A stretch of DNA of 64,000 nucleotides from an uncultured Gemmiger sp. Its GTDB lineage: Bacteria; Bacillota; Clostridia; Oscillospirales; Ruminococcaceae. The notes under the pieces were generated by a model. The model was not told the origin of the DNA, did no database searches, and saw nothing but the letters and a program-made list of their open reading frames with translations. A program made the translations under genes and the position numbers. The DNA lies in contig CALXHQ010000002.1 of NCBI GenBank assembly GCA_944388145.1, positions 299,950-363,949 on the forward strand, written 5' to 3'. Below are positions 1 through 64,000 of the stretch, in pieces; the first letter of the stretch is position 1, and each line of letters starts with the position of its first letter.

Positions 1-744
1 GGCGCTCTCCGCCTGGATGCGGTAGTTGCCGCTGTACACCAGCGCGGCGCCCCAGCACTGACCTGCATTCTCACCGGCATCGGGGCTGCAAAGTACCACA
101 AAGGGGTTGTGGGCGTGGGTGGGGATGCCGCCCACGCTGCCCACACTCTGCACGCCGGGCCGCACAGCCGCCCGGTGGAGGGTGCGTTCGCCGGCCCACG
201 CGCCGTCAAAGGTGATCAGGTCCAGGTCATGGCGGGCAAAATCCAGCACCGCCGAGGGTACCCCCCGCAGCGTCAGCGGAGCGGTGCCGGTATTCTCGAT
301 AACCGCTGCCCGGGTGATCAGGTCACAGTCGGGCAGCACGCCGTACAGCAGCGTTACCCGCAGGCCCATTGTGTCCTGCAGGGTGATGCGCAGCGTCTCG
401 GCGCCGGGGCAGTCCCGGAAGGCGGGCAGCCCCGGCAGGCCGTACTTGCCCGGTTCCACTGCCGCACCCGCAAAACGCAGGTCGGCGGCGATGACACCGT
501 CGGCAAATTCCGGCTGGAAAAAGGGCATATGGTTGTCCCCCATACCGGGGGCGGGCCACTCCTGGGGCAGCAGGTCGGGGTGGCAGCCGGGGTCGTTGTG
601 GGGGGCGTCCGGCAGCCGGAAGCAGTCGGCACGGGGGCCGTAACCAAGGTGCAGCAGCCGGCCCTGACCGTCCACCGCCATGGCATAGCTGGTGTGGTCG
701 GTGTGCAGCGTGAAGCGTTTTGCATTTGTGTCTGCATGGATCAT
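1..744 (-). CDS. GH36-type alpha-galactosidase, N-terminal part (runs off left edge)
   Basis: The reading frame is open from an ATG at 744 to the window edge (248 codons) and is therefore partial. It resembles the N-terminal beta-sandwich domain of GH36 alpha-galactosidases: an early segment LLHLGYGPRAD, then a long stretch on how the substrate pocket is capped, ending near the edge with ALVYSGNYRIQAE, the usual link towards the catalytic barrel. The catalytic aspartates would lie outside the window. A GAGAGGAG ribosome site lies just before the ATG; another ATG 7 nt inside is out of frame. It is the last visible gene of the leftward mannan locus and would strip alpha-galactosyl side groups from imported galactomannan oligosaccharides. 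No signal peptide is seen, so it is probably intracellular. Function is inferred from family resemblance and context. Confidence 0.82.
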   Translation of the reverse strand, partial: MIHADTNAKRFTLHTDHTSYAMAVDGQGRLLHLGYGPRADCFRLPDAPHNDPGCHPDLLPQEWPAPGMGDNHMPFFQPEFADGVIAADLRFAGAAVEPGKYGLPGLPAFRDCPGAETLRITLQDTMGLRVTLLYGVLPDCDLITRAAVIENTGTAPLTLRGVPSAVLDFARHDLDLITFDGAWAGERTLHRAAVRPGVQSVGSVGGIPTHAHNPFVVLCSPDAGENAGQCWGAALVYSGNYRIQAESA

Positions 745-838
745 GGCAGATGCTCCTCTCGGAGAGAATTGGCGGGGAATGCGGGTTGTCCCGGCATACC
801 GCAGGCGGATCGGCCCGCCAAAAAATGCCGGGAATTTC

Positions 839-1489
839 TCATCGGGCAGGGGGATTGTTCTGTTTGCCTTCCAGCCGGGCAAAGGCGGGCCGCAGAGCAA
901 AGGCGGTGGCCACAATGATGCCTCCGCCGCCGATCAGCACCCACAGCGGCAACAGATACCAAAACAGCGCCGGCAGCAGGGTGTTGAGCACCGGCAGCAT
1001 CGCCATGCCCACCAGCCAGACCAGCGCGGCCGCCGGGCGGCCCAGGCAGATGCGCAGGCCGTCCCGCAGCACGTCCGCCCACCTGCGGTAGGTGTAGCGG
1101 CCCAGCAGGGCGTACCCGCCGCCCATGACGCAGAGCCAGACCACGCCCAGCGCGGTGCCGGCGGCGATCATCACATTGCTCAAGGTGCCGGTGTGGGCCA
1201 GGCCGATCTGATAGTCGGCAAAGATCAGAAGTCCCGCCGCCGCCAGCACCACCCAGGTGATGGTGGCCAGCTTGAAATCCCGCCGGAAGGCCGCCCAGTA
1301 ATCATGGAAGACGCGGTACTCCTGCCGGGCGGCCATCTTGCCCGCCACCGAGAAGGCGGCCGAGGTAGACGCCCCGATGGTAACCAGCAGCACACAGCCC
1401 AGCAGCCAGGCAAGATTCAGCAGAAAGACATCGCCGATAAATCCCATGGCACGGAAGAAGGGCGTTTCGTTCAGATGATTGTTTTTCAT
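839..1489 (-). CDS. DUF624 / YesL-family membrane protein
   Basis: A 216-residue polytopic membrane protein. It begins with a short polar stretch containing FFRAMGFIGDVFLLN, followed by about five hydrophobic segments (around residues 17-40, 75-93, 103-124, 150-170 and 175-195). This pattern and length fit the DUF624 family (YesL of Bacillus), which is regularly encoded beside carbohydrate ABC transporters in Firmicutes; its biochemical role is unknown. It lies in the mannan operon between the SASA esterase and the alpha-galactosidase, so it may assist or modulate sugar uptake. The ATG at 1489 follows a GGGAGG-type ribosome site. Family assignment is fairly secure, function is not. Confidence 0.75.
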   Translation of the reverse strand: MKNNHLNETPFFRAMGFIGDVFLLNLAWLLGCVLLVTIGASTSAAFSVAGKMAARQEYRVFHDYWAAFRRDFKLATITWVVLAAAGLLIFADYQIGLAHTGTLSNVMIAAGTALGVVWLCVMGGGYALLGRYTYRRWADVLRDGLRICLGRPAAALVWLVGMAMLPVLNTLLPALFWYLLPLWVLIGGGGIIVATAFALRPAFARLEGKQNNPPAR

Positions 1490-1523
1490 GGCGTACCTCC
1501 CGGCGGCGGCCGGTGTTTTGGGG

Positions 1524-3029
1524 TCAAGTCAATGTGACGGAAAAGGGGGTCACCGGCAGGCCGGTGCCGCCATACAGCTCCGCCGGGCCAAAGTTGTACC
1601 AGGCGTAGCGCACGGCCCGGGGCGCCGGCACGGCGGCGCTGTGGACCATCAGGGTATCGGGGGCGGTGCAGACCGCGCAGGCATCCTGCCAGCGGCCGTC
1701 CGTGCCGGCCAGCTGTACGCCTCGTCCCCCGCCGCGCAGGCACAGCCCGCCGCCGGTGTGGGCAAAGTGCAGCAGCACCTTGCCGGGCTGCGGGGCGGGT
1801 TCGGCTCCGGTCAGCCGGGGCGAAACGCCCGTCACTGCCCGGTGGTACACCTGCTCCAGTGCCAGCAGCGCCAGCCGCTGCCCCACCACCAGCTTGTCGG
1901 TGGGGTGGATATTGTCAGCCTCGCCGCAGTCCGCCAGCACCACCAGGCCGCAGCCCGGCTCGGTATTGGCGACGGTATCCTGGGCGGCCCGCAGGGTGGG
2001 CCAGGCGTCCTCGCCCTCGCCGGTGGCGTACATGGGCAGCTGCACCAGCAAAAACGGCAGATCCCCGGCCCCCCAGTCAGCCCGCCAGCGGCGGACCAGA
2101 TGGGTCAAAAGCGCCCGGTAATCGCCGGGCCACAGCTCGTCCTGCTCGCCCTGATAGTACCAGAACCCCCGGATGCCGTAGGGGCACACCCGGCTGAGCA
2201 TACTGTCGTACAGGTTGCCGGGGCGCTGGTAGCCGGTGCGGCCTGCCGGCGGCGGCCAGGGGTACAGGCCGCAGTCGGCATTCAGCACGGTCCAGCTCAC
2301 GTCCGGCTCGGCGGCACGCCGGAGGGCAATGCGCTGGTTCCAGGCATCCACCTCCGCCTGATAGGCCGCACATTCGGCCTCGAACTGCTCGTCCGTCTTG
2401 TCCCCCGCCTGGGCGTCGTACCATTGCAGCCGGGCCCGCCCTTCGGGGAAGGCCGCCAGCAGGCTGCGGGGCATCCAGCAGTGGGCGAAGGTACCGCCCC
2501 AGAAGCATTCCAGGATGCCCACATGCACGTCCAGCCGGCGGGCCAGCTCCCCTGCGGCGTAGTAGGCCACCGCCGAGAGGTCGGCGGCGGTATCCGGCCG
2601 GACGGGCTGCCAGCCGCTTTCGGCGGCGTCGGCGGCCTGCGGGGTGGTCACCTTGGGGGTGGCGTAAAAGTGCAGGCGGGGGTCGGCGCAGCGGGCCAGG
2701 GCGGCCTGGCCGTCCCGGCTGTTTTGCAGCGTCAGCTCCATGTTGCTTTGCCCGCCCGCCAGCCAGACCTCGCCCAGCCAGACGTTGTCATAGCGCAGGG
2801 TCTCGCCGCCGCAGCAAAGGGTCATGGCGTAAGGGCCGCCGGCGGGCAGCGGGGGCAGTTCCAGCCGCCAGCTGCCGTCCGCACCGGCAACCGCCGCAGC
2901 CGACACCCCCGCCGGGTCCAGCCGGCAGGTGACCTCAACCCCCGGCGCCGCCCGGCCCCAGACGGGGTCCGGCACACCCTGCTGCAAAACCATATTGCTG
3001 GAAAAGACAGCCGCCGGTTTCAACATCAT
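1524..3029 (-). CDS. SASA-type (sialate O-acetylesterase-like) carbohydrate esterase
   Basis: A 501-residue SGNH-fold esterase. Near the N-terminus it has the family opening ([14 protein letters not shown], then a small beta domain with [17 protein letters not shown]). The nucleophile block [13 protein letters not shown] places the catalytic Ser at residue 95. WYYQGEQDE and NIHPTDK further on supply the oxyanion and His parts of the site. Proteins of this family are called sialate O-acetylesterases, but in a mannan locus the likely job is removal of acetyl groups from acetylated mannooligosaccharides, working alongside the CE2-type esterase at 11678. There is no signal peptide. Its start overlaps the stop of the GH130_1 gene by 4 bp (3026-3029), indicating translational coupling. 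Substrate is inferred from context only. Confidence 0.82.
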
Positions 3030-4219
3030 TTTACTTCCGCCTCTCTCAGGAATGCAAGGTTTTTATCGATCAGAGCACAGCGCTGGGCCACACAGTCGCG
3101 GCTGCGCAGCGGGTCTGCGGGGGTGTTAAAGGCGTAATCCAGCAGCTTTTCCACGGTGGTGGAGGCCACATGCATCCGGGTGTCGCTGGAGGCATAGTAG
3201 ATGTACAATTCGCCGTTGTCCCGGGCGATGGCGCCGTTTGTGAACACCACATTGGACACATCGCCCACCCGCTCGGCGCCAAAGGGCGCAATCAGGTAAC
3301 CGGAGGGCTCGGCAATCACCTTCCAGGGCTCAGCCAGGTCGGTGACAAAGACATAGATCACATACCGCAGGCCGGCGGCGGTGTTTCGCACGCCGTGGGC
3401 GATGTGCAGCCAGCCTTTTTCGGTGCGGATGGGGGTGGCGCCCTCGCCGTTTTTCACCTCGGTGATGGTGTGGTACCGCCGGGGCGAGGTGATGATCTCC
3501 TCGTCGATGACCGCATGGGTGATGTCGTCACAGGTGCCAAAGCCGATGCCGCCGCCGGAGCCGGTGTCGATAAAGTCGTCCATTGGCCGGGTAAAAAAGG
3601 CGTACTTGCCGTCCACAAAGTTGGGCAGCAGGTCCACGTTGCGCTGCTGGGGGCTGTGCAGGGTGACCAGGTTGGGCAGGCGCTCCCAGGTTTTCAGGTC
3701 ATGGGTGCGCACAATGCCGGCGGCCGCCACCGCGGCGGACAGGTCGGGGTTTTGGGTGTCCTTGCTCTCGGAGCAGAACACGCCGTAGATCCAGCCATCC
3801 TCGTGCTTAGTTAGGCGCATATCATAGACGTTGGTTTCCTCGGGGCAGGTGTCGGGCAGCTCCACCGGCTTATCCCAAAAGCGGAATCCATCCACCGGGG
3901 AGTCGCTCTCCGCCACCGCGAAAAAGCTCTTGCGGTCGTTGCCCTCCACCCGGGCCACCAGGTAGAACTTGCCGTCCAGCTCAATGGCGCCGGAGTTCAG
4001 CACCGCATTGATGCCCAGCCGCTCCATAAAATGGGGGTTGGTTTTGGGGTCCAGGTCATACCGCCAGATCAGCGGTGCATGGTCACGGGTGAGCACCGGA
4101 TACTTCCACCGGTCATAGATGCCGTTATAAAAATCGGTCTTTTCGTTTTTGCGGGAAAGCAGCGCCTCCTGGCGGGCTTTCTGGCGCAGGTATTCGGGGT
4201 GTAGTTCACACTTGGACAT
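3026..4219 (-). CDS. GH130_1 beta-1,4-mannosylglucose phosphorylase
   Basis: A 397-residue five-bladed propeller enzyme of GH130. The sequence [28 protein letters not shown] and the block [16 protein letters not shown] (proposed proton-donor Asp near residue 135) match subfamily 1, known to phosphorolyse 4-O-beta-D-mannosyl-D-glucose to mannose 1-phosphate and glucose. It fits with the epimerase gene directly upstream, which would make mannosylglucose from mannobiose. The ATG at 4219 lies inside the end of the epimerase gene (14-bp overlap) and is preceded by GAGGAGGG. It has no secretion signal, so it acts in the cytoplasm after uptake. Subfamily is judged by eye from motif and context. Confidence 0.9.
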
Positions 4220-5387
4220 CAGGGTCCCTCCTCATAAGTTCCAGGCAAAGACGGCCATTGTGGTAAGGGCATTTCCAGGGTTCGACAATCGGCTTGGGCG
4301 GGTTGGGCTCGGCATTGTCATCCAGGCACCAGAACCACTCGCCGCCGGGGCGGTGGTCCACCAGCCTGTCGCAGATATAATGCCAGATATCCGCCGCCGC
4401 GTCGGCATATTTGGGGTCGCCGGTCTTTTCAAACTGGTTCACAAAGCCCAGCACCCCCTCGGCCTGCACCCACCAGACGCGGGTCAGGTCGTCCTTGCCC
4501 CGTTCGCACTCGTTGATCACGCTGTGGTCCCGATAGGCGTTTTTGTAGATGGCGGCAGCCAGGTCGCTGTCGATGGCGGAGATGCGGCCGGTGAGGGCGT
4601 GATCCCCCAACAGGCTGCAGCCCCAGTCGATCAGCCAGCTGGATTCAATGTCATGGCCGTAGCTGTACAGGTCAATGATGGAGTTGTAATGTTCGTCAAA
4701 AAAGACCAGTTGCCGGTGCAGCGCGGGGCTGTACACCTTGTGGGCGTAGATGTCCAGGATGCGGCGCATCGCCCGGCCCACCGTCTCGTCGCCGGTGGCC
4801 TGGTACAGGCCGGCATACCCCTCAAAGACATGCAGCAGCGTGTTCATCGTCTTGGCGGCCAGCACGCCGTTTTCCGACAGTTTTTCATTGGACTCCGGCT
4901 GCCAGTCGATGGTAAACGCCTCCAGATACCCTTCCGCGTCGGTGCAGCGGCGCTCGATCAGGTCAAACAGTTCTCTGGCCAGGTCCAGGGCATACCGGTT
5001 TCCGCTGAGGCGGTAGTAGGCCGCCAGGGCATAGATGGCAAACGCCTGGTTGTAGGTGTGCTTGGTGGTGTCCAGCGGGCGGCCGTCCCTGGTCACGCTC
5101 CAAAAGACGCCGCCGTTTTTCCGGTCCACGCAGTGGTCCCGCAGAAAGCGGTAGGCGTGGTCCGCCTCGTCCCGCAGGTCATCCCGGTCGGTGGCCATTG
5201 CTGCCGAGGAGAAGAACCACAGGATGCGGCTGTTCAGGATACAGCCCTTCTCCGCCCGGCGGTCAACCTTGTGGTCAAAATCCATATAGCCGTAATAGCC
5301 GCCGAATTCATCATCCCGCAGGCCCATCCAGAAGGGCAGGATGGTGGTTTCCAGCATGGCTTTTGCCGCCTGTGAAATCCGTTGCAT
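4206..5387 (-). CDS. mannobiose / cellobiose 2-epimerase (AGE family)
   Basis: A 393-residue (alpha/alpha)6-barrel protein of the N-acylglucosamine 2-epimerase family. Family motifs include [28 protein letters not shown] split over the first 55 residues, [15 protein letters not shown] around the middle with a catalytic His, and EWFWCLDDN near the end. In mannan loci such proteins convert beta-1,4-mannobiose to mannosylglucose, the substrate of the next gene product (GH130_1). Length is normal for cellobiose 2-epimerases. The gene is in the leftward operon, 42 bp after the GH130_2 gene and overlapping the GH130_1 start. The ribosome site before the ATG is AAGGAGG. A cellobiose preference cannot be excluded from sequence alone. 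Confidence 0.88.
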
Positions 5388-5429
5388 AGGGCAAAGCCTC
5401 CTTGTTTTGTGCAGGGCGCCGGGCGGCGG

Positions 5430-6449
5430 TCAGCGCCGGCCCAGCTCCCGGTCAGTCTCATTGGTGACGCTGTTGGCCTTGATGTAGTCCACCACCTCGT
5501 CCACGGTGGTGAAGGCCAGACCCACGTAGCTGTCGGCGCAGCCGTAGTAGATGGCAATGCGGCCGGTGTCGGCGTCCTGCAGGGTGGCGCAGGGGAAGCA
5601 GACATTGGGCACAAAGCCGCGCTCCTCGTAGTCCTTCTCCGGGGTGAGCAGGAAGGTGGAGCACCGGTACAGCACCCGGCTGGGCTCATCCCGGTCAAGG
5701 ATGGCGCCGCCGATGGAGTAGACAAAGCCGTTGCAGGTGCCGGTAACGCCGTGGTAGAACATCAGCCAGCCCTCGCTGGTCTCGATGGGGGCTGCGCCGC
5801 CGCCGATCTTGACATTCTCCCACCAATTGCCGCTCTTGCCCATCACATGGCGGTGATGGCCCCAAAACTCCATGTCCGGGCTCTGGGACAGGAAGATGTC
5901 GCCAAAGGGGGTGTGGCCCGAGTCGGACGGGCGGGAGAGCAGGGTGTACATGCCGCCGATCTTGCGGGGGAACAGCACCGCATTGCGGTTGAAGGGGACA
6001 AAGGGGTTTTCGATGCGGGTGAAGGTCTTGAAATCGGTGGTTTTGGCGATGCCGATGGACGCGCCGTAGAAATCCTGGCACCAGATGATGTAGTAGGTAT
6101 CCTCCACCTTGACCAGGCGGGGGTCATAGGCATAGGGCGGCATGAAAGGCTCCCCCTTCTCGTCCACAAAGGGGATCTTGTCGGCGTCGAAGGTCCAGTG
6201 GATGCCGTCCTGGCTATGGCCCAGATAGATAAAGGGGATGCCGTTGGTCTGCTCGCCGCGGAAAACGCCGATGTAGGCGCCCTGGTAGGGCATGACCGCC
6301 GAGTTGAAGATGCGGGCCACGCCGGGCAGCGGGTTGCGGCGGATGATGGGGTTATCGTCATAGCGCCAGACCGGCATGGTGGCGTCGGCGGGTTTGTCCT
6401 GCCAGGGGATGTTGGGCAGTGCGTCGCAATACAGTTTGACGTTGGACAT
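5430..6449 (-). CDS. GH130_2 beta-1,4-mannooligosaccharide phosphorylase
   Basis: A 339-residue GH130 enzyme, shorter than the paralogue at 3026. It carries the family start WRYDDNPIIRRNPLPGVARIFNSA and the block YAYDPRLVKVEDTYYI with the putative catalytic Asp around residue 115, followed by phosphate-site residues in a RPSDSGHTPFGDIFLS stretch. It would remove mannose from the non-reducing end of mannooligosaccharides by phosphorolysis, releasing mannose 1-phosphate. It is the first enzyme gene after the transporter genes and is separated from them by a 16-bp perfect stem-loop (6489-6523), which may set different enzyme and transporter levels. Substrate chain length cannot be read from the sequence. 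Confidence 0.88.
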   Translation of the reverse strand: MSNVKLYCDALPNIPWQDKPADATMPVWRYDDNPIIRRNPLPGVARIFNSAVMPYQGAYIGVFRGEQTNGIPFIYLGHSQDGIHWTFDADKIPFVDEKGEPFMPPYAYDPRLVKVEDTYYIIWCQDFYGASIGIAKTTDFKTFTRIENPFVPFNRNAVLFPRKIGGMYTLLSRPSDSGHTPFGDIFLSQSPDMEFWGHHRHVMGKSGNWWENVKIGGGAAPIETSEGWLMFYHGVTGTCNGFVYSIGGAILDRDEPSRVLYRCSTFLLTPEKDYEERGFVPNVCFPCATLQDADTGRIAIYYGCADSYVGLAFTTVDEVVDYIKANSVTNETDRELGRR

Positions 6450-6488
6450 GGTGGAATTCCTCCCGATACAAAGTGATCTAGCAAAAGA

Positions 6489-6523
6489 GGGTTGCCCCGG
6501 CCCCGATGGGGCCGGGGCAACCC
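6489..6523 (-). terminator. stem-loop between transporter and enzyme genes
   Basis: Two perfectly complementary 16-nt arms (6489-6504 and 6508-6523) with a 3-nt loop, followed on the minus strand by TCTTTTG. It lies between the permease at 6586 and the GH130_2 gene. The T tract is weak, so it is probably a partial terminator or an mRNA 3'-end stabiliser rather than a full stop. Confidence 0.65.
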
Positions 6524-6585
6524 TGCGCGAAGGTGGAAACAGCGAAAAAAAGGAGAAGCAAAACGGGATTGGGCAGCCCCCGGCG

Positions 6586-7443
6586 TCAGCCCTTGACGGC
6601 GCCGGCCGCCATGCCGCTGTAAATCTGGTCCTGGCACAGCAGGAAGACGATCAGCGCGGGGATGATGGTGATGAGCACGCCGGCACAGATATAGTTGTAC
6701 TGGCTGCCCATGGGGCCGGAAAAGACATACAGCGAGGTGGAGACCACCTGGTACTTGGTTTTGTCCTGCAGGTAAAGGTTGGCCATGTAGTACTCGTTGT
6801 AGGTACCCACGCCCTTCAGGATGGCGGAGGTGACCACCGCGGGTTTGAGCAGCGGCAGCAAAATCTTGAAAAAGACGCCGAAATAGGTGCAGCCGTCCAG
6901 GATCGCACTCTCGTCCAGGCTGACGGGCAGGTTCTCAAAAAACTGCAGGAAGATGTAGATGGTGATAACGTCGGTGCCCATCATCAGGATGATGTAGCCG
7001 GGCATCGAGTTGACCAGATGCAGGCTGGTCATGATCTGATAGACTGTGACCTGGGACGCAATGCCGGGGATCAGGGTGGCGATCATGAACAGGTTGCGGA
7101 TCAGGCCGTTGCCGGGGAACTTGAAGCGGTTGAGCACATAGGCCAGCATGGAGGAGATCATCACGCTGCCTGCCAGCACACAGACCAGAATGATGAAGCT
7201 GTTCAAAAAGGCGTGGCCCATGTCCGCCTTCTGCCAGGCCGTGATGAAGTTGTCAAAGTTGAGCCAGTTTTCCGGCAGGGTCATCACGTTGGTGTTGGCG
7301 TACTCGGTGTCGGTCTTGAAGGCGGTGTTGATGCAGGAGACGATGGGCACCAGCGCCACAAAGGCCGCAAACAGCAGCAGCACATACTTAAAAAAGGCGA
7401 TGAGGACGTTTTTGGCGCGGATGGCCGCATTGGTTTTGAACAT
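6586..7443 (-). CDS. ABC sugar transporter permease (MalG/UgpE type)
   Basis: A 285-residue inner-membrane permease of the carbohydrate-uptake-1 family with six predicted hydrophobic segments and the cytoplasmic EAA-loop region around LDESAILDGCTYFGVFFKILLPLLKP. The N-terminal helix begins after MFKTNAAIRAKNVL. I choose the ATG at 7443 because AGGAGG lies 9 nt upstream; an in-frame ATG at 7464 overlaps the stop of the upstream permease gene and has a poorer ribosome site. It pairs with the 335-residue permease and the lipoprotein upstream to form the importer; no ATPase gene is in the cluster, as is common in Firmicutes that share one MsmK-like ATPase. Mannooligosaccharide specificity is inferred from the locus. 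Confidence 0.9.
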   Translation of the reverse strand: MFKTNAAIRAKNVLIAFFKYVLLLFAAFVALVPIVSCINTAFKTDTEYANTNVMTLPENWLNFDNFITAWQKADMGHAFLNSFIILVCVLAGSVMISSMLAYVLNRFKFPGNGLIRNLFMIATLIPGIASQVTVYQIMTSLHLVNSMPGYIILMMGTDVITIYIFLQFFENLPVSLDESAILDGCTYFGVFFKILLPLLKPAVVTSAILKGVGTYNEYYMANLYLQDKTKYQVVSTSLYVFSGPMGSQYNYICAGVLITIIPALIVFLLCQDQIYSGMAAGAVKG

Positions 7444-7460
7444 AGTCACAGCCTCCTTGC

Positions 7461-8468
7461 TCATTCAGCGTGCGCCGGGCGGGCGCTGGCAGCCTGTGCG
7501 GCGGTGTTGGGGTCGGTTTTGCGCCGGGCCCTGGGGGTGCGGTCCTCCCGCTCATTCAGCCACTTTTCCGCCGCTTTCTGGGCGAAGGTGACGATCATAA
7601 TCAGGGCCAGCAGCACGATGGCCATGGCGGAGGCCAGGCCGACCTTCTGGTCGGTGTGGGCCAGCTTGTCCATGATAACAAAGTAGGTGGAGGTGCCGAA
7701 GCCGCCGCCGGTGACAACGTAGGGCATCTCGAAGGCGGACAGCGCGCCGGACACCGAGATGATCAGGTTCAGCACAACGATGGTGCGGATGGAGGGCAGG
7801 ATGATGTCCTTGAACTTGTGCCAGGCGTTGGCGCCGTCAATCTCGGCGGCCTCGTACAGGGTGGAATCCACCGAGGCGATGGCACCGATGAACATGACGA
7901 TGTTCTGGCCCACATATTTCCAGATGGAGCAGGCCACCAGCACAATGTTGTTGATGGATTCGTCCCGCAGCCAGTAGGGTAGCGTGTCCACATCAAACCC
8001 CACCCAGGACAGCAGGGTGTCCAGCACAAAGCCGTGGGTGAAGAAAAACTTGAAGATAAAGCCGACGGCAATGCCGCAGATCAGGCAGGGGAAGTACAGC
8101 GCCCCCCGGAAAAACTTGCTGCCCTTGACCTTGAAGCTGAGGATGGTGGCAAACAGCAGCGCCAGCGCCATCTGCACCACCGATCCGGCCATGTAATACA
8201 GGCTGAGCAGCAGTGCCCGGAAGCAGTCGTCGCGGGTAAAGACGTCGATGTAGTTTTCCAGCCCCACAAAAATGCGCCGTCCGATGTAGCGCATATCGAA
8301 AAAGCTGAACTCCACCATCTTGAAGAAGGGCAGGTAGGTAAAGGTGAACAGCAGTAAAAGCGGCAGGATCAAAAATGTGACTGTGCAGATGATCTGCTGG
8401 CCGCGCATGCTTTTGCACCACTGGCCAAAGGTCTTGCGCCGTTTGGTCGCCGCAACGGGTTTGCTCAT
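7461..8468 (-). CDS. ABC sugar transporter permease (MalF/UgpA type)
   Basis: A 335-residue permease with a basic N-terminus (MSKPVAATKRRKTFGQWCKSMRG is read across residues 1-23, partly shown here as KRRKTFGQW), six hydrophobic segments and the EAA-loop sequence LYEAAEIDGANAWHKFKDIILPSIR near residue 215. The C-terminal tail is Arg-rich and Ala-rich and may be disordered. It is the first permease gene after the binding-protein gene; AGGGAGG precedes the ATG. It forms a heterodimer with the next permease in this family. The cluster context points to mannan oligosaccharide uptake. Confidence 0.9.
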   Translation of the reverse strand: MSKPVAATKRRKTFGQWCKSMRGQQIICTVTFLILPLLLLFTFTYLPFFKMVEFSFFDMRYIGRRIFVGLENYIDVFTRDDCFRALLLSLYYMAGSVVQMALALLFATILSFKVKGSKFFRGALYFPCLICGIAVGFIFKFFFTHGFVLDTLLSWVGFDVDTLPYWLRDESINNIVLVACSIWKYVGQNIVMFIGAIASVDSTLYEAAEIDGANAWHKFKDIILPSIRTIVVLNLIISVSGALSAFEMPYVVTGGGFGTSTYFVIMDKLAHTDQKVGLASAMAIVLLALIMIVTFAQKAAEKWLNEREDRTPRARRKTDPNTAAQAASARPAHAE

Positions 8469-8496
8469 GACAAAAAGCCTCCCTTTTTATAAAATA

Positions 8497-8529
8497 GCGG
8501 CGGGCCGGCCAAGACCGCCGGCCCGCCGC
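8497..8529 (-). terminator. stem-loop after the binding-protein gene
   Basis: Perfect 13-nt arms at 8497-8509 and 8517-8529, followed on the minus strand by an AT-rich stretch (TATTTTATAAAAA). Placed between the binding-protein gene and the first permease gene. Such hairpins usually lower downstream transcription and stabilise the abundant binding-protein message. Confidence 0.6.
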
Positions 8530-8599
8530 GGGTCCCCCACGCCCTGCGCAGGGGACCGCAGGTTCAGGCGGGAAGGTTGATTGGGGGAGTGCCTCAGGC

Positions 8600-10012
8600 T
8601 CAGCCCTCAGCGTCCTCGCCGGTGCCGGTCACGGCGCCGCCCTCGGGGGCGTTGGCGTCCACAGCCTCGTTCCAGGCCTCGTTCCAGTCGGCCACGATGT
8701 CATCCATGGTCTCGTCGCCGTTGATGGCGGCCTCGACAATGCGCATCACATGGGTCTGGTCGGCGTTGAGCATCAGCTCGGCGTCGCGCTGGACATTGGT
8801 GGCCAGGTCAGCGCTCTCAGAGGGGGCCGCGGTGTCAGCGATCAGCTCGATGCCGTCAAAGGCAGCCAGCGTCTCGGGGTACTCCTGGTCCTTCAAAACC
8901 GGGATACCGCCCTGGTCATAGCTGAAGTTGGAGGACTCGCTCAGCCACTTGATGTAGAGCATGGCAGCAATCTTGTTGTCATCGCTGGAGTTCTTGTTGA
9001 TGCCGTAGCAGTAGTCGGCGCCGGCGGAGGCATACTGCACGCCGTCCACGCTGATGGGGAAGGGCATATAGCCGATGTCGTCGGCGTGTTCGCCGGCATC
9101 CTGCATCTGGACGATGGCCCAGCTGCCCAGCACCATGGTGGCAATCTCGCCGTTGTTGATCATGGGCTTGCTGCCCTCCCAGTCGGTGGTGGTGGGGTCA
9201 GCCTCGGTCAGGCCGCGCTTGACAGCCTCGTACAGGATGTTGTAAACGGCGTAGGGGCCGCTCTCGCTGTCGCCGGTGGGAACGCCGGGGGCAAAGGGGT
9301 CGTGGGTCTGGGGCATGGTGATGTTCATCCAGCTGCCGTCGCCGGTGGCGCCGCCGCCGATGTAGGCATCCCAGGCGCTCATGGTCCAGCCTGCCGCATA
9401 GTTGGTGTACAGGGGGATGATGCTGGAGTCATAGTCCTTGATCTTCTGCAGGTCATCCAGGAACTCGGTGGGCGTCTTGGGCAGCTCGGTGATGCCGGCA
9501 GCCTCGAACACGGCCTTGTTGTAAACGATACCCTGGGCGTTGCCGGTGGAGGGGATGCCGTAAACCTTGCCGTCATAGGCACGGTTGTCGGCAAAATTGT
9601 AGGTATCCTGGATGGCGGACAGGTCGCACATGGCGTAGAAGTAGTCGCCCAGCTCCGGCAGGGGAATGGTGGTGGGGATCATGCAGATGTCGCCCCAGTC
9701 GTTGCTGGTCAGGCGGGTGGTCATATCATTGGCGTAGTCGGTGATGCCCTCGTAGCTGATGCTGATGTTGGGGTACATCTGCTGGAAGGTGTCCACGTAG
9801 CCCTGGAAGGTGCCGTCCTCAATCAGATCGGTGCGGTGGCTGATGATCTTCAGGTCGGCGGTCAGGTCGGTGTAGTCCTCACCCACCGTCAGCTCGTTAT
9901 AGGCGGGCAGGGTGCTCTCCGTCTCGCCGGAGGAGGTGGTACCGCCGGAGCAGCCGGCCAGCAGGCTGGCCGACATGGCGGCGGCCAGGGTCAATGCAAG
10001 TGCTTTTTTCAT
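8600..10012 (-). CDS. extracellular sugar-binding lipoprotein of the mannan ABC importer
   Basis: A 470-residue family 1 solute-binding protein. The N-terminus is a lipoprotein signal (MKKALALTLAAAMSASLLAGC; lipobox LLAGC), then a Ser/Thr/Glu-rich linker and a two-lobed binding domain with typical blocks (YDGKVYGIPSTGNAQGIVYN; NNGEIATMVLGSWAIVQMQ). The C-terminus is acidic. The ATG at 10012 is preceded by AAGGAGA; the upstream extension of the open frame lacks a start signal. It is the first gene of the leftward mannan operon and has a strong promoter at 10196-10224. It would capture mannooligosaccharides at the cell surface and deliver them to the two permeases. The ligand is inferred from locus content. 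Confidence 0.9.
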   Translation of the reverse strand: MKKALALTLAAAMSASLLAGCSGGTTSSGETESTLPAYNELTVGEDYTDLTADLKIISHRTDLIEDGTFQGYVDTFQQMYPNISISYEGITDYANDMTTRLTSNDWGDICMIPTTIPLPELGDYFYAMCDLSAIQDTYNFADNRAYDGKVYGIPSTGNAQGIVYNKAVFEAAGITELPKTPTEFLDDLQKIKDYDSSIIPLYTNYAAGWTMSAWDAYIGGGATGDGSWMNITMPQTHDPFAPGVPTGDSESGPYAVYNILYEAVKRGLTEADPTTTDWEGSKPMINNGEIATMVLGSWAIVQMQDAGEHADDIGYMPFPISVDGVQYASAGADYCYGINKNSSDDNKIAAMLYIKWLSESSNFSYDQGGIPVLKDQEYPETLAAFDGIELIADTAAPSESADLATNVQRDAELMLNADQTHVMRIVEAAINGDETMDDIVADWNEAWNEAVDANAPEGGAVTGTGEDAEG

Positions 10013-10195
10013 TTTCTTTCTCCTTGTGAATGCTTTGGAACGAGATGCCAAACGGCCGGTCTTGTTGTGGTGTATCTGAAAAATCCCCAGCACCTTCGAA
10101 TTCTGCAAAAAGCGGCGCTTCCCGCGAATTTTTCCGGCACTTTTGATTGATCCGATATACCCTGGGAACTTCGCGCGATTTCCTTTCGTGATTTT

Positions 10196-10224
10196 AGTAT
10201 AGTGTTTAGGCTAAATTAAGTCAA
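10196..10224 (-). promoter_or_regulatory. promoter of the mannan transporter operon with overlapping operator-like motif
   Basis: Minus strand: TTGACT (-35, 10219-10224), 17-bp spacer, TATACT (-10, 10196-10201). The spacer begins TAATTTAGCCTAAA, so a GACTTAATTTAG motif overlaps the -35 element; similar CTTAA(A)TTTAG sequences occur in the divergent region beside the LacI gene. It fits repression by the LacI protein encoded next door. Confidence 0.8.
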
Positions 10225-10307
10225 TATGTTAAGTAAAACTTTGGTAAAGTGATGCATTGGCGAGGGAATTTCTTGGTCAATTTGACGGCATTTCGCCGGG
10301 TTTTTAC

Positions 10308-10342
10308 AAAAAAGCGCAGACTAAAAAAGCATTTAGTCTGCG
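10308..10342 (-). terminator. intrinsic terminator of the lacI-family gene
   Basis: Arms 10315-10325 and 10332-10342 (11 bp, CGCAGACTAAA and its complement) followed on the minus strand by a run of six T (10308-10313). It lies 55 bp downstream of the LacI stop codon and upstream of the transporter operon promoter, isolating the two units. Confidence 0.8.
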
Positions 10343-10396
10343 TTTAAGTAGATTTTTAGTTTGTCCTGTGGCAATTCCTGCACACATGTTTCAGGT

Positions 10397-11386
10397 TCAG
10401 GTGGATTCCCGCCGCACAAAGGCGCCGGGCACCAGCGTGGTGGGCGCCAGGGGGGATTTGCCGTTCAATTTGCGGCGCAGCTGGCTGACCACCGCGTGGG
10501 CCATGCCGTTCACATCCAGGCGGTAGCTGGTCAGCTGGGGGCGGCAGATGGTGGAAAAGCGGTAGTCATCGTAGCCGGTCACCGCAATATCCTCAGGGAT
10601 GCGGTATCCCTCCCGTTTGAGCCGCTCCACCAGGTTAAAGCCCACCTCGTCGCAATTGCAGACAAAGGCGTCCGGCATCTCCCGGGGCAGCTGCAGCGGG
10701 ACCCACCTGCCGTCGGGGCCGCGGTCCTCCAGCCGCCAGTCAGCCCGGGGCTCGATCCCGGCGCTGAGCAGCGCCCGGCAGTAGCCCAGGTAGCGGTCCA
10801 TAATGGAGCTGGTGGCCAGGATGCTGCCCACAAAGCCGATGCGGGTATGCCCCAGCTCGATCAGGTGCTGGGTCATCTGATAGCCGCCGCTGGTATTGTC
10901 GCTCAGGACACTGTCGCCGGCAATGGCGTCGTCATAAAAGTCCAGGAACATATAGGGCAGGCTGTACTGCAGCACCGTGCTGATGTAGCGGCGGCGCAGC
11001 TCCCCCATAAAGATCAGGGCGTCCACCTTGCGGCTGGTCAGCAGGGTGGGCATGGTGCAGGTCTGCTCGGCCTGGGGCATGATGATCTCCATCATACAAT
11101 TATATCCGATAGCCCCGCAGCAGTTGACCACCGCCCGGTACAGGCTGGAATAGAACGCGCTGTCATCAAAATGGCGGTCCGCCACCAGAATGCCGATGTT
11201 GGCGGTGCGGCGGGCGCCCTGATCGTTCCTGGGCGTCAGGGAATAGCCCATCTCCTTGGCAGTGGCTTGGATTTTGGCGCGCATCTCGTCGCTGACGCCC
11301 TCCTTGCCGGAAAGCCCCTTGCTGACCGACACAATGCTGATGCCCAGCTTTTTGGCAATATCCGCCATCCGTACACTTTTTGCCAT
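10397..11386 (-). CDS. LacI-family regulator of the mannan locus
   Basis: A 329-residue LacI/GalR repressor. Residues 1-55 hold the helix-turn-helix (MADIAKKLGISIVSVSKGLSGK) and hinge helix, and the rest is a periplasmic-binding-like sensor domain with blocks such as LIELGHTRIGFVG and DIAVTGYDDYRFSTICRPQLTSYRLD. It sits between the leftward transporter operon and the rightward esterase operon, the normal place for the local regulator. Its promoter (11499-11527) contains the same CTTAA-ATTTAG-like motif found at the other two promoters, suggesting autoregulation. The effector is probably a mannan-derived sugar, but cannot be read from the sequence. Confidence 0.92.
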   Translation of the reverse strand: MAKSVRMADIAKKLGISIVSVSKGLSGKEGVSDEMRAKIQATAKEMGYSLTPRNDQGARRTANIGILVADRHFDDSAFYSSLYRAVVNCCGAIGYNCMMEIIMPQAEQTCTMPTLLTSRKVDALIFMGELRRRYISTVLQYSLPYMFLDFYDDAIAGDSVLSDNTSGGYQMTQHLIELGHTRIGFVGSILATSSIMDRYLGYCRALLSAGIEPRADWRLEDRGPDGRWVPLQLPREMPDAFVCNCDEVGFNLVERLKREGYRIPEDIAVTGYDDYRFSTICRPQLTSYRLDVNGMAHAVVSQLRRKLNGKSPLAPTTLVPGAFVRREST

Positions 11387-11498
11387 GGTACACTTCCCCT
11401 CTTTTCTGCGCCCGGTTGCCGGGCCGGTGCTGTTAACCCGCCGATCACCCGGCAGAGTGCGCGTTGCAGGGCGCGCATTTTTTAGTTAACTTAAATTT

Positions 11499-11527
11499 AG
11501 TATATCATCGCTTGTTAATCTCGTCAA
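11499..11527 (-). promoter_or_regulatory. promoter of the lacI-family gene
   Basis: Minus strand TTGACG (11522-11527), 17-bp spacer, TATACT (11499-11504), followed at once by AAATTTAAGTTAAC, an operator-like AT-rich motif shared with the neighbouring promoters. Confidence 0.78.
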
Positions 11528-11574
11528 TGTTGAACTAATTTTTTTGGTGTTTTTGCTTAATTTAGTACAACCTC

Positions 11575-11603
11575 TTGCAACATTCTGCCGGATGTGCTAG
11601 TCT
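11575..11603 (+). promoter_or_regulatory. promoter of the CE2-type esterase gene
   Basis: TTGCAA (11575-11580), 17-bp spacer, TAGTCT (11598-11603). Flanked by GCTTAATTTAG upstream and AACTTAAATTTTC plus TTAAGTAACTTA downstream, all versions of the motif seen at the other promoters of this locus. Regulation by the adjacent LacI protein is inferred. Confidence 0.65.
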
Positions 11604-11677
11604 GTATCCAGTAACTTAAATTTTCTATCATCTTTTAAGTAACTTATAGTCGATATTCGGTTTGGAGGTTTTGTCCC

Positions 11678-12781
11678 ATGACCCGTTCTCCCCTCCGGTC
11701 ACTGCCGCTGGTGCGGCCGCTGGGCCGCCATGCCCGCACAGACGGCCCGCTGACCCTGTTTTATACCGCCTCCGGCATCGAATGCCTGTTCACCGGCAGT
11801 GAGCTGCACCTCTGCCTGAACGCCGGCTTCTCGCTCTATGAGCCATGGCTCAGCGTAGAGCTCGACGGCGCCTGGATTGCCCGGTTCCCCGTTCCGGCGG
11901 GCGAGAGCGAGATCTGCCTGTTCCGGGGCATGACCCCCGGCGTCCCCAAACATGTGCGGGTGCTCAAGGATGTGCAGGCCATGCACGACGACCCCGGCCA
12001 CTTTGTGCAGGTGACCGGCCTGGCCTTTGCCGGCGGCGAGTTTCTTCCCCTGCCGGAGCCCGCCCTGCGGCTGGAATTTGTGGGCGACAGCATCACCAGC
12101 GGTGAGGGCGCCATCGGTGCCCAAGCCGAGGAGGACTGGATCAGCCCCTTTTTCAGCGCAGTGAACCACTACGGCCGCCTGACCGCCGACGCCCTGGGGG
12201 CGGATTGGCGGGTGGTAAGCCAGAGCGGCTGGGGGCTTTTGTCCAGCTGGGACAACGATCCTCACCGGCGGGTGATGTCCTACTACGGCAGCGTCTGCGG
12301 CCTGGCCGAAGGTCCCCACAATAAGGCGCTGGGCGCCCACCAGCCCAATGACTTTGCCTCCTGGCCCGCCGACGCGGTGATCCTGAATTTGGGCACCAAC
12401 GATGAGGGCGCCATGAACAATCCCCCCCGGACCGACCCGGCCACCGGCGACTGTTATGCCCAGCGCCCCACGCCGGAGCATCTGGCCCAGCTGGAACAGG
12501 CCGCCGTGGACGCGCTGAAGCAGGTACGGGCGCTGAACCCCGGCGCGCTGCTGGTGTGGGCCTTTGGCATGTTGGGCGACGGCCGGATGCGCGCCGTGCT
12601 GGAGGCCGCCGTGGCCCGCTACCGGTCCGAGACCGGTGACACCCGGGCGTATTACCTGCCGCTGGCCCCCGCCACACCCGAGACGCTGGGCGCCCGCCAG
12701 CATCCAGGTGTGGCCTGCCACCGCCAGGCCGCCGAGACGCTGACCGCCTTTCTGCGCCAGCATCTGCCCGCCCGTGGCTGA
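11678..12781 (+). CDS. CE2-type carbohydrate acetylesterase
   Basis: A 367-residue protein with the two-domain plan of CE2 esterases: an N-terminal jelly-roll (residues 1-125) and a C-terminal SGNH hydrolase. Nucleophile block LEFVGDSITSGEG puts the Ser at residue 138; NLGTNDEGA supplies the Asn/Gly block and QHPG the His (about residue 346). The Asp that normally precedes the His in SGNH enzymes is Arg here, which agrees with the Ser-His dyad reported for CE2. No signal peptide, so it is intracellular, and probably removes acetyl groups from imported mannooligosaccharides. ATG is preceded by TTTGGAGG. It heads a rightward arm with the phosphomutase and GH1 genes. Confidence 0.85.
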   Translation: MTRSPLRSLPLVRPLGRHARTDGPLTLFYTASGIECLFTGSELHLCLNAGFSLYEPWLSVELDGAWIARFPVPAGESEICLFRGMTPGVPKHVRVLKDVQAMHDDPGHFVQVTGLAFAGGEFLPLPEPALRLEFVGDSITSGEGAIGAQAEEDWISPFFSAVNHYGRLTADALGADWRVVSQSGWGLLSSWDNDPHRRVMSYYGSVCGLAEGPHNKALGAHQPNDFASWPADAVILNLGTNDEGAMNNPPRTDPATGDCYAQRPTPEHLAQLEQAAVDALKQVRALNPGALLVWAFGMLGDGRMRAVLEAAVARYRSETGDTRAYYLPLAPATPETLGARQHPGVACHRQAAETLTAFLRQHLPARG

Positions 12782-12810
12782 GAGAATTTGGCTTTTGCAC
12801 CGCACGCCCC

Positions 12811-12839
12811 TTGTCCTGCCGGGCACAGTGCGGTATGCT
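12811..12839 (+). promoter_or_regulatory. promoter of the phosphomutase gene
   Basis: TTGTCC (12811-12816), 17-bp spacer, TATGCT (12834-12839), 66 bp before the ATG. This gives the phosphomutase and GH1 genes their own start separate from the esterase gene. Confidence 0.6.
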
Positions 12840-12905
12840 TAACGCAGGGACCCGCCGTTGGCGCTGCCCGTTTTGTGAAAGTGAAATTCCGAAAGGAGAG
12901 TTTGT

Positions 12906-14582
12906 ATGCAGTATCAGCAGACATTGGACCTGTGGCTCACCCGCGCGGTGGATGACCCCGACCTGATCCCCGAGCTGGCATCGGTCCGGAACGATGAGGC
13001 CGCCGTCACCGACCGGTTTTACCGGGACCTGGAGTTCGGCACCGGCGGCCTGCGGGGCGTGATCGGCGCCGGTACCAACCGCATGAACATCTACACCATC
13101 CGCCGGGCCACCCAGGGCCTGGCCGACTACATCAATGCCGAGGGCCTGCCCAAAAAGGTGGCCATCGGCCATGACAGCCGCATCAAGGGCGAGCTGTTCA
13201 GCCGCGAGGCCGCCCGCGTGCTGGCCGCCAACGGCATCACCGCGTACCTTTACCCCCGGCTGGAGCCCACCCCGGCGCTGTCCTGGGCGGTGCGGTATCT
13301 GGGCTGCGGCGCGGGCATCTGTGTCACCGCCAGCCACAACCCCGCCAAGTACAACGGCTACAAGGTTTACGGCGCCGACGGCTGCCAGATCACGCTGGAG
13401 GCTGCCGCCAAAGTGCTGGCTGCAATTGAGCAGCATGACTATTTTGACGACCCCAAACTTGTGGATTATGACGAGGCCGTCGCCGCCGGCACCATCCAAT
13501 CCATTGACGACAAGTGCCTGTCCGACTTTGTGGACGCGGTGCTGGCGCTGCGCCCCGGCAACGACGTGAGCAAGCTGAAACTGGTCTACACCCCGCTGAA
13601 CGGCAGCGGCCTGGAGCCGGTCCGGATGCTGCTGGACCGGATGGGCGTGACCCAGGTGACGGTGGTGCCCGAGCAGGAAAAACCGGACGGCAATTTCCCC
13701 ACCTGCCCCTACCCCAACCCCGAGATCCGCGAGGCGATGGAGACCGGCCTGAAGCTGTGCGACACCGTCCACCCCGACCTGATGATCGGCACCGACCCCG
13801 ACTGTGACCGCATGGGCTCCGCCGTGCCGGACGGCCAGGGCGGCTACCGGCTGATCACCGGCAACGAGATGGGCGTGCTGCTGCTGGACTATATCTGCCG
13901 CACCCGGATTGCCAACGGCACCATGCCCAAGGACCCGGTGGCGGTGACCACCATCGTCTCCACCGACATGGCCACCCCCATCGCCAAAAAGTACGGCGTC
14001 GAGCTGCGCCGCACGCTGACCGGCTTCAAGTTTATCGGTGAGCAGATCGGCAAGCTGGAGGCGGAAGGCCATGTGGAGCGGTATATCTTCGGCTTTGAGG
14101 AGAGCTACGGTTATCTGTCCGGCGGCCATGTGCGGGACAAGGACGCTGTCAATGCCGTGATGCTGGCCTGCGAGGCCGCCGCCTGGTACGCCGCCCAGGG
14201 CATGAGCCTGCTGGACGCCGTCAACGCCCTGTACAAGGAGTACGGCTACTACCGCAACGCTCTGAAGAGCTACACCTTTGAGGGCGAAACCGGCATGCAC
14301 ACCATGCAGGGCATCATGGCAAAGCTGCGCAGCGGCGCCCCCGCCGAGATTGCCGGCAGCAAGGTCGCCGGCGTGACCGACTATGAGGCCGACGGCACCG
14401 GTCTGCCCAGGGCCGACGTGCTGGAATACCGGCTGGAGAACGGCGCCAAGCTGATGGTTCGCCCCTCCGGCACCGAGCCCAAGATCAAGGTTTACCTGTC
14501 CGCCGTGGCGGGCAGCGAGGCCGAGGCCGACGCCATCAACGCCGCAATGGGCGCCGTGGCCGACACCTGGATGAAGGCATAA
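12906..14582 (+). CDS. phosphoglucomutase / phosphomannomutase
   Basis: A 558-residue alpha-D-phosphohexomutase. Sequence FGTGGLRGVIGAGTNRMN near the N-terminus, the phosphoserine loop VTASHNPAKYNGYK around residue 147, the metal loop IGTDPDCDRMG, the sugar-specificity loop GFEESYGYLSGG and the C-terminal phosphate loop VRPSGTEPKIKVY are all present and normal. Size fits the Firmicute PgcA-type enzyme. In this locus it would convert mannose 1-phosphate from the two GH130 enzymes to mannose 6-phosphate (and glucose 1- to glucose 6-phosphate). GAAAGGAG precedes the ATG. The GH1 gene follows 44 bp downstream, probably in the same transcript. Confidence 0.92.
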   Translation: MQYQQTLDLWLTRAVDDPDLIPELASVRNDEAAVTDRFYRDLEFGTGGLRGVIGAGTNRMNIYTIRRATQGLADYINAEGLPKKVAIGHDSRIKGELFSREAARVLAANGITAYLYPRLEPTPALSWAVRYLGCGAGICVTASHNPAKYNGYKVYGADGCQITLEAAAKVLAAIEQHDYFDDPKLVDYDEAVAAGTIQSIDDKCLSDFVDAVLALRPGNDVSKLKLVYTPLNGSGLEPVRMLLDRMGVTQVTVVPEQEKPDGNFPTCPYPNPEIREAMETGLKLCDTVHPDLMIGTDPDCDRMGSAVPDGQGGYRLITGNEMGVLLLDYICRTRIANGTMPKDPVAVTTIVSTDMATPIAKKYGVELRRTLTGFKFIGEQIGKLEAEGHVERYIFGFEESYGYLSGGHVRDKDAVNAVMLACEAAAWYAAQGMSLLDAVNALYKEYGYYRNALKSYTFEGETGMHTMQGIMAKLRSGAPAEIAGSKVAGVTDYEADGTGLPRADVLEYRLENGAKLMVRPSGTEPKIKVYLSAVAGSEAEADAINAAMGAVADTWMKA

Positions 14583-14625
14583 CCCCCTGTCACACCCATT
14601 GAACGCAAAGGAAGGGAAGAAGCGT

Positions 14626-15984
14626 ATGGCACAATTTCCCAAACAATTCGTCTGGGGCGCCGCCTCGTCGGCCTACCAGATTGAGGGCGGCGTCCATGAG
14701 GGCGGCCGCGGTCCCAGCAACTGGGACAAGTTTTCCCACACGCCGGGCAAGATTGCCCGCAACGAGAACGGCGATGTGGCCTGCGACAGCTACCACCGCT
14801 GGCAGGAGGATGTGGACCTGCTGGCCGGCATGCACCTGAAGGCCTACCGGTTCAGCGTGGCCTGGCCCCGCATTGCCCCCCAGGGCGATGACAACTGGAA
14901 CGCCGAGGGCCTGGCCTACTACGACCGGCTGGTGGACGCCCTGCTGGCCAAGGGCATTGAGCCATACATCACACTGTACCACTGGGACCTGCCCCTGGCT
15001 CTGGACGAAAAGGGCGGCTGGCAGAACATTGACACCGCCCGGGCCTTTGGCCGGTATGCCGCCAAGATGGCGGAGCACTTCAAGGGCCGGGTGCACAACT
15101 GGTTCACCATCAACGAGATTGCCTGCATCGTCGGGCTGGGGTACGGCAGCGGCATCCATGCGCCGGGGCTGCAGCTCTCGCTGGAGCAGCAGTTCGGCTG
15201 CTGGCAGAACGTGCTGTATGCCCATTGCCTGGCCGCCCAGGCCCTGCGGCAGGCCGACCCCGGCAACCAGGTGGGCTTTGCCTCCACCGGGCGCATCTGC
15301 TACCCTCTCACCCACAGCGATGCCGACATTGAGGCCGCCCGCCGCATGACCTTTGCCAGCCCTGACGATGACTGGAGCTTCACCCATCAGATGGCGTTGG
15401 ACCCCCTCTGCCTGGGCCACTGGCCCACCGAGGATGTGGGCCCCCGCCTGGCCGCCGCCATTGCCCGGGTCCCCCGGGAAATCACCGACGCGCTGCCCCT
15501 GGGCCGGCTGGACATGATCGGCCTGAATATCTACAACGCCATCCCCGTGCGTATGGGTGAACACGGCCCCGAGTACGTGGAACGCCCCACCGGCTATCCC
15601 CGCACCGCCATCGGCTGGCCGGTGGAACCGGACAGCCTGGACTGGGGCCCGCGGTACATCGGCCAGCGCTACGGCCTGCCCATGTACATCACCGAGAACG
15701 GCCTGTCCTGCAACGACAAGATCTATCTGGACGGTCAGGTCCACGACGCCGACCGCATCGATTTCACTGCCCGCTATCTGCTGGCACTGTCCAACGGCAT
15801 TGCCCGGGGCGCCGATGTGCGGGGCTACTTCCACTGGTCGCTGATCGACAACTTTGAGTGGTACAGCGGCTACAACGAGCGGTTTGGTCTGGTTTTCTGC
15901 GATTACGCCACCTGCCGCCGCATTCCCAAGGACAGCGCCCGCTGGTACGGCCAGGTGGCCGAGACCAACGGCGCCTGCCTGTGA
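14626..15984 (+). CDS. GH1 beta-glycosidase (beta-glucosidase/mannosidase-like)
   Basis: A 452-residue GH1 enzyme. The start MAQFPKQFVWGAASSAYQIEG is typical, the nucleophile block is YITENGLSC near residue 358, and the C-terminal FHWSLIDNFEW is present. The acid/base block reads TINEI (Glu164) instead of the usual T-[FL]-N-E-P, an uncommon change just after the catalytic Glu. The ATG at 14626 is used because the family N-terminus begins there; an in-frame TTG at 14599 would only add an atypical Lys-rich extension. No signal peptide. Role is probably trimming of short beta-linked gluco- or manno-oligosaccharides in the cytoplasm; specificity is unknown. Confidence 0.88.
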   Translation: MAQFPKQFVWGAASSAYQIEGGVHEGGRGPSNWDKFSHTPGKIARNENGDVACDSYHRWQEDVDLLAGMHLKAYRFSVAWPRIAPQGDDNWNAEGLAYYDRLVDALLAKGIEPYITLYHWDLPLALDEKGGWQNIDTARAFGRYAAKMAEHFKGRVHNWFTINEIACIVGLGYGSGIHAPGLQLSLEQQFGCWQNVLYAHCLAAQALRQADPGNQVGFASTGRICYPLTHSDADIEAARRMTFASPDDDWSFTHQMALDPLCLGHWPTEDVGPRLAAAIARVPREITDALPLGRLDMIGLNIYNAIPVRMGEHGPEYVERPTGYPRTAIGWPVEPDSLDWGPRYIGQRYGLPMYITENGLSCNDKIYLDGQVHDADRIDFTARYLLALSNGIARGADVRGYFHWSLIDNFEWYSGYNERFGLVFCDYATCRRIPKDSARWYGQVAETNGACL

Positions 15985-16011
15985 TCGCGCAGCTGTTTCT
16001 TTTTCCCATTC

Positions 16012-16046
16012 AAAAAGCCCCCGGCTCCCGCCGGGGGCTTTGTTTG
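16012..16046. terminator. bidirectional terminator between GH1 and response regulator
   Basis: AAAGCCCCCGGC and its complement form a 12-bp stem (left arm from 16014, right arm to 16041), with T-rich sequence to the right and an A5 run to the left. It separates the convergent GH1 gene and the minus-strand regulator. Confidence 0.8.
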
Positions 16047-16057
16047 TGGTGGGTGGG

Positions 16058-16684
16058 TCAGTCCCGGGTGTTCAGGCGGTAGCCCACCTTGAACACCGTC
16101 TGGATCTCCCGCTGCAGGCCCAGCTTGCGCCGCAGCCGCTGGATATGTACGTCCACCGTGCGGGTTTCGCCCTCATAGTTGTACCCCCAGGCCAGGGCAA
16201 GCAGGCGCTCGCGGCTCAGGGCCAGGTTGGGGTTGGCGACCAGCGCCTCCAGCAGTGCGAACTCCTGGGGGGTCAGGTTCACCGGCCGCCCCGCCCGGCG
16301 CACCTGGCGGGCATTCCGATCCACCACCAGGTCCCGGAAGGTGAACACCGTGGTGCCGCGGCCGCACCGGCGCAGCACCTCCGCCGTTCGGGTCAGCAGA
16401 TCCCCGTCGGTAAAAGGCCGCACCAGGCAGTCATGGTCGGCATCTGCCTGCCCGGTCACCAGCAGCACCGGTTGGTCGGGGGGCAGCTTGCCCAGCAGCT
16501 CGGTGCCGTTCACGCCGGGCAGTGCCGCGTCCAGCAGGACCAGGTCAAAAGTTTTCCGGGCGGCCAGGGCCAGGGCCTGCTCCCCGGTAAAAGCCTGGTC
16601 GCAGTTGTACCCCGCCCGCCGCAGACCGGCGGCCATACGGTTGTTCAGGGCCGACATATCCTCCGCGATCAGTATTGTTGCCAA
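16058..16684 (-). CDS. OmpR-family response regulator with atypical receiver
   Basis: A 208-residue regulator with an N-terminal receiver (residues 1-105) and a C-terminal winged helix (RTVDVHIQRLRRKLG; FKVGYRLN at the end). The phosphorylation Asp52 (LVLLDAALPG) is present, but the switch region is unusual: only 11 residues separate Thr77 from Arg89, against 21 between the matching Thr and Lys100 in the sister regulator at 17134, and the conserved Lys of the KPF motif is Arg (LVRPF). So the receiver may signal poorly or in a phosphorylation-independent way. It is divergent from the other regulator-kinase operon and has the same 12-bp promoter motif. No kinase gene follows it. Confidence 0.87.
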   Translation of the reverse strand: MATILIAEDMSALNNRMAAGLRRAGYNCDQAFTGEQALALAARKTFDLVLLDAALPGVNGTELLGKLPPDQPVLLVTGQADADHDCLVRPFTDGDLLTRTAEVLRRCGRGTTVFTFRDLVVDRNARQVRRAGRPVNLTPQEFALLEALVANPNLALSRERLLALAWGYNYEGETRTVDVHIQRLRRKLGLQREIQTVFKVGYRLNTRD

Positions 16685-16773
16685 ACGATTTGCCCCCTTC
16701 GCTATGCGGAATATCCCATTCGGTGACAGGCCCGGCGGAGCACGGTCTGCCCGCCAAAAGCGGCCTGTTATTT

Positions 16774-16796
16774 ATTATAACGACAGATGTATCCAA
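16774..16796 (-). promoter_or_regulatory. response-regulator promoter with shared TTGGATACATCT motif (minus copy)
   Basis: On the minus strand TTGGATACATCT (16785-16796) ends 5 nt before a TATAAT -10 box (16774-16779). The same 12-mer in the same relation to a -10 box precedes the divergent regulator (16967-16990). There is no good -35 element, so activation by a bound regulator is plausible. Confidence 0.65.
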
Positions 16797-16966
16797 AATG
16801 TTACAACGCCCTGCAAAAAAACTGCAAAAACAGGTTTTGCGGCCGATTTTTTGCCCGACAGCCCCGCCGGGGCGGCTGTTTGGTGGTATACTAGAATGTG
16901 TCTGAAAAGTTTCCAACCCTTTTGATGGAGCGGATACACCCCAGGCCCCCACCACCGGTTTACAAG

Positions 16967-16990
16967 TTGGATACATCTTTGCGGTAATAT
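16967..16990 (+). promoter_or_regulatory. response-regulator promoter with shared TTGGATACATCT motif (plus copy)
   Basis: TTGGATACATCT (16967-16978) followed after 6 nt by TAATAT (16985-16990). It matches the minus-strand copy exactly. The two copies are in divergent orientation, one before each response-regulator gene, in the 449-bp gap between them. Confidence 0.65.
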
Positions 16991-17133
16991 GGATAGCAGA
17001 GATACCGGATAGATCCGCAGGGGAGGGAACGCCGGGAGCGGGATGCCGCCGGCGTTTTCTTTCCTGCGGCGCAATGGCGCACACCGCCCTGGACCGGCGA
17101 GCGCCGTATCACACGATGGAGGTGCCTTTGTTC

Positions 17134-17799
17134 ATGAACCGTATCCTGATCGTTGAGGATGAAACCACGATCTCCCGCCTGATCGAGATGAGCCTGTCCC
17201 GCGCCGGGTACGACTGCACGGTGGCCAACGACGGCCTGACCGCTGCCAACTGCATTGAGAACAACGGCTACGACCTGGCACTTTTGGACATCATGCTGCC
17301 CGGGCTGGACGGCTACGCACTGCTGGACTATCTGCGCCCCATGGGCACACCGGTGATCTTTATCACCGCCAAGGGCAGCGTGAAGGACCGGGTGCAGGGG
17401 CTGCGGCTGGGGGCGGACGATTACCTGGTCAAGCCCTTTGAGATTGAGGAGCTGCTGGCCCGGGTGGAGACGGTGCTGCGCCGCACCGGCAAGGGCGGCC
17501 GGGTGCTGAAGGCCTTTGACGTAGAGCTGGACACCGTCAGCCATACGGTAACCCAGCGGGGCAAAGAACTGGAGCTGACCCCGTTGGAGTTCGGCCTGCT
17601 GGAACAGCTGATGCGCAACCGGGGCGCCGCCCTCTACCGGGATACCCTGTACGAAAGGGTGTGGGGCGGCGAGATGGCCGACACCCGTACCCTGGACCTG
17701 CACATCCAGCGGCTGCGCAAAAAGCTGGGCTGGCAGGACCATATTGAGACTGTCTACAAGGTGGGATACCGGCTGAAGCGAGAGGAAGATGTCCCGTGA
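17134..17799 (+). CDS. OmpR-family response regulator
   Basis: A 221-residue regulator with a normal receiver: ILIVEDE at the start, phospho-acceptor Asp52 (LALLDIMLPG), Thr78, and Lys100 in DDYLVKPF, followed by a winged-helix output domain (DTRTLDLHIQRLRKKLG, YKVGYRLK). The ATG at 17134 begins the domain exactly; GGAGG is 11 nt upstream. An in-frame TTG at 17128 is possible. The stop overlaps the kinase start by 4 bp, so regulator and kinase are co-translated. Target genes are unknown; the shared motif in the divergent promoters is a candidate binding site. Confidence 0.92.
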   Translation: MNRILIVEDETTISRLIEMSLSRAGYDCTVANDGLTAANCIENNGYDLALLDIMLPGLDGYALLDYLRPMGTPVIFITAKGSVKDRVQGLRLGADDYLVKPFEIEELLARVETVLRRTGKGGRVLKAFDVELDTVSHTVTQRGKELELTPLEFGLLEQLMRNRGAALYRDTLYERVWGGEMADTRTLDLHIQRLRKKLGWQDHIETVYKVGYRLKREEDVP

Positions 17800-19199
17800 A
17801 GTTTGCCGCCAAACTCAGCTGTGTGATGATGCTGGTGCTGGCCGCCGCACTTTCGCTGGGCGGCTGCATCCTGCTGTACGGCGATTTTTCTGACAGGCTG
17901 GCTGAGACCTCGACCCAGAACCAGGTCCAGCACGGCCTGCTTTGCTATACCCTGGAGGGTGAGCTGCTGACCTATTACAGCCAGGGCGATCCCATCACCG
18001 AGGCTGCCCTGACCGATGCCGGCCGCCAGCTGGCCGCCGCCGCGCCGGAAAGCTGCGTGGTGGGGGTGTGGCACATTGGGGGCGATATGGCGTACAGCGA
18101 CCTGCCCCAGGGGTTTTCCGCCGACGGCATGCAGAGCGGGCAGATGCTGTATTACCGCCAGGGGGCCACCGTCTACGCGGTTTACTGCACCGACCTTCTG
18201 GGCGATGCGCGGCTGCTGTCCGCCTTTGACGTGACCGCCCTTTATCAGGCCCGCAGCCGCAGCGTGTGGCGGTATCTGGGCATGGAGTGCGTGGTGCTGC
18301 TGGGCGCCGCGCTGGTGACGGCGCTGCTCTCCCGCCGGATGACCCGGCCGCTGGCGCTTTTGAACAAGGCCAGCGGGGAGATTGCCGCCGGCGCCTATGA
18401 CCGGCGCACCGCGCTGCCTGGCTCGGACGAGGTGGCCCAGCTCAGCCGCAGCTTTGACCACATGGCCGCCGCTGTGCAGGAGAAGGTGGAGGCGCTGGAG
18501 CTATCGGTGCAGCAGCGGGACGATTTTATGGGTGCCTTTACCCACGAACTCAAGACCCCCATGACCAGCATCATCGGCTATGCGGATATGCTGCGCAGCA
18601 TGCAGGTCGATCCCTCCGAACAGAAGGAGGCCGCTGCCGCCATCTTCCATGAGGCAAAACGGCTGGAATCCCTGAGCCAGAAGCTGCTGCAGCTGATGCG
18701 CCTGAGTGAGGAGCCGCTGGAGCCCCGCCGGGTATCGCTGGCCGCAGTGGTGGAGGAGGTGGGCCGCAGTTCGCTGCCCACCTGCCGCCGGTACGGGGTG
18801 CGGCTGCGGCTGCCCACCACCCGCCGGGAGGTATTGGGTGACGCCGACCTGCTGTGTGATCTTTTGTGCAATCTGGTAACCAACGCCGCCAAGGCAAGCA
18901 AGCCGGGCCAGACGGTGCGGGTGCTCAGCGGCGGTGCGCCGGACGGCGGCGTGCTGATCGGCGTGGCCGACTCGGGCAGCGGCATTCCCCAGCAGGCCAT
19001 CGACCGGGTGGTGGAACCCTTTTATATGGTGGACAAATCCCGCGCCCGCAAAAGCGGCGGCAGCGGCCTGGGCCTGGCTTTGTGTGAGCGCATTGCCGAG
19101 GTCCACGGCAGCCGGCTGCACATTCGCAGCCAGCTGGGCAAGGGCACGGTGGTAACAGTGCTGCTGCGCCCCGCCCCGGAACAGGAGGTGACCAAATGA
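17796..19199 (+). CDS. membrane sensor histidine kinase
   Basis: A 467-residue kinase starting with GTG at 17796. First membrane segment at residues 8-27, an extracytoplasmic domain of about 130 residues, second membrane segment about 160-179, a HAMP linker (RRMTRPLALLNKASGEIAAG), a HisKA helix with phospho-acceptor His250 in THELKTPM, and an HATPase domain with N box (LVTNAAKAS), G1 (ADSGSGIP) and G2 (GSGLGLALC). All catalytic motifs are intact. It is the partner of the regulator at 17134, and its stop overlaps the next gene by 4 bp, so the unknown membrane protein at 19196 is probably part of the same signalling unit. The signal sensed is unknown. Confidence 0.92.
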   Translation: MKFAAKLSCVMMLVLAAALSLGGCILLYGDFSDRLAETSTQNQVQHGLLCYTLEGELLTYYSQGDPITEAALTDAGRQLAAAAPESCVVGVWHIGGDMAYSDLPQGFSADGMQSGQMLYYRQGATVYAVYCTDLLGDARLLSAFDVTALYQARSRSVWRYLGMECVVLLGAALVTALLSRRMTRPLALLNKASGEIAAGAYDRRTALPGSDEVAQLSRSFDHMAAAVQEKVEALELSVQQRDDFMGAFTHELKTPMTSIIGYADMLRSMQVDPSEQKEAAAAIFHEAKRLESLSQKLLQLMRLSEEPLEPRRVSLAAVVEEVGRSSLPTCRRYGVRLRLPTTRREVLGDADLLCDLLCNLVTNAAKASKPGQTVRVLSGGAPDGGVLIGVADSGSGIPQQAIDRVVEPFYMVDKSRARKSGGSGLGLALCERIAEVHGSRLHIRSQLGKGTVVTVLLRPAPEQEVTK

Positions 19200-21277
19200 T
19201 CCGGCAAAAACACGCCCCCCGCCCCGCCCGGGCCAGGCGCCCCCGGCGGGCAGAGGGCGATTCCCCGATGCAGCGGCTTTGGCGGCGGCTGGGCCGCCGT
19301 ACCAGGGCGCTGCTGGCTGTCGTGTGCAGTGTGGCGGTGCTGGTGCTGGCGCTGGGCGCCCCCGCGCTGCTGTTTGCCGTCACCGATGAGCTGCGCTTTG
19401 CCCGCCCCACCGACGCCGGCACCAGCTACCAGTCCCGCACGGTGGATGGGGAGGATATCTATCTGGTTCGCCAGCTGAAAGACCGGGAGCAGGCCCAGAT
19501 CAACTCCTTTATTGCCATGGCCACCAGCCAGGATACCACCCAGGCCCTCTATCTGCCCGCCGTCACCGATGACATTTCCCGGATGCAAAGCTCCCCCCAG
19601 CTGTGCACCCAGTGCGCAAACCTGCTGCAATCGCTGGCCGATCTGGAGATTCTGGACTCCGCCTGGCTGAACAAGATGCAGTTTATGGTCACCCAGAACC
19701 CCGAGGGGATCTACGGCTCCAGTGACAGCATGGGCTTTTTGACCATCTGCTATTTTCCCTCCGGCGATGTGGGGCTGCAGCAGATGAGCATGACCATCGA
19801 GAGCCGCACCGGCAAGATGGTATCCCTGCAACTGTCCCTGACCGGCAGCGGGCGCCCCGCCCCCAACGCCGAGGCGCTGCTGCGCGGCTGGGTCCAGCTC
19901 AATGACCTGGACATCCTGGGCGACTGGACGGTGCCCACCGGCACCCGATGGGAGAGCACCGGCCTGTACAGCGCCCGGGGCGGGCTGCTGGCCACCTGCA
20001 TCAGCTGCCCCCTCTCCACCGGGTTTGACATCCTGTCCCTGGAGCTGACCCCCTGTTCCCCGCAGCAGTACCAGGCCGGTGCCCTGCCCTCCGCCGGCAC
20101 CGAGTCCGGCATCTCCAACGAGCAGCTGTACACCGGCCAGATGGAGTACCTGAACGCCAACCGCTTCAACACCGGCAGCGAGCTGTACGTTCCCGTCACC
20201 GTCCAGGATGACGGCGGCCGGTATCTGACGCAGGTGGTCTGCCTGGATTTTGCCCATCAAATCGTCCAGCCGGTGTGCCGGGTGGACGGCTGCTCCCACA
20301 ACACCACCGCCTGCCCCGCCTGCCTGGGTTATGTGGATGACATTGCCAACGTGAGCCTGTACGCCACCGGCGGCAATGTCTATGCGATGGTCACGCCCGG
20401 CGGGGACGCCCCCACCCGTGTTCTGGAGCTGACCGGCGGCGGGGTTTCCCAGCGTGTGGCCGCTGAGCTGGCGGAGGACACGGTCACCTTTCTGGCGGCC
20501 ACCGGCAGCACCGTCTACCTGCAACGGCAAAGTCGCGAGGAACTGTACGGCAACCTGCCGTCCCGGCTGGCGGCACTGGACCTGACCACCGGCCAGTGCA
20601 TCGACACCGGCGCGCTGCTCGCCCCCCAGCGCCGGGTGGTGGGCTGCTGCGGCAGCTGCCTGCTGGTGGCGGACACCGTCAACGGAAACCCGCCGGGCAG
20701 CCATAACCTGTTTTCCACTAATTTTGCAGAGTTGGATGAGGCACTGTCCGTTCAGTCCACATTGCAGCTGGAACTGCTGGACCCGGCCACCGGCGGCTGG
20801 CGGCTGGCCGCCCCTCTGACCGGCAATCTGGGCTTTTTTGTGCAGCGTTACAGCGCAAGCGAGTGGCTTGTCTTTTCCCAAATATATGACTTGAGCTGGC
20901 TCACCTACCGGCAGCCTGTCCAGGTGGTCAACCCCCGTACCGGTACGGTCGATGTCCTGCCCTACGATCTGACGGCAAGCCAGTGCTGCGCGCTCAGCGA
21001 TCTGGCCTCCAGCCAGGGGCCCTTCCCTGCCGAGCTCTATCTCTCCCACGTTTCCGAGTACTTCGGCACAGAGGGCGACCTGCTGTATGTTCCCGGACCC
21101 GATGAGATATATGAGCTGCTGCCCGCACCCTCCCAGGAGGGCTGGACCCCCATTGCTGTGACAAACACCGGTGAGCTGGTCTTTTCCCGCGGGGACACAC
21201 TGGGCGGCGCTTTTGGCATTGCCCGGCTTGAAGACCTGGCTGGCATCGGCGTCGATGCCATTCGGCCATTCACCTGA
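19196..21277 (+). CDS. membrane-anchored beta-propeller-like protein with Cys/His motif, unknown function
   Basis: A 693-residue protein. Residues 1-35 are Arg-rich, followed by one hydrophobic segment (about 36-64), so most of the protein lies outside the cell. The remaining part has many short beta-strand-like repeats with Gly-Gly-x-Val-Tyr patterns. Near residue 360 there is a motif CRVDGCSHNTTACPAC (C-x4-C-x-H-x4-C-x2-C), similar to a motif I know from gut Firmicute propeller proteins beside two-component systems, though I cannot name the family with certainty. Start overlaps the kinase stop (ATGA). It may sense or present a signal to the kinase. I do not recognise an enzymatic domain. 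Confidence 0.7.
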   Translation: MIRQKHAPRPARARRPRRAEGDSPMQRLWRRLGRRTRALLAVVCSVAVLVLALGAPALLFAVTDELRFARPTDAGTSYQSRTVDGEDIYLVRQLKDREQAQINSFIAMATSQDTTQALYLPAVTDDISRMQSSPQLCTQCANLLQSLADLEILDSAWLNKMQFMVTQNPEGIYGSSDSMGFLTICYFPSGDVGLQQMSMTIESRTGKMVSLQLSLTGSGRPAPNAEALLRGWVQLNDLDILGDWTVPTGTRWESTGLYSARGGLLATCISCPLSTGFDILSLELTPCSPQQYQAGALPSAGTESGISNEQLYTGQMEYLNANRFNTGSELYVPVTVQDDGGRYLTQVVCLDFAHQIVQPVCRVDGCSHNTTACPACLGYVDDIANVSLYATGGNVYAMVTPGGDAPTRVLELTGGGVSQRVAAELAEDTVTFLAATGSTVYLQRQSREELYGNLPSRLAALDLTTGQCIDTGALLAPQRRVVGCCGSCLLVADTVNGNPPGSHNLFSTNFAELDEALSVQSTLQLELLDPATGGWRLAAPLTGNLGFFVQRYSASEWLVFSQIYDLSWLTYRQPVQVVNPRTGTVDVLPYDLTASQCCALSDLASSQGPFPAELYLSHVSEYFGTEGDLLYVPGPDEIYELLPAPSQEGWTPIAVTNTGELVFSRGDTLGGAFGIARLEDLAGIGVDAIRPFT

Positions 21278-21327
21278 CCTCCCGATTTTCGGGGACCCGC
21301 CTTCTCCGGGCGGCCGTGCATCCAGGC

Positions 21328-21356
21328 TTGCCCCGGCCCGGCAATGGCTGTATAAT
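21328..21356 (+). promoter_or_regulatory. promoter of the GT2 gene
   Basis: TTGCCC (21328-21333), 17-bp spacer, TATAAT (21351-21356), 60 bp before the ATG. Confidence 0.75.
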
Positions 21357-21415
21357 AGAAGGACAAACGCGCGGCGGAAACTTTCCGCTGCCGGAGAAGG
21401 AGAGGAGGACCCCCT

Positions 21416-22375
21416 ATGCTGATCAGCCTGGTGGTGCCCTGTTATAATGAGGAGGAGGCCATGCCCCTGTTTTACCGGGAGGCCTCCCGCGTGGCAGCGG
21501 AGATGAAGCAGAGCCACGGCGCCGATTTTGAGTTCATTTTTGTGGACGACGGTTCCCGGGACAAAACCCTGCAGGTGGCCCGCCGGCTGCACAGCGCCGA
21601 CCCTCGGGTGCGGTATGTCTCCTTCAGCCGCAACTTCGGCAAGGAGGCGGGCATTTATGCCGGCCTGAAGGCTGCCCGGGGCGACTATGTGGCCACCATG
21701 GATGCCGATTTGCAGGACCCTCCTGCCCTGTTGCCCCAAATGCTGGACGCGCTGCTTTCCGGCGATTGGGACTGCGCCGCCACCCGCCGCACCACCCGCA
21801 AGGGGGAGCCGCCGGTGCGCAGCTGGTTTGCCCACAAGTTTTACCAGATCATCAACCGCATGAGCGACACCGAGATTGTGGACGGCGCCCGGGATTTCCG
21901 CCTGATGAACCGCCGCATGACCGACGCAGTGCTGCAGCTGGCCGAGTATAACCGCTTTTCCAAGGGCATCTTCAGCTGGGTGGGCTTTCGCACCAAGTGG
22001 TTCGATTACGAGAATGTGGAGCGGGTGGCCGGCAAAACCAAGTGGAACTTCTGGAGCCTGTTCAAGTATTCCATTGAGGGGATCGTGGGCTTTTCCACCG
22101 CGCCGCTGGTGTTTGCTGCACTGGTGGGCGTCATTTTCTGCTTTGCGGCTTTCTGCGGCATCATTTTTGTGGCGGTGCGGGCGCTGATGTTCGGCGACCC
22201 CACCTCCGGCTGGCCCAGCATGATCTGCATTTTGCTGTTGTGCAGCGGCGTGCAGCTGTTCTGCCTGGGCATTGTGGGCGAGTACCTGTCCAAGACCTAC
22301 CTGGAGGTCAAGCACCGCCCCATTTACATTGCCCAGGAGACCGAAGCCGATCAGGACGCACGCAGCCGGGGCTGA
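21416..22375 (+). CDS. GT2 glycosyltransferase, GtrB/dolichol-phosphate-mannosyltransferase type
   Basis: A 319-residue family 2 glycosyltransferase. N-terminal block ISLVVPCYNEEEAMP, then FVDDGSRDKTLQ, the DAD-type metal site in TMDADLQDP, and the acceptor block near DGARDFRLMNRR. Two C-terminal hydrophobic segments (about residues 228-260 and 270-298) anchor it in the membrane. This is the GtrB/YkcC plan: transfer of a sugar from a nucleotide to undecaprenyl phosphate. No flippase or acceptor-transferase gene is adjacent. AGGAGAGGAGG precedes the ATG. The sugar and the final glycan are unknown. Confidence 0.88.
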   Translation: MLISLVVPCYNEEEAMPLFYREASRVAAEMKQSHGADFEFIFVDDGSRDKTLQVARRLHSADPRVRYVSFSRNFGKEAGIYAGLKAARGDYVATMDADLQDPPALLPQMLDALLSGDWDCAATRRTTRKGEPPVRSWFAHKFYQIINRMSDTEIVDGARDFRLMNRRMTDAVLQLAEYNRFSKGIFSWVGFRTKWFDYENVERVAGKTKWNFWSLFKYSIEGIVGFSTAPLVFAALVGVIFCFAAFCGIIFVAVRALMFGDPTSGWPSMICILLLCSGVQLFCLGIVGEYLSKTYLEVKHRPIYIAQETEADQDARSRG

Positions 22376-22490
22376 TGCGCGCCCGCAGCCGCGCCGGTTT
22401 CGGTGCAGGCGGATTCCATTGTTTGTCGGGGCAGCGTGCCGGGGTTCCGGGGCGCTGCCCGTTTACTTCTTACGGGGAGGCTTGCTTTCC

Positions 22491-23912
22491 ATGCATTCCG
22501 AGCATCACAGCCGGCTGGGCTCCAAGGCCAGCAACGACCTGGGCAGCGCCGGCATCGGCCAGCTGCTGTTCCGGCTGGCCGTGCCCGCCATCGTGGCGCA
22601 GGTTATCAATGTTTTGTACAACATGGTGGACCGGATGTACATCGGCCATCTGGAGGGCGTCGGCGACACCGCCCTCACCGGCGTGGGGGTCTGCTTTCCG
22701 CTGATCACCGCCATCTCGGCCTTTGCGGCGCTGGTATCCATGGGCGGCGCACCCCGGGCCTCCATCTTTCTGGGCCGCGGCGATAAGGACACCGCCGAAA
22801 AAATCATGGGCAACTGTACCACCGCCCTGGTGGTGGTGGGGCTGCTGCTCACCCTGGCGTTCTACCTGTGCGGCTACCGGCTGCTGGAACTGTTCGGTGC
22901 CTCGCCGGACACCATCGGCTATGCCTGGGAGTATTTCAGCATCTATCTGGTCGGCACCATCTTTGTGCAGGCGTCGCTGGGGCTCAACGCCTTCATCAAT
23001 GCCCAGGGCTATACCGTCACCGGTATGCTCACCGTGGTGATCGGCGCAGTGCTCAACATCATTTTGGACCCCGTTTTCATGTTCGGGTTCGACATGGGCG
23101 TGGCGGGCGCCGCCTGGGCCACCATCCTGTCCCAGGCTGTGTCGGCAGCCTTCACCGTATGGTTTCTCTGTTCCCAGCGCAGCGGTCTGCGGCTGAAAAA
23201 GGCCAACCTGCGCCCGGTGGGCAAGATCCTGTGGCCCAGCATCGCCCTGGGCCTGTCCCCTTTTGTCTTTCAGCTGACCGAGAGCGTCATCTCTGTCTGC
23301 TTCAACACCCAGCTGCAGGCCTGCGGCGGCGATATCGCCGTGGGCGCCATGACCATCCTTTCCAGCGTGATGCAGTTTTCCATGCTGCCGCTGCAGGGCA
23401 TGGCCCAGGGCGCCCAGCCCATCACCAGCTTCAACTACGGCGCCGGCAAGATGGACCGCGTCATCAAAACCTACCGGTTTTTGCTGATTGCCAGCCTGGT
23501 CTATTCCACCACGCTGTGGGCGGTGTGTGAGTTTGCGCCCGGGCTTGTGGTGGGCATCTTCACCCCGCCGCAGGGCGCGCTGGGCGTGTACACCTGCGCG
23601 GCGCTGCGCATCTACATGGCCACCAGCCTGCTGTTCGGCGCGCAGATTGCCTGCCAGCAGACCTTTGTGGCATTGGGCAAGGCGGGGGTCAGCCTGTTTT
23701 TGGCGGTGCTGCGCAAGATCATTCTGCTGGTGCCGCTGATCTTCCTGCTGCCGCGGGTGCTGCCCTTCAACCCCGCCAACGCGGTCTACACCGCCGAGCC
23801 GGTGGCAGACACCCTGGCTGTGCTGACCACCTGCACCCTGTTTGCCATCGTCTTTGGCGGCATGGTGCGCCGCTGGAAGCAAGCCCGGAAGGCGCAGGCC
23901 CCGGCGCAGTAA
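22491..23912 (+). CDS. MATE-family efflux transporter
   Basis: A 473-residue membrane protein with about 12 hydrophobic segments and an internal two-fold repeat. The first half has the typical FRLAVPAIVAQVINVLYNMVDRMYIGH and GAPRASIFLGRGDKDTAEKIMGN, the second has NYGAGKMDRVIKTY. It would export drugs or metabolites using a cation gradient. The ATG at 22491 is preceded by ACGGGGAGG. The open frame extends further upstream without a start signal or hydrophobic sequence, so that part is left out. Substrate unknown. It follows the GT2 gene by 115 bp and may share its transcript. Confidence 0.9.
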   Translation: MHSEHHSRLGSKASNDLGSAGIGQLLFRLAVPAIVAQVINVLYNMVDRMYIGHLEGVGDTALTGVGVCFPLITAISAFAALVSMGGAPRASIFLGRGDKDTAEKIMGNCTTALVVVGLLLTLAFYLCGYRLLELFGASPDTIGYAWEYFSIYLVGTIFVQASLGLNAFINAQGYTVTGMLTVVIGAVLNIILDPVFMFGFDMGVAGAAWATILSQAVSAAFTVWFLCSQRSGLRLKKANLRPVGKILWPSIALGLSPFVFQLTESVISVCFNTQLQACGGDIAVGAMTILSSVMQFSMLPLQGMAQGAQPITSFNYGAGKMDRVIKTYRFLLIASLVYSTTLWAVCEFAPGLVVGIFTPPQGALGVYTCAALRIYMATSLLFGAQIACQQTFVALGKAGVSLFLAVLRKIILLVPLIFLLPRVLPFNPANAVYTAEPVADTLAVLTTCTLFAIVFGGMVRRWKQARKAQAPAQ

Positions 23913-24002
23913 GACCGCAGCCGGCGGGGCAGGGGCGCAGGGTCCCGCCTCCCGGCCAGGACGCCGCTCCCCCACCGCGTTTGCCAAGAGGAGGTTTTCT
24001 CC

Positions 24003-24296
24003 ATGCCGATTTTTCCCTGGTGGCTGCCGGCCGCCTGGCTGGCCGCCGCCAACCTGGCCGGCCTGGCCTTGATGGGCTGCGACAAGTCCCGCGCCCGCCA
24101 TGGCCGCTGGCGCATCCCGGAGAAGGTGCTGTTTCTCACCGCGGTACTGGGCGGCTCTCTGGGCTGCTGGGCGGGAATGTACCTGTTTCGCCACAAAACC
24201 CGTCACTGGTATTTTGTGGTGGGTATGCCGCTGATTCTGGCCTGCCAGGTCGGGCTGGCAGCCTGGCTGGCACTGGGCCGCCCTGTATTGATTTGA
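24003..24296 (+). CDS. DUF1294 small membrane protein
   Basis: A 97-residue protein with hydrophobic segments at about residues 7-25, 42-60 and 72-92 and the DUF1294 signature MGCDKSRARHGRWRIPEKVL and GMYLFRHKTRHWYF. The family has no firm function. AAGAGGAGG precedes the ATG. It lies between the MATE gene and the coiled-coil gene. Confidence 0.85.
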   Translation: MPIFPWWLPAAWLAAANLAGLALMGCDKSRARHGRWRIPEKVLFLTAVLGGSLGCWAGMYLFRHKTRHWYFVVGMPLILACQVGLAAWLALGRPVLI

Positions 24297-24316
24297 CCGC
24301 GGCTGCCTGCTATAAT
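24288..24316 (+). promoter_or_regulatory. promoter of the coiled-coil gene
   Basis: TTGATT (24288-24293), 17-bp spacer, TATAAT (24311-24316). It overlaps the end of the DUF1294 gene and lies 63 bp before the GTG at 24379. Confidence 0.75.
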
Positions 24317-24378
24317 AGGATACAGAGTGTACCCAAATTTTCAGGCGCCCATGCGCCGGAACAGGATGGCGGAAAACA

Positions 24379-25728
24379 GTGGCAAACATCGATATTGCGG
24401 CTTTTATGGAACAATGCGGCCTGCGCAAGGCGCGCTTCGGCGGCCTTGAGCCGGACGACGTGCGCCAGGCCATGCTGGCGCTGAGCAGTGAATATGAAAA
24501 GCGGCTTTCCCGCGCCGAGGACCGCGCCCGGCAGCTGCAGCAGGAAAACGCCGGCCTGGAAAAGCACTGCCAGGCCCTGACCGCCCGCAACCGCCTGCTG
24601 ACCGACCAGAATGTCACATTGGCCGGCAGCAGCGACAACTACTCCCGCCAGCGCCAGGAGCTGAGCGGCCAGGTGTCCAGCCTGCGGGACAAGAACCGGT
24701 CGCTGGCTGACCAGAACGCGGTCTATGTGCTGAAAAACGCCGACCTGACCCGCGAGAACCAGCGCCTGCAAAAAGCCGCGGAGGAGGCCCGCGCCGCCCT
24801 GACAGTAAAAGGCAAAGCGCTGGACGAGGCCAAGGCCGCCTTTGAGACGGAACGCAAGACCCAGCTGGACCAGGCCCAAACCAAGGCCGAGGGCATTGTG
24901 GCCGACGCCGAAAAACAGGCCGCCGACATGGTGGCCAAGGCAAAGGGCGAGGTGGATGCCATCTACCGGGCCGCACGGGATCAGGCCCGGCAGCAGGCCC
25001 AGGAGCTGGTGGATGCCGCCACCAATGAGGCCAACGAGATCCAAAACATCCACCAGCTGCGGCTGAACAGCCTGAAGGCAGAGCTGGCCGAGCTGGACAA
25101 GCGCCGTACCGAGCTGCTGGACTATCTGAAGCAGATGGCCGACCTGCTGCTGAAGGTGGAGCAGGAGGCCCGGGAGAAAGCCCCCGCCCAGCCCCAGGCT
25201 CCCGCCGAGCAGGCGCCGCTGGAGCTGCAGCCGGTGGAGACGCCGCAGGTCAAACTGGACCTGTCCGAGACTGCCATCGCCAAGGCGGCCGCCGAGCTGG
25301 CGGCCGAGACGCCCCCCGCCCCCGAGGAGCCGGCGGAACCCCAGCACGTGGAGCCGGCCGGCGAACCCCTGCCCGACCCGGACGATAAGCCCCGCCACAG
25401 CTTTACGCTGGTGAGCGAAGAGAGTGGTTTTGTCACCGCCGACAGCCCAGACAAACCCGCCCATGAGGTTCCGGGGGCCATCTTCTCCCAGCCCATCGTT
25501 CACCAGGTGCAGGAACCGCTGGTGACCGAGGCGCCCCCCACCGCCGATCCCCGCCGCCCGGTGATGCCCTCCCTGGATGAAGATGAGGATGAGGACACGG
25601 AAGCCGACCCGGCCCCGGTCTCCCCTGCCCCGCAGCCGGCCCGCCGCACCAGCCGGTCGGCCCGCCGCCGGGCGCTGGCCATCCATGCGCTGCGCGCTTT
25701 GCACCGCCGCAATGCCGGTGCCCACTGA
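24379..25728 (+). CDS. DivIVA/GpsB-like coiled-coil protein with long disordered tail
   Basis: A 449-residue protein starting with GTG. Residues 45-265 are almost continuous heptad coiled coil (EYEKRLSRAEDRARQLQQEN and following), including Ala/Glu-rich stretches (AEGIVADAEKQAADMVAKAK) like those of DivIVA-type scaffold proteins. Residues 270-400 are Pro/Ala/Glu-rich and likely disordered. Near the end is an acidic cluster (DEDEDEDTEAD) followed by a basic C-terminus (RRTSRSARRRALAIHALRALHRR) that could bind membrane or DNA. No transmembrane segment. A role in cell-pole or division organisation is possible, but the N-terminal membrane-binding signature of true DivIVA is not clear. Confidence 0.7.
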   Translation: MANIDIAAFMEQCGLRKARFGGLEPDDVRQAMLALSSEYEKRLSRAEDRARQLQQENAGLEKHCQALTARNRLLTDQNVTLAGSSDNYSRQRQELSGQVSSLRDKNRSLADQNAVYVLKNADLTRENQRLQKAAEEARAALTVKGKALDEAKAAFETERKTQLDQAQTKAEGIVADAEKQAADMVAKAKGEVDAIYRAARDQARQQAQELVDAATNEANEIQNIHQLRLNSLKAELAELDKRRTELLDYLKQMADLLLKVEQEAREKAPAQPQAPAEQAPLELQPVETPQVKLDLSETAIAKAAAELAAETPPAPEEPAEPQHVEPAGEPLPDPDDKPRHSFTLVSEESGFVTADSPDKPAHEVPGAIFSQPIVHQVQEPLVTEAPPTADPRRPVMPSLDEDEDEDTEADPAPVSPAPQPARRTSRSARRRALAIHALRALHRRNAGAH

Positions 25729-25743
25729 ACCCTAACGCACAAA

Positions 25744-25787
25744 GCGGTCCCGCCGCCGGATAAACCGGGCGGCGGGACCGCCTTTTG
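25744..25787 (+). terminator. intrinsic terminator of the coiled-coil gene
   Basis: Perfect 14-bp stem (25744-25757 with 25768-25781) followed by CTTTTG. It lies just after the coiled-coil gene and before the convergent CNNM gene. Confidence 0.85.
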
Positions 25788-25819
25788 TATGCTGTTATAT
25801 CGCCCGGGCGGGCGGCTCG

Positions 25820-27250
25820 TCAGTCAGCCTCCCGGTCCGGCCGCGGACTCTCGGCTTTTTCGGGCAGGGCGGGGGCCGGCTCGTTTTCCTGTTTGCTGCG
25901 GTCCCGCTTTTTGCCGTTCTCCTTCTCCTCAGCGGGCGGCTCAGGGGGCAGCTTTTCAATCAGCGCCCAGACCACCTTCCGGTCCTCGATCTTCTCCACC
26001 CGGATGCGCAGGCCGTTCACCTCCACGGTGAACTGGGACCCGTCCGCCGGGATGGTATGCAGGCAGCTCATCACCATGCCGCCCAGTGTGTCGTAGTCCA
26101 GGTCCTCCGGCATATCGATGTCCAGAGCCTCGGCCAGTTCATCCACCCGCAGGCTGCCCTGGGCACGCCAGACATTGTCGCCGACCTGGACGATGGGCTG
26201 GGGCTCTTCCGGGTCAAACTCGTCGTAGATGTTGCCCACGATCTGCTCCAGCAGGTCCTCGATGGTCACCACACCGGCGGTGCCGCCATACTCATCCACC
26301 ACGATGGCCAGATGCTGCTTTTTGGACTGCATATCCTTGAACAGCTGGTCGGCGTGGACGCTTTCCGGCACAAAATAGGCGGGGCGCAGCAGTTCCTTCA
26401 GGGTGCGGGGTTTGCTGCACTGGAGGTTTAGCAGGAAATCCCGGGCATTCAGGATGCCGATGATATCGTTGATGTCCTCCTCATAGACCGGGTAGCGGCT
26501 CAGGCCGGTGGTGCGGATGGCCTCCAGGATGTCCTTTGCTTCCTCATCCACGCTGAAGGCGGTCACATCCGGCTCCGGGGTCATGGCATCGCTGGCCACC
26601 ATGTCGCCAAAGTCGAACACATTCTCAATCCACTGCTGTTCGTCCTGTGCGATGGCGCCCTGCTCACCGCTGTTCTCCACCATCAGGCGGATATCCTCCT
26701 CGCTGGCGGCGTCCTCCTCCGCCTCCGTCTTGAGGCCCAGCAGCCGCAGTGTGCCGTTGGTGGTCACGTTGAGCAGCGCCATCATGGGGGCAAACACAAC
26801 GCTGATGACCTTCATCACACCCAGTGCCATCTTGGCCCAGGCGTAGGGCTGCTGCATGGCAATGCGCTTGGGCACCATCTCGCCGAAAGCGATGGAGAAA
26901 AAGCTGATGACAATGGTGATGACCACCATCGAGATCACGCCCAGCAGATTTTCCGGCAGCGGGGTGCCCAGGCTGACCAGGAAGCTGGTCAGATAGCCGG
27001 AGAAGTTCTCGGTGCCGAAGGCGGCGCCCAGAAAGCCGGACAGGGTGATGGCCACCTGAATGGCGGACAGAAAGCTGTTGGGGTTTTCCACCAGGGCCAG
27101 CAGCCGGGCGGCGGTCTTGTCGCCGCCGTCCGCCATCTTGCTGAGCTTGACCGAGTTCAGCGACAAAAACGCGATCTCCGACCCGGCAAAAAAGGCGTTG
27201 AGCAGGATAAAGACCACCTGCAAAAGAATTTGTGAGGGCAAATTGTCCAC
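25820..27250 (-). CDS. CNNM/CorC-family (HlyC-like) membrane transporter
   Basis: A 476-residue protein. The N-terminal DUF21 domain has about four membrane segments (residues 7-28, 62-80, 98-120, 130-155) with typical FFAGSEIAFLSLN and FGEMVPKRIAMQ. Two CBS domains follow (TAFSVDEEAKDILEAIRTTGLSRYPV; KKQHLAIVVDEYGGTAGVVTIEDLLEQIVG), and a CorC_HlyC domain is near residue 370. The tail is Pro/Lys/Glu-rich. Bacterial relatives such as MpfA are Mg2+ exporters. Start is GTG at 27250 with AAGGAGAG. The gene has an unusually long leader with a promoter, reading frame and terminator (27251-27520), so expression is likely controlled by attenuation. Mg2+ transport is known of the family, not shown here. 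Confidence 0.9.
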   Translation of the reverse strand: MDNLPSQILLQVVFILLNAFFAGSEIAFLSLNSVKLSKMADGGDKTAARLLALVENPNSFLSAIQVAITLSGFLGAAFGTENFSGYLTSFLVSLGTPLPENLLGVISMVVITIVISFFSIAFGEMVPKRIAMQQPYAWAKMALGVMKVISVVFAPMMALLNVTTNGTLRLLGLKTEAEEDAASEEDIRLMVENSGEQGAIAQDEQQWIENVFDFGDMVASDAMTPEPDVTAFSVDEEAKDILEAIRTTGLSRYPVYEEDINDIIGILNARDFLLNLQCSKPRTLKELLRPAYFVPESVHADQLFKDMQSKKQHLAIVVDEYGGTAGVVTIEDLLEQIVGNIYDEFDPEEPQPIVQVGDNVWRAQGSLRVDELAEALDIDMPEDLDYDTLGGMVMSCLHTIPADGSQFTVEVNGLRIRVEKIEDRKVVWALIEKLPPEPPAEEKENGKKRDRSKQENEPAPALPEKAESPRPDREAD

Positions 27251-27271
27251 GGGAATGTTCTCTCCTTTGTA

Positions 27272-27439
27272 TTACAGATTGTATGGTTCTGTTTTTGGGG
27301 TGGATTGATGTGCGCAGTACATCCCGCAAAAAGGCACAAAAAAGCATAGCCCTGCACAGAGAGTCCCTGTGGAGCTATGCTTGAATCCTCGATATTGCGT
27401 GTTCGGTCGGCCCGGTTCCGTGTCGCCGTCGGCGTCCAT
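27272..27439 (-). CDS. putative regulatory leader ORF of the CNNM gene
   Basis: A 55-codon frame in the leader, start ATG at 27439, stop 21 bp before the CNNM GTG. The first nine residues are MDADGDTEP, rich in Asp, Glu and Pro; the second part is rich in Cys. GAAAGGAAA lies upstream but about 14 nt from the ATG, which is long. The frame runs completely through the terminator stem at 27342-27382, so a translating ribosome would open it. Acidic and proline-rich starts are known to destabilise ribosomes at low Mg2+ (Enterobacterial MgtL is the classic case). Translation is not proven; chance openness is possible in 168 bp. Confidence 0.45.
   Translation of the reverse strand: MDADGDTEPGRPNTQYRGFKHSSTGTLCAGLCFFVPFCGMYCAHQSTPKTEPYNL
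27337..27382 (-). terminator. terminator/attenuator inside the CNNM leader
   Basis: Minus strand: AAGCATAGC (27374-27382) pairs with GCTATGCTT (27342-27350), with an inner CACAG/CTGTG stem, followed by a T6 run (27338-27343). It lies between the promoter at 27492-27520 and the CNNM gene, so transcripts starting there must read through it. Confidence 0.8.
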
Positions 27440-27491
27440 AGAATAATACCGTTTCCTTTCCGCAGTCTGTACTGCTGTATCACAGTATATA

Positions 27492-27520
27492 AATATACCG
27501 CATTCTTTTTGCCGCGTCAA
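27492..27520 (-). promoter_or_regulatory. promoter of the CNNM leader
   Basis: Minus strand TTGACG (27515-27520), 17-bp spacer, TATATT (27492-27497). It begins just after the acyltransferase stop codon (27538), giving a leader of about 235 nt before the GTG at 27250. Confidence 0.8.
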
Positions 27521-27537
27521 GGCCCCCGGGGGCAGGT

Positions 27538-28293
27538 TCAGCCCGCCAGCCGGTCCGCCAGCCACAATGCGCCGAAGATGACCGGCTGGTGCAGCATATA
27601 AACAAGAAGCGTCCGGCTGCCCACCGCGCACAGCGGCCGCAGCGCCGCCGGGGCCCTGCCGCGGGGGAGCCGCCGCCCTGCCAGCCGCCACAGGTAAAAC
27701 CCGCACCAGTACAAAAACACCCAGGGCAGCAGCGGGAAGTAATCTGCCGAGGCAAACCGGGTCAGGTCGGGCAGGCCCAGCCAGAACAGGTTGGCGCGGT
27801 AGGCTGCCGCGGGTATTTCCGCCAGGTGCAGCCCCTCAAATCCCAAAAAGCCGTAGGGCAGCTGGTTCGTCACAAAAAACAGCAGGGCGCTGGCCGCCAG
27901 CCCCACCCCGGCAGGGATCTTTTCCAGCCCGCGGTGCAGCAGCCAGGTCAGCAGCACAGCGCAGGCGTTCAGATGCAAAATGCCGAACAGGATCCGCTCC
28001 GACGGCATGGCGATCGCCGTCACCGCCGTGAGCACCACCGCGCAGCCTGCCACCAGCAGGCCGTTCTTCCAGGGCCTGCGGGCCATGCCGTAGCTGAACC
28101 CCGACAGCAGCAGAAAGCTCCAGCAGATGTACTGCTGCCACACATGGCAGCCGGGGGCGGCGATGTCATACCAGCCGCTTGCATGGCCGAACACATACAC
28201 CCAGTCATACATACCGTGATAGACCAGCATGTTCAGCAGGGCCAGTCCCCGCAGGGCGTCCACCTGCCAGATCCGCGGTTTTGTGTTTGCCAT
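27538..28293 (-). CDS. DUF1624 / heparan-alpha-glucosaminide acetyltransferase-like membrane protein
   Basis: A 251-residue membrane protein with about seven hydrophobic segments. The signature WQVDALRGLALLNMLVYHGMYD near the N-terminus is typical of the DUF1624 (heparan N-acetyltransferase-like, acyltransferase-3-like) family, where the DxxRG...H pattern is conserved. It may acylate a cell-surface glycan, but substrates in bacteria are not known. The ATG at 28293 is preceded by GGGGAGGAC; the open frame continues upstream without membrane-like sequence and was trimmed. It has no obvious partner; the CNNM promoter starts just behind it. Confidence 0.85.
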   Translation of the reverse strand: MANTKPRIWQVDALRGLALLNMLVYHGMYDWVYVFGHASGWYDIAAPGCHVWQQYICWSFLLLSGFSYGMARRPWKNGLLVAGCAVVLTAVTAIAMPSERILFGILHLNACAVLLTWLLHRGLEKIPAGVGLAASALLFFVTNQLPYGFLGFEGLHLAEIPAAAYRANLFWLGLPDLTRFASADYFPLLPWVFLYWCGFYLWRLAGRRLPRGRAPAALRPLCAVGSRTLLVYMLHQPVIFGALWLADRLAG

Positions 28294-28456
28294 TGGTCTT
28301 GTCCTCCCCGGGTCGGTGCCGGGGGGTGCGGCCCGGCGCGTTTTCTCTATGATACCACCCGGGGGCGTCAAAGTCGAGTGGCCCGGGGGCCGGGGGCCCG
28401 GCTTTTTCACGGCGCGGGGGATTTACGGATGTGCCGGAGATTTTACCCGGATTTGG

Positions 28457-28485
28457 TTGCAAAGCGCCGCAAAATCAGATACAAT
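28457..28485 (+). promoter_or_regulatory. promoter of the HAD phosphatase gene
   Basis: TTGCAA (28457-28462), 17-bp spacer, TACAAT (28480-28485), 47 bp before the ATG at 28532. Confidence 0.75.
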
Positions 28486-28531
28486 TTGAGACAGATATGG
28501 CCTGTAACCGGCCAGGGGGAGTGTGGAAATC

Positions 28532-29368
28532 ATGCATACCATCCGCGTGTTGGGGCTGGATCTGGACGGCACCGTCTTTGACAGCCACAAGCGCATCTCA
28601 CCGCGGACGATGGCGGCCATGCGGGCGGCCATCCAAAAGGGCGTGGTGGTGCTGCCCGCCACCGGCCGCCCGGTGACCGGCGTGCCGGAAGAGTTTTTGC
28701 ATCTGGAGGGGGTGCGCTACGCCCTGACCTCCAACGGCGCCACGGTCACCGAGCTTGCCACCGGCCGGCGCATTGTCGAGCTGACCTTCAACGCGGAAAC
28801 GGCGCTGAAGGTCTACGATATCCTGCGCCAATTCAACAGTGCGCTGAGTATTTTTATCGACGGCAAGAGCTATACCGCACCGGACAACATGGAAAAGATG
28901 GTGGAATTTTCCCCGCCTGAGCTGCGCCCCTACCTGCGGGACAGCCGCATCCCGGTGGAGGATATGCACCGCTTCCTGCGGGAACACCGCCGCGGCATCG
29001 AAAAGTTCAGTGTCCTGTACCCGGACTATTCCACCCGGGACGCGGCCAAAGCCTCCGTGCTGGCCCGGTGCGACGTGGAGGCCACCGCCAGCCTGGGGGC
29101 CAACCTGGAGCTGAATGCCCCGGGCGTAACCAAGGGCAGGGCGCTGGTTGCTCTGGCCGAAGCCCTGGGCTATACCGCCGCCAATGTGATGGCCTGCGGC
29201 GACTCCGACAACGACCTGGCGATGATCCGCATGGTGGGGCTGGGCGTGGCCATGGGCAATGCCCAGCGGGAGGTCCTGGCCGCCGCCGATGCGGTGGTGG
29301 CCGACAACGACCACGACGGCGTGGCCGAGGCGATCGAGACGTACATTCTGCACAACACCGCATTGTAA
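28532..29368 (+). CDS. Cof-type HAD phosphatase
   Basis: A 278-residue HAD-IIB hydrolase. Motif I LGLDLDGTVFD has the nucleophile Asp and the acid/base Asp; motif II is LPATGRP; motif III/IV is KGRALVALAEALGY ... MACGDSDNDLAMI. The cap domain is of the Cof type. Such enzymes dephosphorylate sugar phosphates or pyridoxal phosphate; the substrate is open. An in-frame GTG at 28523 is too near the GGGGGA ribosome site, so the ATG at 28532 is preferred. It is followed after 25 bp by the PPi-phosphofructokinase gene, probably one operon. Confidence 0.88.
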   Translation: MHTIRVLGLDLDGTVFDSHKRISPRTMAAMRAAIQKGVVVLPATGRPVTGVPEEFLHLEGVRYALTSNGATVTELATGRRIVELTFNAETALKVYDILRQFNSALSIFIDGKSYTAPDNMEKMVEFSPPELRPYLRDSRIPVEDMHRFLREHRRGIEKFSVLYPDYSTRDAAKASVLARCDVEATASLGANLELNAPGVTKGRALVALAEALGYTAANVMACGDSDNDLAMIRMVGLGVAMGNAQREVLAAADAVVADNDHDGVAEAIETYILHNTAL

Positions 29369-29393
29369 CAACACAGACAAGGAGAACAGCAAT

Positions 29394-30635
29394 ATGGCAT
29401 GGACGAATGTTCTGGTGGGCCAGTCGGGCGGACCGACAGCCGTCATCAACTCCAGCCTGGCCGGCGTGTATGAGTCGGCCAAGGCATACGGCGCGCCCCA
29501 CGTTTACGGGATGCAGTACGGCATCGAGGGTCTTCTGCAGGGCCGCATTATCGATTTGGATGAGCAGCTGGCCGACAAGATGCAGATTGAACTGCTCAAG
29601 CGCACTCCCTCCAGCTTTTTGGGCAGCTGCCGCTGCAAGCTGCCGGATGCCGCGGTGGATGACCGCCCCTACAAGACGCTGTTCCAGCTGTTTGCGCAGT
29701 ATGCCATCGGCGCAGTGTTCTACATCGGCGGCAACGACAGCATGGACACCATTGCCAAGCTGTCCGCTTACGGTGCGTCGGTGAACAGCCCGGTGCGCTT
29801 TATCGGTGTGCCCAAGACCATCGACAACGACCTGATCCACACCGACCACACCCCCGGCTACGGCAGCGCTGCCAAGTATGTGGCCACCATCCTCAAGGAG
29901 GTCATCTGCGATTCCAGCGTCTACAACATCCGCAGCGTCACAGTGGCCGAGATCATGGGCCGCAACGCAGGCTGGCTCACCGCAGCGGCGGCGCTTTCCC
30001 GCGGGACCGACTGTGACGGCCCCGACCTGATCCTGCTGCCTGAGCACACCTTTGATGAGGCGGCTTTCCTCAGCCGGGTGGCTGAGCTGGAGCGCACCCG
30101 CCACAATGTCATCATTGCGGTGAGCGAGGGCGTGCGCAACGCCGACGGCGTGTTCCTGTGCGATCTGGTGTCCACCGCCGGCCAGCTGGATGCCTTTGGC
30201 CACAAGGCCATCCTGTCCGGCACCAGCCGCTATCTGGCCGATCTGATCCGGGTGCGGCTGGGCTGCAAGACCCGCGCCATCGAGTTTTCCACCCTGCAGC
30301 GCTGCGCCAGCCACCTGGCCAGCCGCACCGACGTGACCGAGGCCTATCAGGTGGGCGGCGCCGCGGTGGAGGCTGCCTTCCACGGCGAAACCGGCCGCAT
30401 GGCCGCCATCCGCCGCATGGCCGACCAGCCCTACCGCATCGCCACCGAGACGGTGGACGTGATGGCGGTGGCCAACCAGGAAAAGCACGTGCCGCTGGAC
30501 TGGATCACCCCGGACGGCATGCAGGTCACCGATGACTTTGAGCGCTACGCCCGCCCGCTGATCCAGGCTGAGCTGACCCCCATCTACATCAACGGCGTGC
30601 CCCAGCACATCCATCTGCAGGAGCCGCAAAAATAA
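29394..30635 (+). CDS. pfp: diphosphate-dependent 6-phosphofructokinase
   Basis: A 413-residue phosphofructokinase of the PPi-dependent group. It has VGQSGGPTAVINSS at the start, YIGGNDSMDT with Asp115 in the place of the ATP-contacting Gly, and GVPKTIDNDL with Lys141 where ATP enzymes have Gly; both changes are the accepted signs of PPi use. MGRNAGWLTA is the sugar-binding block. It would make fructose 1,6-bisphosphate from fructose 6-phosphate reversibly using PPi in glycolysis. AAGGAG precedes the ATG. Cofactor assignment comes from motif knowledge, not from an assay. Confidence 0.92.
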   Translation: MAWTNVLVGQSGGPTAVINSSLAGVYESAKAYGAPHVYGMQYGIEGLLQGRIIDLDEQLADKMQIELLKRTPSSFLGSCRCKLPDAAVDDRPYKTLFQLFAQYAIGAVFYIGGNDSMDTIAKLSAYGASVNSPVRFIGVPKTIDNDLIHTDHTPGYGSAAKYVATILKEVICDSSVYNIRSVTVAEIMGRNAGWLTAAAALSRGTDCDGPDLILLPEHTFDEAAFLSRVAELERTRHNVIIAVSEGVRNADGVFLCDLVSTAGQLDAFGHKAILSGTSRYLADLIRVRLGCKTRAIEFSTLQRCASHLASRTDVTEAYQVGGAAVEAAFHGETGRMAAIRRMADQPYRIATETVDVMAVANQEKHVPLDWITPDGMQVTDDFERYARPLIQAELTPIYINGVPQHIHLQEPQK

Positions 30636-30670
30636 CCAAACGGCAGCGTGCCCGGCAGGGCACCCTGTAT

Positions 30671-30705
30671 ACGGCGCACACCTTCCGGGCTGTGCGCCGT
30701 TTTTC
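30671..30705 (+). terminator. terminator of the HAD-PFK operon
   Basis: ACGGCGCACA (30671-30680) and TGTGCGCCGT (30691-30700) form a perfect 10-bp stem followed by TTTTTC. Confidence 0.88.
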
Positions 30706-30830
30706 TTGGCGTAATCGACAAGGAACGCCGACAAATTTTGGCAAAACTGCGCGGAACATCAATGGTATAATATTTAACACAAAGTTTATTGCAGTGCTGC
30801 GGCCCCGCCGCAGCCGGAAGGGAGATACTT

Positions 30831-31415
30831 ATGCCGAGATCCGCACAGACTGTCATCCGCGAGGGCGCCACCTACACCATTGCCGCCGCCAACGGCCGCG
30901 TGCTGGAAGTGGCGGATTTCAACACCGAAAACGGCGCCCAGGTACGCCTTTGGAGCTATGAGGGCCAGCCCTGGCAGCAGTGGGTCTTTGAGGAGGCCGC
31001 CGACGGCCAGTACCGCATCCGCAATCGTTTTACCGGCAAGGTGCTGGACCTGGCCATGGGCGGCGTAGCCAACGGCACCTGGGTGCACCAGTGGCAGCCC
31101 ACCACCGGAGCCAGCCAGCGCTGGCAGGTGGAAAGTGCCAGCGGCGGCAAGGTCAAGCTGAAAAACGTGCTGGCCGGCAAGGTGCTGGACCTGGTGGGCA
31201 TGCGCATGGACAACGGCGCCCAGGCCCAAATCTGGCAGGACGTGGCGGGGGAGAACCAGTGCTGGCGGCTGGACCCCGTGCCGGATAAACTGCTGCGCAA
31301 GGAGACTCCCGCCCCCATGGCCACAGCGCCCCGGCGCCCCACCCGCACCCAGACCGGCAGCAAAGGCGCCGCCAAAAAGAGCGGCAAGGGTGCCCGCCGC
31401 AGCGGCGGCAGGTAA
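30831..31415 (+). CDS. ricin-type beta-trefoil lectin protein without signal peptide
   Basis: A 194-residue protein. Residues 10-145 form one ricin-B-like trefoil with three similar repeats, each with a QxW-type core (GQPWQQWVF, GASQRWQVE, GENQCWRLD) and a G(K/R)VL(D/E) strand. The last 45 residues are a Pro/Thr then Lys/Arg/Gly-rich tail (AAKKSGKGARRSGGR). No signal peptide or anchor is seen, which is unusual for a carbohydrate-binding trefoil. GGAAGGGAG precedes the ATG; a TATAAT box occurs at about 30767 but without a clear -35. It may bind intracellular glycans, polysaccharide or nucleic acid; function unknown. Confidence 0.8.
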   Translation: MPRSAQTVIREGATYTIAAANGRVLEVADFNTENGAQVRLWSYEGQPWQQWVFEEAADGQYRIRNRFTGKVLDLAMGGVANGTWVHQWQPTTGASQRWQVESASGGKVKLKNVLAGKVLDLVGMRMDNGAQAQIWQDVAGENQCWRLDPVPDKLLRKETPAPMATAPRRPTRTQTGSKGAAKKSGKGARRSGGR

Positions 31416-31446
31416 ATTCCTGCGCGCATTCCGCAGCAAACACAAC

Positions 31447-31490
31447 AGCCCCGCCCCCCGGCCGCGGCCTGGGGGTGGGGCTTTGTTCTG
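31447..31490 (+). terminator. terminator of the trefoil lectin gene
   Basis: A GC-rich stem (31447-31459 with 31471-31482) followed by TTTGTT. It lies about 35 bp after the lectin stop codon. Confidence 0.65.
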
Positions 31491-31639
31491 CCGCAAAATC
31501 GCTTGCATTGCGTGGGGGTACGGCAAAACAGTTTTATTGGGATCGGGGCGGCGCCCCGGGGACGGTTCTGTGGCGGGCAGTCCATGCCGTGAGCCGGGGG
31601 AAAAGGTTCCGGAACCCTTTTCCCCGGGTCGGCGGCGGA

Positions 31640-32080
31640 TCAGTCAGGGGCAGGAGGTTCTGTGCAGGTGGGGGATGGCGCAGCCGTGGGCACAGGCCCA
31701 GCCCGCACCCGCGGCGGGGTCAACGCATCACCGGGCGGGGCAGGGCGGCCGGGCCGGGCCGCCGGGCCTCCCGCAGGCAGCCGCAGCGCCCGCGGGGCAG
31801 GCGCATGGCCGGCGGGCACCGGCTTCAGCTCAACCCAGACACCGGCCGGCGCAGCCAGCAGCACCGACGGCATGGCCAGCCAGAGCGCCAGCGCCCGGGC
31901 TGCCCGGTGCAGCTGCCGCTGCAAACGGCGGCGCACCGTCTCCAGGGCCTGGCCGGCGCACTGCACCCGGCTTTGGCCCTGGGGCCGGCTGGAAACGGCG
32001 GGGCGGCCGCGGCCGGCCAACAGGCAGCAGGCGGCCAGCGCCGCTGAACAAACAGCGTGGACACAGCGTGCAAACAGCAT
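31640..32080 (-). CDS. small hypothetical membrane protein
   Basis: A 146-codon frame beginning with ATG at 32080 after a good AAGGAGG site. The start MLFARCVHAVCSAALAACCLLAG is a possible signal or membrane segment with four Cys, followed by an Arg/Gln-rich part, a second hydrophobic segment (ALALWLAMPSVLLAAPAGVWVELKP) and a Pro/Ala/Arg-rich tail. I recognise no family. An imperfect stem-loop (about 31591-31628) lies after the stop. The region is GC-rich with open frames on several strands, so this could be spurious; the ribosome site and hydrophobic pattern are the only support. Confidence 0.38.
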   Translation of the reverse strand: MLFARCVHAVCSAALAACCLLAGRGRPAVSSRPQGQSRVQCAGQALETVRRRLQRQLHRAARALALWLAMPSVLLAAPAGVWVELKPVPAGHAPAPRALRLPAGGPAARPGRPAPPGDALTPPRVRAGPVPTAAPSPTCTEPPAPD

Positions 32081-32497
32081 GGAAACAGCCTCCTTCCCGG
32101 CAGAGAGCGAATGGAATCCAACAGAGAACGCAAGGGGGCAGTCTTCCGGGAAAGTCTGGCGGCGGCGGGCCGCGCCCGGGCGGCACGGGACCGGATGCAG
32201 GGCAGGCGCGGGACAGGGCTTGTCAGCAGGGCAGGGCGGCGGCCGGGGAAGGGCCGTCCCGCTGCCGGGAAAGGCTGCGCGCTGCATCGGCTCCCGGCTG
32301 GCAAAGCCGGGCAATATGTACCGGAAGTGGTCTGCGGGCTGCACCGGGTGACAGCCTGCGGGCGCCTGTGGACACAGCCTCCTCTTGTGCCGGCGCTCCG
32401 CGGGGGCTTTCCCCCGGTGCACCTTGAGTATAGCCTTCCGCCGGGGGCAATTTCTGTGAAAAGCTGTCGCCGGCGGGCAAAAAGTTTTCGACCCTTC
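32081..32497. other. GC-rich gap with no convincing gene
   Basis: About 480 bp between the small hypothetical gene and aroD. Open frames exist on both strands but have no family resemblance or good start. I see no tRNA, repeat or clear RNA structure. The aroD promoter lies at the right end. Confidence 0.5.
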
Positions 32498-32527
32498 TTG
32501 CCACAGTGCCGCCGCCCGTGCTATGCT
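32498..32527 (+). promoter_or_regulatory. promoter of the aroD operon
   Basis: TTGCCA (32498-32503), 18-bp spacer, TATGCT (32522-32527), 36 bp before the ATG. Confidence 0.65.
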
Positions 32528-32562
32528 GAAAGCAGAACACTGTTGTTTTGGAGGGGATTATC

Positions 32563-33342
32563 ATGCCGGTTGTCCTGGTGCGAGGGCTGACCCTGGGCGA
32601 GGGCCGTCCCAAAATCATTGTCCCGCTGTTTTCCGCCGGGGAGGAGGAGGTGCTGGCCCAGGCGTCGCAGCTGGGCGGCACCGCCGCCGACCTGGCTGAA
32701 CTGCGCCTGGACCCGCTGCGGGGACGTTACCGCAGCCCCCTGCCGCCGCAGGAGCTGTGCACCGTGGTGCGCCGGGTGCGGGCAGCGCTTGCGCCCCGGC
32801 TGCCACTGCTGGTGACCATGCGCACCGCCGCCGAGGGCGGCGAACGCTCGATGCCGCCCCAGGAGTATGCTGCCCTGCTGCGCACCCTGCTGGCCGAGGG
32901 CGGGTTTGACCTGCTGGACGTGGAGTATCACACCGCCGGGGCGCAGCTGGCGGCCCTGTGCGCGGAGGCCAGGGCCGCCGGGGTGGCGGCTGTGGCCTCG
33001 ATGCACAATTTTTCCCGCACGCCGCCGGTGGAACAGATGGCCGGTGACCTGGTGGCCATGGGGGATGCCGGGGCGGACATTGCCAAACTGGCGGTGATGC
33101 CCCGCACCCCCGCCGATGCCGCCGCGCTGCTGGCCGCCACCGCCGCCGCCCGCGCCGCCCGGCCGGAACTGCCGCTGATCACCATGGCCATGGGGGCGGA
33201 CGGCGCCGTGACCCGGGTGTGCGGCGGAGCCTTTGGCAGCTGCGCCACCTTTGGCACGGCGGGGGCAGCCTCGGCGCCGGGGCAGCCGGAGGCCGGGGCT
33301 TTGCGGGCCGCCCTGGACGCCTTGGCGCCCTGTCTGGCATGA
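32563..33342 (+). CDS. aroD: type I 3-dehydroquinate dehydratase
   Basis: A 259-residue class I dehydroquinase. The substrate Glu/Arg pair appears as AELRLDPL, the general-base His148 is in ASMHNFSRTPP, the Schiff-base Lys175 in IAKLAVMP, and the C-terminal lid has SAPGQ. It forms 3-dehydroshikimate in the shikimate pathway. Active-site residues are all present; overall it is rich in Ala. The ATG at 32563 follows GGAGGGG; an upstream in-frame ATG at 32548 would overlap this site. The next gene overlaps its stop by 4 bp (ATGA). Confidence 0.9.
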   Translation: MPVVLVRGLTLGEGRPKIIVPLFSAGEEEVLAQASQLGGTAADLAELRLDPLRGRYRSPLPPQELCTVVRRVRAALAPRLPLLVTMRTAAEGGERSMPPQEYAALLRTLLAEGGFDLLDVEYHTAGAQLAALCAEARAAGVAAVASMHNFSRTPPVEQMAGDLVAMGDAGADIAKLAVMPRTPADAAALLAATAAARAARPELPLITMAMGADGAVTRVCGGAFGSCATFGTAGAASAPGQPEAGALRAALDALAPCLA

Positions 33343-34046
33343 AAAGCCCCATCTCCCACCGTGCCGAGGTTCTGGACCACGGCACCCGGGTGATTACCGG
33401 CCCCGGGGCGACCTTTGGCACCGACGCACTGCTGCTGGCCCGCTTTGTGCAGCCCCGCCGCCAGGACCCTGCCGCCGACCTGTGCAGCGGCTGCGGCATT
33501 GTGGCGCTGGCCTGGCACGATGCCGGACACCGGGGTGACTGCACTGCGGTGGAGATCGACCCGGCAGCCTCGGCGCTGTGCGGGGCGTCTGTGGCGGCAA
33601 ACGGCCCCGATGCCGCCCACATTCACCCGGTGCTGGCCGATCTGCGCCGGTATGCCTGCTCCGGCCCCGAGAAGGGACGCTATGCGGTGGCAGCCTGCAA
33701 TCCGCCCTACTTCACCGGCGGCTGCCGCAGCACCGACCCCCGCCGTGCCGCCGCCCGCCATGCCGATCTGTGCACCATGGCCGATGTGGCAGCCTGCGCC
33801 GCCCGGCTGCTGCGCAGCGGGGGGCGGCTGGCGCTGTGCCAGCGGCCGGAACAGATGGCGGCGGTGTTTGCCGCCCTGTGCGCCGCCGGGCTGGAGCCCA
33901 AGCGCATCCAACTGGTGCGTTCCGCGCAGGACAAGGCGCCCTGGCTGTTTTTGCTGGAGGCGCAGAAGGGCCGCAGCCCCGGCCTGCGCTGGGAGCCTGA
34001 CCTGCTGGTGCGGGGTGGTGTGCCCTACGGGCCCGGCCGCACCTGA
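33339..34046 (+). CDS. TrmN6-like (YfiC) tRNA adenine-N6 methyltransferase
   Basis: A 235-residue class I methyltransferase. SAM-binding block ADLCSGCGIVALAW near residue 47, acidic SAM-ribose residue in TAVEIDPAA, and the amino-methylase motif NPPY in ACNPPYFTGG. The GGCRSTDPRRAAARHAD stretch after NPPY matches the YfiC/TrmN6 group, which methylates A37 of tRNA1(Val). It overlaps aroD by 4 bp, so they are co-translated although functionally unrelated. It may act on another RNA; substrate is inferred. Confidence 0.85.
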   Translation: MKSPISHRAEVLDHGTRVITGPGATFGTDALLLARFVQPRRQDPAADLCSGCGIVALAWHDAGHRGDCTAVEIDPAASALCGASVAANGPDAAHIHPVLADLRRYACSGPEKGRYAVAACNPPYFTGGCRSTDPRRAAARHADLCTMADVAACAARLLRSGGRLALCQRPEQMAAVFAALCAAGLEPKRIQLVRSAQDKAPWLFLLEAQKGRSPGLRWEPDLLVRGGVPYGPGRT

Positions 34047-34060
34047 CAAACCGGACAAAC

Positions 34061-34103
34061 AAAAAAGCGCGCCGCAGAAGAAACTTCTGCGCGCGCCTTT
34101 TTA
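34061..34103. terminator. bidirectional terminator between TrmN6-like and ABC permease genes
   Basis: GCGCGC plus GCAGAAG arms around an AAA loop, with A6 at the left and T5 at the right. It serves both convergent genes. Confidence 0.85.
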
Positions 34104-34120
34104 TTTGGGACAAAGCGGCG

Positions 34121-35569
34121 TTATTCGTGCCGGATGGCTTCCAGCGCGCTGATCTTTACGGCGCGGCTGGCCGGCAGGATGCCGGCCACCAGCCCGATCA
34201 GGGTGGAGAAGGCCAGTGCCAGCAGCACCAGCCAGGGGGGCACCACCGACACGGCAGACCCGCTGCCCATGTAGATGCCGCCGATGCTGCTGATCACGCC
34301 GGACATATCACCGCCGGCGCCGAACATTGCCAAAATGGCCGAAAGATTGTTCAGCACAAAGCTGGCCAACAGGCTGACCAGTACGCCCACCACACCGCCG
34401 ATCAGGCCGATAAAGCCCGACTCGATCAAAAACATCGAGCGGATCTTGCCCAGGGCGCAGCCCAGCACCTTCATGATGCCAATCTCCCGGGTACGCTCAT
34501 AGATGGCCATGGTCATGGTGTTGATGATGTTCAGCGCCGCCACCAGCAGGCTGAAGGCCGCCAGGCAGCCCAGGATCAGCATCAGCTGGGCCACCTGTTC
34601 CTGCATGGCCTCCCGCTGCTGGGTCATCGAGTAGGTGGTAAAACCAATGTCCTGGATGGCCTCATCCACTTTTTCCACATTGTCCATGTCGTCCACCTTG
34701 ACATAGACGGTATCGTAGGTGCTGCCGCCCGAACCGGTGTCCACGTCGGCCAGTTCCTCGTACTCCTTGGTCAGTTCCTTCAGGTCCTGGATGCGCAGGA
34801 TAAAGCTGGACTGGGTCCACCAGCCTTTGGAGGTATCGGGGTTGATGCTGCCCACCACCTTCAGCTGATAGGTTTTTTCTTTGGGGTTCTCGGTATCGCC
34901 GTTGGAGAGCGTCAGGGTCAGGTCGTCCTTCAGCACATCCACAAAGGGCGGCAGCAGGTTGCCCATGGCATCGGTCTGGCCGTAATAGCGGTAACGGTTG
35001 GCGGACGACGGGCTTTTGCGGGTATCCTGAAAGTTGTAGCCGGTCTGCTCGCACACCAGCACCGGGATCACATCCCGCCCATAGTTGCCGGTATCGGACA
35101 GCCAGTCGCCGCTGGCCAGGGTAAAGCCCATCTCGCTCAATGCGTCGGAATAGACGCCCACCATGTTGTACAGCCCAAGGGTGGAGTACCGGCCGTTGTT
35201 GCCGGCGGTGATGGCACCGTTCAGGCTGTATGGCTGGTAGAAGGGGGTGGCGGTAACCACATGGTCCATCTTGAGGAAATCCTCGATCATGGCATCGTCC
35301 AGCACCGCACGCTCGTCGCTGGTGCCGCCCACCGTGGTTCCGCCAATGGACACCGCGTAGCCGCTGCCGCCGCCGTAGACCTCAATCTGGGTCAGGTCGC
35401 CCCAGCTGGCCAGCATTTCCTCGTTGGCCTGGTTCATGGCCAGGCCAAAGCTGATCATCACAATGATCAGGCAGGTACCCACCGCCACGCCGATGACGGT
35501 CAGGGCGGTGCGGCCCTTGCGCCGGGCCAGGTTTCTGGCCGCCAACGCAAACAGATCAGAGATCTTCAT
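34121..35569 (-). CDS. MacB/FtsX-like ABC transporter permease
   Basis: A 482-residue permease. One N-terminal membrane segment (about 22-44) after MKISDLFALAARNLARRKGRTALTV (typical of MacB-type permeases), a large extracytoplasmic domain of about 270 residues, then three membrane segments (about 325-350, 375-405, 435-465) and the C-terminal IGLVAGILPASRAVKISALEAIRHE. The ATG at 35569 lies inside the end of the upstream gene (14-bp overlap) with GGAGG 7 nt ahead. Together with the ATPase at 37311 it forms an ABC exporter-like complex. Such systems move lipoproteins, peptides or antibiotics, or transmit signals; the cargo here is unknown. Confidence 0.88.
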   Translation of the reverse strand: MKISDLFALAARNLARRKGRTALTVIGVAVGTCLIIVMISFGLAMNQANEEMLASWGDLTQIEVYGGGSGYAVSIGGTTVGGTSDERAVLDDAMIEDFLKMDHVVTATPFYQPYSLNGAITAGNNGRYSTLGLYNMVGVYSDALSEMGFTLASGDWLSDTGNYGRDVIPVLVCEQTGYNFQDTRKSPSSANRYRYYGQTDAMGNLLPPFVDVLKDDLTLTLSNGDTENPKEKTYQLKVVGSINPDTSKGWWTQSSFILRIQDLKELTKEYEELADVDTGSGGSTYDTVYVKVDDMDNVEKVDEAIQDIGFTTYSMTQQREAMQEQVAQLMLILGCLAAFSLLVAALNIINTMTMAIYERTREIGIMKVLGCALGKIRSMFLIESGFIGLIGGVVGVLVSLLASFVLNNLSAILAMFGAGGDMSGVISSIGGIYMGSGSAVSVVPPWLVLLALAFSTLIGLVAGILPASRAVKISALEAIRHE

Positions 35570-36983
35570 CCTCGTCCTCCAGCATGGCCAATGCCTTGGC
35601 CTTGCGCTTTTTGCGCACCACCACAACGACGATCAGGACAACAACCACCACAGCCGCGGCGATCAGCACCCAGCCGAACACCGGCATGCCGGTGGGGGTG
35701 TCCTCCGGCATCGTCATGCCGGGGTCCATCATTGTGGGATCATCGTAAACCGGCATCTCCTGCACGGTGGTGGCAAAGTCCTGGGTCAGGGTTTTGGTGG
35801 TGCCGTCGGCAGCCTCGTAGGTCAGGGTGATGGTTCCGGACAGCTCACCCGCCTGCTGGGGGGTCAGGTCAAAATCCACGCTGTTCTCAGTGCCGGGGTT
35901 GACGTTGCCGATGTACTGATTGGACACCGACACGCCCAGGTTCTCGCCGGCAATGCTGGCCTCCAGGTTGGCCACAGCATCCCGGCCCTTGTTGACCACG
36001 TTGACGGTGACCGAGGTGGTCTCGCCCAGGAAGATGCTGTCCGACAGTTCAACGCTGGTGATCTCAAAGCGGTCGGGCTGGGTGATGGGCACCGAGATGG
36101 TGCCCGTGCCGGTAACTGCGGTGCCGCTCTCGGCACCGACGCCGGACAGGTTCACCGTGATGTTGGCCACGCCGCCGGTGAAGGCCGCGCTGGGCAGCAC
36201 CTGGAAGCTGATGTGTTGCAGCGACCCGGGGCCCATGGTTCCCACATAGGTGGACAGGCTGCCGCCGGTGAGGGTGATGCCGTCGGGCAGGCTGACCGAG
36301 ACAATCACATCGGACAGGCTCTCATCGCCGGCGGTGGCGTAGGCCGCAATATCCAGCGTGAAGGGGTTGCCGGCGGTGACGGCCTCGGTGCCGTAGCTGG
36401 ACTCCCGCATCAGCAGGCTGGGGGTCTTGGGGGCCTCCTCCTCGGCGACACACTGGCCCAGGGTGGGGGCCAGCTGCTGCATGGCCATCGAGGTGTTCTG
36501 GTAGCTCAGATTGACATTGAAGGTGTTGCCGCCGCCGTTGAAGATCACATCCCGGAACAGCAGCACATAGGTATAGTAGGGGCCGTCCGCATCCTCGGCC
36601 TGGAACAGCTGACTGACCTCGGCGGGGCCGGTGAAGGTAAAGATGGTGGAATCCACCCGGGCAACGATCTCGTCCGCGGTCACGTTGTAGGTGGCGGCGG
36701 GGTGATCCACCATGCGCAGGATCACATTGATGCGGTCGCCCTCATGCACCTCGGTCACCTCGCCGCCGGCGGGGGTGGTGACCACTGCCTCCGTGACGTA
36801 GACGCCGCCGGTGCTGGCCGGGCCGGGGGTGGGCGCCGGCGAGGTTTCCGGCGGGGTCTGGTCCTGAACCTGGTCCTGGGGCAGGGCGGTATCCGTACCA
36901 GCGGCCAGCGCAGGCAGGCAGAAGGTCCCGGCCCACAGCATCAGGGCGAGGCCGAAAGATACGATGCGCAAAGGTTTTTTCAC
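35556..36983 (-). CDS. exported accessory protein of the ABC module (CARDB-like repeats)
   Basis: A 475-residue protein with a signal peptide (residues 1-28, ending in LPALAAG), a Pro/Gln/Thr-rich stretch, then about three Ig-like beta domains, two of which resemble CARDB/S-layer-type domains (SVELSDSIFLGETTSVTVNVVNKGRDAV). A membrane segment at about 435-460 and a basic then acidic cytoplasmic tail (RKKRKAKALAMLEDEDEDL) follow, so it is membrane anchored with a large external part. Start is GTG at 36983 after AAGGAGG. It sits between ATPase and permease genes and overlaps the latter, pointing to a physical partnership, perhaps as an adaptor like that of MacA. No enzyme motif seen. Confidence 0.78.
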   Translation of the reverse strand: MKKPLRIVSFGLALMLWAGTFCLPALAAGTDTALPQDQVQDQTPPETSPAPTPGPASTGGVYVTEAVVTTPAGGEVTEVHEGDRINVILRMVDHPAATYNVTADEIVARVDSTIFTFTGPAEVSQLFQAEDADGPYYTYVLLFRDVIFNGGGNTFNVNLSYQNTSMAMQQLAPTLGQCVAEEEAPKTPSLLMRESSYGTEAVTAGNPFTLDIAAYATAGDESLSDVIVSVSLPDGITLTGGSLSTYVGTMGPGSLQHISFQVLPSAAFTGGVANITVNLSGVGAESGTAVTGTGTISVPITQPDRFEITSVELSDSIFLGETTSVTVNVVNKGRDAVANLEASIAGENLGVSVSNQYIGNVNPGTENSVDFDLTPQQAGELSGTITLTYEAADGTTKTLTQDFATTVQEMPVYDDPTMMDPGMTMPEDTPTGMPVFGWVLIAAAVVVVVLIVVVVVRKKRKAKALAMLEDEDEDL

Positions 36984-37310
36984 GGGAGATTCCTCCTTGT
37001 GTTTTTACTTCTATCGAAATCAGGGTGTATCCGATCCATCAAACGTGCTGAGAAATTCGCTGAAAAGCGGCGAATACAGGGCGCGAAACCGCAGGAATCC
37101 TTGATATATTCCAAGGTTGAGCAACGCAGTAGACACTGCTTTTTAGTAGAGTTAGACAGTGCCGGGGGATCTTTCAGATATATCCCAGCAAACAACATGG
37201 AACAGCGGGGTTGGCGGGTGTTTTCTCCACCCGGCGGGGCGACGTGGCCCGTGCTGCCATTCTCCGCCAATGCCGGGCAAAAGGCAGCCGGTCTTTGCCC
37301 GCTGCCGGCA
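36984..37310. other. 327-bp gap inside the ABC module
   Basis: No gene is supported here. It is less GC-rich than its surroundings and contains an inverted repeat CCTTG...CAAGG (37099-37116) and a small GCAGT-loop-ACTGC hairpin followed by T5 on the plus strand (37126-37144). No clear -35/-10 pair was found for the exported-protein gene, so it may depend on readthrough from the ATPase gene. Confidence 0.4.
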
Positions 37311-38129
37311 CTACGCCTGCCCGGCGATGGCCTTTTTGACCGCCTTGGCAGTCTCTTTGGCCGCTTTGGCGGCGGCCTCCTCCGCCTCAATCTGCTTCAG
37401 CTGGGCGGCCAGCTCAGCACGGTTTTTCTCCTTCACATCCTCCGGCTGCACCACATCGGACTGCACCCGGCCGTCCAGGATGGTGATGATCCGGTCGGCA
37501 CAGGCCGCCAGCGACGGCTCATGGGTGACCATCACAAAGGTAATCTGGTCCTTTTTGGACATTTCCAGCATGCGCAGCAGCACCTGACGGCTGGTTTTCG
37601 AGTCCAGGTTGCCGGTGGGCTCGTCGGCAAAAATCACCTTCGGCTTGCTGACAAAGGCCCGGGCGATGCCCACCCGCTGCTGCTGGCCGCCGCTCATCTC
37701 GGTGGGCAGATGGTTCATGCGGCTGGCCAGGCCCATGTTTTTCAGTTCCTGCCGGGCCAGGGCCATCCGCTTGCGCCGCCCCATGCCCTTGAACATCAGT
37801 GGCAGGGCCACATTCTCCGCCGCCGTCATGCTGGGCAACAGGTTGTAGCTCTGAAAGATAAAGCCCAGGTGCGCCTGGCGGAAGGCCGCCAGCTCGTTTT
37901 CGGTCATGGCGCTGATCTCATGCTTGCCGATAAAGACCTTGCCCCGGGTGGGTTTTTCCAATCCGGCCAGCTGGTTCAGCAGGGTGGATTTACCGCTGCC
38001 GGACTGGCCCACAATGCAGCAGAACTCGCCCTTTTCCACGCTGATATTCACATCGTTCAGGGCCACAACGCGCTCGGTGCCCACTGCGTAGACCTTGCGC
38101 AGCCCCTGGGTGCGAATGATCGGTGCCAT
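37311..38129 (-). CDS. MacB/LolD-type ABC transporter ATPase
   Basis: A 272-residue ATPase of the MacB/LolD (o228) class. Walker A GQSGSGKST near residue 41, Q-loop FIFQSYNLLPSM, signature SGGQQQR, Walker B VIFADEPTGNLD and switch His in MVTHEPSLA are intact. The last 50 residues are a Lys/Ala/Glu-rich extension that may be helical. The ATG at 38129 follows AAGGAGGA. It is the first gene of a three-gene leftward unit with the exported accessory protein and the permease. It powers an efflux or signalling machine of unknown cargo. Confidence 0.92.
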   Translation of the reverse strand: MAPIIRTQGLRKVYAVGTERVVALNDVNISVEKGEFCCIVGQSGSGKSTLLNQLAGLEKPTRGKVFIGKHEISAMTENELAAFRQAHLGFIFQSYNLLPSMTAAENVALPLMFKGMGRRKRMALARQELKNMGLASRMNHLPTEMSGGQQQRVGIARAFVSKPKVIFADEPTGNLDSKTSRQVLLRMLEMSKKDQITFVMVTHEPSLAACADRIITILDGRVQSDVVQPEDVKEKNRAELAAQLKQIEAEEAAAKAAKETAKAVKKAIAGQA

Positions 38130-38288
38130 CGGCCGTCCTCCTTTGCCTGCCGGGCCCCGCGCAGCGCGCCGGGGACCCGGGATGATATCGTCTCTATCAT
38201 ACCATACACGGCGTTTAATAGGAAGCGCAAAAGATGTAAATTTTTGCGGCCGCACGCAGAGCCTCCGCAGCCTTTGCAAAATTTTCAC

Positions 38289-38317
38289 GTGACAGCGGCT
38301 GTCCGGTATGGTATACT
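38289..38317 (+). promoter_or_regulatory. promoter of the exported-protein gene at 38394
   Basis: GTGACA (38289-38294), 17-bp spacer, TATACT (38312-38317), 77 bp before the ATG. Confidence 0.65.
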
Positions 38318-38393
38318 AGGGAAGCTTATTACAAAAAAGTATCAAATGTGTATCGGCGCGCTGCGCCATTGGTTGGAGGTGCCAGGTTCATCC

Positions 38394-39554
38394 ATGAAGA
38401 TCCGCTGTCTGCCCGGCCTGCTGGCGGGGGCCGCCCTGTTGGCCGCCCTTGTGCTGCCGGCCTCGGCCGAGGGATACGATACCACACTGGATTCGCTTTC
38501 CCGGCTGCAAACACTGGCCGAAAGCTATGCCGAGACAAGTAACGCCGAGGACGACCCCATCGAGCTGACCCTTTCCTACACCAGGACCGGCGTGTACAAC
38601 GACAAAATTTGGACGTTTACCGCCGGCCCCCGGGACCCGGAATTTGAGAGCTATGTCAGCCAGAACGACCCCGGCCTGGCCGCCCTGCAGGCGGCGGGCA
38701 CGGTGGATACCCCCGCCGGCACGGTGGATTTTGCCCACCTGCTGGCCTCGATGAACCTGGTCTACCGGGGGCTGCCCATCACCGGCAGCTGGGGCGGCGA
38801 CTGCATGCAGCTGGCACAGCAGTACGGGGGCCAGGCCGCCGACGCCGAGGGCTACGCCAGCCTGATGGCCGGCAGCTTTGACCAGGACGGGTCCGAGAGC
38901 ACCTTCAGCGGCGCCGACCTGAACGCCGATCTGGACAGCATCCTGATCGGCGCCCAGCTGACCAAGGGGGCCGACCTGGCAGGGCTGATCCAGAACTATT
39001 ACAGCGGTATCAGCGAGCATGACCGTGCCTACCAGTTCATTGCGCTGAGCTTTGGCAGTGTGGACACCGGCAACACCCAGGCGTTCCGCCAGAAGGTATA
39101 CGACACGCTGGTGGGGGACACCGGCATGCAGCTGCTGTTGTACTTGAACGGCATGATGGATTCCTCCACCTGGACGGTGCAGGAGCAGTACGTGCCTGCC
39201 CTGCAGGGCGCCTGCTATGTGTTTGCCGACTATCTGGCCAGCGCTGTGGGCAACGAGCGGGTGGACGGCAGCGGCGATACCCTGATGATGACAATGGCCA
39301 GCCAGGCGCTGAGCGAGGCGCTGGCTGAGATGGGGGATCAGCAGGCCGCCAACGCGGTGCAGAGCAATGCCGCCCAGGGCGAGGCGTCCTCTCAGCAGAG
39401 CAGCAGCAGTGTCTCCTCGGTGCTGACAAGCGCCGCCAGCACGCTGCAAAGCGGCTTCAGCCTGCAAATCTTCCAGATCGTTCTGCTGGTGATCGGCGCC
39501 GGGGCGTTGTTGCTGCTGCTGATCTCCATTGCGATGCTGGTCCGCCGCCGCTGA
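38394..39554 (+). CDS. exported, C-terminally anchored protein of unknown function
   Basis: A 386-residue protein with a signal peptide (MKIRCLPGLLAGAALLAALVLPASA), an external domain of about 310 mostly helical residues, a Ser/Gln-rich linker (about 315-340), one membrane segment near the end (IFQIVLLVIGAGALLLLLISIAMLV) and a short RRR tail. No catalytic motif or known family is recognised. GGAGG lies 14 nt before the ATG; an in-frame GTG at 38379 overlaps that site and is less likely. It is divergent from the ABC module at 34121-38129 and could be functionally linked, but that is only suggested by position. Confidence 0.72.
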   Translation: MKIRCLPGLLAGAALLAALVLPASAEGYDTTLDSLSRLQTLAESYAETSNAEDDPIELTLSYTRTGVYNDKIWTFTAGPRDPEFESYVSQNDPGLAALQAAGTVDTPAGTVDFAHLLASMNLVYRGLPITGSWGGDCMQLAQQYGGQAADAEGYASLMAGSFDQDGSESTFSGADLNADLDSILIGAQLTKGADLAGLIQNYYSGISEHDRAYQFIALSFGSVDTGNTQAFRQKVYDTLVGDTGMQLLLYLNGMMDSSTWTVQEQYVPALQGACYVFADYLASAVGNERVDGSGDTLMMTMASQALSEALAEMGDQQAANAVQSNAAQGEASSQQSSSSVSSVLTSAASTLQSGFSLQIFQIVLLVIGAGALLLLLISIAMLVRRR

Positions 39555-39576
39555 CCCCGCCCAACACAAACAAACA

Positions 39577-39618
39577 CAGCGCCGTGCTTTCCCGGGAAAG
39601 CACGGCGCTGTACTTTTT
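39577..39618 (+). terminator. terminator of the exported-protein gene
   Basis: A perfect 17-bp stem (39577-39593 with 39594-39610, almost no loop) followed by TACTTTTTG. Confidence 0.85.
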
Positions 39619-39670
39619 GCTGTTTTCTGGCAGGTGAACAGGGCCCCGTCCGGGCGGCCCGTCCGCCGGG

Positions 39671-40747
39671 TTACAGTTCGATCTTGCCGAAGGCGAAATC
39701 CTCACCGGCATCGTCATGGATGCGGCCGGTGCGGGCCGGGGCATGGGGCTGCGCAGAGGGGTCCCGGGGGGCGGCGGCAAACTCCCGCTCGGGCACATGG
39801 CTGCCCCGGTTGCCGGGCCGTCCGCCGCGTCCGCCACGACCGCTGCGGCTGCCTTCACGGCCGCCGCGGTAACCGCCGGACCGCCCGCCGCGTCCGCCAC
39901 GGCCATTGTCGCGGCCGCCGCGGCGATTGCGGCGGCTCTCCCGGTCGGGCAGGTTGCAGGCATCCGGGTCGGTGGAATAGATCACCACGCGCCGGTCGGT
40001 GCCTTCGCCCTTGCTCTCGCTGCGCACGCCGTCGATGGCGGCGATGGCGGTATGGATCAGGTGGCGCTCATAGGGGTTCATCGGCTCCATCTCATAGTAG
40101 CAGCCGGTGCGCTTGACCCGCTCGGCGATACGGCCGGCCAGGGCAGCCAGGTCATCCTCCCGCTTGCCGCGGTAGCCGGCCACGTCCAGCCCCAGCTTGA
40201 CGTAGTCGCCCTCCATCCGGTTGACCACCAGGCTGGTCAGATAGCTCAGGCTCTCCATCGTCTCGCCGCGGCGGCCGATCAGCACCCCCACGTGGTCGCC
40301 CTTGATGCGCAGGATGGTAGCCTCGCCTTTTTTCACAGCGGCAAACTCCAGGTTGGACGCCCCCATCTTCTCACAGATGGGCTTGAGATAGTCCACCGCT
40401 GCCTGAAGGCGGGCATCGGCGGCGATGTCCAGCGGCTGTTCCTCCTGGGCGGCGGGGGCTGCTTCCGGCCGGGCCGGTGCCTCGGCAGGGGCGGGGGCCG
40501 TCTCCGGCGCAGCGGGGGCGGGCGTGGCCGCAGGAGCGGCGGGGGCGGCGGGCGCCTCAACAGCGGCGGCCGCCGGCTCCTCCACCGTCACCCGCACCCG
40601 GGCCGGGATGGACTTGAACAGCTTTTTCACCGGAAAATCCAGCACCTCATAGCTGACGTTGATGTCATCCCGATCGACCCCCAGGGCGTCGCAGGCGGCC
40701 TGCACCGCCTGTTCAACCGTCTTGCCGGTCATTTCGATCTCACGCAT
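39671..40747 (-). CDS. khpB: KhpB/Jag RNA-binding protein with RGG-rich tail
   Basis: A 358-residue protein. Residues 1-52 are the Jag_N domain, 53-105 an Ala/Pro/Glu linker, 106-190 a KH domain with the nucleic-acid loop GRRG (VLIGRRGETMESL), and 195-258 an R3H domain (PYERHLIHTAIAAIDGVRSES). The last 90 residues are full of RGG/RGGR repeats. KhpB binds RNA together with KhpA and affects cell elongation and division in Gram-positives. The RGG tail is far longer than in the usual Jag and is a typical disordered RNA-binding sequence. Its start is 3 bp after the yidC stop, so translation is coupled. Confidence 0.92.
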   Translation of the reverse strand: MREIEMTGKTVEQAVQAACDALGVDRDDINVSYEVLDFPVKKLFKSIPARVRVTVEEPAAAAVEAPAAPAAPAATPAPAAPETAPAPAEAPARPEAAPAAQEEQPLDIAADARLQAAVDYLKPICEKMGASNLEFAAVKKGEATILRIKGDHVGVLIGRRGETMESLSYLTSLVVNRMEGDYVKLGLDVAGYRGKREDDLAALAGRIAERVKRTGCYYEMEPMNPYERHLIHTAIAAIDGVRSESKGEGTDRRVVIYSTDPDACNLPDRESRRNRRGGRDNGRGGRGGRSGGYRGGREGSRSGRGGRGGRPGNRGSHVPEREFAAAPRDPSAQPHAPARTGRIHDDAGEDFAFGKIEL

Positions 40748-40750
40748 GAC

Positions 40751-41845
40751 TTATTTACCTCCCTTTTTGCGTTTTTTGCCTTTTTCATTCTGCTGCGCTT
40801 CCAGCTCGGCGCGCTCAGCGTCGGTCAGGGGGCGGGTGCGCTCGTCCTTGTACTTTTCTTCGTCCAATGCGCGGGCGCGTTCCAGGCGCAGGCGGTTCAG
40901 CTCCGCCTCGTCCACCTTTTTGGTGACCTCCTGGCCCTGCTCCACCACAACGACCTCTTTCTTGGCCTTTTTGGCAAGGCGTTTGGCAGCCAGCTCCTCC
41001 TCATACTGTGCCTTGAACTTTTCCGGGCTGTAGAAGGTGTGGGTCAGGATAGACTGCAGGATCATGCAGACATTGGAGGTGGTGTAGTACAGCGAGAAGC
41101 AGACCGGCAGCGTGAAGCACATGTAGGCGAACAGCAGGTTCATGATCCACATGGTGATCTTCATGCCGCCCTGCATCTGGGCCTGCTGGCCGTTCATCCG
41201 GTTGACGATGAAGTTGGAGGCAAACACCGTGATGGTGGCCAGAATGGGGAACACCAGCAGCGGCGTGAGGGTAAAGCCGGTGGTGGTGGCAATGTTCATG
41301 CCGAACAGATTGGTGTTGAAGTCCTGGATAGCGGTCAGCTGGTCGGCGCTGAACACCCCCGCCGCCGAGGCAAGCACCGTCTGGGTGCCGTTCTGGATGG
41401 CCTCAATGATCTGAGTCTCGGCCATATAGCCGTTGGTGATGCCCAGGGCCTCGCAGGCGGCGGCCACCGTATCGGTGGAGATGCCCAGGATGTAGCGCAT
41501 GGGGTAGTAGACCACCTGGATGATGCCGAACAGCACCAGCAGGTTGAGGATCATGGGCAGGCAGCCGGACATGGGGTTGTACCCATACTCCTGCTGGAAC
41601 TTCATCATTTCCTCATTGAGTTTCTGCTGGTTGTTTTTGTATTTCTGCTGGATCTCGTTGAGCATCGGGGTGAAAACCGACATCTTGGCCATCGACTTCT
41701 GCTGCTTGATGGCGATGGGCAGCGTGACGGCGCGGATCAGCACCGTGAAGAGGATCATGGTCAGGCCGTAGTTGCCGATGAAGTTGTACATGATCCGCAT
41801 CAGGGGTCCGAAGATGAAAGAGAGGAAACCAAGGATCTGTGTCAT
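40751..41845 (-). CDS. yidC: YidC/OxaA membrane protein insertase
   Basis: A 364-residue insertase. The first hydrophobic segment (about 3-40) is followed by the groove helix with the conserved Arg in LFTVLIRAVTLPIAIKQQ, the cytoplasmic helical hairpin (MAKMSVFTPMLNEIQQKYKNN) and about four further membrane segments. The C-terminus is Lys/Arg/Glu-rich, as expected for ribosome contact. No lipobox is present. The periplasmic loop (130-190) is longer than in short Bacillus forms. The ATG at 41845 follows AGGACAG. It inserts membrane proteins with or without SecYEG. It belongs to the rpmH-rnpA-yidD-yidC-khpB cluster. Confidence 0.93.
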   Translation of the reverse strand: MTQILGFLSFIFGPLMRIMYNFIGNYGLTMILFTVLIRAVTLPIAIKQQKSMAKMSVFTPMLNEIQQKYKNNQQKLNEEMMKFQQEYGYNPMSGCLPMILNLLVLFGIIQVVYYPMRYILGISTDTVAAACEALGITNGYMAETQIIEAIQNGTQTVLASAAGVFSADQLTAIQDFNTNLFGMNIATTTGFTLTPLLVFPILATITVFASNFIVNRMNGQQAQMQGGMKITMWIMNLLFAYMCFTLPVCFSLYYTTSNVCMILQSILTHTFYSPEKFKAQYEEELAAKRLAKKAKKEVVVVEQGQEVTKKVDEAELNRLRLERARALDEEKYKDERTRPLTDAERAELEAQQNEKGKKRKKGGK

Positions 41846-41963
41846 AGTCTGTCCTATTCTGCCCCGCCTGCGCACAGGGCCTGTATTTTACTGCTCGGAA
41901 CCCCCAGGCTGCGCAGCGCAGGGGGACGGTCGTTCAGGGATCTATATGATGCGGCAAGATGCG

Positions 41964-42236
41964 CTATTTTTCCCGGGTAAGGCGGCGGTCGGGGCTTGTC
42001 CAGCGGCCTTTGGGCGGCACCGGGTCATACCCGAAGCGGCCAAAGGGGTTGCACCGCGCGATCCGCCACAAAGCCAGCAGCCCGCCCTTGACAAGGCCAT
42101 GGGCGGCAAGGGCCTCCGCCGCGTACTGGCTGCAGGTGGGGGTGAACCGGCAGTGGTGCCCCAAACGGGGGCTGAGGTATTTCTGGTACAGCCGGATCAG
42201 CCGGATCAGCGGCCGGGTCAGCAGCGGGGGGCTCAC
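41964..42236 (-). CDS. yidD: YidD membrane insertion efficiency factor
   Basis: A 90-residue protein with the family pattern [46 protein letters not shown]. Three conserved Cys are present. The start overlaps the rnpA stop by 4 bp. It helps YidC-dependent insertion; it binds the membrane by an amphipathic N-terminal helix. Confidence 0.93.
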
Positions 42237-42613
42237 GGCCGGACGGCCGGGGGGTCGGCGGCCGGGCCGGCGGCGCGGGCCCGGTCGGGCAGGCCGGCGG
42301 CGCGCAGCAGCTTGGCCAGCGTGCGGCTGACCTGGGTGCTTTTCAGTTTGGGGGTCACGGCGCGGGCCACCAGGATGACATCGTACCCGCCGATATTGGG
42401 GTCCAGGTGCTCGGCCAGGGCGGCACGCATCACCCGGCGGGCGCGGTTGCGCTGCACGGCGCCGCCCACTTTTTTGGTGGCGGTCAGACCGATGCGGGTG
42501 TGGCCCACCCGATTTTTGGCCACGTACAGCACCAGCTGCGGGTGGACGTAGCTTTTGCCCCGGGCATACACCCGGGAAAACTCCTTGTTTTTGCAGATGG
42601 TGCGGTAACGCAT
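42233..42613 (-). CDS. rnpA: ribonuclease P protein component
   Basis: A 126-residue basic protein with the RNase P motif [12 protein letters not shown] (usual RNR...R) and the N-terminal [22 protein letters not shown]. It is slightly extended by a Pro/Ala-rich C-terminus. AGAAAGG precedes the ATG at 42613; upstream in-frame codons lack family sequence. It binds the RNase P RNA to mature tRNA 5' ends. Confidence 0.93.
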
Positions 42614-42684
42614 GGCAAGCCTTTCTGGACAGCGGGTGGGGCGGCAGCAGCCGCAGCTTTGAAAAAAGGCTGCCGAACGGTCAG

Positions 42685-42732
42685 ACACAGAGCAAAAGCC
42701 GCCGGCAAAACCGGTATGCCTTTGCTCTGTGT
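42685..42732 (-). terminator. rpmH-rnpA intergenic stem-loop
   Basis: ACACAGAGCAAA (42685-42696) and its complement (42721-42732) enclose a smaller GC hairpin. It lies in the 242-bp gap between rpmH and rnpA. The T6 run on the minus strand comes about 20 nt later, so it is more likely an RNA processing or attenuation site than a full terminator. Confidence 0.5.
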
Positions 42733-42855
42733 GCGACCAGGATCAGCAGCCTGAAAGTGGTTTCGGTGGATCGACTGACATTGAGCCTGCGCATTTTGCA
42801 ACCCGAGAACCTGTTTTGTTTGTTGCGGCAATGCCGCAGAGAAATTGCCCGGCGC

Positions 42856-42990
42856 TCAGACGGTCAGGCTCTTGCGGCCCTTGGCACGGCGGGCATTGAT
42901 GACCTTGCGGCCGTTCTTGCTGGCCATGCGCTTGAGGAAGCCGTGAACAACGCTGCGCTGACGCTTCTTGGGCTGGAAAGTCCGTTTCAT
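42856..42990 (-). CDS. rpmH: ribosomal protein bL34
   Basis: A 44-residue protein, [18 protein letters not shown] at the start and [13 protein letters not shown] at the end, the standard L34 pattern. A ribosome site AGGAGGA lies before the ATG and a strong promoter at 43075-43104. Length is normal. Confidence 0.95.
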
Positions 42991-43074
42991 AATTCATATC
43001 CTCCTGTCCCGATTTTGGGGTTTGATTTCGATGCCTGGGCTACGCCCCATCGAGGGACAGCCTTGCAGACTATG

Positions 43075-43104
43075 ATTATACTGCATTCCGTCCTGTTTTG
43101 TCAA
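43075..43104 (-). promoter_or_regulatory. rpmH promoter
   Basis: Minus strand TTGACA (43099-43104), 18-bp spacer, TATAAT (43075-43080): consensus hexamers, as expected for a ribosomal protein gene. Confidence 0.88.
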
Positions 43105-43201
43105 CACCCAAATGCAGTTTTTTTGGCAGTTGTTCGTGTTTTTTGGCAGCCGGGCAACATCTTGTTGTCCGCCGGGGCCGCCGCCACCAGATGCCGGGCC
43201 T

Positions 43202-44302
43202 TCACAGCAGCATCAGGCGGCAGGCGTCCTCGGCGGCGCGGCGCAGATCGGCGGCGGTGCGGGGCGCCGCGGCAGCGGGGGACAGGCCCGCCCGGTTCAC
43301 CGCCTGCATGGCGGTCACGCCCAGACCGTACAGCTCGGCGGCGCCGTCCGCCACCACGCCGCCAAACGCCAGCACCGGCACCCGGGCCTGCCGGGCGCGC
43401 AGCGCCACGCTGGACACCGCCGACCCCAGTGCGCTGGCAGCGTCCAGCCGGCCGGCAGCGGTTACCACCAGCGAAGCTCCCTCCAGCATGGCGTCAAAGC
43501 CGGCCAGGTCCAAAAGCGGCTCCACCCCGGGGCAAAGCTCGCCGCCCAGATAGGCCATGGCCCCGGCCCCCAGGCCGCCCGCCGCCCCCGCACCGGGGTG
43601 GTCGGCCATGGCAATGCCCAGGTCATTCTCCGTCACCGCAGCCAGGTGGCCAAGCCCCTCGTCCAGGTTGGCGGCGTCCCGGGCGGGCAGGCCCAGGGTC
43701 CAGGCGGGGCCCTGGGGTCCGCACAGCGGTGCCTGGCTGCCGGCCAGGATGCGCAGCCGTGCCCCCGCCAGCACCGGCGCCCGGCCCAGCAGGTCAATGT
43801 GGGCAATGCTTTTCAGCGTGTCGCCCACCGGCACAAAACTGCGGCCGCTGGCATCCAAAAAGCGGACCCCCAGGGCGGCGGCACAGCCGGTGCCGCCGTC
43901 CGCCCCGGCCCCGGCGCTCAGGCAAAGCAGAATCTCCCGGCAGCCGGTCTGCAAGGCGTCCAGGATCATCTGTCCCACGCCATAGCTGGTGGCCCGGCCG
44001 GGCAGCACCCCCGCCGCGCGGCCAACGCCCGCCCCGGCGCAGGCAGCCGCATCCACAATGGCGGTGCGGCGGTCCGGCAAAACGGTATAGGCGGCGCGCA
44101 TCTCGTTGCCGGCAGGGCCCTGCACCCGGACGATGCGGGGTTCCCCGGCGCTGGCCTGCAGCACCGACGCACTGCCCAGGGGCAGGCGCACCAGCTCCGC
44201 CTCGGGGAAAAAATGGGCAAACGCCTCGCCCAGCACGTCACAGACCCGGGCGGCGCTGAGCGCCCCCGGCATGGCATCCGGCACCAGAACAATCTTTTGC
44301 AA
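43202..44302 (-). CDS. glycerate-kinase-like protein with altered active-site motifs
   Basis: A 366-residue protein of the GckA/GlxK glycerate kinase fold. The start KIVLVPDAMPGALSA aligns with the family KIVIAPDSFKGSLSA, but Ser and Lys are lost. The following ADGGEGT block is replaced by GSASVL. The later block GAGADGGTG matches the family NDGGAG, and the C-terminal half (ENDLGIAMADHPGAGAAGGLGAGAMAYLGG) is well conserved. So substrate or phosphate binding may differ. Start is TTG at 44302 with GGGAGGG ahead; no better start is near. Transcription begins at 44534-44562 and passes a terminator (44364-44410). Confidence 0.8.
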   Translation of the reverse strand: MQKIVLVPDAMPGALSAARVCDVLGEAFAHFFPEAELVRLPLGSASVLQASAGEPRIVRVQGPAGNEMRAAYTVLPDRRTAIVDAAACAGAGVGRAAGVLPGRATSYGVGQMILDALQTGCREILLCLSAGAGADGGTGCAAALGVRFLDASGRSFVPVGDTLKSIAHIDLLGRAPVLAGARLRILAGSQAPLCGPQGPAWTLGLPARDAANLDEGLGHLAAVTENDLGIAMADHPGAGAAGGLGAGAMAYLGGELCPGVEPLLDLAGFDAMLEGASLVVTAAGRLDAASALGSAVSSVALRARQARVPVLAFGGVVADGAAELYGLGVTAMQAVNRAGLSPAAAAPRTAADLRRAAEDACRLMLL

Positions 44303-44363
44303 TGCAGAGCCCTCCCTTGCTGGCTGGCCTGGGGCGGAGCACACGGGGCGCCGCCGGACAGAT

Positions 44364-44410
44364 GAAAAACGGGCGCGGCCCAGACGATGCTCTGTCTGTG
44401 CCGCGCCCGT
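44364..44410 (-). terminator. attenuator-type terminator in the glycerate-kinase-like leader
   Basis: Minus strand ACGGGCGCGGC (44400-44410) pairs with GCCGCGCCCGT (44369-44379), followed by T5. An upstream GGCGCGGCC (44438-44446) can pair with nine bases of the 3' arm as an alternative (antiterminator). Confidence 0.75.
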
Positions 44411-44533
44411 GTCCCCAGGACTGGGTGAATAACAAAAGGCCGCGCCTGCCTGTTTGACCGGCCAACGCCGGGGAGGTAACGCTGCGGGCAACGAACCGCA
44501 GCCGGCAGACACAGGACCGTTCGTCTGTCATGT

Positions 44534-44562
44534 ATTGTACCACACCGTCCGCCAAAGTGCAA
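44534..44562 (-). promoter_or_regulatory. promoter of the glycerate-kinase-like gene
   Basis: Minus strand TTGCAC (44557-44562), 17-bp spacer, TACAAT (44534-44539). It begins right after the patatin stop codon and gives a leader of about 225 nt. Confidence 0.75.
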
Positions 44563-44566
44563 CCGC

Positions 44567-45427
44567 TTACCCGGAGCAGAAACGCTTGATCTCGCCCAGG
44601 CGGGCCAGGGTATCGCTGCGGCCCAACTCATACAGCTGGCGCAGCTTTTTCACGCTGTGCTCGGTGCGGCTGACCGCCAAATCACGGCTGGGGCGCAAAA
44701 GCAGCACGCTGCCGTCGGCGGCGCCGCACTCAACATCCTGCAGTTCCCGGTTGTATCTCTCGTGCCGGCGGGCCATGGCCTGCACCAGTGCGGGGTACTG
44801 CCGGTAAACCAGCCGGAAGGGCAGCAGGCTGGCCGGCCGCTTGCGGTAACCCGCCGCCCGGGTCAGCACCACAATGTTTTTGCCGTAGCCCATCCGCCGG
44901 AAGGCCGCCAGCGGGATGGAATCGGCCACACCGCCGTCCAGCAGCTTTTTGCCCCCCACCTCCACAATGCGGGAGACCAGCGGCATCGACGCCCCGGCCC
45001 GCAGATACTCCATGGCATCGGTGCCCTGAAAGTCGGTCAGGCGGATGTACTCGGGCCGGCCGGTCTCCACATTGGTGCAGGTGACGTAGAAGGGGATGCC
45101 CGCCTTGACAAAAGCATCGTTGTCAAAGGGGTCCAGCCGCCAGGGGATTTCCTCATAGCAGAAGGTTTTGTCCACAATATCGCCGGTGGTCAGCAGGGGA
45201 TACAGCCCCATGAACCGCTTGTCACGGCGGTACTTTTCATAATAGCGGATACTGCGGCCATGCTGGCCGGACACATAGGACACCCCATGGATGGTCCCTG
45301 CCGATACGCCGATCACGCCGTCCGCCCGGATGCCGTTCTCCAAAAACACATCCAGCACGCCGGCGGTGTACAGCCCGCGCATGGCACCGCCCTCCAGCAC
45401 AAAGCCCAGGCGTTCGCTTTGTTCCAT
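44567..45427 (-). CDS. patatin-like phospholipase
   Basis: A 286-residue patatin/RssA-type hydrolase. Oxyanion loop LEGGAMRG, nucleophile Ser42 in GVSAGTIHGV, and catalytic Asp164 in LLDGGVADS are all present. The fold ends in a Lys/Arg-rich helical tail. It probably cleaves acyl chains from phospholipids; substrate and product are unknown. The ATG at 45427 has GGGAGG 13 nt upstream, a long but usable spacing. Its promoter is divergent from that of the DJ-1-like gene. Confidence 0.9.
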   Translation of the reverse strand: MEQSERLGFVLEGGAMRGLYTAGVLDVFLENGIRADGVIGVSAGTIHGVSYVSGQHGRSIRYYEKYRRDKRFMGLYPLLTTGDIVDKTFCYEEIPWRLDPFDNDAFVKAGIPFYVTCTNVETGRPEYIRLTDFQGTDAMEYLRAGASMPLVSRIVEVGGKKLLDGGVADSIPLAAFRRMGYGKNIVVLTRAAGYRKRPASLLPFRLVYRQYPALVQAMARRHERYNRELQDVECGAADGSVLLLRPSRDLAVSRTEHSVKKLRQLYELGRSDTLARLGEIKRFCSG

Positions 45428-45521
45428 CGCTTTGTTTGCGCCTCCCACAAATCTGTCGGAAATGCCGCCCGCCCCGGCGGGTATCGCGCCGGGGATGGGA
45501 CCGAGTTCAAAACAATAGAGT

Positions 45522-45550
45522 ATTATAGCACCGGCGGCGCCGTTCGTAAA
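45522..45550 (-). promoter_or_regulatory. promoter of the patatin gene
   Basis: Minus strand TTTACG (45545-45550), 17-bp spacer, TATAAT (45522-45527). Confidence 0.7.
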
Positions 45551-45577
45551 GACAGGCCGCGCCCCTGCGGCCGGGTG

Positions 45578-45606
45578 TTGCCAAACCGGCAGCGCTGCGG
45601 TACAAT
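45578..45606 (+). promoter_or_regulatory. promoter of the DJ-1/PfpI gene
   Basis: TTGCCA (45578-45583), 17-bp spacer, TACAAT (45601-45606). Confidence 0.75.
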
Positions 45607-45695
45607 ACCAATAGATTTGCCGCCCGGCTTTCGGGCGGCGGGGCGTCCGTTGGCGCCCCGTATACCGTGTATAGAGAACAGGGAGGTTTTTTGCC

Positions 45696-46247
45696 ATGTC
45701 CAAAGCTGTGATTTTCTTTGCCCCCGGCCTGGAAGAGTGCGAGGGCCTGCTGGTGGTTGACATCCTGCGCCGTGCAGGGGTGGACGTGACCATCGCCGCG
45801 GTGGGGGGCGACCGGACGGTGCTTTCGTCCCATCGGGTCCTGATCACGGCCGACGCCATGGCCGCCGACATCCGCCCCGAGGACTTTGACGCCTGCATCC
45901 TGCCCGGCGGCTTGAAGGGCGTTGAGAACCTGGCCGCCGACGCCGACGTGCGCCGGGTGGCCACCGCCTGCGCCGGAGCGGGCAAAATTGTGGCGGCCAT
46001 CTGCGCCGGGCCCACCGCGCTGGCCGGCTTCGGCCTGTTGGAGGGCAAGCACGCCACCGTATACCCCGGTATGGATGACAAGATGGCCGGCGCGGTCTGC
46101 ACCGGCGCCGAGGTGACGGTGGATGGCAGCATCACCACCGGCCGCGCCCTGGGCGCTGCCATCCCCTTTGCGCTGGAACTTGCCGCCCAGCTGGCCGGCA
46201 AGCCCGCCAGCGACCGGGTGCGCCAGGCCATCGTTTATCCCTACTGA
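45696..46247 (+). CDS. DJ-1/PfpI-family protein (class I glutamine-amidotransferase fold)
   Basis: A 183-residue DJ-1-type protein. Glu14/Glu15 in FAPGLEECEGL, the reactive Cys103 in AAICAGPTALA and the C-terminal TTGRALGAAIPFALELAAQL match the bacterial YajL/DJ-1 group. Reported roles are oxidative-stress and carbonyl-related protection; activity here is not known. AGGGAGG precedes the ATG. A methylglyoxal-synthase-like gene lies convergently next to it, which is suggestive because DJ-1 proteins have been linked to methylglyoxal. Confidence 0.92.
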   Translation: MSKAVIFFAPGLEECEGLLVVDILRRAGVDVTIAAVGGDRTVLSSHRVLITADAMAADIRPEDFDACILPGGLKGVENLAADADVRRVATACAGAGKIVAAICAGPTALAGFGLLEGKHATVYPGMDDKMAGAVCTGAEVTVDGSITTGRALGAAIPFALELAAQLAGKPASDRVRQAIVYPY

Positions 46248-46277
46248 TTTGCAGCAAGGCAAGATTTTGGATTACAA

Positions 46278-46334
46278 AACGCTGCCCTGCGGCCGCGGCA
46301 CTTTGCCATGGCTGCAGGGCAGCGTTATTTTTTT
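46278..46334 (+). terminator. terminator of the DJ-1/PfpI gene
   Basis: AACGCTGCCCTGC and its complement form the stem (46278-46290 with 46314-46326), followed by ATTTTTTTG. Confidence 0.85.
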
Positions 46335-46355
46335 GTGTGTGGCAGGTCCGCGCCG

Positions 46356-46760
46356 TCACCGGCGGGGGCTGCGAAGCTCCAGCCAGGCCAGGTCGCCGCG
46401 CTCCAATCCGTGGATCAGCATCTCGGCGGTGGCGATGTTGGTGGCCACCGGGATGGTCTTGCGGTCACAGGCCCGCAGCAGCAGCATATCGTTGGGCTCG
46501 CCGGGGCGGGCATTCACCGGATCGCGGAAAAACAGCACCATGTCCACCTCGCCGTAGGAGATCATGGCGGCAAGCTGCTCTGCTCCGCCGCTGCGGCCGG
46601 GATACAGGCAGTGCACCTCCAGCCCGCAGGCGTCGTGCACCACCTTCCCGGTGACGCCGGTGGCAATCAGCTCATGCCGGGACAGAATCCCCTTGTAGGC
46701 AGTGCAGAACTGTACCATCAGCTCCTTGCGGGAGTCATGGGCAATTAGAACGATCCTCAT
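46356..46760 (-). CDS. methylglyoxal-synthase-like protein lacking catalytic residues
   Basis: A 134-residue protein of the MgsA fold. LIAHDSRKELM, TGVTGK and NIATAEMLIHGLERGDLAW match the family closely. Against E. coli MgsA, the catalytic Asp71 is Ala60 (GGAEQ instead of GGDQQ), His98 is Gly87 and Asp101 is Asn90; only the Asp of FFRDP (Asp80, E. coli Asp91) is kept. So it is probably unable to make methylglyoxal in the usual way but may still bind dihydroxyacetone phosphate or phosphate. Length and all structural segments are intact, so it is not simply decaying. The start is ATG at 46760. Confidence 0.85.
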   Translation of the reverse strand: MRIVLIAHDSRKELMVQFCTAYKGILSRHELIATGVTGKVVHDACGLEVHCLYPGRSGGAEQLAAMISYGEVDMVLFFRDPVNARPGEPNDMLLLRACDRKTIPVATNIATAEMLIHGLERGDLAWLELRSPRR

Positions 46761-46867
46761 CGCAGGCAGACTCGCTTTCCCCCGGCGGATAGATTTGCCG
46801 GGCAGTTTTGGTATACGTATAGGATAAAACAATTCACAAAAAAATGCAAGCTGCCGTCCAGTTCCCG

Positions 46868-46908
46868 CAAAAAGCATCCCCGGCAGGGGAACCCCCGCCG
46901 GGGATGCT
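46868..46908 (-). terminator. terminator of the lipoprotein gene
   Basis: GCATCCCCGGC and its complement form an 11-bp stem with T5 on the minus strand side (A5 at about 46869-46873). Confidence 0.82.
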
Positions 46909-46927
46909 GCGTCATTCTACTGTGTTC

Positions 46928-48223
46928 TCAACCGGTGAGGGCGGGCAGGGCCGCATCCAGAAAGACCCGCCGCGTCCAGGCGGTGAAGCTGGCAGGATCG
47001 GTGCCGGTCAGGTCGGCGCCCGCCCGGGCCAGCGATGCGTTCTGGGCGTCGGTCAGGGCCACCTCGGGCAGGATGCCGGTGCTGATGATGCGGATCTGCT
47101 GGGCGCCCTGGGCCGTGGCGTCGCTGGCTGTGTTCCAAGGGGTCAGCAGCAGCAACTCGTCGGTCAGGACATGGCTGCCCTCGGCGCTGCTGTACAGCCA
47201 CAGGATGGCCGAGGCCGCCCCCGCCGTGTTGGCGGACCCCGCCGGGATGGCCAGATACCCGGCGCAGGCCAGGGCGGGGTAATCCATCAGACCGGTCAGA
47301 TTGTACTCCTGGGTGGAAAGGTCACTGTTGACAAAGTAGCATTTGACCGGCACGGGGGACAGCGCCTGCACCCCATCCACCCCCAGCACGGCGGTCAGAT
47401 CAGCCAGGGTTCCCCGGCAGAACAGCGCCTCGCCGCCGGCCATGGCGTTCACTGCGTCGGCAAAAGTGCGGTCGGTGGAACCGGCGGTGTTTTGCAGCTC
47501 CAGCGTCAGGGCGGTGTACACGCCGCTGACCGGACCGGTGAGGGCGTCGGTGTTATAGTTGCCGCCCGCTGCCAGCAGGGCACTGGTGTACAGCGGCCCT
47601 GCCCAGGCCGAGACAGGCTCCGCCCCGGGGATGGCAAACACGCCGTCCAGGTTGGCGGTGGCGTCGGTGCGCTCGGCGGGCATGGCGTAGGTGTTGCCGT
47701 TCAGCGTCAGGGGGATGGTGGTGGGACCCACCATCCAGCCGGTCACCGACAGCACAAAGTTGCGCCACTCATTCCAGCTGGCATTTTGCAGGTCGGCCAG
47801 GGCGGTGTCGCCCAGCAGGGCGCTGAGCAGGTCGGTGTTGACCCAGTAGGCGTACAGCGAACGCCCCAGCGGCAGCGCGGTCACCGGGCCGGCAGTATCC
47901 GCCCCCGCCCGGCTCACCGCCGCCGACAGCGAGGGCTGGGCCGCCAGGTCCAGCCAGCCGTCCCCTTCCGGCAGGGAGGTGAGCAGCGCCAGATCCGCGG
48001 AGGCGGCGTCCTCCACCCACTCGATGGTCACGTCCTGTTCCTCGCCGTAGCGGGTCAGGGCGGTGCGCAGGGCGCTGGGGTCGGGGGCGTCGCAGCTGAC
48101 GCGCAGCGTCTCGGCGGCGGGGGCGGCAGGGGCGGAGGGCAGCTGGGCAAGGCCCTGGCCGGCACTGCCGGAACAGCCCGCCAGCAAACAGACGGCCATC
48201 AAAAGTGCAGCTATGCGTTTCAT
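46928..48223 (-). CDS. solute-binding-like lipoprotein
   Basis: A 431-residue protein with a lipoprotein signal (MKRIAALLMAVCLLAGC) and Ala/Pro-rich linker. The rest looks like a family 1 extracellular binding protein (VTIEWVEDAASADLALLTSLPEG; WNEWRNFVLSVTGW), but no permease or ATPase gene is near, so it is an orphan. It is very rich in Ala and Thr. The ATG at 48223 is preceded by AAGGAGAT. The longer open frame upstream has no signal-like start and was trimmed. Ligand unknown. Confidence 0.75.
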   Translation of the reverse strand: MKRIAALLMAVCLLAGCSGSAGQGLAQLPSAPAAPAAETLRVSCDAPDPSALRTALTRYGEEQDVTIEWVEDAASADLALLTSLPEGDGWLDLAAQPSLSAAVSRAGADTAGPVTALPLGRSLYAYWVNTDLLSALLGDTALADLQNASWNEWRNFVLSVTGWMVGPTTIPLTLNGNTYAMPAERTDATANLDGVFAIPGAEPVSAWAGPLYTSALLAAGGNYNTDALTGPVSGVYTALTLELQNTAGSTDRTFADAVNAMAGGEALFCRGTLADLTAVLGVDGVQALSPVPVKCYFVNSDLSTQEYNLTGLMDYPALACAGYLAIPAGSANTAGAASAILWLYSSAEGSHVLTDELLLLTPWNTASDATAQGAQQIRIISTGILPEVALTDAQNASLARAGADLTGTDPASFTAWTRRVFLDAALPALTG

Positions 48224-48514
48224 CGCAGGGATCTCCTTTGGGTGGTAAACGGCCGCCGCCGGGGCAGGCAGCGCGCCGGAACATTCGTGTGTTATCATTA
48301 TACCGAAAAGCGCGGCATTTTTCCAGGGTGTATCTGAGAAATCAGCAGTCCGGCAAATTTGCTGAGAGAACGGCGGCTGCCAGGCTTGTCCCAAAAAAGC
48401 CCTGGCAGACTTCCGGGGCAAGGGGCCCTGCCCCAGTTGGCATGTGGCGGGCGGCGGCGCCTTTGTGCTATAATAATGGCATCATCCCAAAAACGCCGAA
48501 AGGAGCGTTGCCCC

Positions 48515-49687
48515 ATGCTGTCCACCCGCCGCCTGTACGAGGAAGCCCCCACCCTGGCCCGCTGCACTGCCCGGGTTGCCGCCTGCCGCCCTGACCCGAA
48601 AGACCCCCGTTACTGGCTGTGTGCGCTGGACGCCACCGTCTTTTACCCCGAGGGCGGCGGCCAGCCCTGCGATCTGGGCACACTGGACGGCGTGCCGGTG
48701 CTGGCCGTACACCAGGACGGGGAAAACATCATCTGGCACCGCACCGCCGCCCCGCTGGAGGCAGGCCGGCAGGTGGAGGCGGCCATCGATTGGGACCGCC
48801 GGTTTGATCTGATGCAGCAGCACACCGGCGAACACATTCTGAGCGGCACCCTGCACCGGATGTTCGGCGCCGAGAACGTGGGATTCCACATCGGCAGTCC
48901 CTGGGTGCGCATGGATATCGATCTGCCCCTGACCCCCGACCAGCTGGCCCAGGCTGAGCGCGCCGCCAACCGCACGGTACAGAGGGACGGCCCCATCCGC
49001 TGCTGGTATCCCGCGCCGCAGGAGCTGGCGCAGCTCCATTACCGCAGCAAGAAGGAGCTGGACGGTCCGGTGCGGCTGGTGGATGCGGCGGGAGCCGACC
49101 TGTGCGCCTGCTGCGGCACCCATGTGGCCACGGCGGGGCAGGTGGGGGTGATCCAGATCCTCTCGGCCCAGCATTACAAAGGAGGGGTGCGGCTGGCGGT
49201 GGCCTGCGGTATGCGCGCCGTGGCCGAGATGCAGGTGCTGCGGGCCGACGCCCAGGCGGCCGGGGCGCGGCTGAGCGTGCCTGCCGGGCAGCTGACCGGA
49301 GCGGCGGAACGCCTGCTGGCGGCCCAGTCCGCCCAGAAACAGCGGGCAGCCGCCCTGCAAAGCGCCCTGGCGGATGCGCTGGCCGCAGCGGCACAGCCCG
49401 GCAGGGCGCAGGTTGTGTTTTTGGACGGTCCCGACGGCGACGGCCTGCGGCGCATCGCCATGGCGGTGGCGGCCAAAACCGGCGCACTGTGCGCGGCGTT
49501 TGCCCCCGGCGGCCAGGGACTGGCCTACGCGCTGGCCGCCGCAAAGGACGGTGATGTGCGGGAGCTTTGCCGCCGGATGAACGCGCAGTTTTCCGGCCGC
49601 GGCGGCGGCAAGGCGGGCTTTTGCCAGGGCAGCCTGCCCGCCGATGCGGACCGGCAGGCGGTGGAACGGTTTCTGCAAAATGGTTGA
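48515..49687 (+). CDS. AlaX-like alanyl-tRNA editing protein with DHHA1 domain
   Basis: A 390-residue protein. The N-terminal part resembles the second editing region of AlaRS (DATVFYPEGGGQPCDLG), with the zinc motif HTGEH (His103, His107) and CACCGTH (about 195-201). A helical linker (about 245-300) leads to a C-terminal DHHA1 domain (SGRGGGKAGFCQGS). Free-standing AlaX proteins remove Ser or Gly wrongly charged on tRNA(Ala). Full length fits AlaX with the C-terminal domain. AAAGGAG precedes the ATG; a TATAAT box lies about 48471 with a weak -35. Confidence 0.88.
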   Translation: MLSTRRLYEEAPTLARCTARVAACRPDPKDPRYWLCALDATVFYPEGGGQPCDLGTLDGVPVLAVHQDGENIIWHRTAAPLEAGRQVEAAIDWDRRFDLMQQHTGEHILSGTLHRMFGAENVGFHIGSPWVRMDIDLPLTPDQLAQAERAANRTVQRDGPIRCWYPAPQELAQLHYRSKKELDGPVRLVDAAGADLCACCGTHVATAGQVGVIQILSAQHYKGGVRLAVACGMRAVAEMQVLRADAQAAGARLSVPAGQLTGAAERLLAAQSAQKQRAAALQSALADALAAAAQPGRAQVVFLDGPDGDGLRRIAMAVAAKTGALCAAFAPGGQGLAYALAAAKDGDVRELCRRMNAQFSGRGGGKAGFCQGSLPADADRQAVERFLQNG

Positions 49688-49720
49688 AGGTACCCCGCAT
49701 ACGTCACATATAATATGGAA

Positions 49721-49764
49721 CACGCCCCGGGAAGGAATTGGCCTTCCCGGGGCGTGCGCTTTTT
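49721..49764 (+). terminator. terminator of the AlaX-like gene
   Basis: A perfect 15-bp stem (49721-49735 with 49742-49756) followed by CGCTTTTTA. Confidence 0.85.
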
Positions 49765-49800
49765 ACAGGGAGCAGCCGGCGGCAGACAACTCTGCCCGCC

Positions 49801-50097
49801 TTATCCCTTGCGGAAGCAATCAATAATTCCCATCAGTGCCGACACCTGCTTTTCAGAGAGCCCTTTTACCGAGATACTTGCCGTATTCTCCACGCCCAGC
49901 AGATAATCGGTCGAGACGCCAAATTGCTTTGCCAGTTCCACCACATAGGGCGTGGATGGCACCGAAAGCCCCATCTCCCAGGCGTTCACCCCTGCGCGGG
50001 AGATCCCCAGCCGCCGGGCGACCTCCGCCTGTGTCAGGCCCGCCTGTTCCCGGAGTGTTTTAATCCTGTCCGCCAATGTCATCAATTCTTTGGTCAT
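49801..50097 (-). CDS. XRE-family transcriptional regulator
   Basis: A 98-residue repressor-type protein. Helix-turn-helix at about residues 13-40 (LREQAGLTQAEVARRLGISRAGVNAWEMG), followed by PSTPYVVELAKQFGVSTDYLLG and a short C-terminal helix. A 13-bp palindrome TATCATTATGATA (50145-50157) lies 48 bp ahead of the start, and is a good candidate for its operator. It is probably autoregulated and may also control the small RNA unit next to it. Confidence 0.9.
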   Translation of the reverse strand: MTKELMTLADRIKTLREQAGLTQAEVARRLGISRAGVNAWEMGLSVPSTPYVVELAKQFGVSTDYLLGVENTASISVKGLSEKQVSALMGIIDCFRKG

Positions 50098-50144
50098 AGC
50101 CCTTCACCCATCCACAGGGTACACTAGTCATTCTGATATTGCTT

Positions 50145-50157
50145 TATCATTATGATA
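50145..50157. promoter_or_regulatory. palindromic operator candidate (XRE regulator)
   Basis: TATCATTATGATA, a perfect palindrome around a central T, flanked by TGATATT copies on both sides. It lies between the regulator start (50097) and the plus-strand promoter at 50165. Confidence 0.55.
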
Positions 50158-50164
50158 TTTATAA

Positions 50165-50192
50165 TTGACATTCCATGAATTTTCTCTATAAT
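50165..50192 (+). promoter_or_regulatory. strong promoter upstream of a putative small RNA
   Basis: TTGACA (50165-50170), 16-bp spacer, TATAAT (50187-50192). Both hexamers are consensus. There is no coding gene with a ribosome site directly behind it; a terminator follows at 50250-50298. Confidence 0.8.
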
Positions 50193-50198
50193 TTTAAG

Positions 50199-50298
50199 TG
50201 ACCAGATCCAAAAACTGCTGGACGTTGCACAATAACCGCCGGCTTTCCGCCCCGGACGAACCGCCCTGCCAAGCGGCGGTGTCCGGGGCCTTTTTGTC
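50199..50298 (+). ncRNA. putative small RNA (about 100 nt) or attenuated leader of trmB
   Basis: The segment begins about 7 nt after the -10 box and ends in an intrinsic terminator: CCCCGGAC...GTCCGGGG with an inner CCGCC/GGCGG stem, followed by T5 near 50293. The first 50 nt are less GC-rich and could be single-stranded. It does not look like a tRNA, 6S or SRP RNA. It lies between the XRE gene and the separate trmB promoter. A leader function for trmB cannot be excluded, because some readthrough would enter trmB. Confidence 0.5.
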
Positions 50299-50325
50299 CC
50301 GGCCCATCCTTTGCGCACGGCACAG

Positions 50326-50354
50326 TTGCCCTTCCGCTCCGCTTTTGGTACAAT
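50326..50354 (+). promoter_or_regulatory. trmB promoter
   Basis: TTGCCC (50326-50331), 17-bp spacer, TACAAT (50349-50354), 52 bp before the ATG and downstream of the terminator at 50250-50298. Confidence 0.72.
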
Positions 50355-50405
50355 GGTTGCAGAAGATTTTGTAGAAGAATTTCGATAAAACAGGAGACCT
50401 GTACC

Positions 50406-51158
50406 ATGCGAATGCGTTTCAAACCCTACGCCCGGCCGGAACTGCTGGCCTGCGATTTCCATGTCCACGAGCCGCTGACCCATGCCGGCCATTGGCATGA
50501 GCTGTTTGCCCGGCCCGACCAGCCGCTGCACCTGGAACTGGGCTGCGGCAAAGGCGGCTTTCTGGCCCAGCTGGCGCCCCGGGACCGGAGCATCAACTAT
50601 CTGGGCATCGACATCACCGACAAGGTGCTGATCCTGGCCAAGCGCAAGGTGGAGGCTGCCTACGCCGCCCGGGGCATCCCCACCGACAATGTGCGGATCG
50701 CCTCGCTGGACATCGAGCGGCTGCGGCTGGTGTTTTCCCCGGCAGATACCGTACAGCGCATCTACATCAATTTCTGCAACCCCTGGAGCAAAAACGCCGG
50801 CAGCAACAAGCACCGGCTGACCCACCCCCGCCAGCTTTTGCAGTACCGCACGCTGATGCCCGAGGGTGCCGAGATCTACTTCAAGACGGACGACGACGAC
50901 CTCTTCCGGGACAGCCTGGGCTATTTCCCCGCCGCCGGGTTTGAGATCACCTGGCAGACCTTTGATCTGCACAAAAACGAGCCCGACTGGAACATCCGCA
51001 CCGAGCACGAGGGGATGTTCTCGGAGCAGGGCATTCCCATCAAGGCGCTGATCGCCCGCAAGCTGCCGGATTCCGCCGTCACCTGGCAGGAACCCCGCGT
51101 CCGCGCCCATCTGGAAGGCGAGCAGGCGGAGCAGTCCGCTCCATCCGCCGCAGAATAA
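50406..51158 (+). CDS. trmB: tRNA (guanine-46-N7)-methyltransferase
   Basis: A 250-residue methyltransferase. SAM motif HLELGCGKGGFL near residue 45, YLGIDITDKVL, and the catalytic-region block YINFCNPWSKN followed by HRLTHPRQL match TrmB. The C-terminus is extended by a short Ala/Glu/Ser-rich tail. It methylates G46 of tRNA. AGGAGAC precedes the ATG. Confidence 0.92.
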   Translation: MRMRFKPYARPELLACDFHVHEPLTHAGHWHELFARPDQPLHLELGCGKGGFLAQLAPRDRSINYLGIDITDKVLILAKRKVEAAYAARGIPTDNVRIASLDIERLRLVFSPADTVQRIYINFCNPWSKNAGSNKHRLTHPRQLLQYRTLMPEGAEIYFKTDDDDLFRDSLGYFPAAGFEITWQTFDLHKNEPDWNIRTEHEGMFSEQGIPIKALIARKLPDSAVTWQEPRVRAHLEGEQAEQSAPSAAE

Positions 51159-51172
51159 CTTCGCATACGCTT

Positions 51173-52021
51173 ATGATTTGGCAATACATTTTATACTTTT
51201 TCATCTACTCCTCGCTGGGGTGGGTAGCGGAAGTCTGCTTTGCCGCTGTCAAGGAGCACCGGCTGGTCAACCGCGGCTTTTTGAACGGGCCGCTGTGCCC
51301 GGTCTACGGGTTTGGCATGGTGGCCATGCTGGTGCTGCTGTACCCCTGGAAAAGCAGCGTCCTGGCAGTATTTTTGGGCGGCATGGTCATCACCACCGCC
51401 ATCGAGTGGGCTGCCGGCTGGCTGTTGTACCGGCTGTTTCACGCCCGGTGGTGGGATTACTCCGGCCTGCCCTTCAACCTGGGCGGTTTTGTCTGCCTGC
51501 CCTTCTCGCTGTTATGGGGCGCGGCCAGCGTGGTCATGGTGATGGCGGTGCATCCGCCCATCGCGCGGCTGTCGGCGGCCATCCCGGCCGGCATCCTGCG
51601 GCTGATTGATGTGTTGCTGCTGGCGCTGTTCTCCATCGACGTGGCCGGGTCTGCGGCGGTGGCGGTCGGCTTTACCCGGCGGCTGCGCCAGCTGGAGGAA
51701 GTCCGCACCGCACTGCGGCGGGCCAGCGATCGTCTGACCCGGGTGGTGGGCGGCCACGCGCTGACCGCCGATGAACTGTGGGACGAGGGCCGCCTTCAGC
51801 TGGCCCTGGCACGGCTGGAAGGCAGGGATAACGCCGCCGAGGCCCTGGCCCAGCTGCGGGCCCGCCAGGCCGAGGCTGCTGCCCGCTACCGGGATGTGCT
51901 GGAACGGCTGCAGCGCCACCGCCTGTTCGGTGCCGGGCGCCTGCTGCGGGCCTTTCCGCAGCTGCGAATGCCGGACTTGCCTGAAGTGCTGGAACGGCTG
52001 CGCCGCCACCTGAAAAAGTGA
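51173..52021 (+). CDS. CmpB-family (putative ABC transporter permease-like) membrane protein
   Basis: A 282-residue protein with the PF06541 (ABC_trans_CmpB) opening YFFIYSSLGWVAEVCFAAVKEHRLVNRGFLNGPLCPVYGFG seen over residues 8-48, and about five membrane segments to residue 170. The rest is an Arg/Leu-rich helical cytoplasmic part that looks like a coiled coil (about 175-270). No ATP-binding partner is adjacent and the family function is unclear. It is 15 bp after trmB, probably in the same transcript. Confidence 0.82.
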   Translation: MIWQYILYFFIYSSLGWVAEVCFAAVKEHRLVNRGFLNGPLCPVYGFGMVAMLVLLYPWKSSVLAVFLGGMVITTAIEWAAGWLLYRLFHARWWDYSGLPFNLGGFVCLPFSLLWGAASVVMVMAVHPPIARLSAAIPAGILRLIDVLLLALFSIDVAGSAAVAVGFTRRLRQLEEVRTALRRASDRLTRVVGGHALTADELWDEGRLQLALARLEGRDNAAEALAQLRARQAEAAARYRDVLERLQRHRLFGAGRLLRAFPQLRMPDLPEVLERLRRHLKK

Positions 52022-52043
52022 CGGTTCCCTATGCACGGTTTCC

Positions 52044-52072
52044 TTGCTGCCCCCGCCGGGGTATGGTATACT
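52044..52072 (+). promoter_or_regulatory. promoter of the siroheme reductase gene
   Basis: TTGCTG (52044-52049), 17-bp spacer, TATACT (52067-52072), 68 bp before the ATG at 52140. Confidence 0.7.
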
Positions 52073-52139
52073 GGGAACAGAAACAAGCAGGAGACCGCGG
52101 GCCATTGTCCCGCCCATGGGACAGAAAGAGAGGACACCC

Positions 52140-53705
52140 ATGTCTGTACCGCAAAAAATTGATCCTCAAAACTGGAAGCAGGAACTGCCGGCCTTCCGGG
52201 CCAAAACCGACGAATTTTACGCCGGTCAGGTGGACAAGGCCGCTTACAAGGGCTTTTCCGGCTTTTACGGCAGCTACGCCCAGCGGGGCGCCAAGGCCAG
52301 CATGCTGCGCCTGCGCATGACCGCCGGCCGCGTCACCAAGGCCAAGATGGCCTTTGTGGCCGATGCCATCCGGCGGCTGCACCTGGAACATCTGCACTTT
52401 ACCACCTGCCAGACCATCCAGCTGCACGATCTGCAGTCTGACCAGGTTTACGACCTGATGGAAAAGGCGCTGGATGTGGGCATTGTTACCATCGGCGGCG
52501 GCGGAGACTATCCCCGCAACATCACCTGCTCGCCGCTGGCCGGGGTGGAACCGGGCGAGTACTTCAACGTGCTGCCCTGGGCCGAGGCCGCCGGCGATTA
52601 CCTGATGCACTTTGTCAAGGCGGAAAAGATGCCCCGCAAGCTGAAGGTGAGCTTTTCCTCCTCGCCGTCCAACCTGCCCCACACCACCTACCGGGACCTG
52701 GGCTTTACCGCCCGCGCCGACGGCAAGTTTGACGTGTACAGTGCCGGCGGCCTGGGCAACAATCCCCGGTTTGCCGTCCGGGTGGCCGAGGCGGTGGACC
52801 CCGACCAGATCCTCTACTATATCAAGGCGATGTGGCTGACGTTCCGCGCCTACGGCAACTACGACAACCGTGCCCGCGCCCGCAGCCGCTATATGCAGGA
52901 CGCGCTGGGCGGCCCTGAACAGTACGCCGAGGCCTTCCGCGCCAAGCTGAAGGAAGTGTACGACACGGAGGACCTGACCCTGACCGGCATTGCCGAGACG
53001 CCCGTGGCCAAAACCGGCACCCCCGACCCGGCGCTGGCGGCCAACCCCCGTGTGGCGGCCCAAAAGCAGCCCGGCCTGTATGCGGTGGCCTGGCACCCCA
53101 TCGGCGGCCATGCCGATCCGGCGGTGTTCTGCGCGGTGAGCGATGCGCTCCAGGATATCCCCGAAGCGGAGCTGCGCCTGACCCCCGACGAGGGCAGCTG
53201 GATCATCAACCTGACCGCCGGCGAGGCCCGCCGCCTGCTGGACCTGACCGCCCCCAACAGTGCCGCCAGCCTGTTCGAAACTTCGGTGGCCTGCATCGGC
53301 GCCAGCGTCTGCCAGCAGGGCCTGCGGGACAGCCAGGCTCTGCTGACCGACTGTGTGGCGGCGGTGCGCGCGGCCAGCCTGCCGGACGGCGCGCTGCCCC
53401 AGATCCACATTTCCGGCTGTCCCTCCAGCTGCGGCACCCACCAGACGGGGATCATCGGCTTCCGCGGTGCCGCCAAGGTGGTGGATGGCAAGCCCAATGC
53501 AGCGTTCACCCTGTATGCAGGCGGCTGCGAGCGCCAGGGCAGCGAGAAGATGGGCCGCGAACTGGGTGTAATTTTGGTGGAGAACATCCCTGTCTTCCTG
53601 GTCCGGCTGGGCCGGACTGTGGCCGCCAGCGGCCAGACCTTCCAGGATTGGTACGCCGCCAACCCCAGCGAATTTGATAAAATTGCCGCCGAGTTTTTGG
53701 CGTAA
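52140..53705 (+). CDS. nitrite/sulfite reductase family protein (siroheme and 4Fe-4S)
   Basis: A 521-residue protein with two nitrite/sulfite reductase half-domains: a ferredoxin-like half with TTCQTIQLHDLQ and GDYPRNITCSPLAGV, and the cluster-binding Cys385/Cys391 (ACIGASVC) and Cys427/Cys431 (GCPSSCG). These four Cys bind the 4Fe-4S cluster bridged to siroheme. Length fits assimilatory ferredoxin-type enzymes. Nitrite or sulfite cannot be chosen from the motifs. GAGAGGAC lies before the ATG. No siroheme biosynthesis or transport gene is adjacent. Confidence 0.88.
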   Translation: MSVPQKIDPQNWKQELPAFRAKTDEFYAGQVDKAAYKGFSGFYGSYAQRGAKASMLRLRMTAGRVTKAKMAFVADAIRRLHLEHLHFTTCQTIQLHDLQSDQVYDLMEKALDVGIVTIGGGGDYPRNITCSPLAGVEPGEYFNVLPWAEAAGDYLMHFVKAEKMPRKLKVSFSSSPSNLPHTTYRDLGFTARADGKFDVYSAGGLGNNPRFAVRVAEAVDPDQILYYIKAMWLTFRAYGNYDNRARARSRYMQDALGGPEQYAEAFRAKLKEVYDTEDLTLTGIAETPVAKTGTPDPALAANPRVAAQKQPGLYAVAWHPIGGHADPAVFCAVSDALQDIPEAELRLTPDEGSWIINLTAGEARRLLDLTAPNSAASLFETSVACIGASVCQQGLRDSQALLTDCVAAVRAASLPDGALPQIHISGCPSSCGTHQTGIIGFRGAAKVVDGKPNAAFTLYAGGCERQGSEKMGRELGVILVENIPVFLVRLGRTVAASGQTFQDWYAANPSEFDKIAAEFLA

Positions 53706-53721
53706 TTGACAAAGGCACAAG

Positions 53722-53776
53722 ACAAAACCAGCCGCCCGGCCCGGGAAAGTTCTCCCGGCCGGGCGGCTGGTTTTGT
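53722..53776. terminator. long bidirectional terminator
   Basis: Two perfect 20-nt arms (53722-53741 and 53757-53776), GC-rich in the middle, ending in TTTT on the right and AAAA on the left. It separates the convergent reductase and YitT genes. Confidence 0.88.
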
Positions 53777-53899
53777 GTTGGTTTTTCTCGGCTTGGCGGG
53801 GCCTGTGGGGGTTCGATTTTGCTGCACGTCGGCGGGCATGCTTTCCCCCGCAGATGCAGCCGGCCAAATTATTACAATTTGGCGTTTATTGATAAGCTA

Positions 53900-54778
53900 T
53901 TACGAAAAGTTATTTTTCCGTTTCGGATCGCGGAAGCCTTCGCCGTAAACCTCGTTGGTTTCCGAGATCATCACCATGCAGTGGGGATCGATGGCGTAGG
54001 CGGCGGCCCGGATGGCGTAGACCTGCAGCCGGGTGCAGGCACACAGCAAAATCTGCCGCTCGCTGCCGGTAAAGGTACCGGTGGCCTTGACCAGCGTGGA
54101 GCCGCGGTCGCAGTGGCGGCCGATCCAGTCGGCAATGTCCTGCCCGTGCATGGTGATAATGGTCAGCATCTTGCTGGAGGCCGAGCTGGCCATGATCTTG
54201 TCGATGGTAAAGCTGGTCAGCACGGTGGTGACCAGGCCGTACAGTACCGAGTCGATGCTGCCGAATACCGGCCAGCCCAGCAGGATGATGGCAATGTCGA
54301 TCACGCCGGTGATCATCCCCACCGACAGATGGGGCCGCCGGGTGTTGATGCTGACCGTCAAAAAGTCGGTGCCGCCGCTGGAGGATCCCCGCATATAGAA
54401 CAGCGCCATGGCCGCCCCCCACAGCACACCGGTAAACAGCGCGGCCAGCAGCGGGTCGCCGGTGTAGGTGGGCAGCCGGGCAAACAGCAGATCCTGAAAC
54501 AGCGCACAGTAGACGGTGGAGATCATGCTCTTGACCAGAAAAGTCCGCCCCACAAAAAAGATGCTGCCCAATGCCAATGGGATATTGATCAGCACCGTCA
54601 CCAGGCCGATGGGCCAATGCCACAGGTGGTTGGCGATCAGCGCAATGCCGGACACGCCGCCAGGGGCAAAGTTGGCGCCGCCGGCAAAGTAACTGATGGC
54701 GGCGGCGTACAGCAGGCCGGCGGCCAGGTTGTACAGCTGATCCACAGCGATGGTTTTCCAGTTCAGCGAATGCTTCAA
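53900..54778 (-). CDS. YitT-family membrane protein with DUF2179
   Basis: A 292-residue protein with five to six N-terminal membrane segments, including GGANFAPGGVSGIALI and GSSSGGTDFLTVSINTRRPHLSVG, and a C-terminal cytoplasmic DUF2179 domain (DRGSTLVKATGTFTGSERQILLCACTRLQVY). This is the YitT plan; its transport substrate is not established. Start is TTG at 54778 (AAAGGAG ahead); no in-frame ATG lies closer to the first membrane segment. A TACAAT -10 box lies about 54857 without a clear -35. Confidence 0.88.
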   Translation of the reverse strand: MKHSLNWKTIAVDQLYNLAAGLLYAAAISYFAGGANFAPGGVSGIALIANHLWHWPIGLVTVLINIPLALGSIFFVGRTFLVKSMISTVYCALFQDLLFARLPTYTGDPLLAALFTGVLWGAAMALFYMRGSSSGGTDFLTVSINTRRPHLSVGMITGVIDIAIILLGWPVFGSIDSVLYGLVTTVLTSFTIDKIMASSASSKMLTIITMHGQDIADWIGRHCDRGSTLVKATGTFTGSERQILLCACTRLQVYAIRAAAYAIDPHCMVMISETNEVYGEGFRDPKRKNNFS

Positions 54779-54895
54779 AACGGACTCCTTTCCTGTGCGG
54801 GCGGCGGGACAGCCCCGCTGCCTGAAGGCGAACTTTGTACGTTTGTCTAATCCCATTGTATCACATTTCCGGCCACGTGGGTAGTGGCAGACGCA

Positions 54896-54940
54896 AGGCA
54901 GCCCCGCCCGCACCCAAATGGGGCGCAGACGGGGCTGCCT
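54896..54940 (-). terminator. stem-loop after the ATP synthase operon
   Basis: AGGCAGCCCCG (54896-54906) pairs with CGGGGCTGCCT (54930-54940). T-tract on the minus strand is short. It is the only hairpin after atpC and probably ends or protects the operon message. Confidence 0.6.
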
Positions 54941-54980
54941 GTATGAGCATGAAACCGTAAAAAACGGGAAACGCAGTGGT

Positions 54981-55394
54981 TTAGTGATGATGATGCTGCC
55001 GTGCAGCGGACAGGCGGGCGGTGGCGCGGGCCAAGGCCGCCTTGCTGTTGTAGTACTCGGCACGGCTGCCCTTCTGGCGCAGGCGCTCCTCGGCGCGCTC
55101 CTTGGCGCGCTCGGCGCGGGCCTCGTCGATATCCTCCGCATTTTCGGCGGCGGAAACCAGCAGGATGGCATAGTCGGACATGATCTCGGCAAAGCCCTGG
55201 GTCACCACCAGGTCGTGCCATTCGCCGTCCGCCTTGTAGCGGGCCTCGCCGGGCTCAATGGCGACCACCACCGGCTCATGGCCGGCCTGCACGCCCATGC
55301 TGCCGTCGGAGGCAGGCAAAACCAGGCTTTCCACCTGACCGGTGAAAAACTGCTTTTCCGGCGTGACGATCTCCAGCAAAAAGGTGTTTGCCAT
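54981..55394 (-). CDS. atpC: ATP synthase F1 subunit epsilon
   Basis: A 137-residue epsilon subunit. An N-terminal beta sandwich (FLLEIVTPEKQFFTGQVESLVLPASDG) and a C-terminal helical hairpin (ARAERAKERAEERLRQKGSRAEYYNSKAALARATARL). It ends in an unusual run of four His. It is the last gene of the atp operon, 3 bp after atpD. It links gamma to the c-ring and can inhibit ATP hydrolysis. Confidence 0.94.
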   Translation of the reverse strand: MANTFLLEIVTPEKQFFTGQVESLVLPASDGSMGVQAGHEPVVVAIEPGEARYKADGEWHDLVVTQGFAEIMSDYAILLVSAAENAEDIDEARAERAKERAEERLRQKGSRAEYYNSKAALARATARLSAARQHHHH

Positions 55395-55397
55395 GGC

Positions 55398-57747
<2,350 letters not shown>

Positions 57748-57760
<13 letters not shown>

Positions 57761-59787
57761 TTGGCGCTCACCTGCTTTTTGTAGCTGTCCAGCGTGGTGC
57801 GGATCTGCTCGGTGGCGGTGCCGGACAAGGCGCCGGTCTCGTCAATCTCAGAGATCAGCGCCGGCTGCTCCCGCTCCAGCAGGTCCACAAACTCGTTGGA
57901 GAAGCGGTTGACCTCCTCCACCGGCACGTCGGACAGCAGGCCATTGGTGGCGATGTACAAAATCACCGCCTGACGGCTGACTGCCATGGGGGTGCAGCGG
58001 GGCTGGCGCAGCAGGGCCATCATCCGCTTGCCGTGGTCCAGAGCCTTGCGGGTCTCGGGGTCCAGGTCGGAGCTGAACTGGGTAAAGACTTCCAGCTCGC
58101 GGTAGCGGGCCAGGTCGATACGCAGCGTGCCGGCGGTTTTCTTGATGGCACGGGTCTGGGCGGAGCCGCCCACACGGGACACCGACAGGCCCACGTTGAC
58201 AGCAGGCCGCTGGCCGGAATGGAACAGCCCGGTTTCCAGATAGATCTGGCCGTCGGTGATGGAAATGACGTTTGTGGGGATATAGGCGGAAACGTCGCCG
58301 GCCTGGGTTTCAACAATGGGCAGCGCCGTCATCGAGCCGCCGCCGTACTCCTTGGTCACGCGGCAGGCGCGCTCCAGCAGACGGCTGTGCAGATAAAAGA
58401 CGTCGCCGGGGTAGGCCTCGCGGCCGGGGCTGCGCCGCAGCAAAAGCGACAGGGTACGGTAGGCCACCGCGTGCTTGGACAGGTCGTCGTAGACGATCAG
58501 CACATCCTTGCCGTGGGCCATGAAATATTCGCCCATGGCGGCGCCCGCATAGGGGGCGATGTACTGCATGGGGGCGCCCTCGCCGGCGGTGGCGGACACG
58601 ATGATGGTGTAAGCCATGGCGCCGTACTGCTTGAAGGTCTCCCGCAGGCGGGCGACGGTGGACTCCTTCTGGCCGATGGCCACATAGATGCAGATCATGT
58701 TCTGACCCTTCTGGTTCAGGATTGCATCCACGGCGATGGCGGTCTTGCCGGTCTGGCGGTCGCCGATGATCAATTCGCGCTGGCCGCGGCCGATGGGCAC
58801 CATGGCGTCGATGGCCAGGATGCCGGTCTGCATGGGTTGGTTGACCGGTTCCCGGCTGATGACGCCGGGGGCTTCATGCTCGATGGGGTAGCGCTCGGTG
58901 GTATCGATGGGGCCCATGCCGTCGATGGGGCGGCCCAGGGCATCCACGGTGCGGCCGATCAGGGCATCGCCCACCGGCACGTCGGCGGGGCGGCCGGTGC
59001 GGCGGCAGAGGCTGCCCTCGGTCAGGCCCTCCTGGCTGCCCAGCAGGATGACGCCGGTGCGCTTGCGGCGCAAATCCAGCACAATGCCGGAGGTGCCGTT
59101 GTCAAACTCCACCAGCTCACCGTAGACGGCGCGGCGCAGGCCGCTGACATTGACAATGCCGTCGCCCACCTCGATCACGCGGCCGGTTTCAACGGCGTCC
59201 ATATCGTCGGCATTGCCGGCGATGACCGACTTCATCTGGTCGGCCAGTTTGCTGATGTCATCGGTCTCGGGGGCATCCTGCATGCCGCGGGCCAACCGGT
59301 CCAGGCGGCCCTTGACACTGCGGTCGTAGGTGACGCCGTCCACATCCAGCACAAAACCGCCCAGGATGGACGGGTCGATCTTGATCTCCAGCACGGCGTT
59401 TTTGGCGCCGCGCAGCTTGCACACCGCCTCGCGGATGGCCTTCTGGGTGGCCTCGTCGGGCTGGCGGGCGCAGGTGACCTGGCACTCCACGCCGCCCTCG
59501 GCGGCCAGGGCCAGGCGGCTGTACTCAGCCAGGATGGCGGGCAGGTCGCCCATGGCGTCCGCCTCGGCCACCAGGCCCAGAAATGCCTTCAGCGCGTCCT
59601 GACCGTCCAGTTCGGCGGCATCGGCGATCAGCTGCTTCTTTTCCGCCAGGGTGACGGCCTTGCTCGTCAGCGGGTTCCACAGGGCCTTGTCGGCCATCAG
59701 GGCATCGGCGGCGGCGCGGACGGCTTTGGCGTCGTTGCCCGCAGCCCCAAACAGGGCAGCGGCATAACGCTGGGTCGTTTCGCTCAT
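57748..59787 (-). CDS. atpH-atpA: ATP synthase delta-alpha fusion protein
   Basis: One open frame of 679 residues. Residues 1-168 are a complete delta subunit (start [14 protein letters not shown], end [20 protein letters not shown] and [13 protein letters not shown]), and residues from about 176 are a complete alpha subunit with the usual N-terminal segment ([15 protein letters not shown]), P-loop GDRQTGKT (342-349), [15 protein letters not shown] and a normal C-terminus. The linker is only about eight residues (MQDAPETD). There is no stop between the parts. An internal ATG exists (59281-59283) but no ribosome site precedes it. Normally one delta serves three alpha, so this fusion is structurally unexpected. 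A 4-bp overlap links it to atpF. Confidence 0.93.
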
Positions 59788-60272
59788 TTCGCTTCACCCA
59801 CCTTTTCCAGGAACTGCTCGGCCAGGGCACGGTCCGAGTCGGTGTCCAGCCGCTTGCCGGCCACCTCGGTGGCGGCCAGCACGGCCAGCTTGGCCACCTC
59901 GGCGCGGGCGGAACGCAGCATCTCGCTGCGCTCGGCAGCGATGCGGTGCTCGGCCTCGGCAGCGGCCTGCTTGGCGTCGGCCTCCGCCTCGGCCATGCGG
60001 TCGGCATAGGCCTGGTCGGCGCGGGTCTTTGCGCTGGCCACCAGCTGGGCGGCCTCCTCGCGGGCGCCGGCCAGCTTGTCTTCATATTCTTTCTGCATGG
60101 CCTGGGCTTTCTGGTTGTTCTCTTCGGCCTCGCTGATCTCCTTCTGGATCAGCTGCTCCCGCTGCTCCAGCACAGCGTTGACCCGGCCGAACAGGAACTT
60201 GCGGAAAAAGAAGTACAGCACCAGCAGGTTGATGATGGTAAAAATAATGGTTGAGGGCTGGAAATCCAGCAT
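59784..60272 (-). CDS. atpF: ATP synthase Fo subunit b
   Basis: A 162-residue b subunit: one N-terminal membrane helix ([18 protein letters not shown]) and a long Ala/Glu/Arg-rich helical stalk ([38 protein letters not shown]). The ATG at 60272 has AAGGAGG 8 nt upstream. It would form the b2 stalk and bind the delta part of the fusion. It is preceded by the 384-bp structured gap. Confidence 0.93.
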
Positions 60273-60281
60273 CCTGCACAC

Positions 60282-60665
60282 CTCCTTGACAATCGCCTGA
60301 TCGCTACTAATCTCTAAATTTCGTCAATGCCGGCGGACAATCTCCGGCCTAAGAGCCGGGCCTTGCGGCCCGGTTGGCCTCCGAAACGCGCCTGCGGGCG
60401 CAGTGCGCCGACGGCATTGACACCGACAGGGAAATTTTATTTCAAATTGTGTATGTCCGTGCGCGATTTGAAACCAAATTTTGTCGGAAGGGCTGCGAAG
60501 CTGAGCGCCGCCTGCGGCGGATACGGCGAAACGCAGCAGGGGCAGCGTTTTCGCACACGCAGTGCGATGCGGGCACCGCAGCCCGGGAATTCAAAGGGGA
60601 AAACGCGGAAGGACCGGCGCAGCCGGCCAAAGCGTTGGCCCCTTTGAGGGCGCGGAACGCCCGCC
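60282..60665 (-). other. 384-bp structured non-coding segment between atpE and atpF
   Basis: No gene is supported here. On the transcript there are at least three large inverted repeats: 60639-60646 with 60592-60599 (CAAAGGGG, extended by AACGC/GCGTT and an inner GGCCGG stem), 60577-60584 with 60490-60497 (GGGCTGCG/CGCAGCCC), and 60412-60421 with 60323-60332 (GTCAATGCCG), the last enclosing further small hairpins. It resembles a folded RNA or an inserted repeat element rather than a random spacer; normal atp operons have only a short gap here. Confidence 0.7.
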
Positions 60666-60884
60666 TCAGGCGGCAAAGATGATGATCAGGGCGGTGACGA
60701 AGCCGAAGATGGCGGTACCTTCGGCCATGGCGGCGCCGATCAGCAGGGTGGAGTTGATCTTGCCGGAAGCCTCCGGCTGGCGGGCAATGGCCTCGCTGGC
60801 GTGGCCGGTGGCGATGCCGATGCCGATGCCGGCGCCGATGCCGGTGAGAACTGCGATGCCTGCTGCAATGATTCCGATGCTCAT
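60666..60884 (-). CDS. atpE: ATP synthase Fo subunit c
   Basis: A 72-residue hairpin of two membrane helices joined by a polar loop ([11 protein letters not shown]). The ion-binding Glu55 lies in [11 protein letters not shown]. The Gln and Ser that bind Na+ in sodium-type rings are Ile22 and Gly56, so a proton-type ring is more likely. AGGAGG lies before the ATG at 60884. It forms the rotor ring with subunit a. Confidence 0.95.
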
Positions 60885-60948
60885 GGTAGTTTCCTCCTGA
60901 AATTTTTGGGATGAATGGGTTGCGGGTTGGCCCCTGCGGGTGGAACCG

Positions 60949-61650
60949 TCAGTCTTCTTTGATGCCCTCACCGGTGAACATGGCGGTCAGGAACACAAAG
61001 ACGACGGTCTGGATGATGCCGTCGAACAGGTCAAAGTAGATGCTGAACACGGCGGGGACGACGGCGGGAACCAGGTACTTGATGATCTCCATGATGATGT
61101 AGGCGCCCAGCACGTTGCCGAACAGTCGCATACACAGCGCCAGCGGGCGGATGATGACCTCCATCAGGTTGATGGGCACCATCACGGGGCTGGGCGAGCC
61201 GAAGCGTTTCATGCCGCCCAGCAGGCCGTTGTAGCGGAACTGCGCGCCGTAGATCAGCACCATGCTCATCACAGCCAGGGCGGCGGTGACGCTCACATCC
61301 TTGGTGGGGGAGGTCAGGCCGAACAGGCCGATGATGTTGGCAAAGCCGATGTACAGCGCCACCGTGCCCAGGTAGGGGGCAAAGGGCCGCCAGTGGGGGC
61401 CGATCGTTTCCTTGACGAAACCGTTCAGGAAACTGACGCCGGTCTCCAGCACCACCTGCACTTTGCCGGGGTTGCGGACTTTGAGATTTCGTGTTGCCAG
61501 AAGCGTTGCGATGATCCAGACCGCCATGATGATCCAGCTGACCACCACCGAGCCCGACACCGGGATGCCCCCCAGTACCGGGATGGTGAAGGCGGTCTCG
61601 TTCTGCATGGCTTCCAGCAGGGTTTCTTTGAAGCCTTCCAACTTGTTCAC
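60949..61650 (-). CDS. atpB: ATP synthase Fo subunit a
   Basis: A 233-residue membrane protein with about five hydrophobic segments and the essential Arg in [16 protein letters not shown]. The C-terminal [25 protein letters not shown] is typical. Start is uncertain: GTG at 61650 overlaps the AGAGG ribosome site, and an in-frame TTG at 61641 has better spacing. It is the first gene of the operon; no atpI gene precedes it. Confidence 0.93.
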
Positions 61651-61689
61651 CTCTATTTCATGCCCAGTTTACTCCGGGCCGGGCGGAGC

Positions 61690-61702
61690 CGTAAGTCTTA
61701 CG
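61690..61702. promoter_or_regulatory. small perfect palindrome upstream of the atp operon
   Basis: CGTAAGTCTTACG, a 6+6 palindrome around a central T, 40 bp before the atpB start. It could be an operator or the top of an RNA hairpin. No clear -35/-10 pair for the operon was found near it. Confidence 0.35.
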
Positions 61703-61813
61703 AAAGTAAAAAAAACAGGCCCTGTGCAATTTTGACGAAATTTGCGCCGAACCTGCCGAAGAAACTGTGGGGAGGCGACAGGCCCCCCCGCTGCCGGCGC
61801 CTGTTGTGCAGGG

Positions 61814-61842
61814 CTGCCATTTGTCGGCGCCCATGGTATAAT
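61814..61842 (+). promoter_or_regulatory. promoter of the SpoU methylase gene
   Basis: CTGCCA (61814-61819), 17-bp spacer, TATAAT (61837-61842), 55 bp before the ATG. Confidence 0.65.
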
Positions 61843-61896
61843 GGGGGCAGGGGTCCCGCCGCAGCGCCAGCCGCAGCGGGCGAAAGGAGAGGGAAC

Positions 61897-62733
61897 ATGC
61901 CGCAAATCATTGAACTGCAAAGTCTGGACCTGCCCGGGCTGGAAGTGTTTACCCGCCTGACTGACACCCGCCTGCGGGCCAGGGCCGAGCCGGAACAGGG
62001 GATTTTTATTGCTGAAAGCCCCAAGGTGATCGCCGCGGCGCTGGATGCCGGGTATCAGCCGGTTTCGCTTTTGATGGAGCGCCGCCAGATTGAGGGCCCG
62101 GCCAGGGGGATTTTGGCCCGGGTGGGGCAGCAGGTCCCTGTCTACACCGGCGACCGGGCGCTGCTGGCCAGCCTGACCGGCTACACCCTGACCCGCGGGG
62201 TGCTGTGCGCCATGCATCGCCGCCCGCTGCCCCGGGCGGAGGACATCTGCCGGGATGCCCGCCGGGTGGCAGTGCTGGAGAACATTGTGGACACCACCAA
62301 CGTGGGGGCGATTTTTCGGTCAGCGGCGGCGCTGGGGGTGGACGCGGTGCTTTTGACCCCCAGCTGCTGCGACCCGCTGGGCCGCCGGGCCATCCGGGTC
62401 AGCATGGGCACCGTATTCCAGATGCCCTGGACCCGGCTGGGCACCCGGGCCAGCCAATGGCCCGAGCCCGGCATGGCCTGGCTGCGGCAGATGGGCTTTA
62501 CCACCGTGGCAATGGCGCTGTCGGACCAATCCCTCTCGCTGCGGGACCCGCGGCTTCCGGGCATGGAAAAGCTGGCCATCCTGCTGGGCAGCGAGGGGGA
62601 CGGTCTGACCCGCGAAACCATCGCTGCCTGCGATTACACCGTGCGCATCCCCATGGCCCACGGGGTGGACTCGCTCAATGTGGCCGCCGCCAGCGCGGTG
62701 GCCTTCTGGCAGCTGTGCGGGCCGGAGAGCTGA
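61897..62733 (+). CDS. SpoU/TrmH-family RNA 2'-O-methyltransferase
   Basis: A 278-residue SPOUT enzyme. An N-terminal substrate-binding domain (LRARAEPEQGIFIAESPKVIAAAL) and a C-terminal knotted SAM domain with motif 1 NVGAIFRSAAALGVDAVLL, motif 2 ILLGSEGDGL and motif 3 IPMAHGVDSLNVAAASAVAFWQL. The target RNA (rRNA or tRNA) is not clear. GAAAGGAGAG precedes the ATG; the long open frame upstream has no family sequence. Confidence 0.9.
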   Translation: MPQIIELQSLDLPGLEVFTRLTDTRLRARAEPEQGIFIAESPKVIAAALDAGYQPVSLLMERRQIEGPARGILARVGQQVPVYTGDRALLASLTGYTLTRGVLCAMHRRPLPRAEDICRDARRVAVLENIVDTTNVGAIFRSAAALGVDAVLLTPSCCDPLGRRAIRVSMGTVFQMPWTRLGTRASQWPEPGMAWLRQMGFTTVAMALSDQSLSLRDPRLPGMEKLAILLGSEGDGLTRETIAACDYTVRIPMAHGVDSLNVAAASAVAFWQLCGPES

Positions 62734-62860
62734 TCCCGGCGGGTTCCGCCCTGCCTGGGTAAGAGAAAGCAGCCGCCGCCCTTAGCTGATGACGCATAAG
62801 GAAAGAACAAAATTATGCAGACAGACGGCTAAACGGGCAAGGGTTTCAAGCACAATGCAC

Positions 62861-62897
62861 AAAAAAGGGACACTGTTTTGAACGGTGTCCCTTTTTT
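62861..62897. terminator. bidirectional terminator at the mobile-element border
   Basis: A perfect 13-bp stem, AAAAAAGGGACAC (62861-62873) with GTGTCCCTTTTTT (62885-62897). It sits between the SpoU methylase gene and the recombinase remnant. A tiny frame MQTDG (ATG at 62815, preceded by AAGGAAAG) lies just before it. Confidence 0.8.
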
Positions 62898-62933
62898 GCA
62901 CCCATTTCTGGATAGCTGTCCCCAGGAAAGGGG

Positions 62934-64000
62934 GTGAAAACATGGCCGAGCCGGGTGCATTGGAATTACTTGCAGACCGGCTTCCTGATTGAAGATTTCT
63001 TCCCCCGCAACGGCGTGCGGTATATCGCCATGAATGACGGTATCGACACCATGCGGGACAACAACGACATTGCGCCGTTCAAGAACATCCTCAACGAGAT
63101 GTACAGCAAGGATATTTCCAAGAAGGTTCATTCCTCTTATCTGCTGAAAGCGCAGAAAGGCCAGTTTACCGGCTGCCTTGCCCCCTTTGGGTATCGGAAA
63201 GACCCGGAGGACAAAAACCATCTGCTGATTGATGAGGAAACGGCCCCCATTGTCCGGCGTCTGTTTGCGTGGGCGCTGGAAGGACACGGCCCCAACTACA
63301 TCCGGCGCAGGCTGGAAGATGAAAAAATCCCATGCCCGACCTACTGGAACCGGGTGCGGGGCTTTCGGAACGTGTCAACCAAGTGGGAAAAGAAAGACCC
63401 GGTCAACGGGCGGTATATGTGGGACTTCTCCGTGATTAAGGACATCCTGATGAACCCCGTCTACACCGGCGCTATCGCTTCCCAGAAGAAGGAATACCGC
63501 TTCAAAATCGGCACCATCGGGGAGAAGAAGCCGGAGGAATGGATTGTCGTGGAGAACCAGCATGAGCCGCTTGTTGACCGCAAGACCTTTGACATCGTGC
63601 AGCGCAAGCTGAAATCCCGGCAGCGCCCCCGCCAGACCGGGGAAATCAGCCTGTTTGCGGGGCTTATCAAGTGCGGCGAGTGCGGGAAGTCGCTGACGAT
63701 CCGCTACACCAACGACAAGCACCCGAAGCAGATTTATTCCTGTAAGACCTACAACGCCTACGGGAAACAGCACTGTACCCAGCACCGGGTTGAGTACGAC
63801 ACCCTTTACAGCCTTGTGCTGAACAAAATCCGGGAGTGCGCCAGAGCCGCCCTGATGGACGGGGAAGCCGTTGCCGGGAAGCTGACCGACACCTGCGAAG
63901 CCGAGCAGAAAGGCCAGCGGGAAGCGTTGGAGCGTTCCCTTACCAAAGACGAGGAACGGATTGACGTTCTGGAAAAGATGGTGCTGCGGCTGTATGAGGA
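62934..64000 (+). pseudogene. large serine recombinase, 5'-truncated and running off the right edge
   Basis: The frame is open from 62916 to the edge, with a possible GTG start at 62934 after AGGAAAGGGG. It matches TnpX/Tn1549-type large serine recombinases from about their residue 100: LQTGFLIEDFFPRNGVRYIAMNDGIDT, the recombinase domain (APFGYRKDPEDKNHLL, MNPVYTGAI) and the zinc ribbon (CGECGKSL, CKTY, HCTQHRVEY), then a coiled-coil part. The N-terminal catalytic domain with the active Ser is missing and the sequence before YLQTGF (KTWPSRVHWN) is scrambled relative to the family. Lower GC than neighbours points to transfer. It is probably inactive; the upstream part may have been lost at insertion or deletion. 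Confidence 0.75.

Follow-up and report, generated by a model that had tools for sequence, protein, structure and literature searches.

A delta–alpha fusion in the ATP synthase of Gemmiger and its relatives, and a possible natural route to enzymes with more than one stalk

An F-type ATP synthase operon in the window, by which we mean the whole stretch of 64,000 nucleotides analysed here, encodes the delta and alpha subunits as one polypeptide. Related fusions recur in the order to which the window belongs, some of them lacking the N-terminal domain of delta and some carrying a b-like part as well, and by analogy with an engineered enzyme we propose that delta built into alpha, in Gemmiger and its relatives, may underlie natural engines with more than one stalk. 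Genomes, loci, genera and families are coded G, L, g and f, respectively, and the genome of the window is G000.

The original prediction placed the fusion at 57748..59787, and this is borne out: the frame lies on the minus strand, begins with ATG and encodes 679 amino acids with zero internal stops, a complete delta being followed by a complete alpha. Pfam assigns OSCP/delta to residues 6–167 (108.6 bits), the alpha barrel to 200–265, the nucleotide-binding domain to 322–537 and the C-terminal domain to 544–667, and the NCBIfam alpha model TIGR00962 scores 749.6 bits, well above its cut-off (484.45). The operon runs in the order a, c, b, delta-alpha, gamma, beta, epsilon; alpha, beta, gamma, epsilon, a, b and c are all F-type by Pfam/NCBIfam and share this one operon, which identifies it as F1Fo. 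Neither the frames nor Pfam give a separate delta gene in the operon, where delta sits in the alpha frame, and a duplicated delta nearby was ruled out because the operon has no second delta. The features are as follows.

60949..61650, minus strand, subunit a (Pfam PF00119)
60666..60971, minus strand, subunit c (Pfam PF00137; motif AEGTAIF), the true start being probably inside the frame at MSIGII
59784..60281, minus strand, subunit b (Pfam PF00430), its end overlapping the ATG of the fusion by 4 bases
59798..59804, minus strand, Shine-Dalgarno (SD)-like AAGGTGG upstream of the delta-alpha start, ending 10 nt before the ATG
59497..59787, minus strand, delta N-terminal domain, residues 1–97 (Pfam OSCP), six-helix bundle kept
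59284..59496, minus strand, delta C-terminal domain, residues 98–168 (Pfam OSCP), the dock for the stalk (b)
59191..59283, minus strand, linker and alpha N-terminal helix, residues 169–199, holding Met169, Met185 and Met196
57748..59190, minus strand, alpha core, residues 200–679, with barrel, nucleotide-binding and C-terminal domains (Pfam and NCBIfam over cut-off)
56849..57760, minus strand, subunit gamma (Pfam PF00231)
55398..56852, minus strand, subunit beta (TIGR01039, 798.8 bits)
54981..55394, minus strand, subunit epsilon, both domains (Pfam PF02823 and PF00401)

An AlphaFold2 model of the fusion was modest (mean pLDDT 71.2, pTM 0.57, 36 rows, with parts of alpha below 50), and only its delta N-domain and linker regions were therefore used. 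It places six helices within residues 3–96 of the N-domain (block pLDDT 71–87), and the linker and alpha N-helix region has a block pLDDT of 55–69. The delta C-domain is common to all 22 aligned fusions; a delta C-domain HMM was built from these 22, which match it by construction.

Conservation of the fusion was analysed in 35 genomes of the genus, thirty-one of which have delta: 15 carry a full-length fusion, one (G009) a partial fusion and 15 a free delta alone. A clade-wide search for long atpH-atpA frames, proposed with the original prediction, thus recovers the fusion at full length in 15 of 35 Gemmiger genomes. The full-length frames span 681–753 amino acids from stop to stop, the 14 other proteins being 77–94% identical to that of the window, and the partial frame of 219 amino acids is ended by a contig end when already past the junction. 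Linker lengths vary by whole codons. Since the gene is full length in 15 genomes and the indels in its linker are in frame, the fusion is not a sequencing error. Among the nearest 16 named records (L093–L108), 14 bear the title Gemmiger, one Subdoligranulum and one Clostridia. A free delta is also present in 13 of the 16 fusion-bearing Gemmiger genomes, and the other three (G001, G003 and G004), drafts of 82–95% completeness, have the fusion alone.

A second F-ATPase operon (L036, G000:C10:44000-60000) lies on a different contig of the window's genome, which is 2.73 Mb in size and 98.8% complete; delta (179 amino acids) and alpha (512) are separate there. The two alphas are 58% identical and fall in different clades of the alpha tree. 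Near the ion site of subunit c, all 15 fused Gemmiger operons have the motif AEGTAIF, which we take to mark a proton-type c subunit, and the four second operons examined all have TESTGIY with GEG upstream, presumably a sodium-type c subunit.

The closest known counterpart is an engineered Bacillus PS3 enzyme, in which the delta N-domain was deleted and the C-domain fused to alpha (Ueno et al., 2025; PMC12229609; PDB 9jc1). That enzyme can carry as many as three stalks together with three a subunits, at an H+/ATP ratio of 5.8, and its authors hold that the delta N-domain, lying on the threefold axis, limits the stalks to one. The three chains of 9jc1 were the top three Foldseek matches to the window protein, which aligns with 9jc1 over residues 111–671 with two gaps, one of a single residue at the junction and one of two residues close to the C-terminus. 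Both proteins join the delta C-domain through a short linker to the alpha N-terminus, and neither operon has another delta; they differ in that the engineered fusion lacks the N-domain, whereas the window protein keeps it whole. A natural delta(deltaN)-alpha of Acidaminococcus fermentans is mentioned in the discussion of the same article, where the authors also guess that nature may have built several stalks. As described there, its delta and alpha genes are fused in the ATP synthase operon as in the window, but its N-domain is missing. The b-delta protein of Gordonia and mycobacteria (Niu et al., 2017; PMC5709465) likewise fuses delta with a stator part, which is b and not alpha in the account given there. 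By description only, the N-ATPase alpha, with its long N-terminal extension and insertion, is possibly another fusion of stator and alpha; N-ATPase has no delta, however, whereas the window has it in the alpha frame, and the window protein is not an N-ATPase alpha, scoring 597.7 bits with TIGR03324 against a cut-off of 750.5. V-ATPases, described as having three EG stalks that reach the B subunits (PMC6131620), would be a functional parallel if several stalks form, although their stator proteins differ from the F-type ones.

In the ordinary enzyme the alpha N-termini are bound by the delta N-domain (Ueno et al., 2025; PMC12229609). The state of this joint was compared in 12 Gemmiger genomes that carry both operons, with columns treated as independent, species unweighted and the bootstrap used descriptively. 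The ratio of N-domain to C-domain rate is 1.70 in fused delta (95% bootstrap interval 1.19–2.51) and 0.87 in free delta (0.67–1.14), the fused ratio being equal to or lower than the free one in 0.125% of bootstraps. In the 24 residues before the alpha barrel, one is invariant in fused alpha as opposed to 17 in free alpha, and the rate of the alpha N-helix relative to the barrel is 3.29 (2.39–4.70) in the former and 1.02 (0.39–1.98) in the latter. Both partners of the joint are therefore under looser constraint than the stalk dock and the barrel. The fused N-domain has a median dN/dS of 0.36, which is purifying selection (that of the free delta N-domain is 0.23, a figure that includes residues upstream of free delta starts), and this together with the six modelled helices shows that the domain is not dead.

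The wider series of fusions was assembled by profile searches and operon retrieval, and frames were tested with the delta C-domain HMM. Three types occur in the order of the window: full delta-alpha, delta C-domain-alpha and a triple b'-delta C-domain-alpha. Besides Gemmiger, the full type is found in 6/6 g20 genomes examined, three g36 genomes, Clostridiales bacterium CCNA10 and members of f14 and f24, and in G288 (g9) and G143 and G221 (g110), whose fusions are nested in the Gemmiger clade. The latter three loci (L068 in G143, L069 in G221 and L067 in G288) are Gemmiger-type fusions in drafts of 75–84% completeness coded to two other genera; gene transfer, binning contamination or the placing of the genus boundary are possible reasons. 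The C-domain-only type occurs in four g36 genomes, 5/6 examined g81 genomes and others in the order, as well as in uncultured Oscillospiraceae (L115 and L116, from G424 and G425) and a Bacillota record (L163). The CCNA10 fusion (L109:8001-10103:+) has a linker of 62 residues, as against 38–40 in Gemmiger, with apparently two copies of the alpha N-terminal helix. Two adjoining c-subunit genes are present in three g20 operons (L203, L207 and L208).

Triple fusions were found in 16 operons (L253–L261 and L263–L269; for example, L257:979-3222:+) and are 735–757 amino acids long from the likely start. In each, an N-terminal membrane helix opens a single frame that continues through a coil resembling b and then the delta C-domain into alpha; immediately upstream stands a separate b gene. 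The hydropathy of the N-terminal helix is 2.0–2.8 across the 16, whereas the best value in the first 200 residues of the window fusion is 1.3, so that the latter has no N-terminal b membrane helix. The Pfam b domain scored 27.4, 29.1, 32.5 and 34.0 bits (cut-off 28) in the four triple fusions examined, and it is on these scores, the membrane helix and the position that we assign the first part as b'. Such proteins unite in a single chain the b-delta-like and the delta-alpha joinings.

In the order sample of 394 genomes, at least 67 have a stop-free frame across the delta-alpha query, a figure that includes frames beginning at query position 35–36 (G783 and G513) and one cut at 521 amino acids (G560). 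The 50 loci from the order search represent 46 different genes, of which the HMM confirmed 44 and rejected 2; G774 and G577 (L229 and L230), rejected by the HMM, have an in-frame stop and so carry separate genes. Across the phylum sample, candidate stop-free frames at E ≤ 1e-48 were present in 14 of 398 genomes. No stop-free triple fusion was found in 255 genomes of the class at E ≤ 1e-40, the sole match having an in-frame stop, and a family-level PF00213 search gave only separate delta among the best-scoring matches listed. Long alpha frames in Acidobacteria (L129), Rokubacteria (L144) and Verrucomicrobia (L158) were left out of the counts because their delta is encoded in a different frame and these alpha frames give zero matches to the delta C-domain HMM.

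In several lineages the fusion is the only alpha and the only delta over cut-off, all such counts being limited by the genes that draft genomes may miss. This is the case in all six g20 genomes examined (98–100% complete), in G176 and G245 of g36 (99% and 92% complete) and in CCNA10, whose record is titled complete genome. A seventh g20 genome, G375, has two delta matches and stands outside the count of six, and further delta matches in G238 (13.9 bits) and G245 (15.2 bits) fall under the cut-off of 22.3. Nothing delta-like exceeds the cut-off in G317 (99% complete), G424 and G425 except a C-domain fused to the only alpha, the delta profile being covered over 102–171 or 104–172. The triple fusion is the only alpha at E ≤ 1e-60 in 13/16 genomes (62–100% complete); a further alpha is present in G772, as a C-domain-alpha operon, and in G766 and G513, as a free alpha.

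An alpha tree was built by a quick method, unrooted and with SH-aLRT support only, from 250 usable frames that were deduplicated to 188 and then reduced to 148 rows by thinning 48 distant separate rows to 8. The four gene states require 12 changes on this tree, compared with 66.6 in shuffles. Well-supported branches require at least five changes for the full fusions, and the triple fusions form one clade. Judged from this phylogeny, delta-alpha fusions have several origins in the order. At three points of the tree (g36, f24 and L115/L116) forms with the C-domain only adjoin full fusions or are nested among them, L115/L116 standing next to CCNA10 and G727 with weak support (82). The g36 fusions have a separate-gene relative outside the group, and the other C-domain-only forms (a 15-row group, L216/L217 and L163) have no adjoining full fusion. 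At least in g36 and f24, the pattern fits fusion first and loss of the N-domain later, with the direction of change unproven because the tree is unrooted. In four unfused relatives (L221, L222, L110 and L112) the delta stop and the alpha start overlap or lie 7–8 bases apart, so a small indel could fuse the genes.

Potential internal starts were sought around the junction. Met169 (59281-59283) had been called the only Met near it, which is wrong, since Met185 and Met196 come after; the accompanying statement that no ribosome site precedes Met169 is correct, and SD-like motifs are likewise absent at Met185 and Met196 in the window. A TTG at residue 165 of the window fusion has AAGG about 14 nt upstream. 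Met169 is kept in 6/15 aligned Gemmiger fusions and Met185 in 13/15, the other two having an ATG three codons earlier. An SD-like motif precedes the residue-185 ATG in one of the 15 (L053, ending 3 bases ahead). In a scan of the linkers of full and C-domain-only fusions, such a motif stood before a start codon in 14/58 rows, and 13/16 triple fusions have an SD and start codon at some point from residue 150 up to the barrel, in most cases within the delta C-domain; these counts stand without a chance expectation. In four of the 14 rows the codon is ATG (L087, L109, L202 and L249). Among SD-bearing rows are L202 (from G317) and L115 and L116, from genomes that also support an uncut chain. Five of the 58 rows (L232, L238, L239, L240 and L250) contain no ATG, GTG or TTG in the scanned stretch, and none of the six g20 fusions has an ATG past the delta C-domain, three having a GTG without SD. 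Among the triple fusions, L255 and L263 have an SD-preceded ATG in the linker itself and three of the 16 lack any such pair.

We consider it probable that the gene yields a single uncut delta-alpha chain and that three such chains enter each F1, the peptide bond standing in for the joint that the delta N-domain and the alpha N-helix normally form non-covalently. Every alpha would bring its own delta C-domain dock for a b2 stalk, and the joint, replaced by the peptide bond, would be free to decay: it would be relaxed but present in Gemmiger, with the N-domain lost altogether in related lineages. With three fused chains, one N-domain would be expected on the axis and the others displaced. As part of this whole explanation, the window enzyme is likely to be intermediate in kind, with an ordinary ATP synthase on one side and the delta C-domain-alpha design on the other. 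That three delta copies per F1 would alter the stator, as the original prediction had it, we judge to be right; its expectation that they would crowd the top of F1 holds for the N-domain, since Ueno et al. (2025; PMC12229609) place that domain on the threefold axis. Related lineages are without an N-domain and keep only the stalk-binding C-domain. By the argument of Ueno et al., retention of the N-domain under purifying selection counts against several stalks, and we rather doubt that Gemmiger assembles more than one while the N-domain is present.

The chain is probably uncut, because genomes without the N-domain could not hold the stalk after a cut and because the joint is relaxed in Gemmiger. 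Cleavage in the linker after translation, which would give ordinary alpha, excess delta and a normal single-stalk enzyme, nevertheless has points in its favour: no other stretch compared varies as much as the linker and N-helix (1/24 invariant), the model has low confidence there and the delta N-domain still folds in it, and a released full delta could still bind F1 after a cut at this variable site. Such an enzyme would, however, need the joint between N-domain and N-helix, both of which are relaxed; the fused C-domain of G317, G424 and G425, if cut off, would leave no domain to hold F1, and these genomes could not keep a stalk; and residues 169–199 contain no invariant residue in the alignment of 15. 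We therefore regard cleavage as unlikely. Initiation at Met185 would supply free alpha in addition to the fusion, and delta would then be carried by a single one of the three alphas. The conservation of an ATG at 185 or three codons earlier in 15/15 makes weak SD-less initiation possible in Gemmiger, and the SD-preceded starts in linkers of all lineages (ATG in 4/58, any start codon in 14/58, with no chance rate) make free alpha by this route possible in some of them. The motif before the 185 ATG in one Gemmiger fusion alone, the loss of half of the N-helix that a start at 185 would entail, the five linkers without any start codon and the absence of an ATG from the six g20 fusions, though these are the only alpha there, speak against it, and as the explanation of the fusion we hold internal initiation to be quite improbable. 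Where the N-domain is absent, at least one alpha per F1 would in any case still need the covalent dock. Internal initiation at the junction had been named in advance as grounds for rejecting the fusion; no ribosome site is common to the Gemmiger junctions, yet initiation without an SD is possible.

A mixed enzyme, with one fused chain and two free alphas from the second operon, had also been suggested. A free alpha does exist in that operon and could dilute the fused chain, and most fusion-bearing Gemmiger genomes have a free delta. The rest of the suggestion fares badly, since the two alphas share only 58% identity and belong to separate clades, the c subunits are of different kinds, three Gemmiger drafts (82–95% complete) carry the fusion alone, and genomes outside Gemmiger hold the fusion as sole alpha, for which reason mixing is not needed; we consider it very unlikely. 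Finally, an assembly or sequencing error, the usual worry with a single frame, has nothing seen in its favour and is refuted by the gene being full length in 15 separate genomes of the genus, including the single-contig G026 and G034. The hidden stop between the two parts that could have undone the prediction is excluded by the alignment of the 15 full-length proteins, and the chance of an error is negligible.

Returning to the uncut chain, we put forward tentatively, and at slightly less than even weight for the proposal as a whole, that F-type ATP synthases with more than one stalk are a common natural feature of the order of the window, the full delta-alpha fusion being the first step and loss of the N-domain the next, with the triple lineage and the two Gemmiger engines as further parts of the picture. 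The proton cost of ATP is set partly by the number of a subunits. If the proposal is true, the threefold axis would become clear once the N-domain is lost, leaving room for as many as three stalks with three a subunits. Gemmiger would then run two engines that differ in H+/ATP ratio, the canonical one having a c ring of sodium type and the fused one being of proton type. Each alpha of a triple fusion would have its own membrane anchor, making three stalks obligatory barring free alpha from internal initiation or cutting, and of the natural cases for three stalks this architecture may be the strongest. The series from full fusion through N-domain loss to triple fusion provides numerous examples from nature, named Gemmiger strains such as the cultured G. 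gallinarum DSM 109015 (L096) among them, and makes the guess of Ueno et al. directly testable; it also suggests an evolutionary route in which the genes fuse first and the joint that fusion makes redundant then decays.

In the open-access PMC literature, searched by titles and abstract starts, we found no report of a natural full-length delta-alpha fusion or its spread in the order, nor of a b-delta-alpha triple fusion. The delta C-domain-alpha kind has been in print since 2025; within the literature searched, the full-length form, the order-wide spread and the triple fusion are apparently new.

A strict-pattern search for the c motif gave nothing in the 16 triple fusions and six other operons, including those of G317, G267 and G358. 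The a subunits of these three genomes (L218–L220) score 42–49 bits against that of the window, compared with 194–336 for other operons of the same family, and on the low a score and the c motif not being found, the three appear to have a divergent Fo. Around the operon of the window, a YitT/DUF2179 membrane protein is encoded at 53900-55000, just 3' of epsilon on the same strand, and a nitrite/sulphite reductase-like protein at 52131-53705 on the plus strand, past the operon's end. About 1.3 kb past the a gene lies a serine recombinase (62934-63998; Pfam Recombinase and zinc ribbon), which may belong to an integrated element extending off the window.
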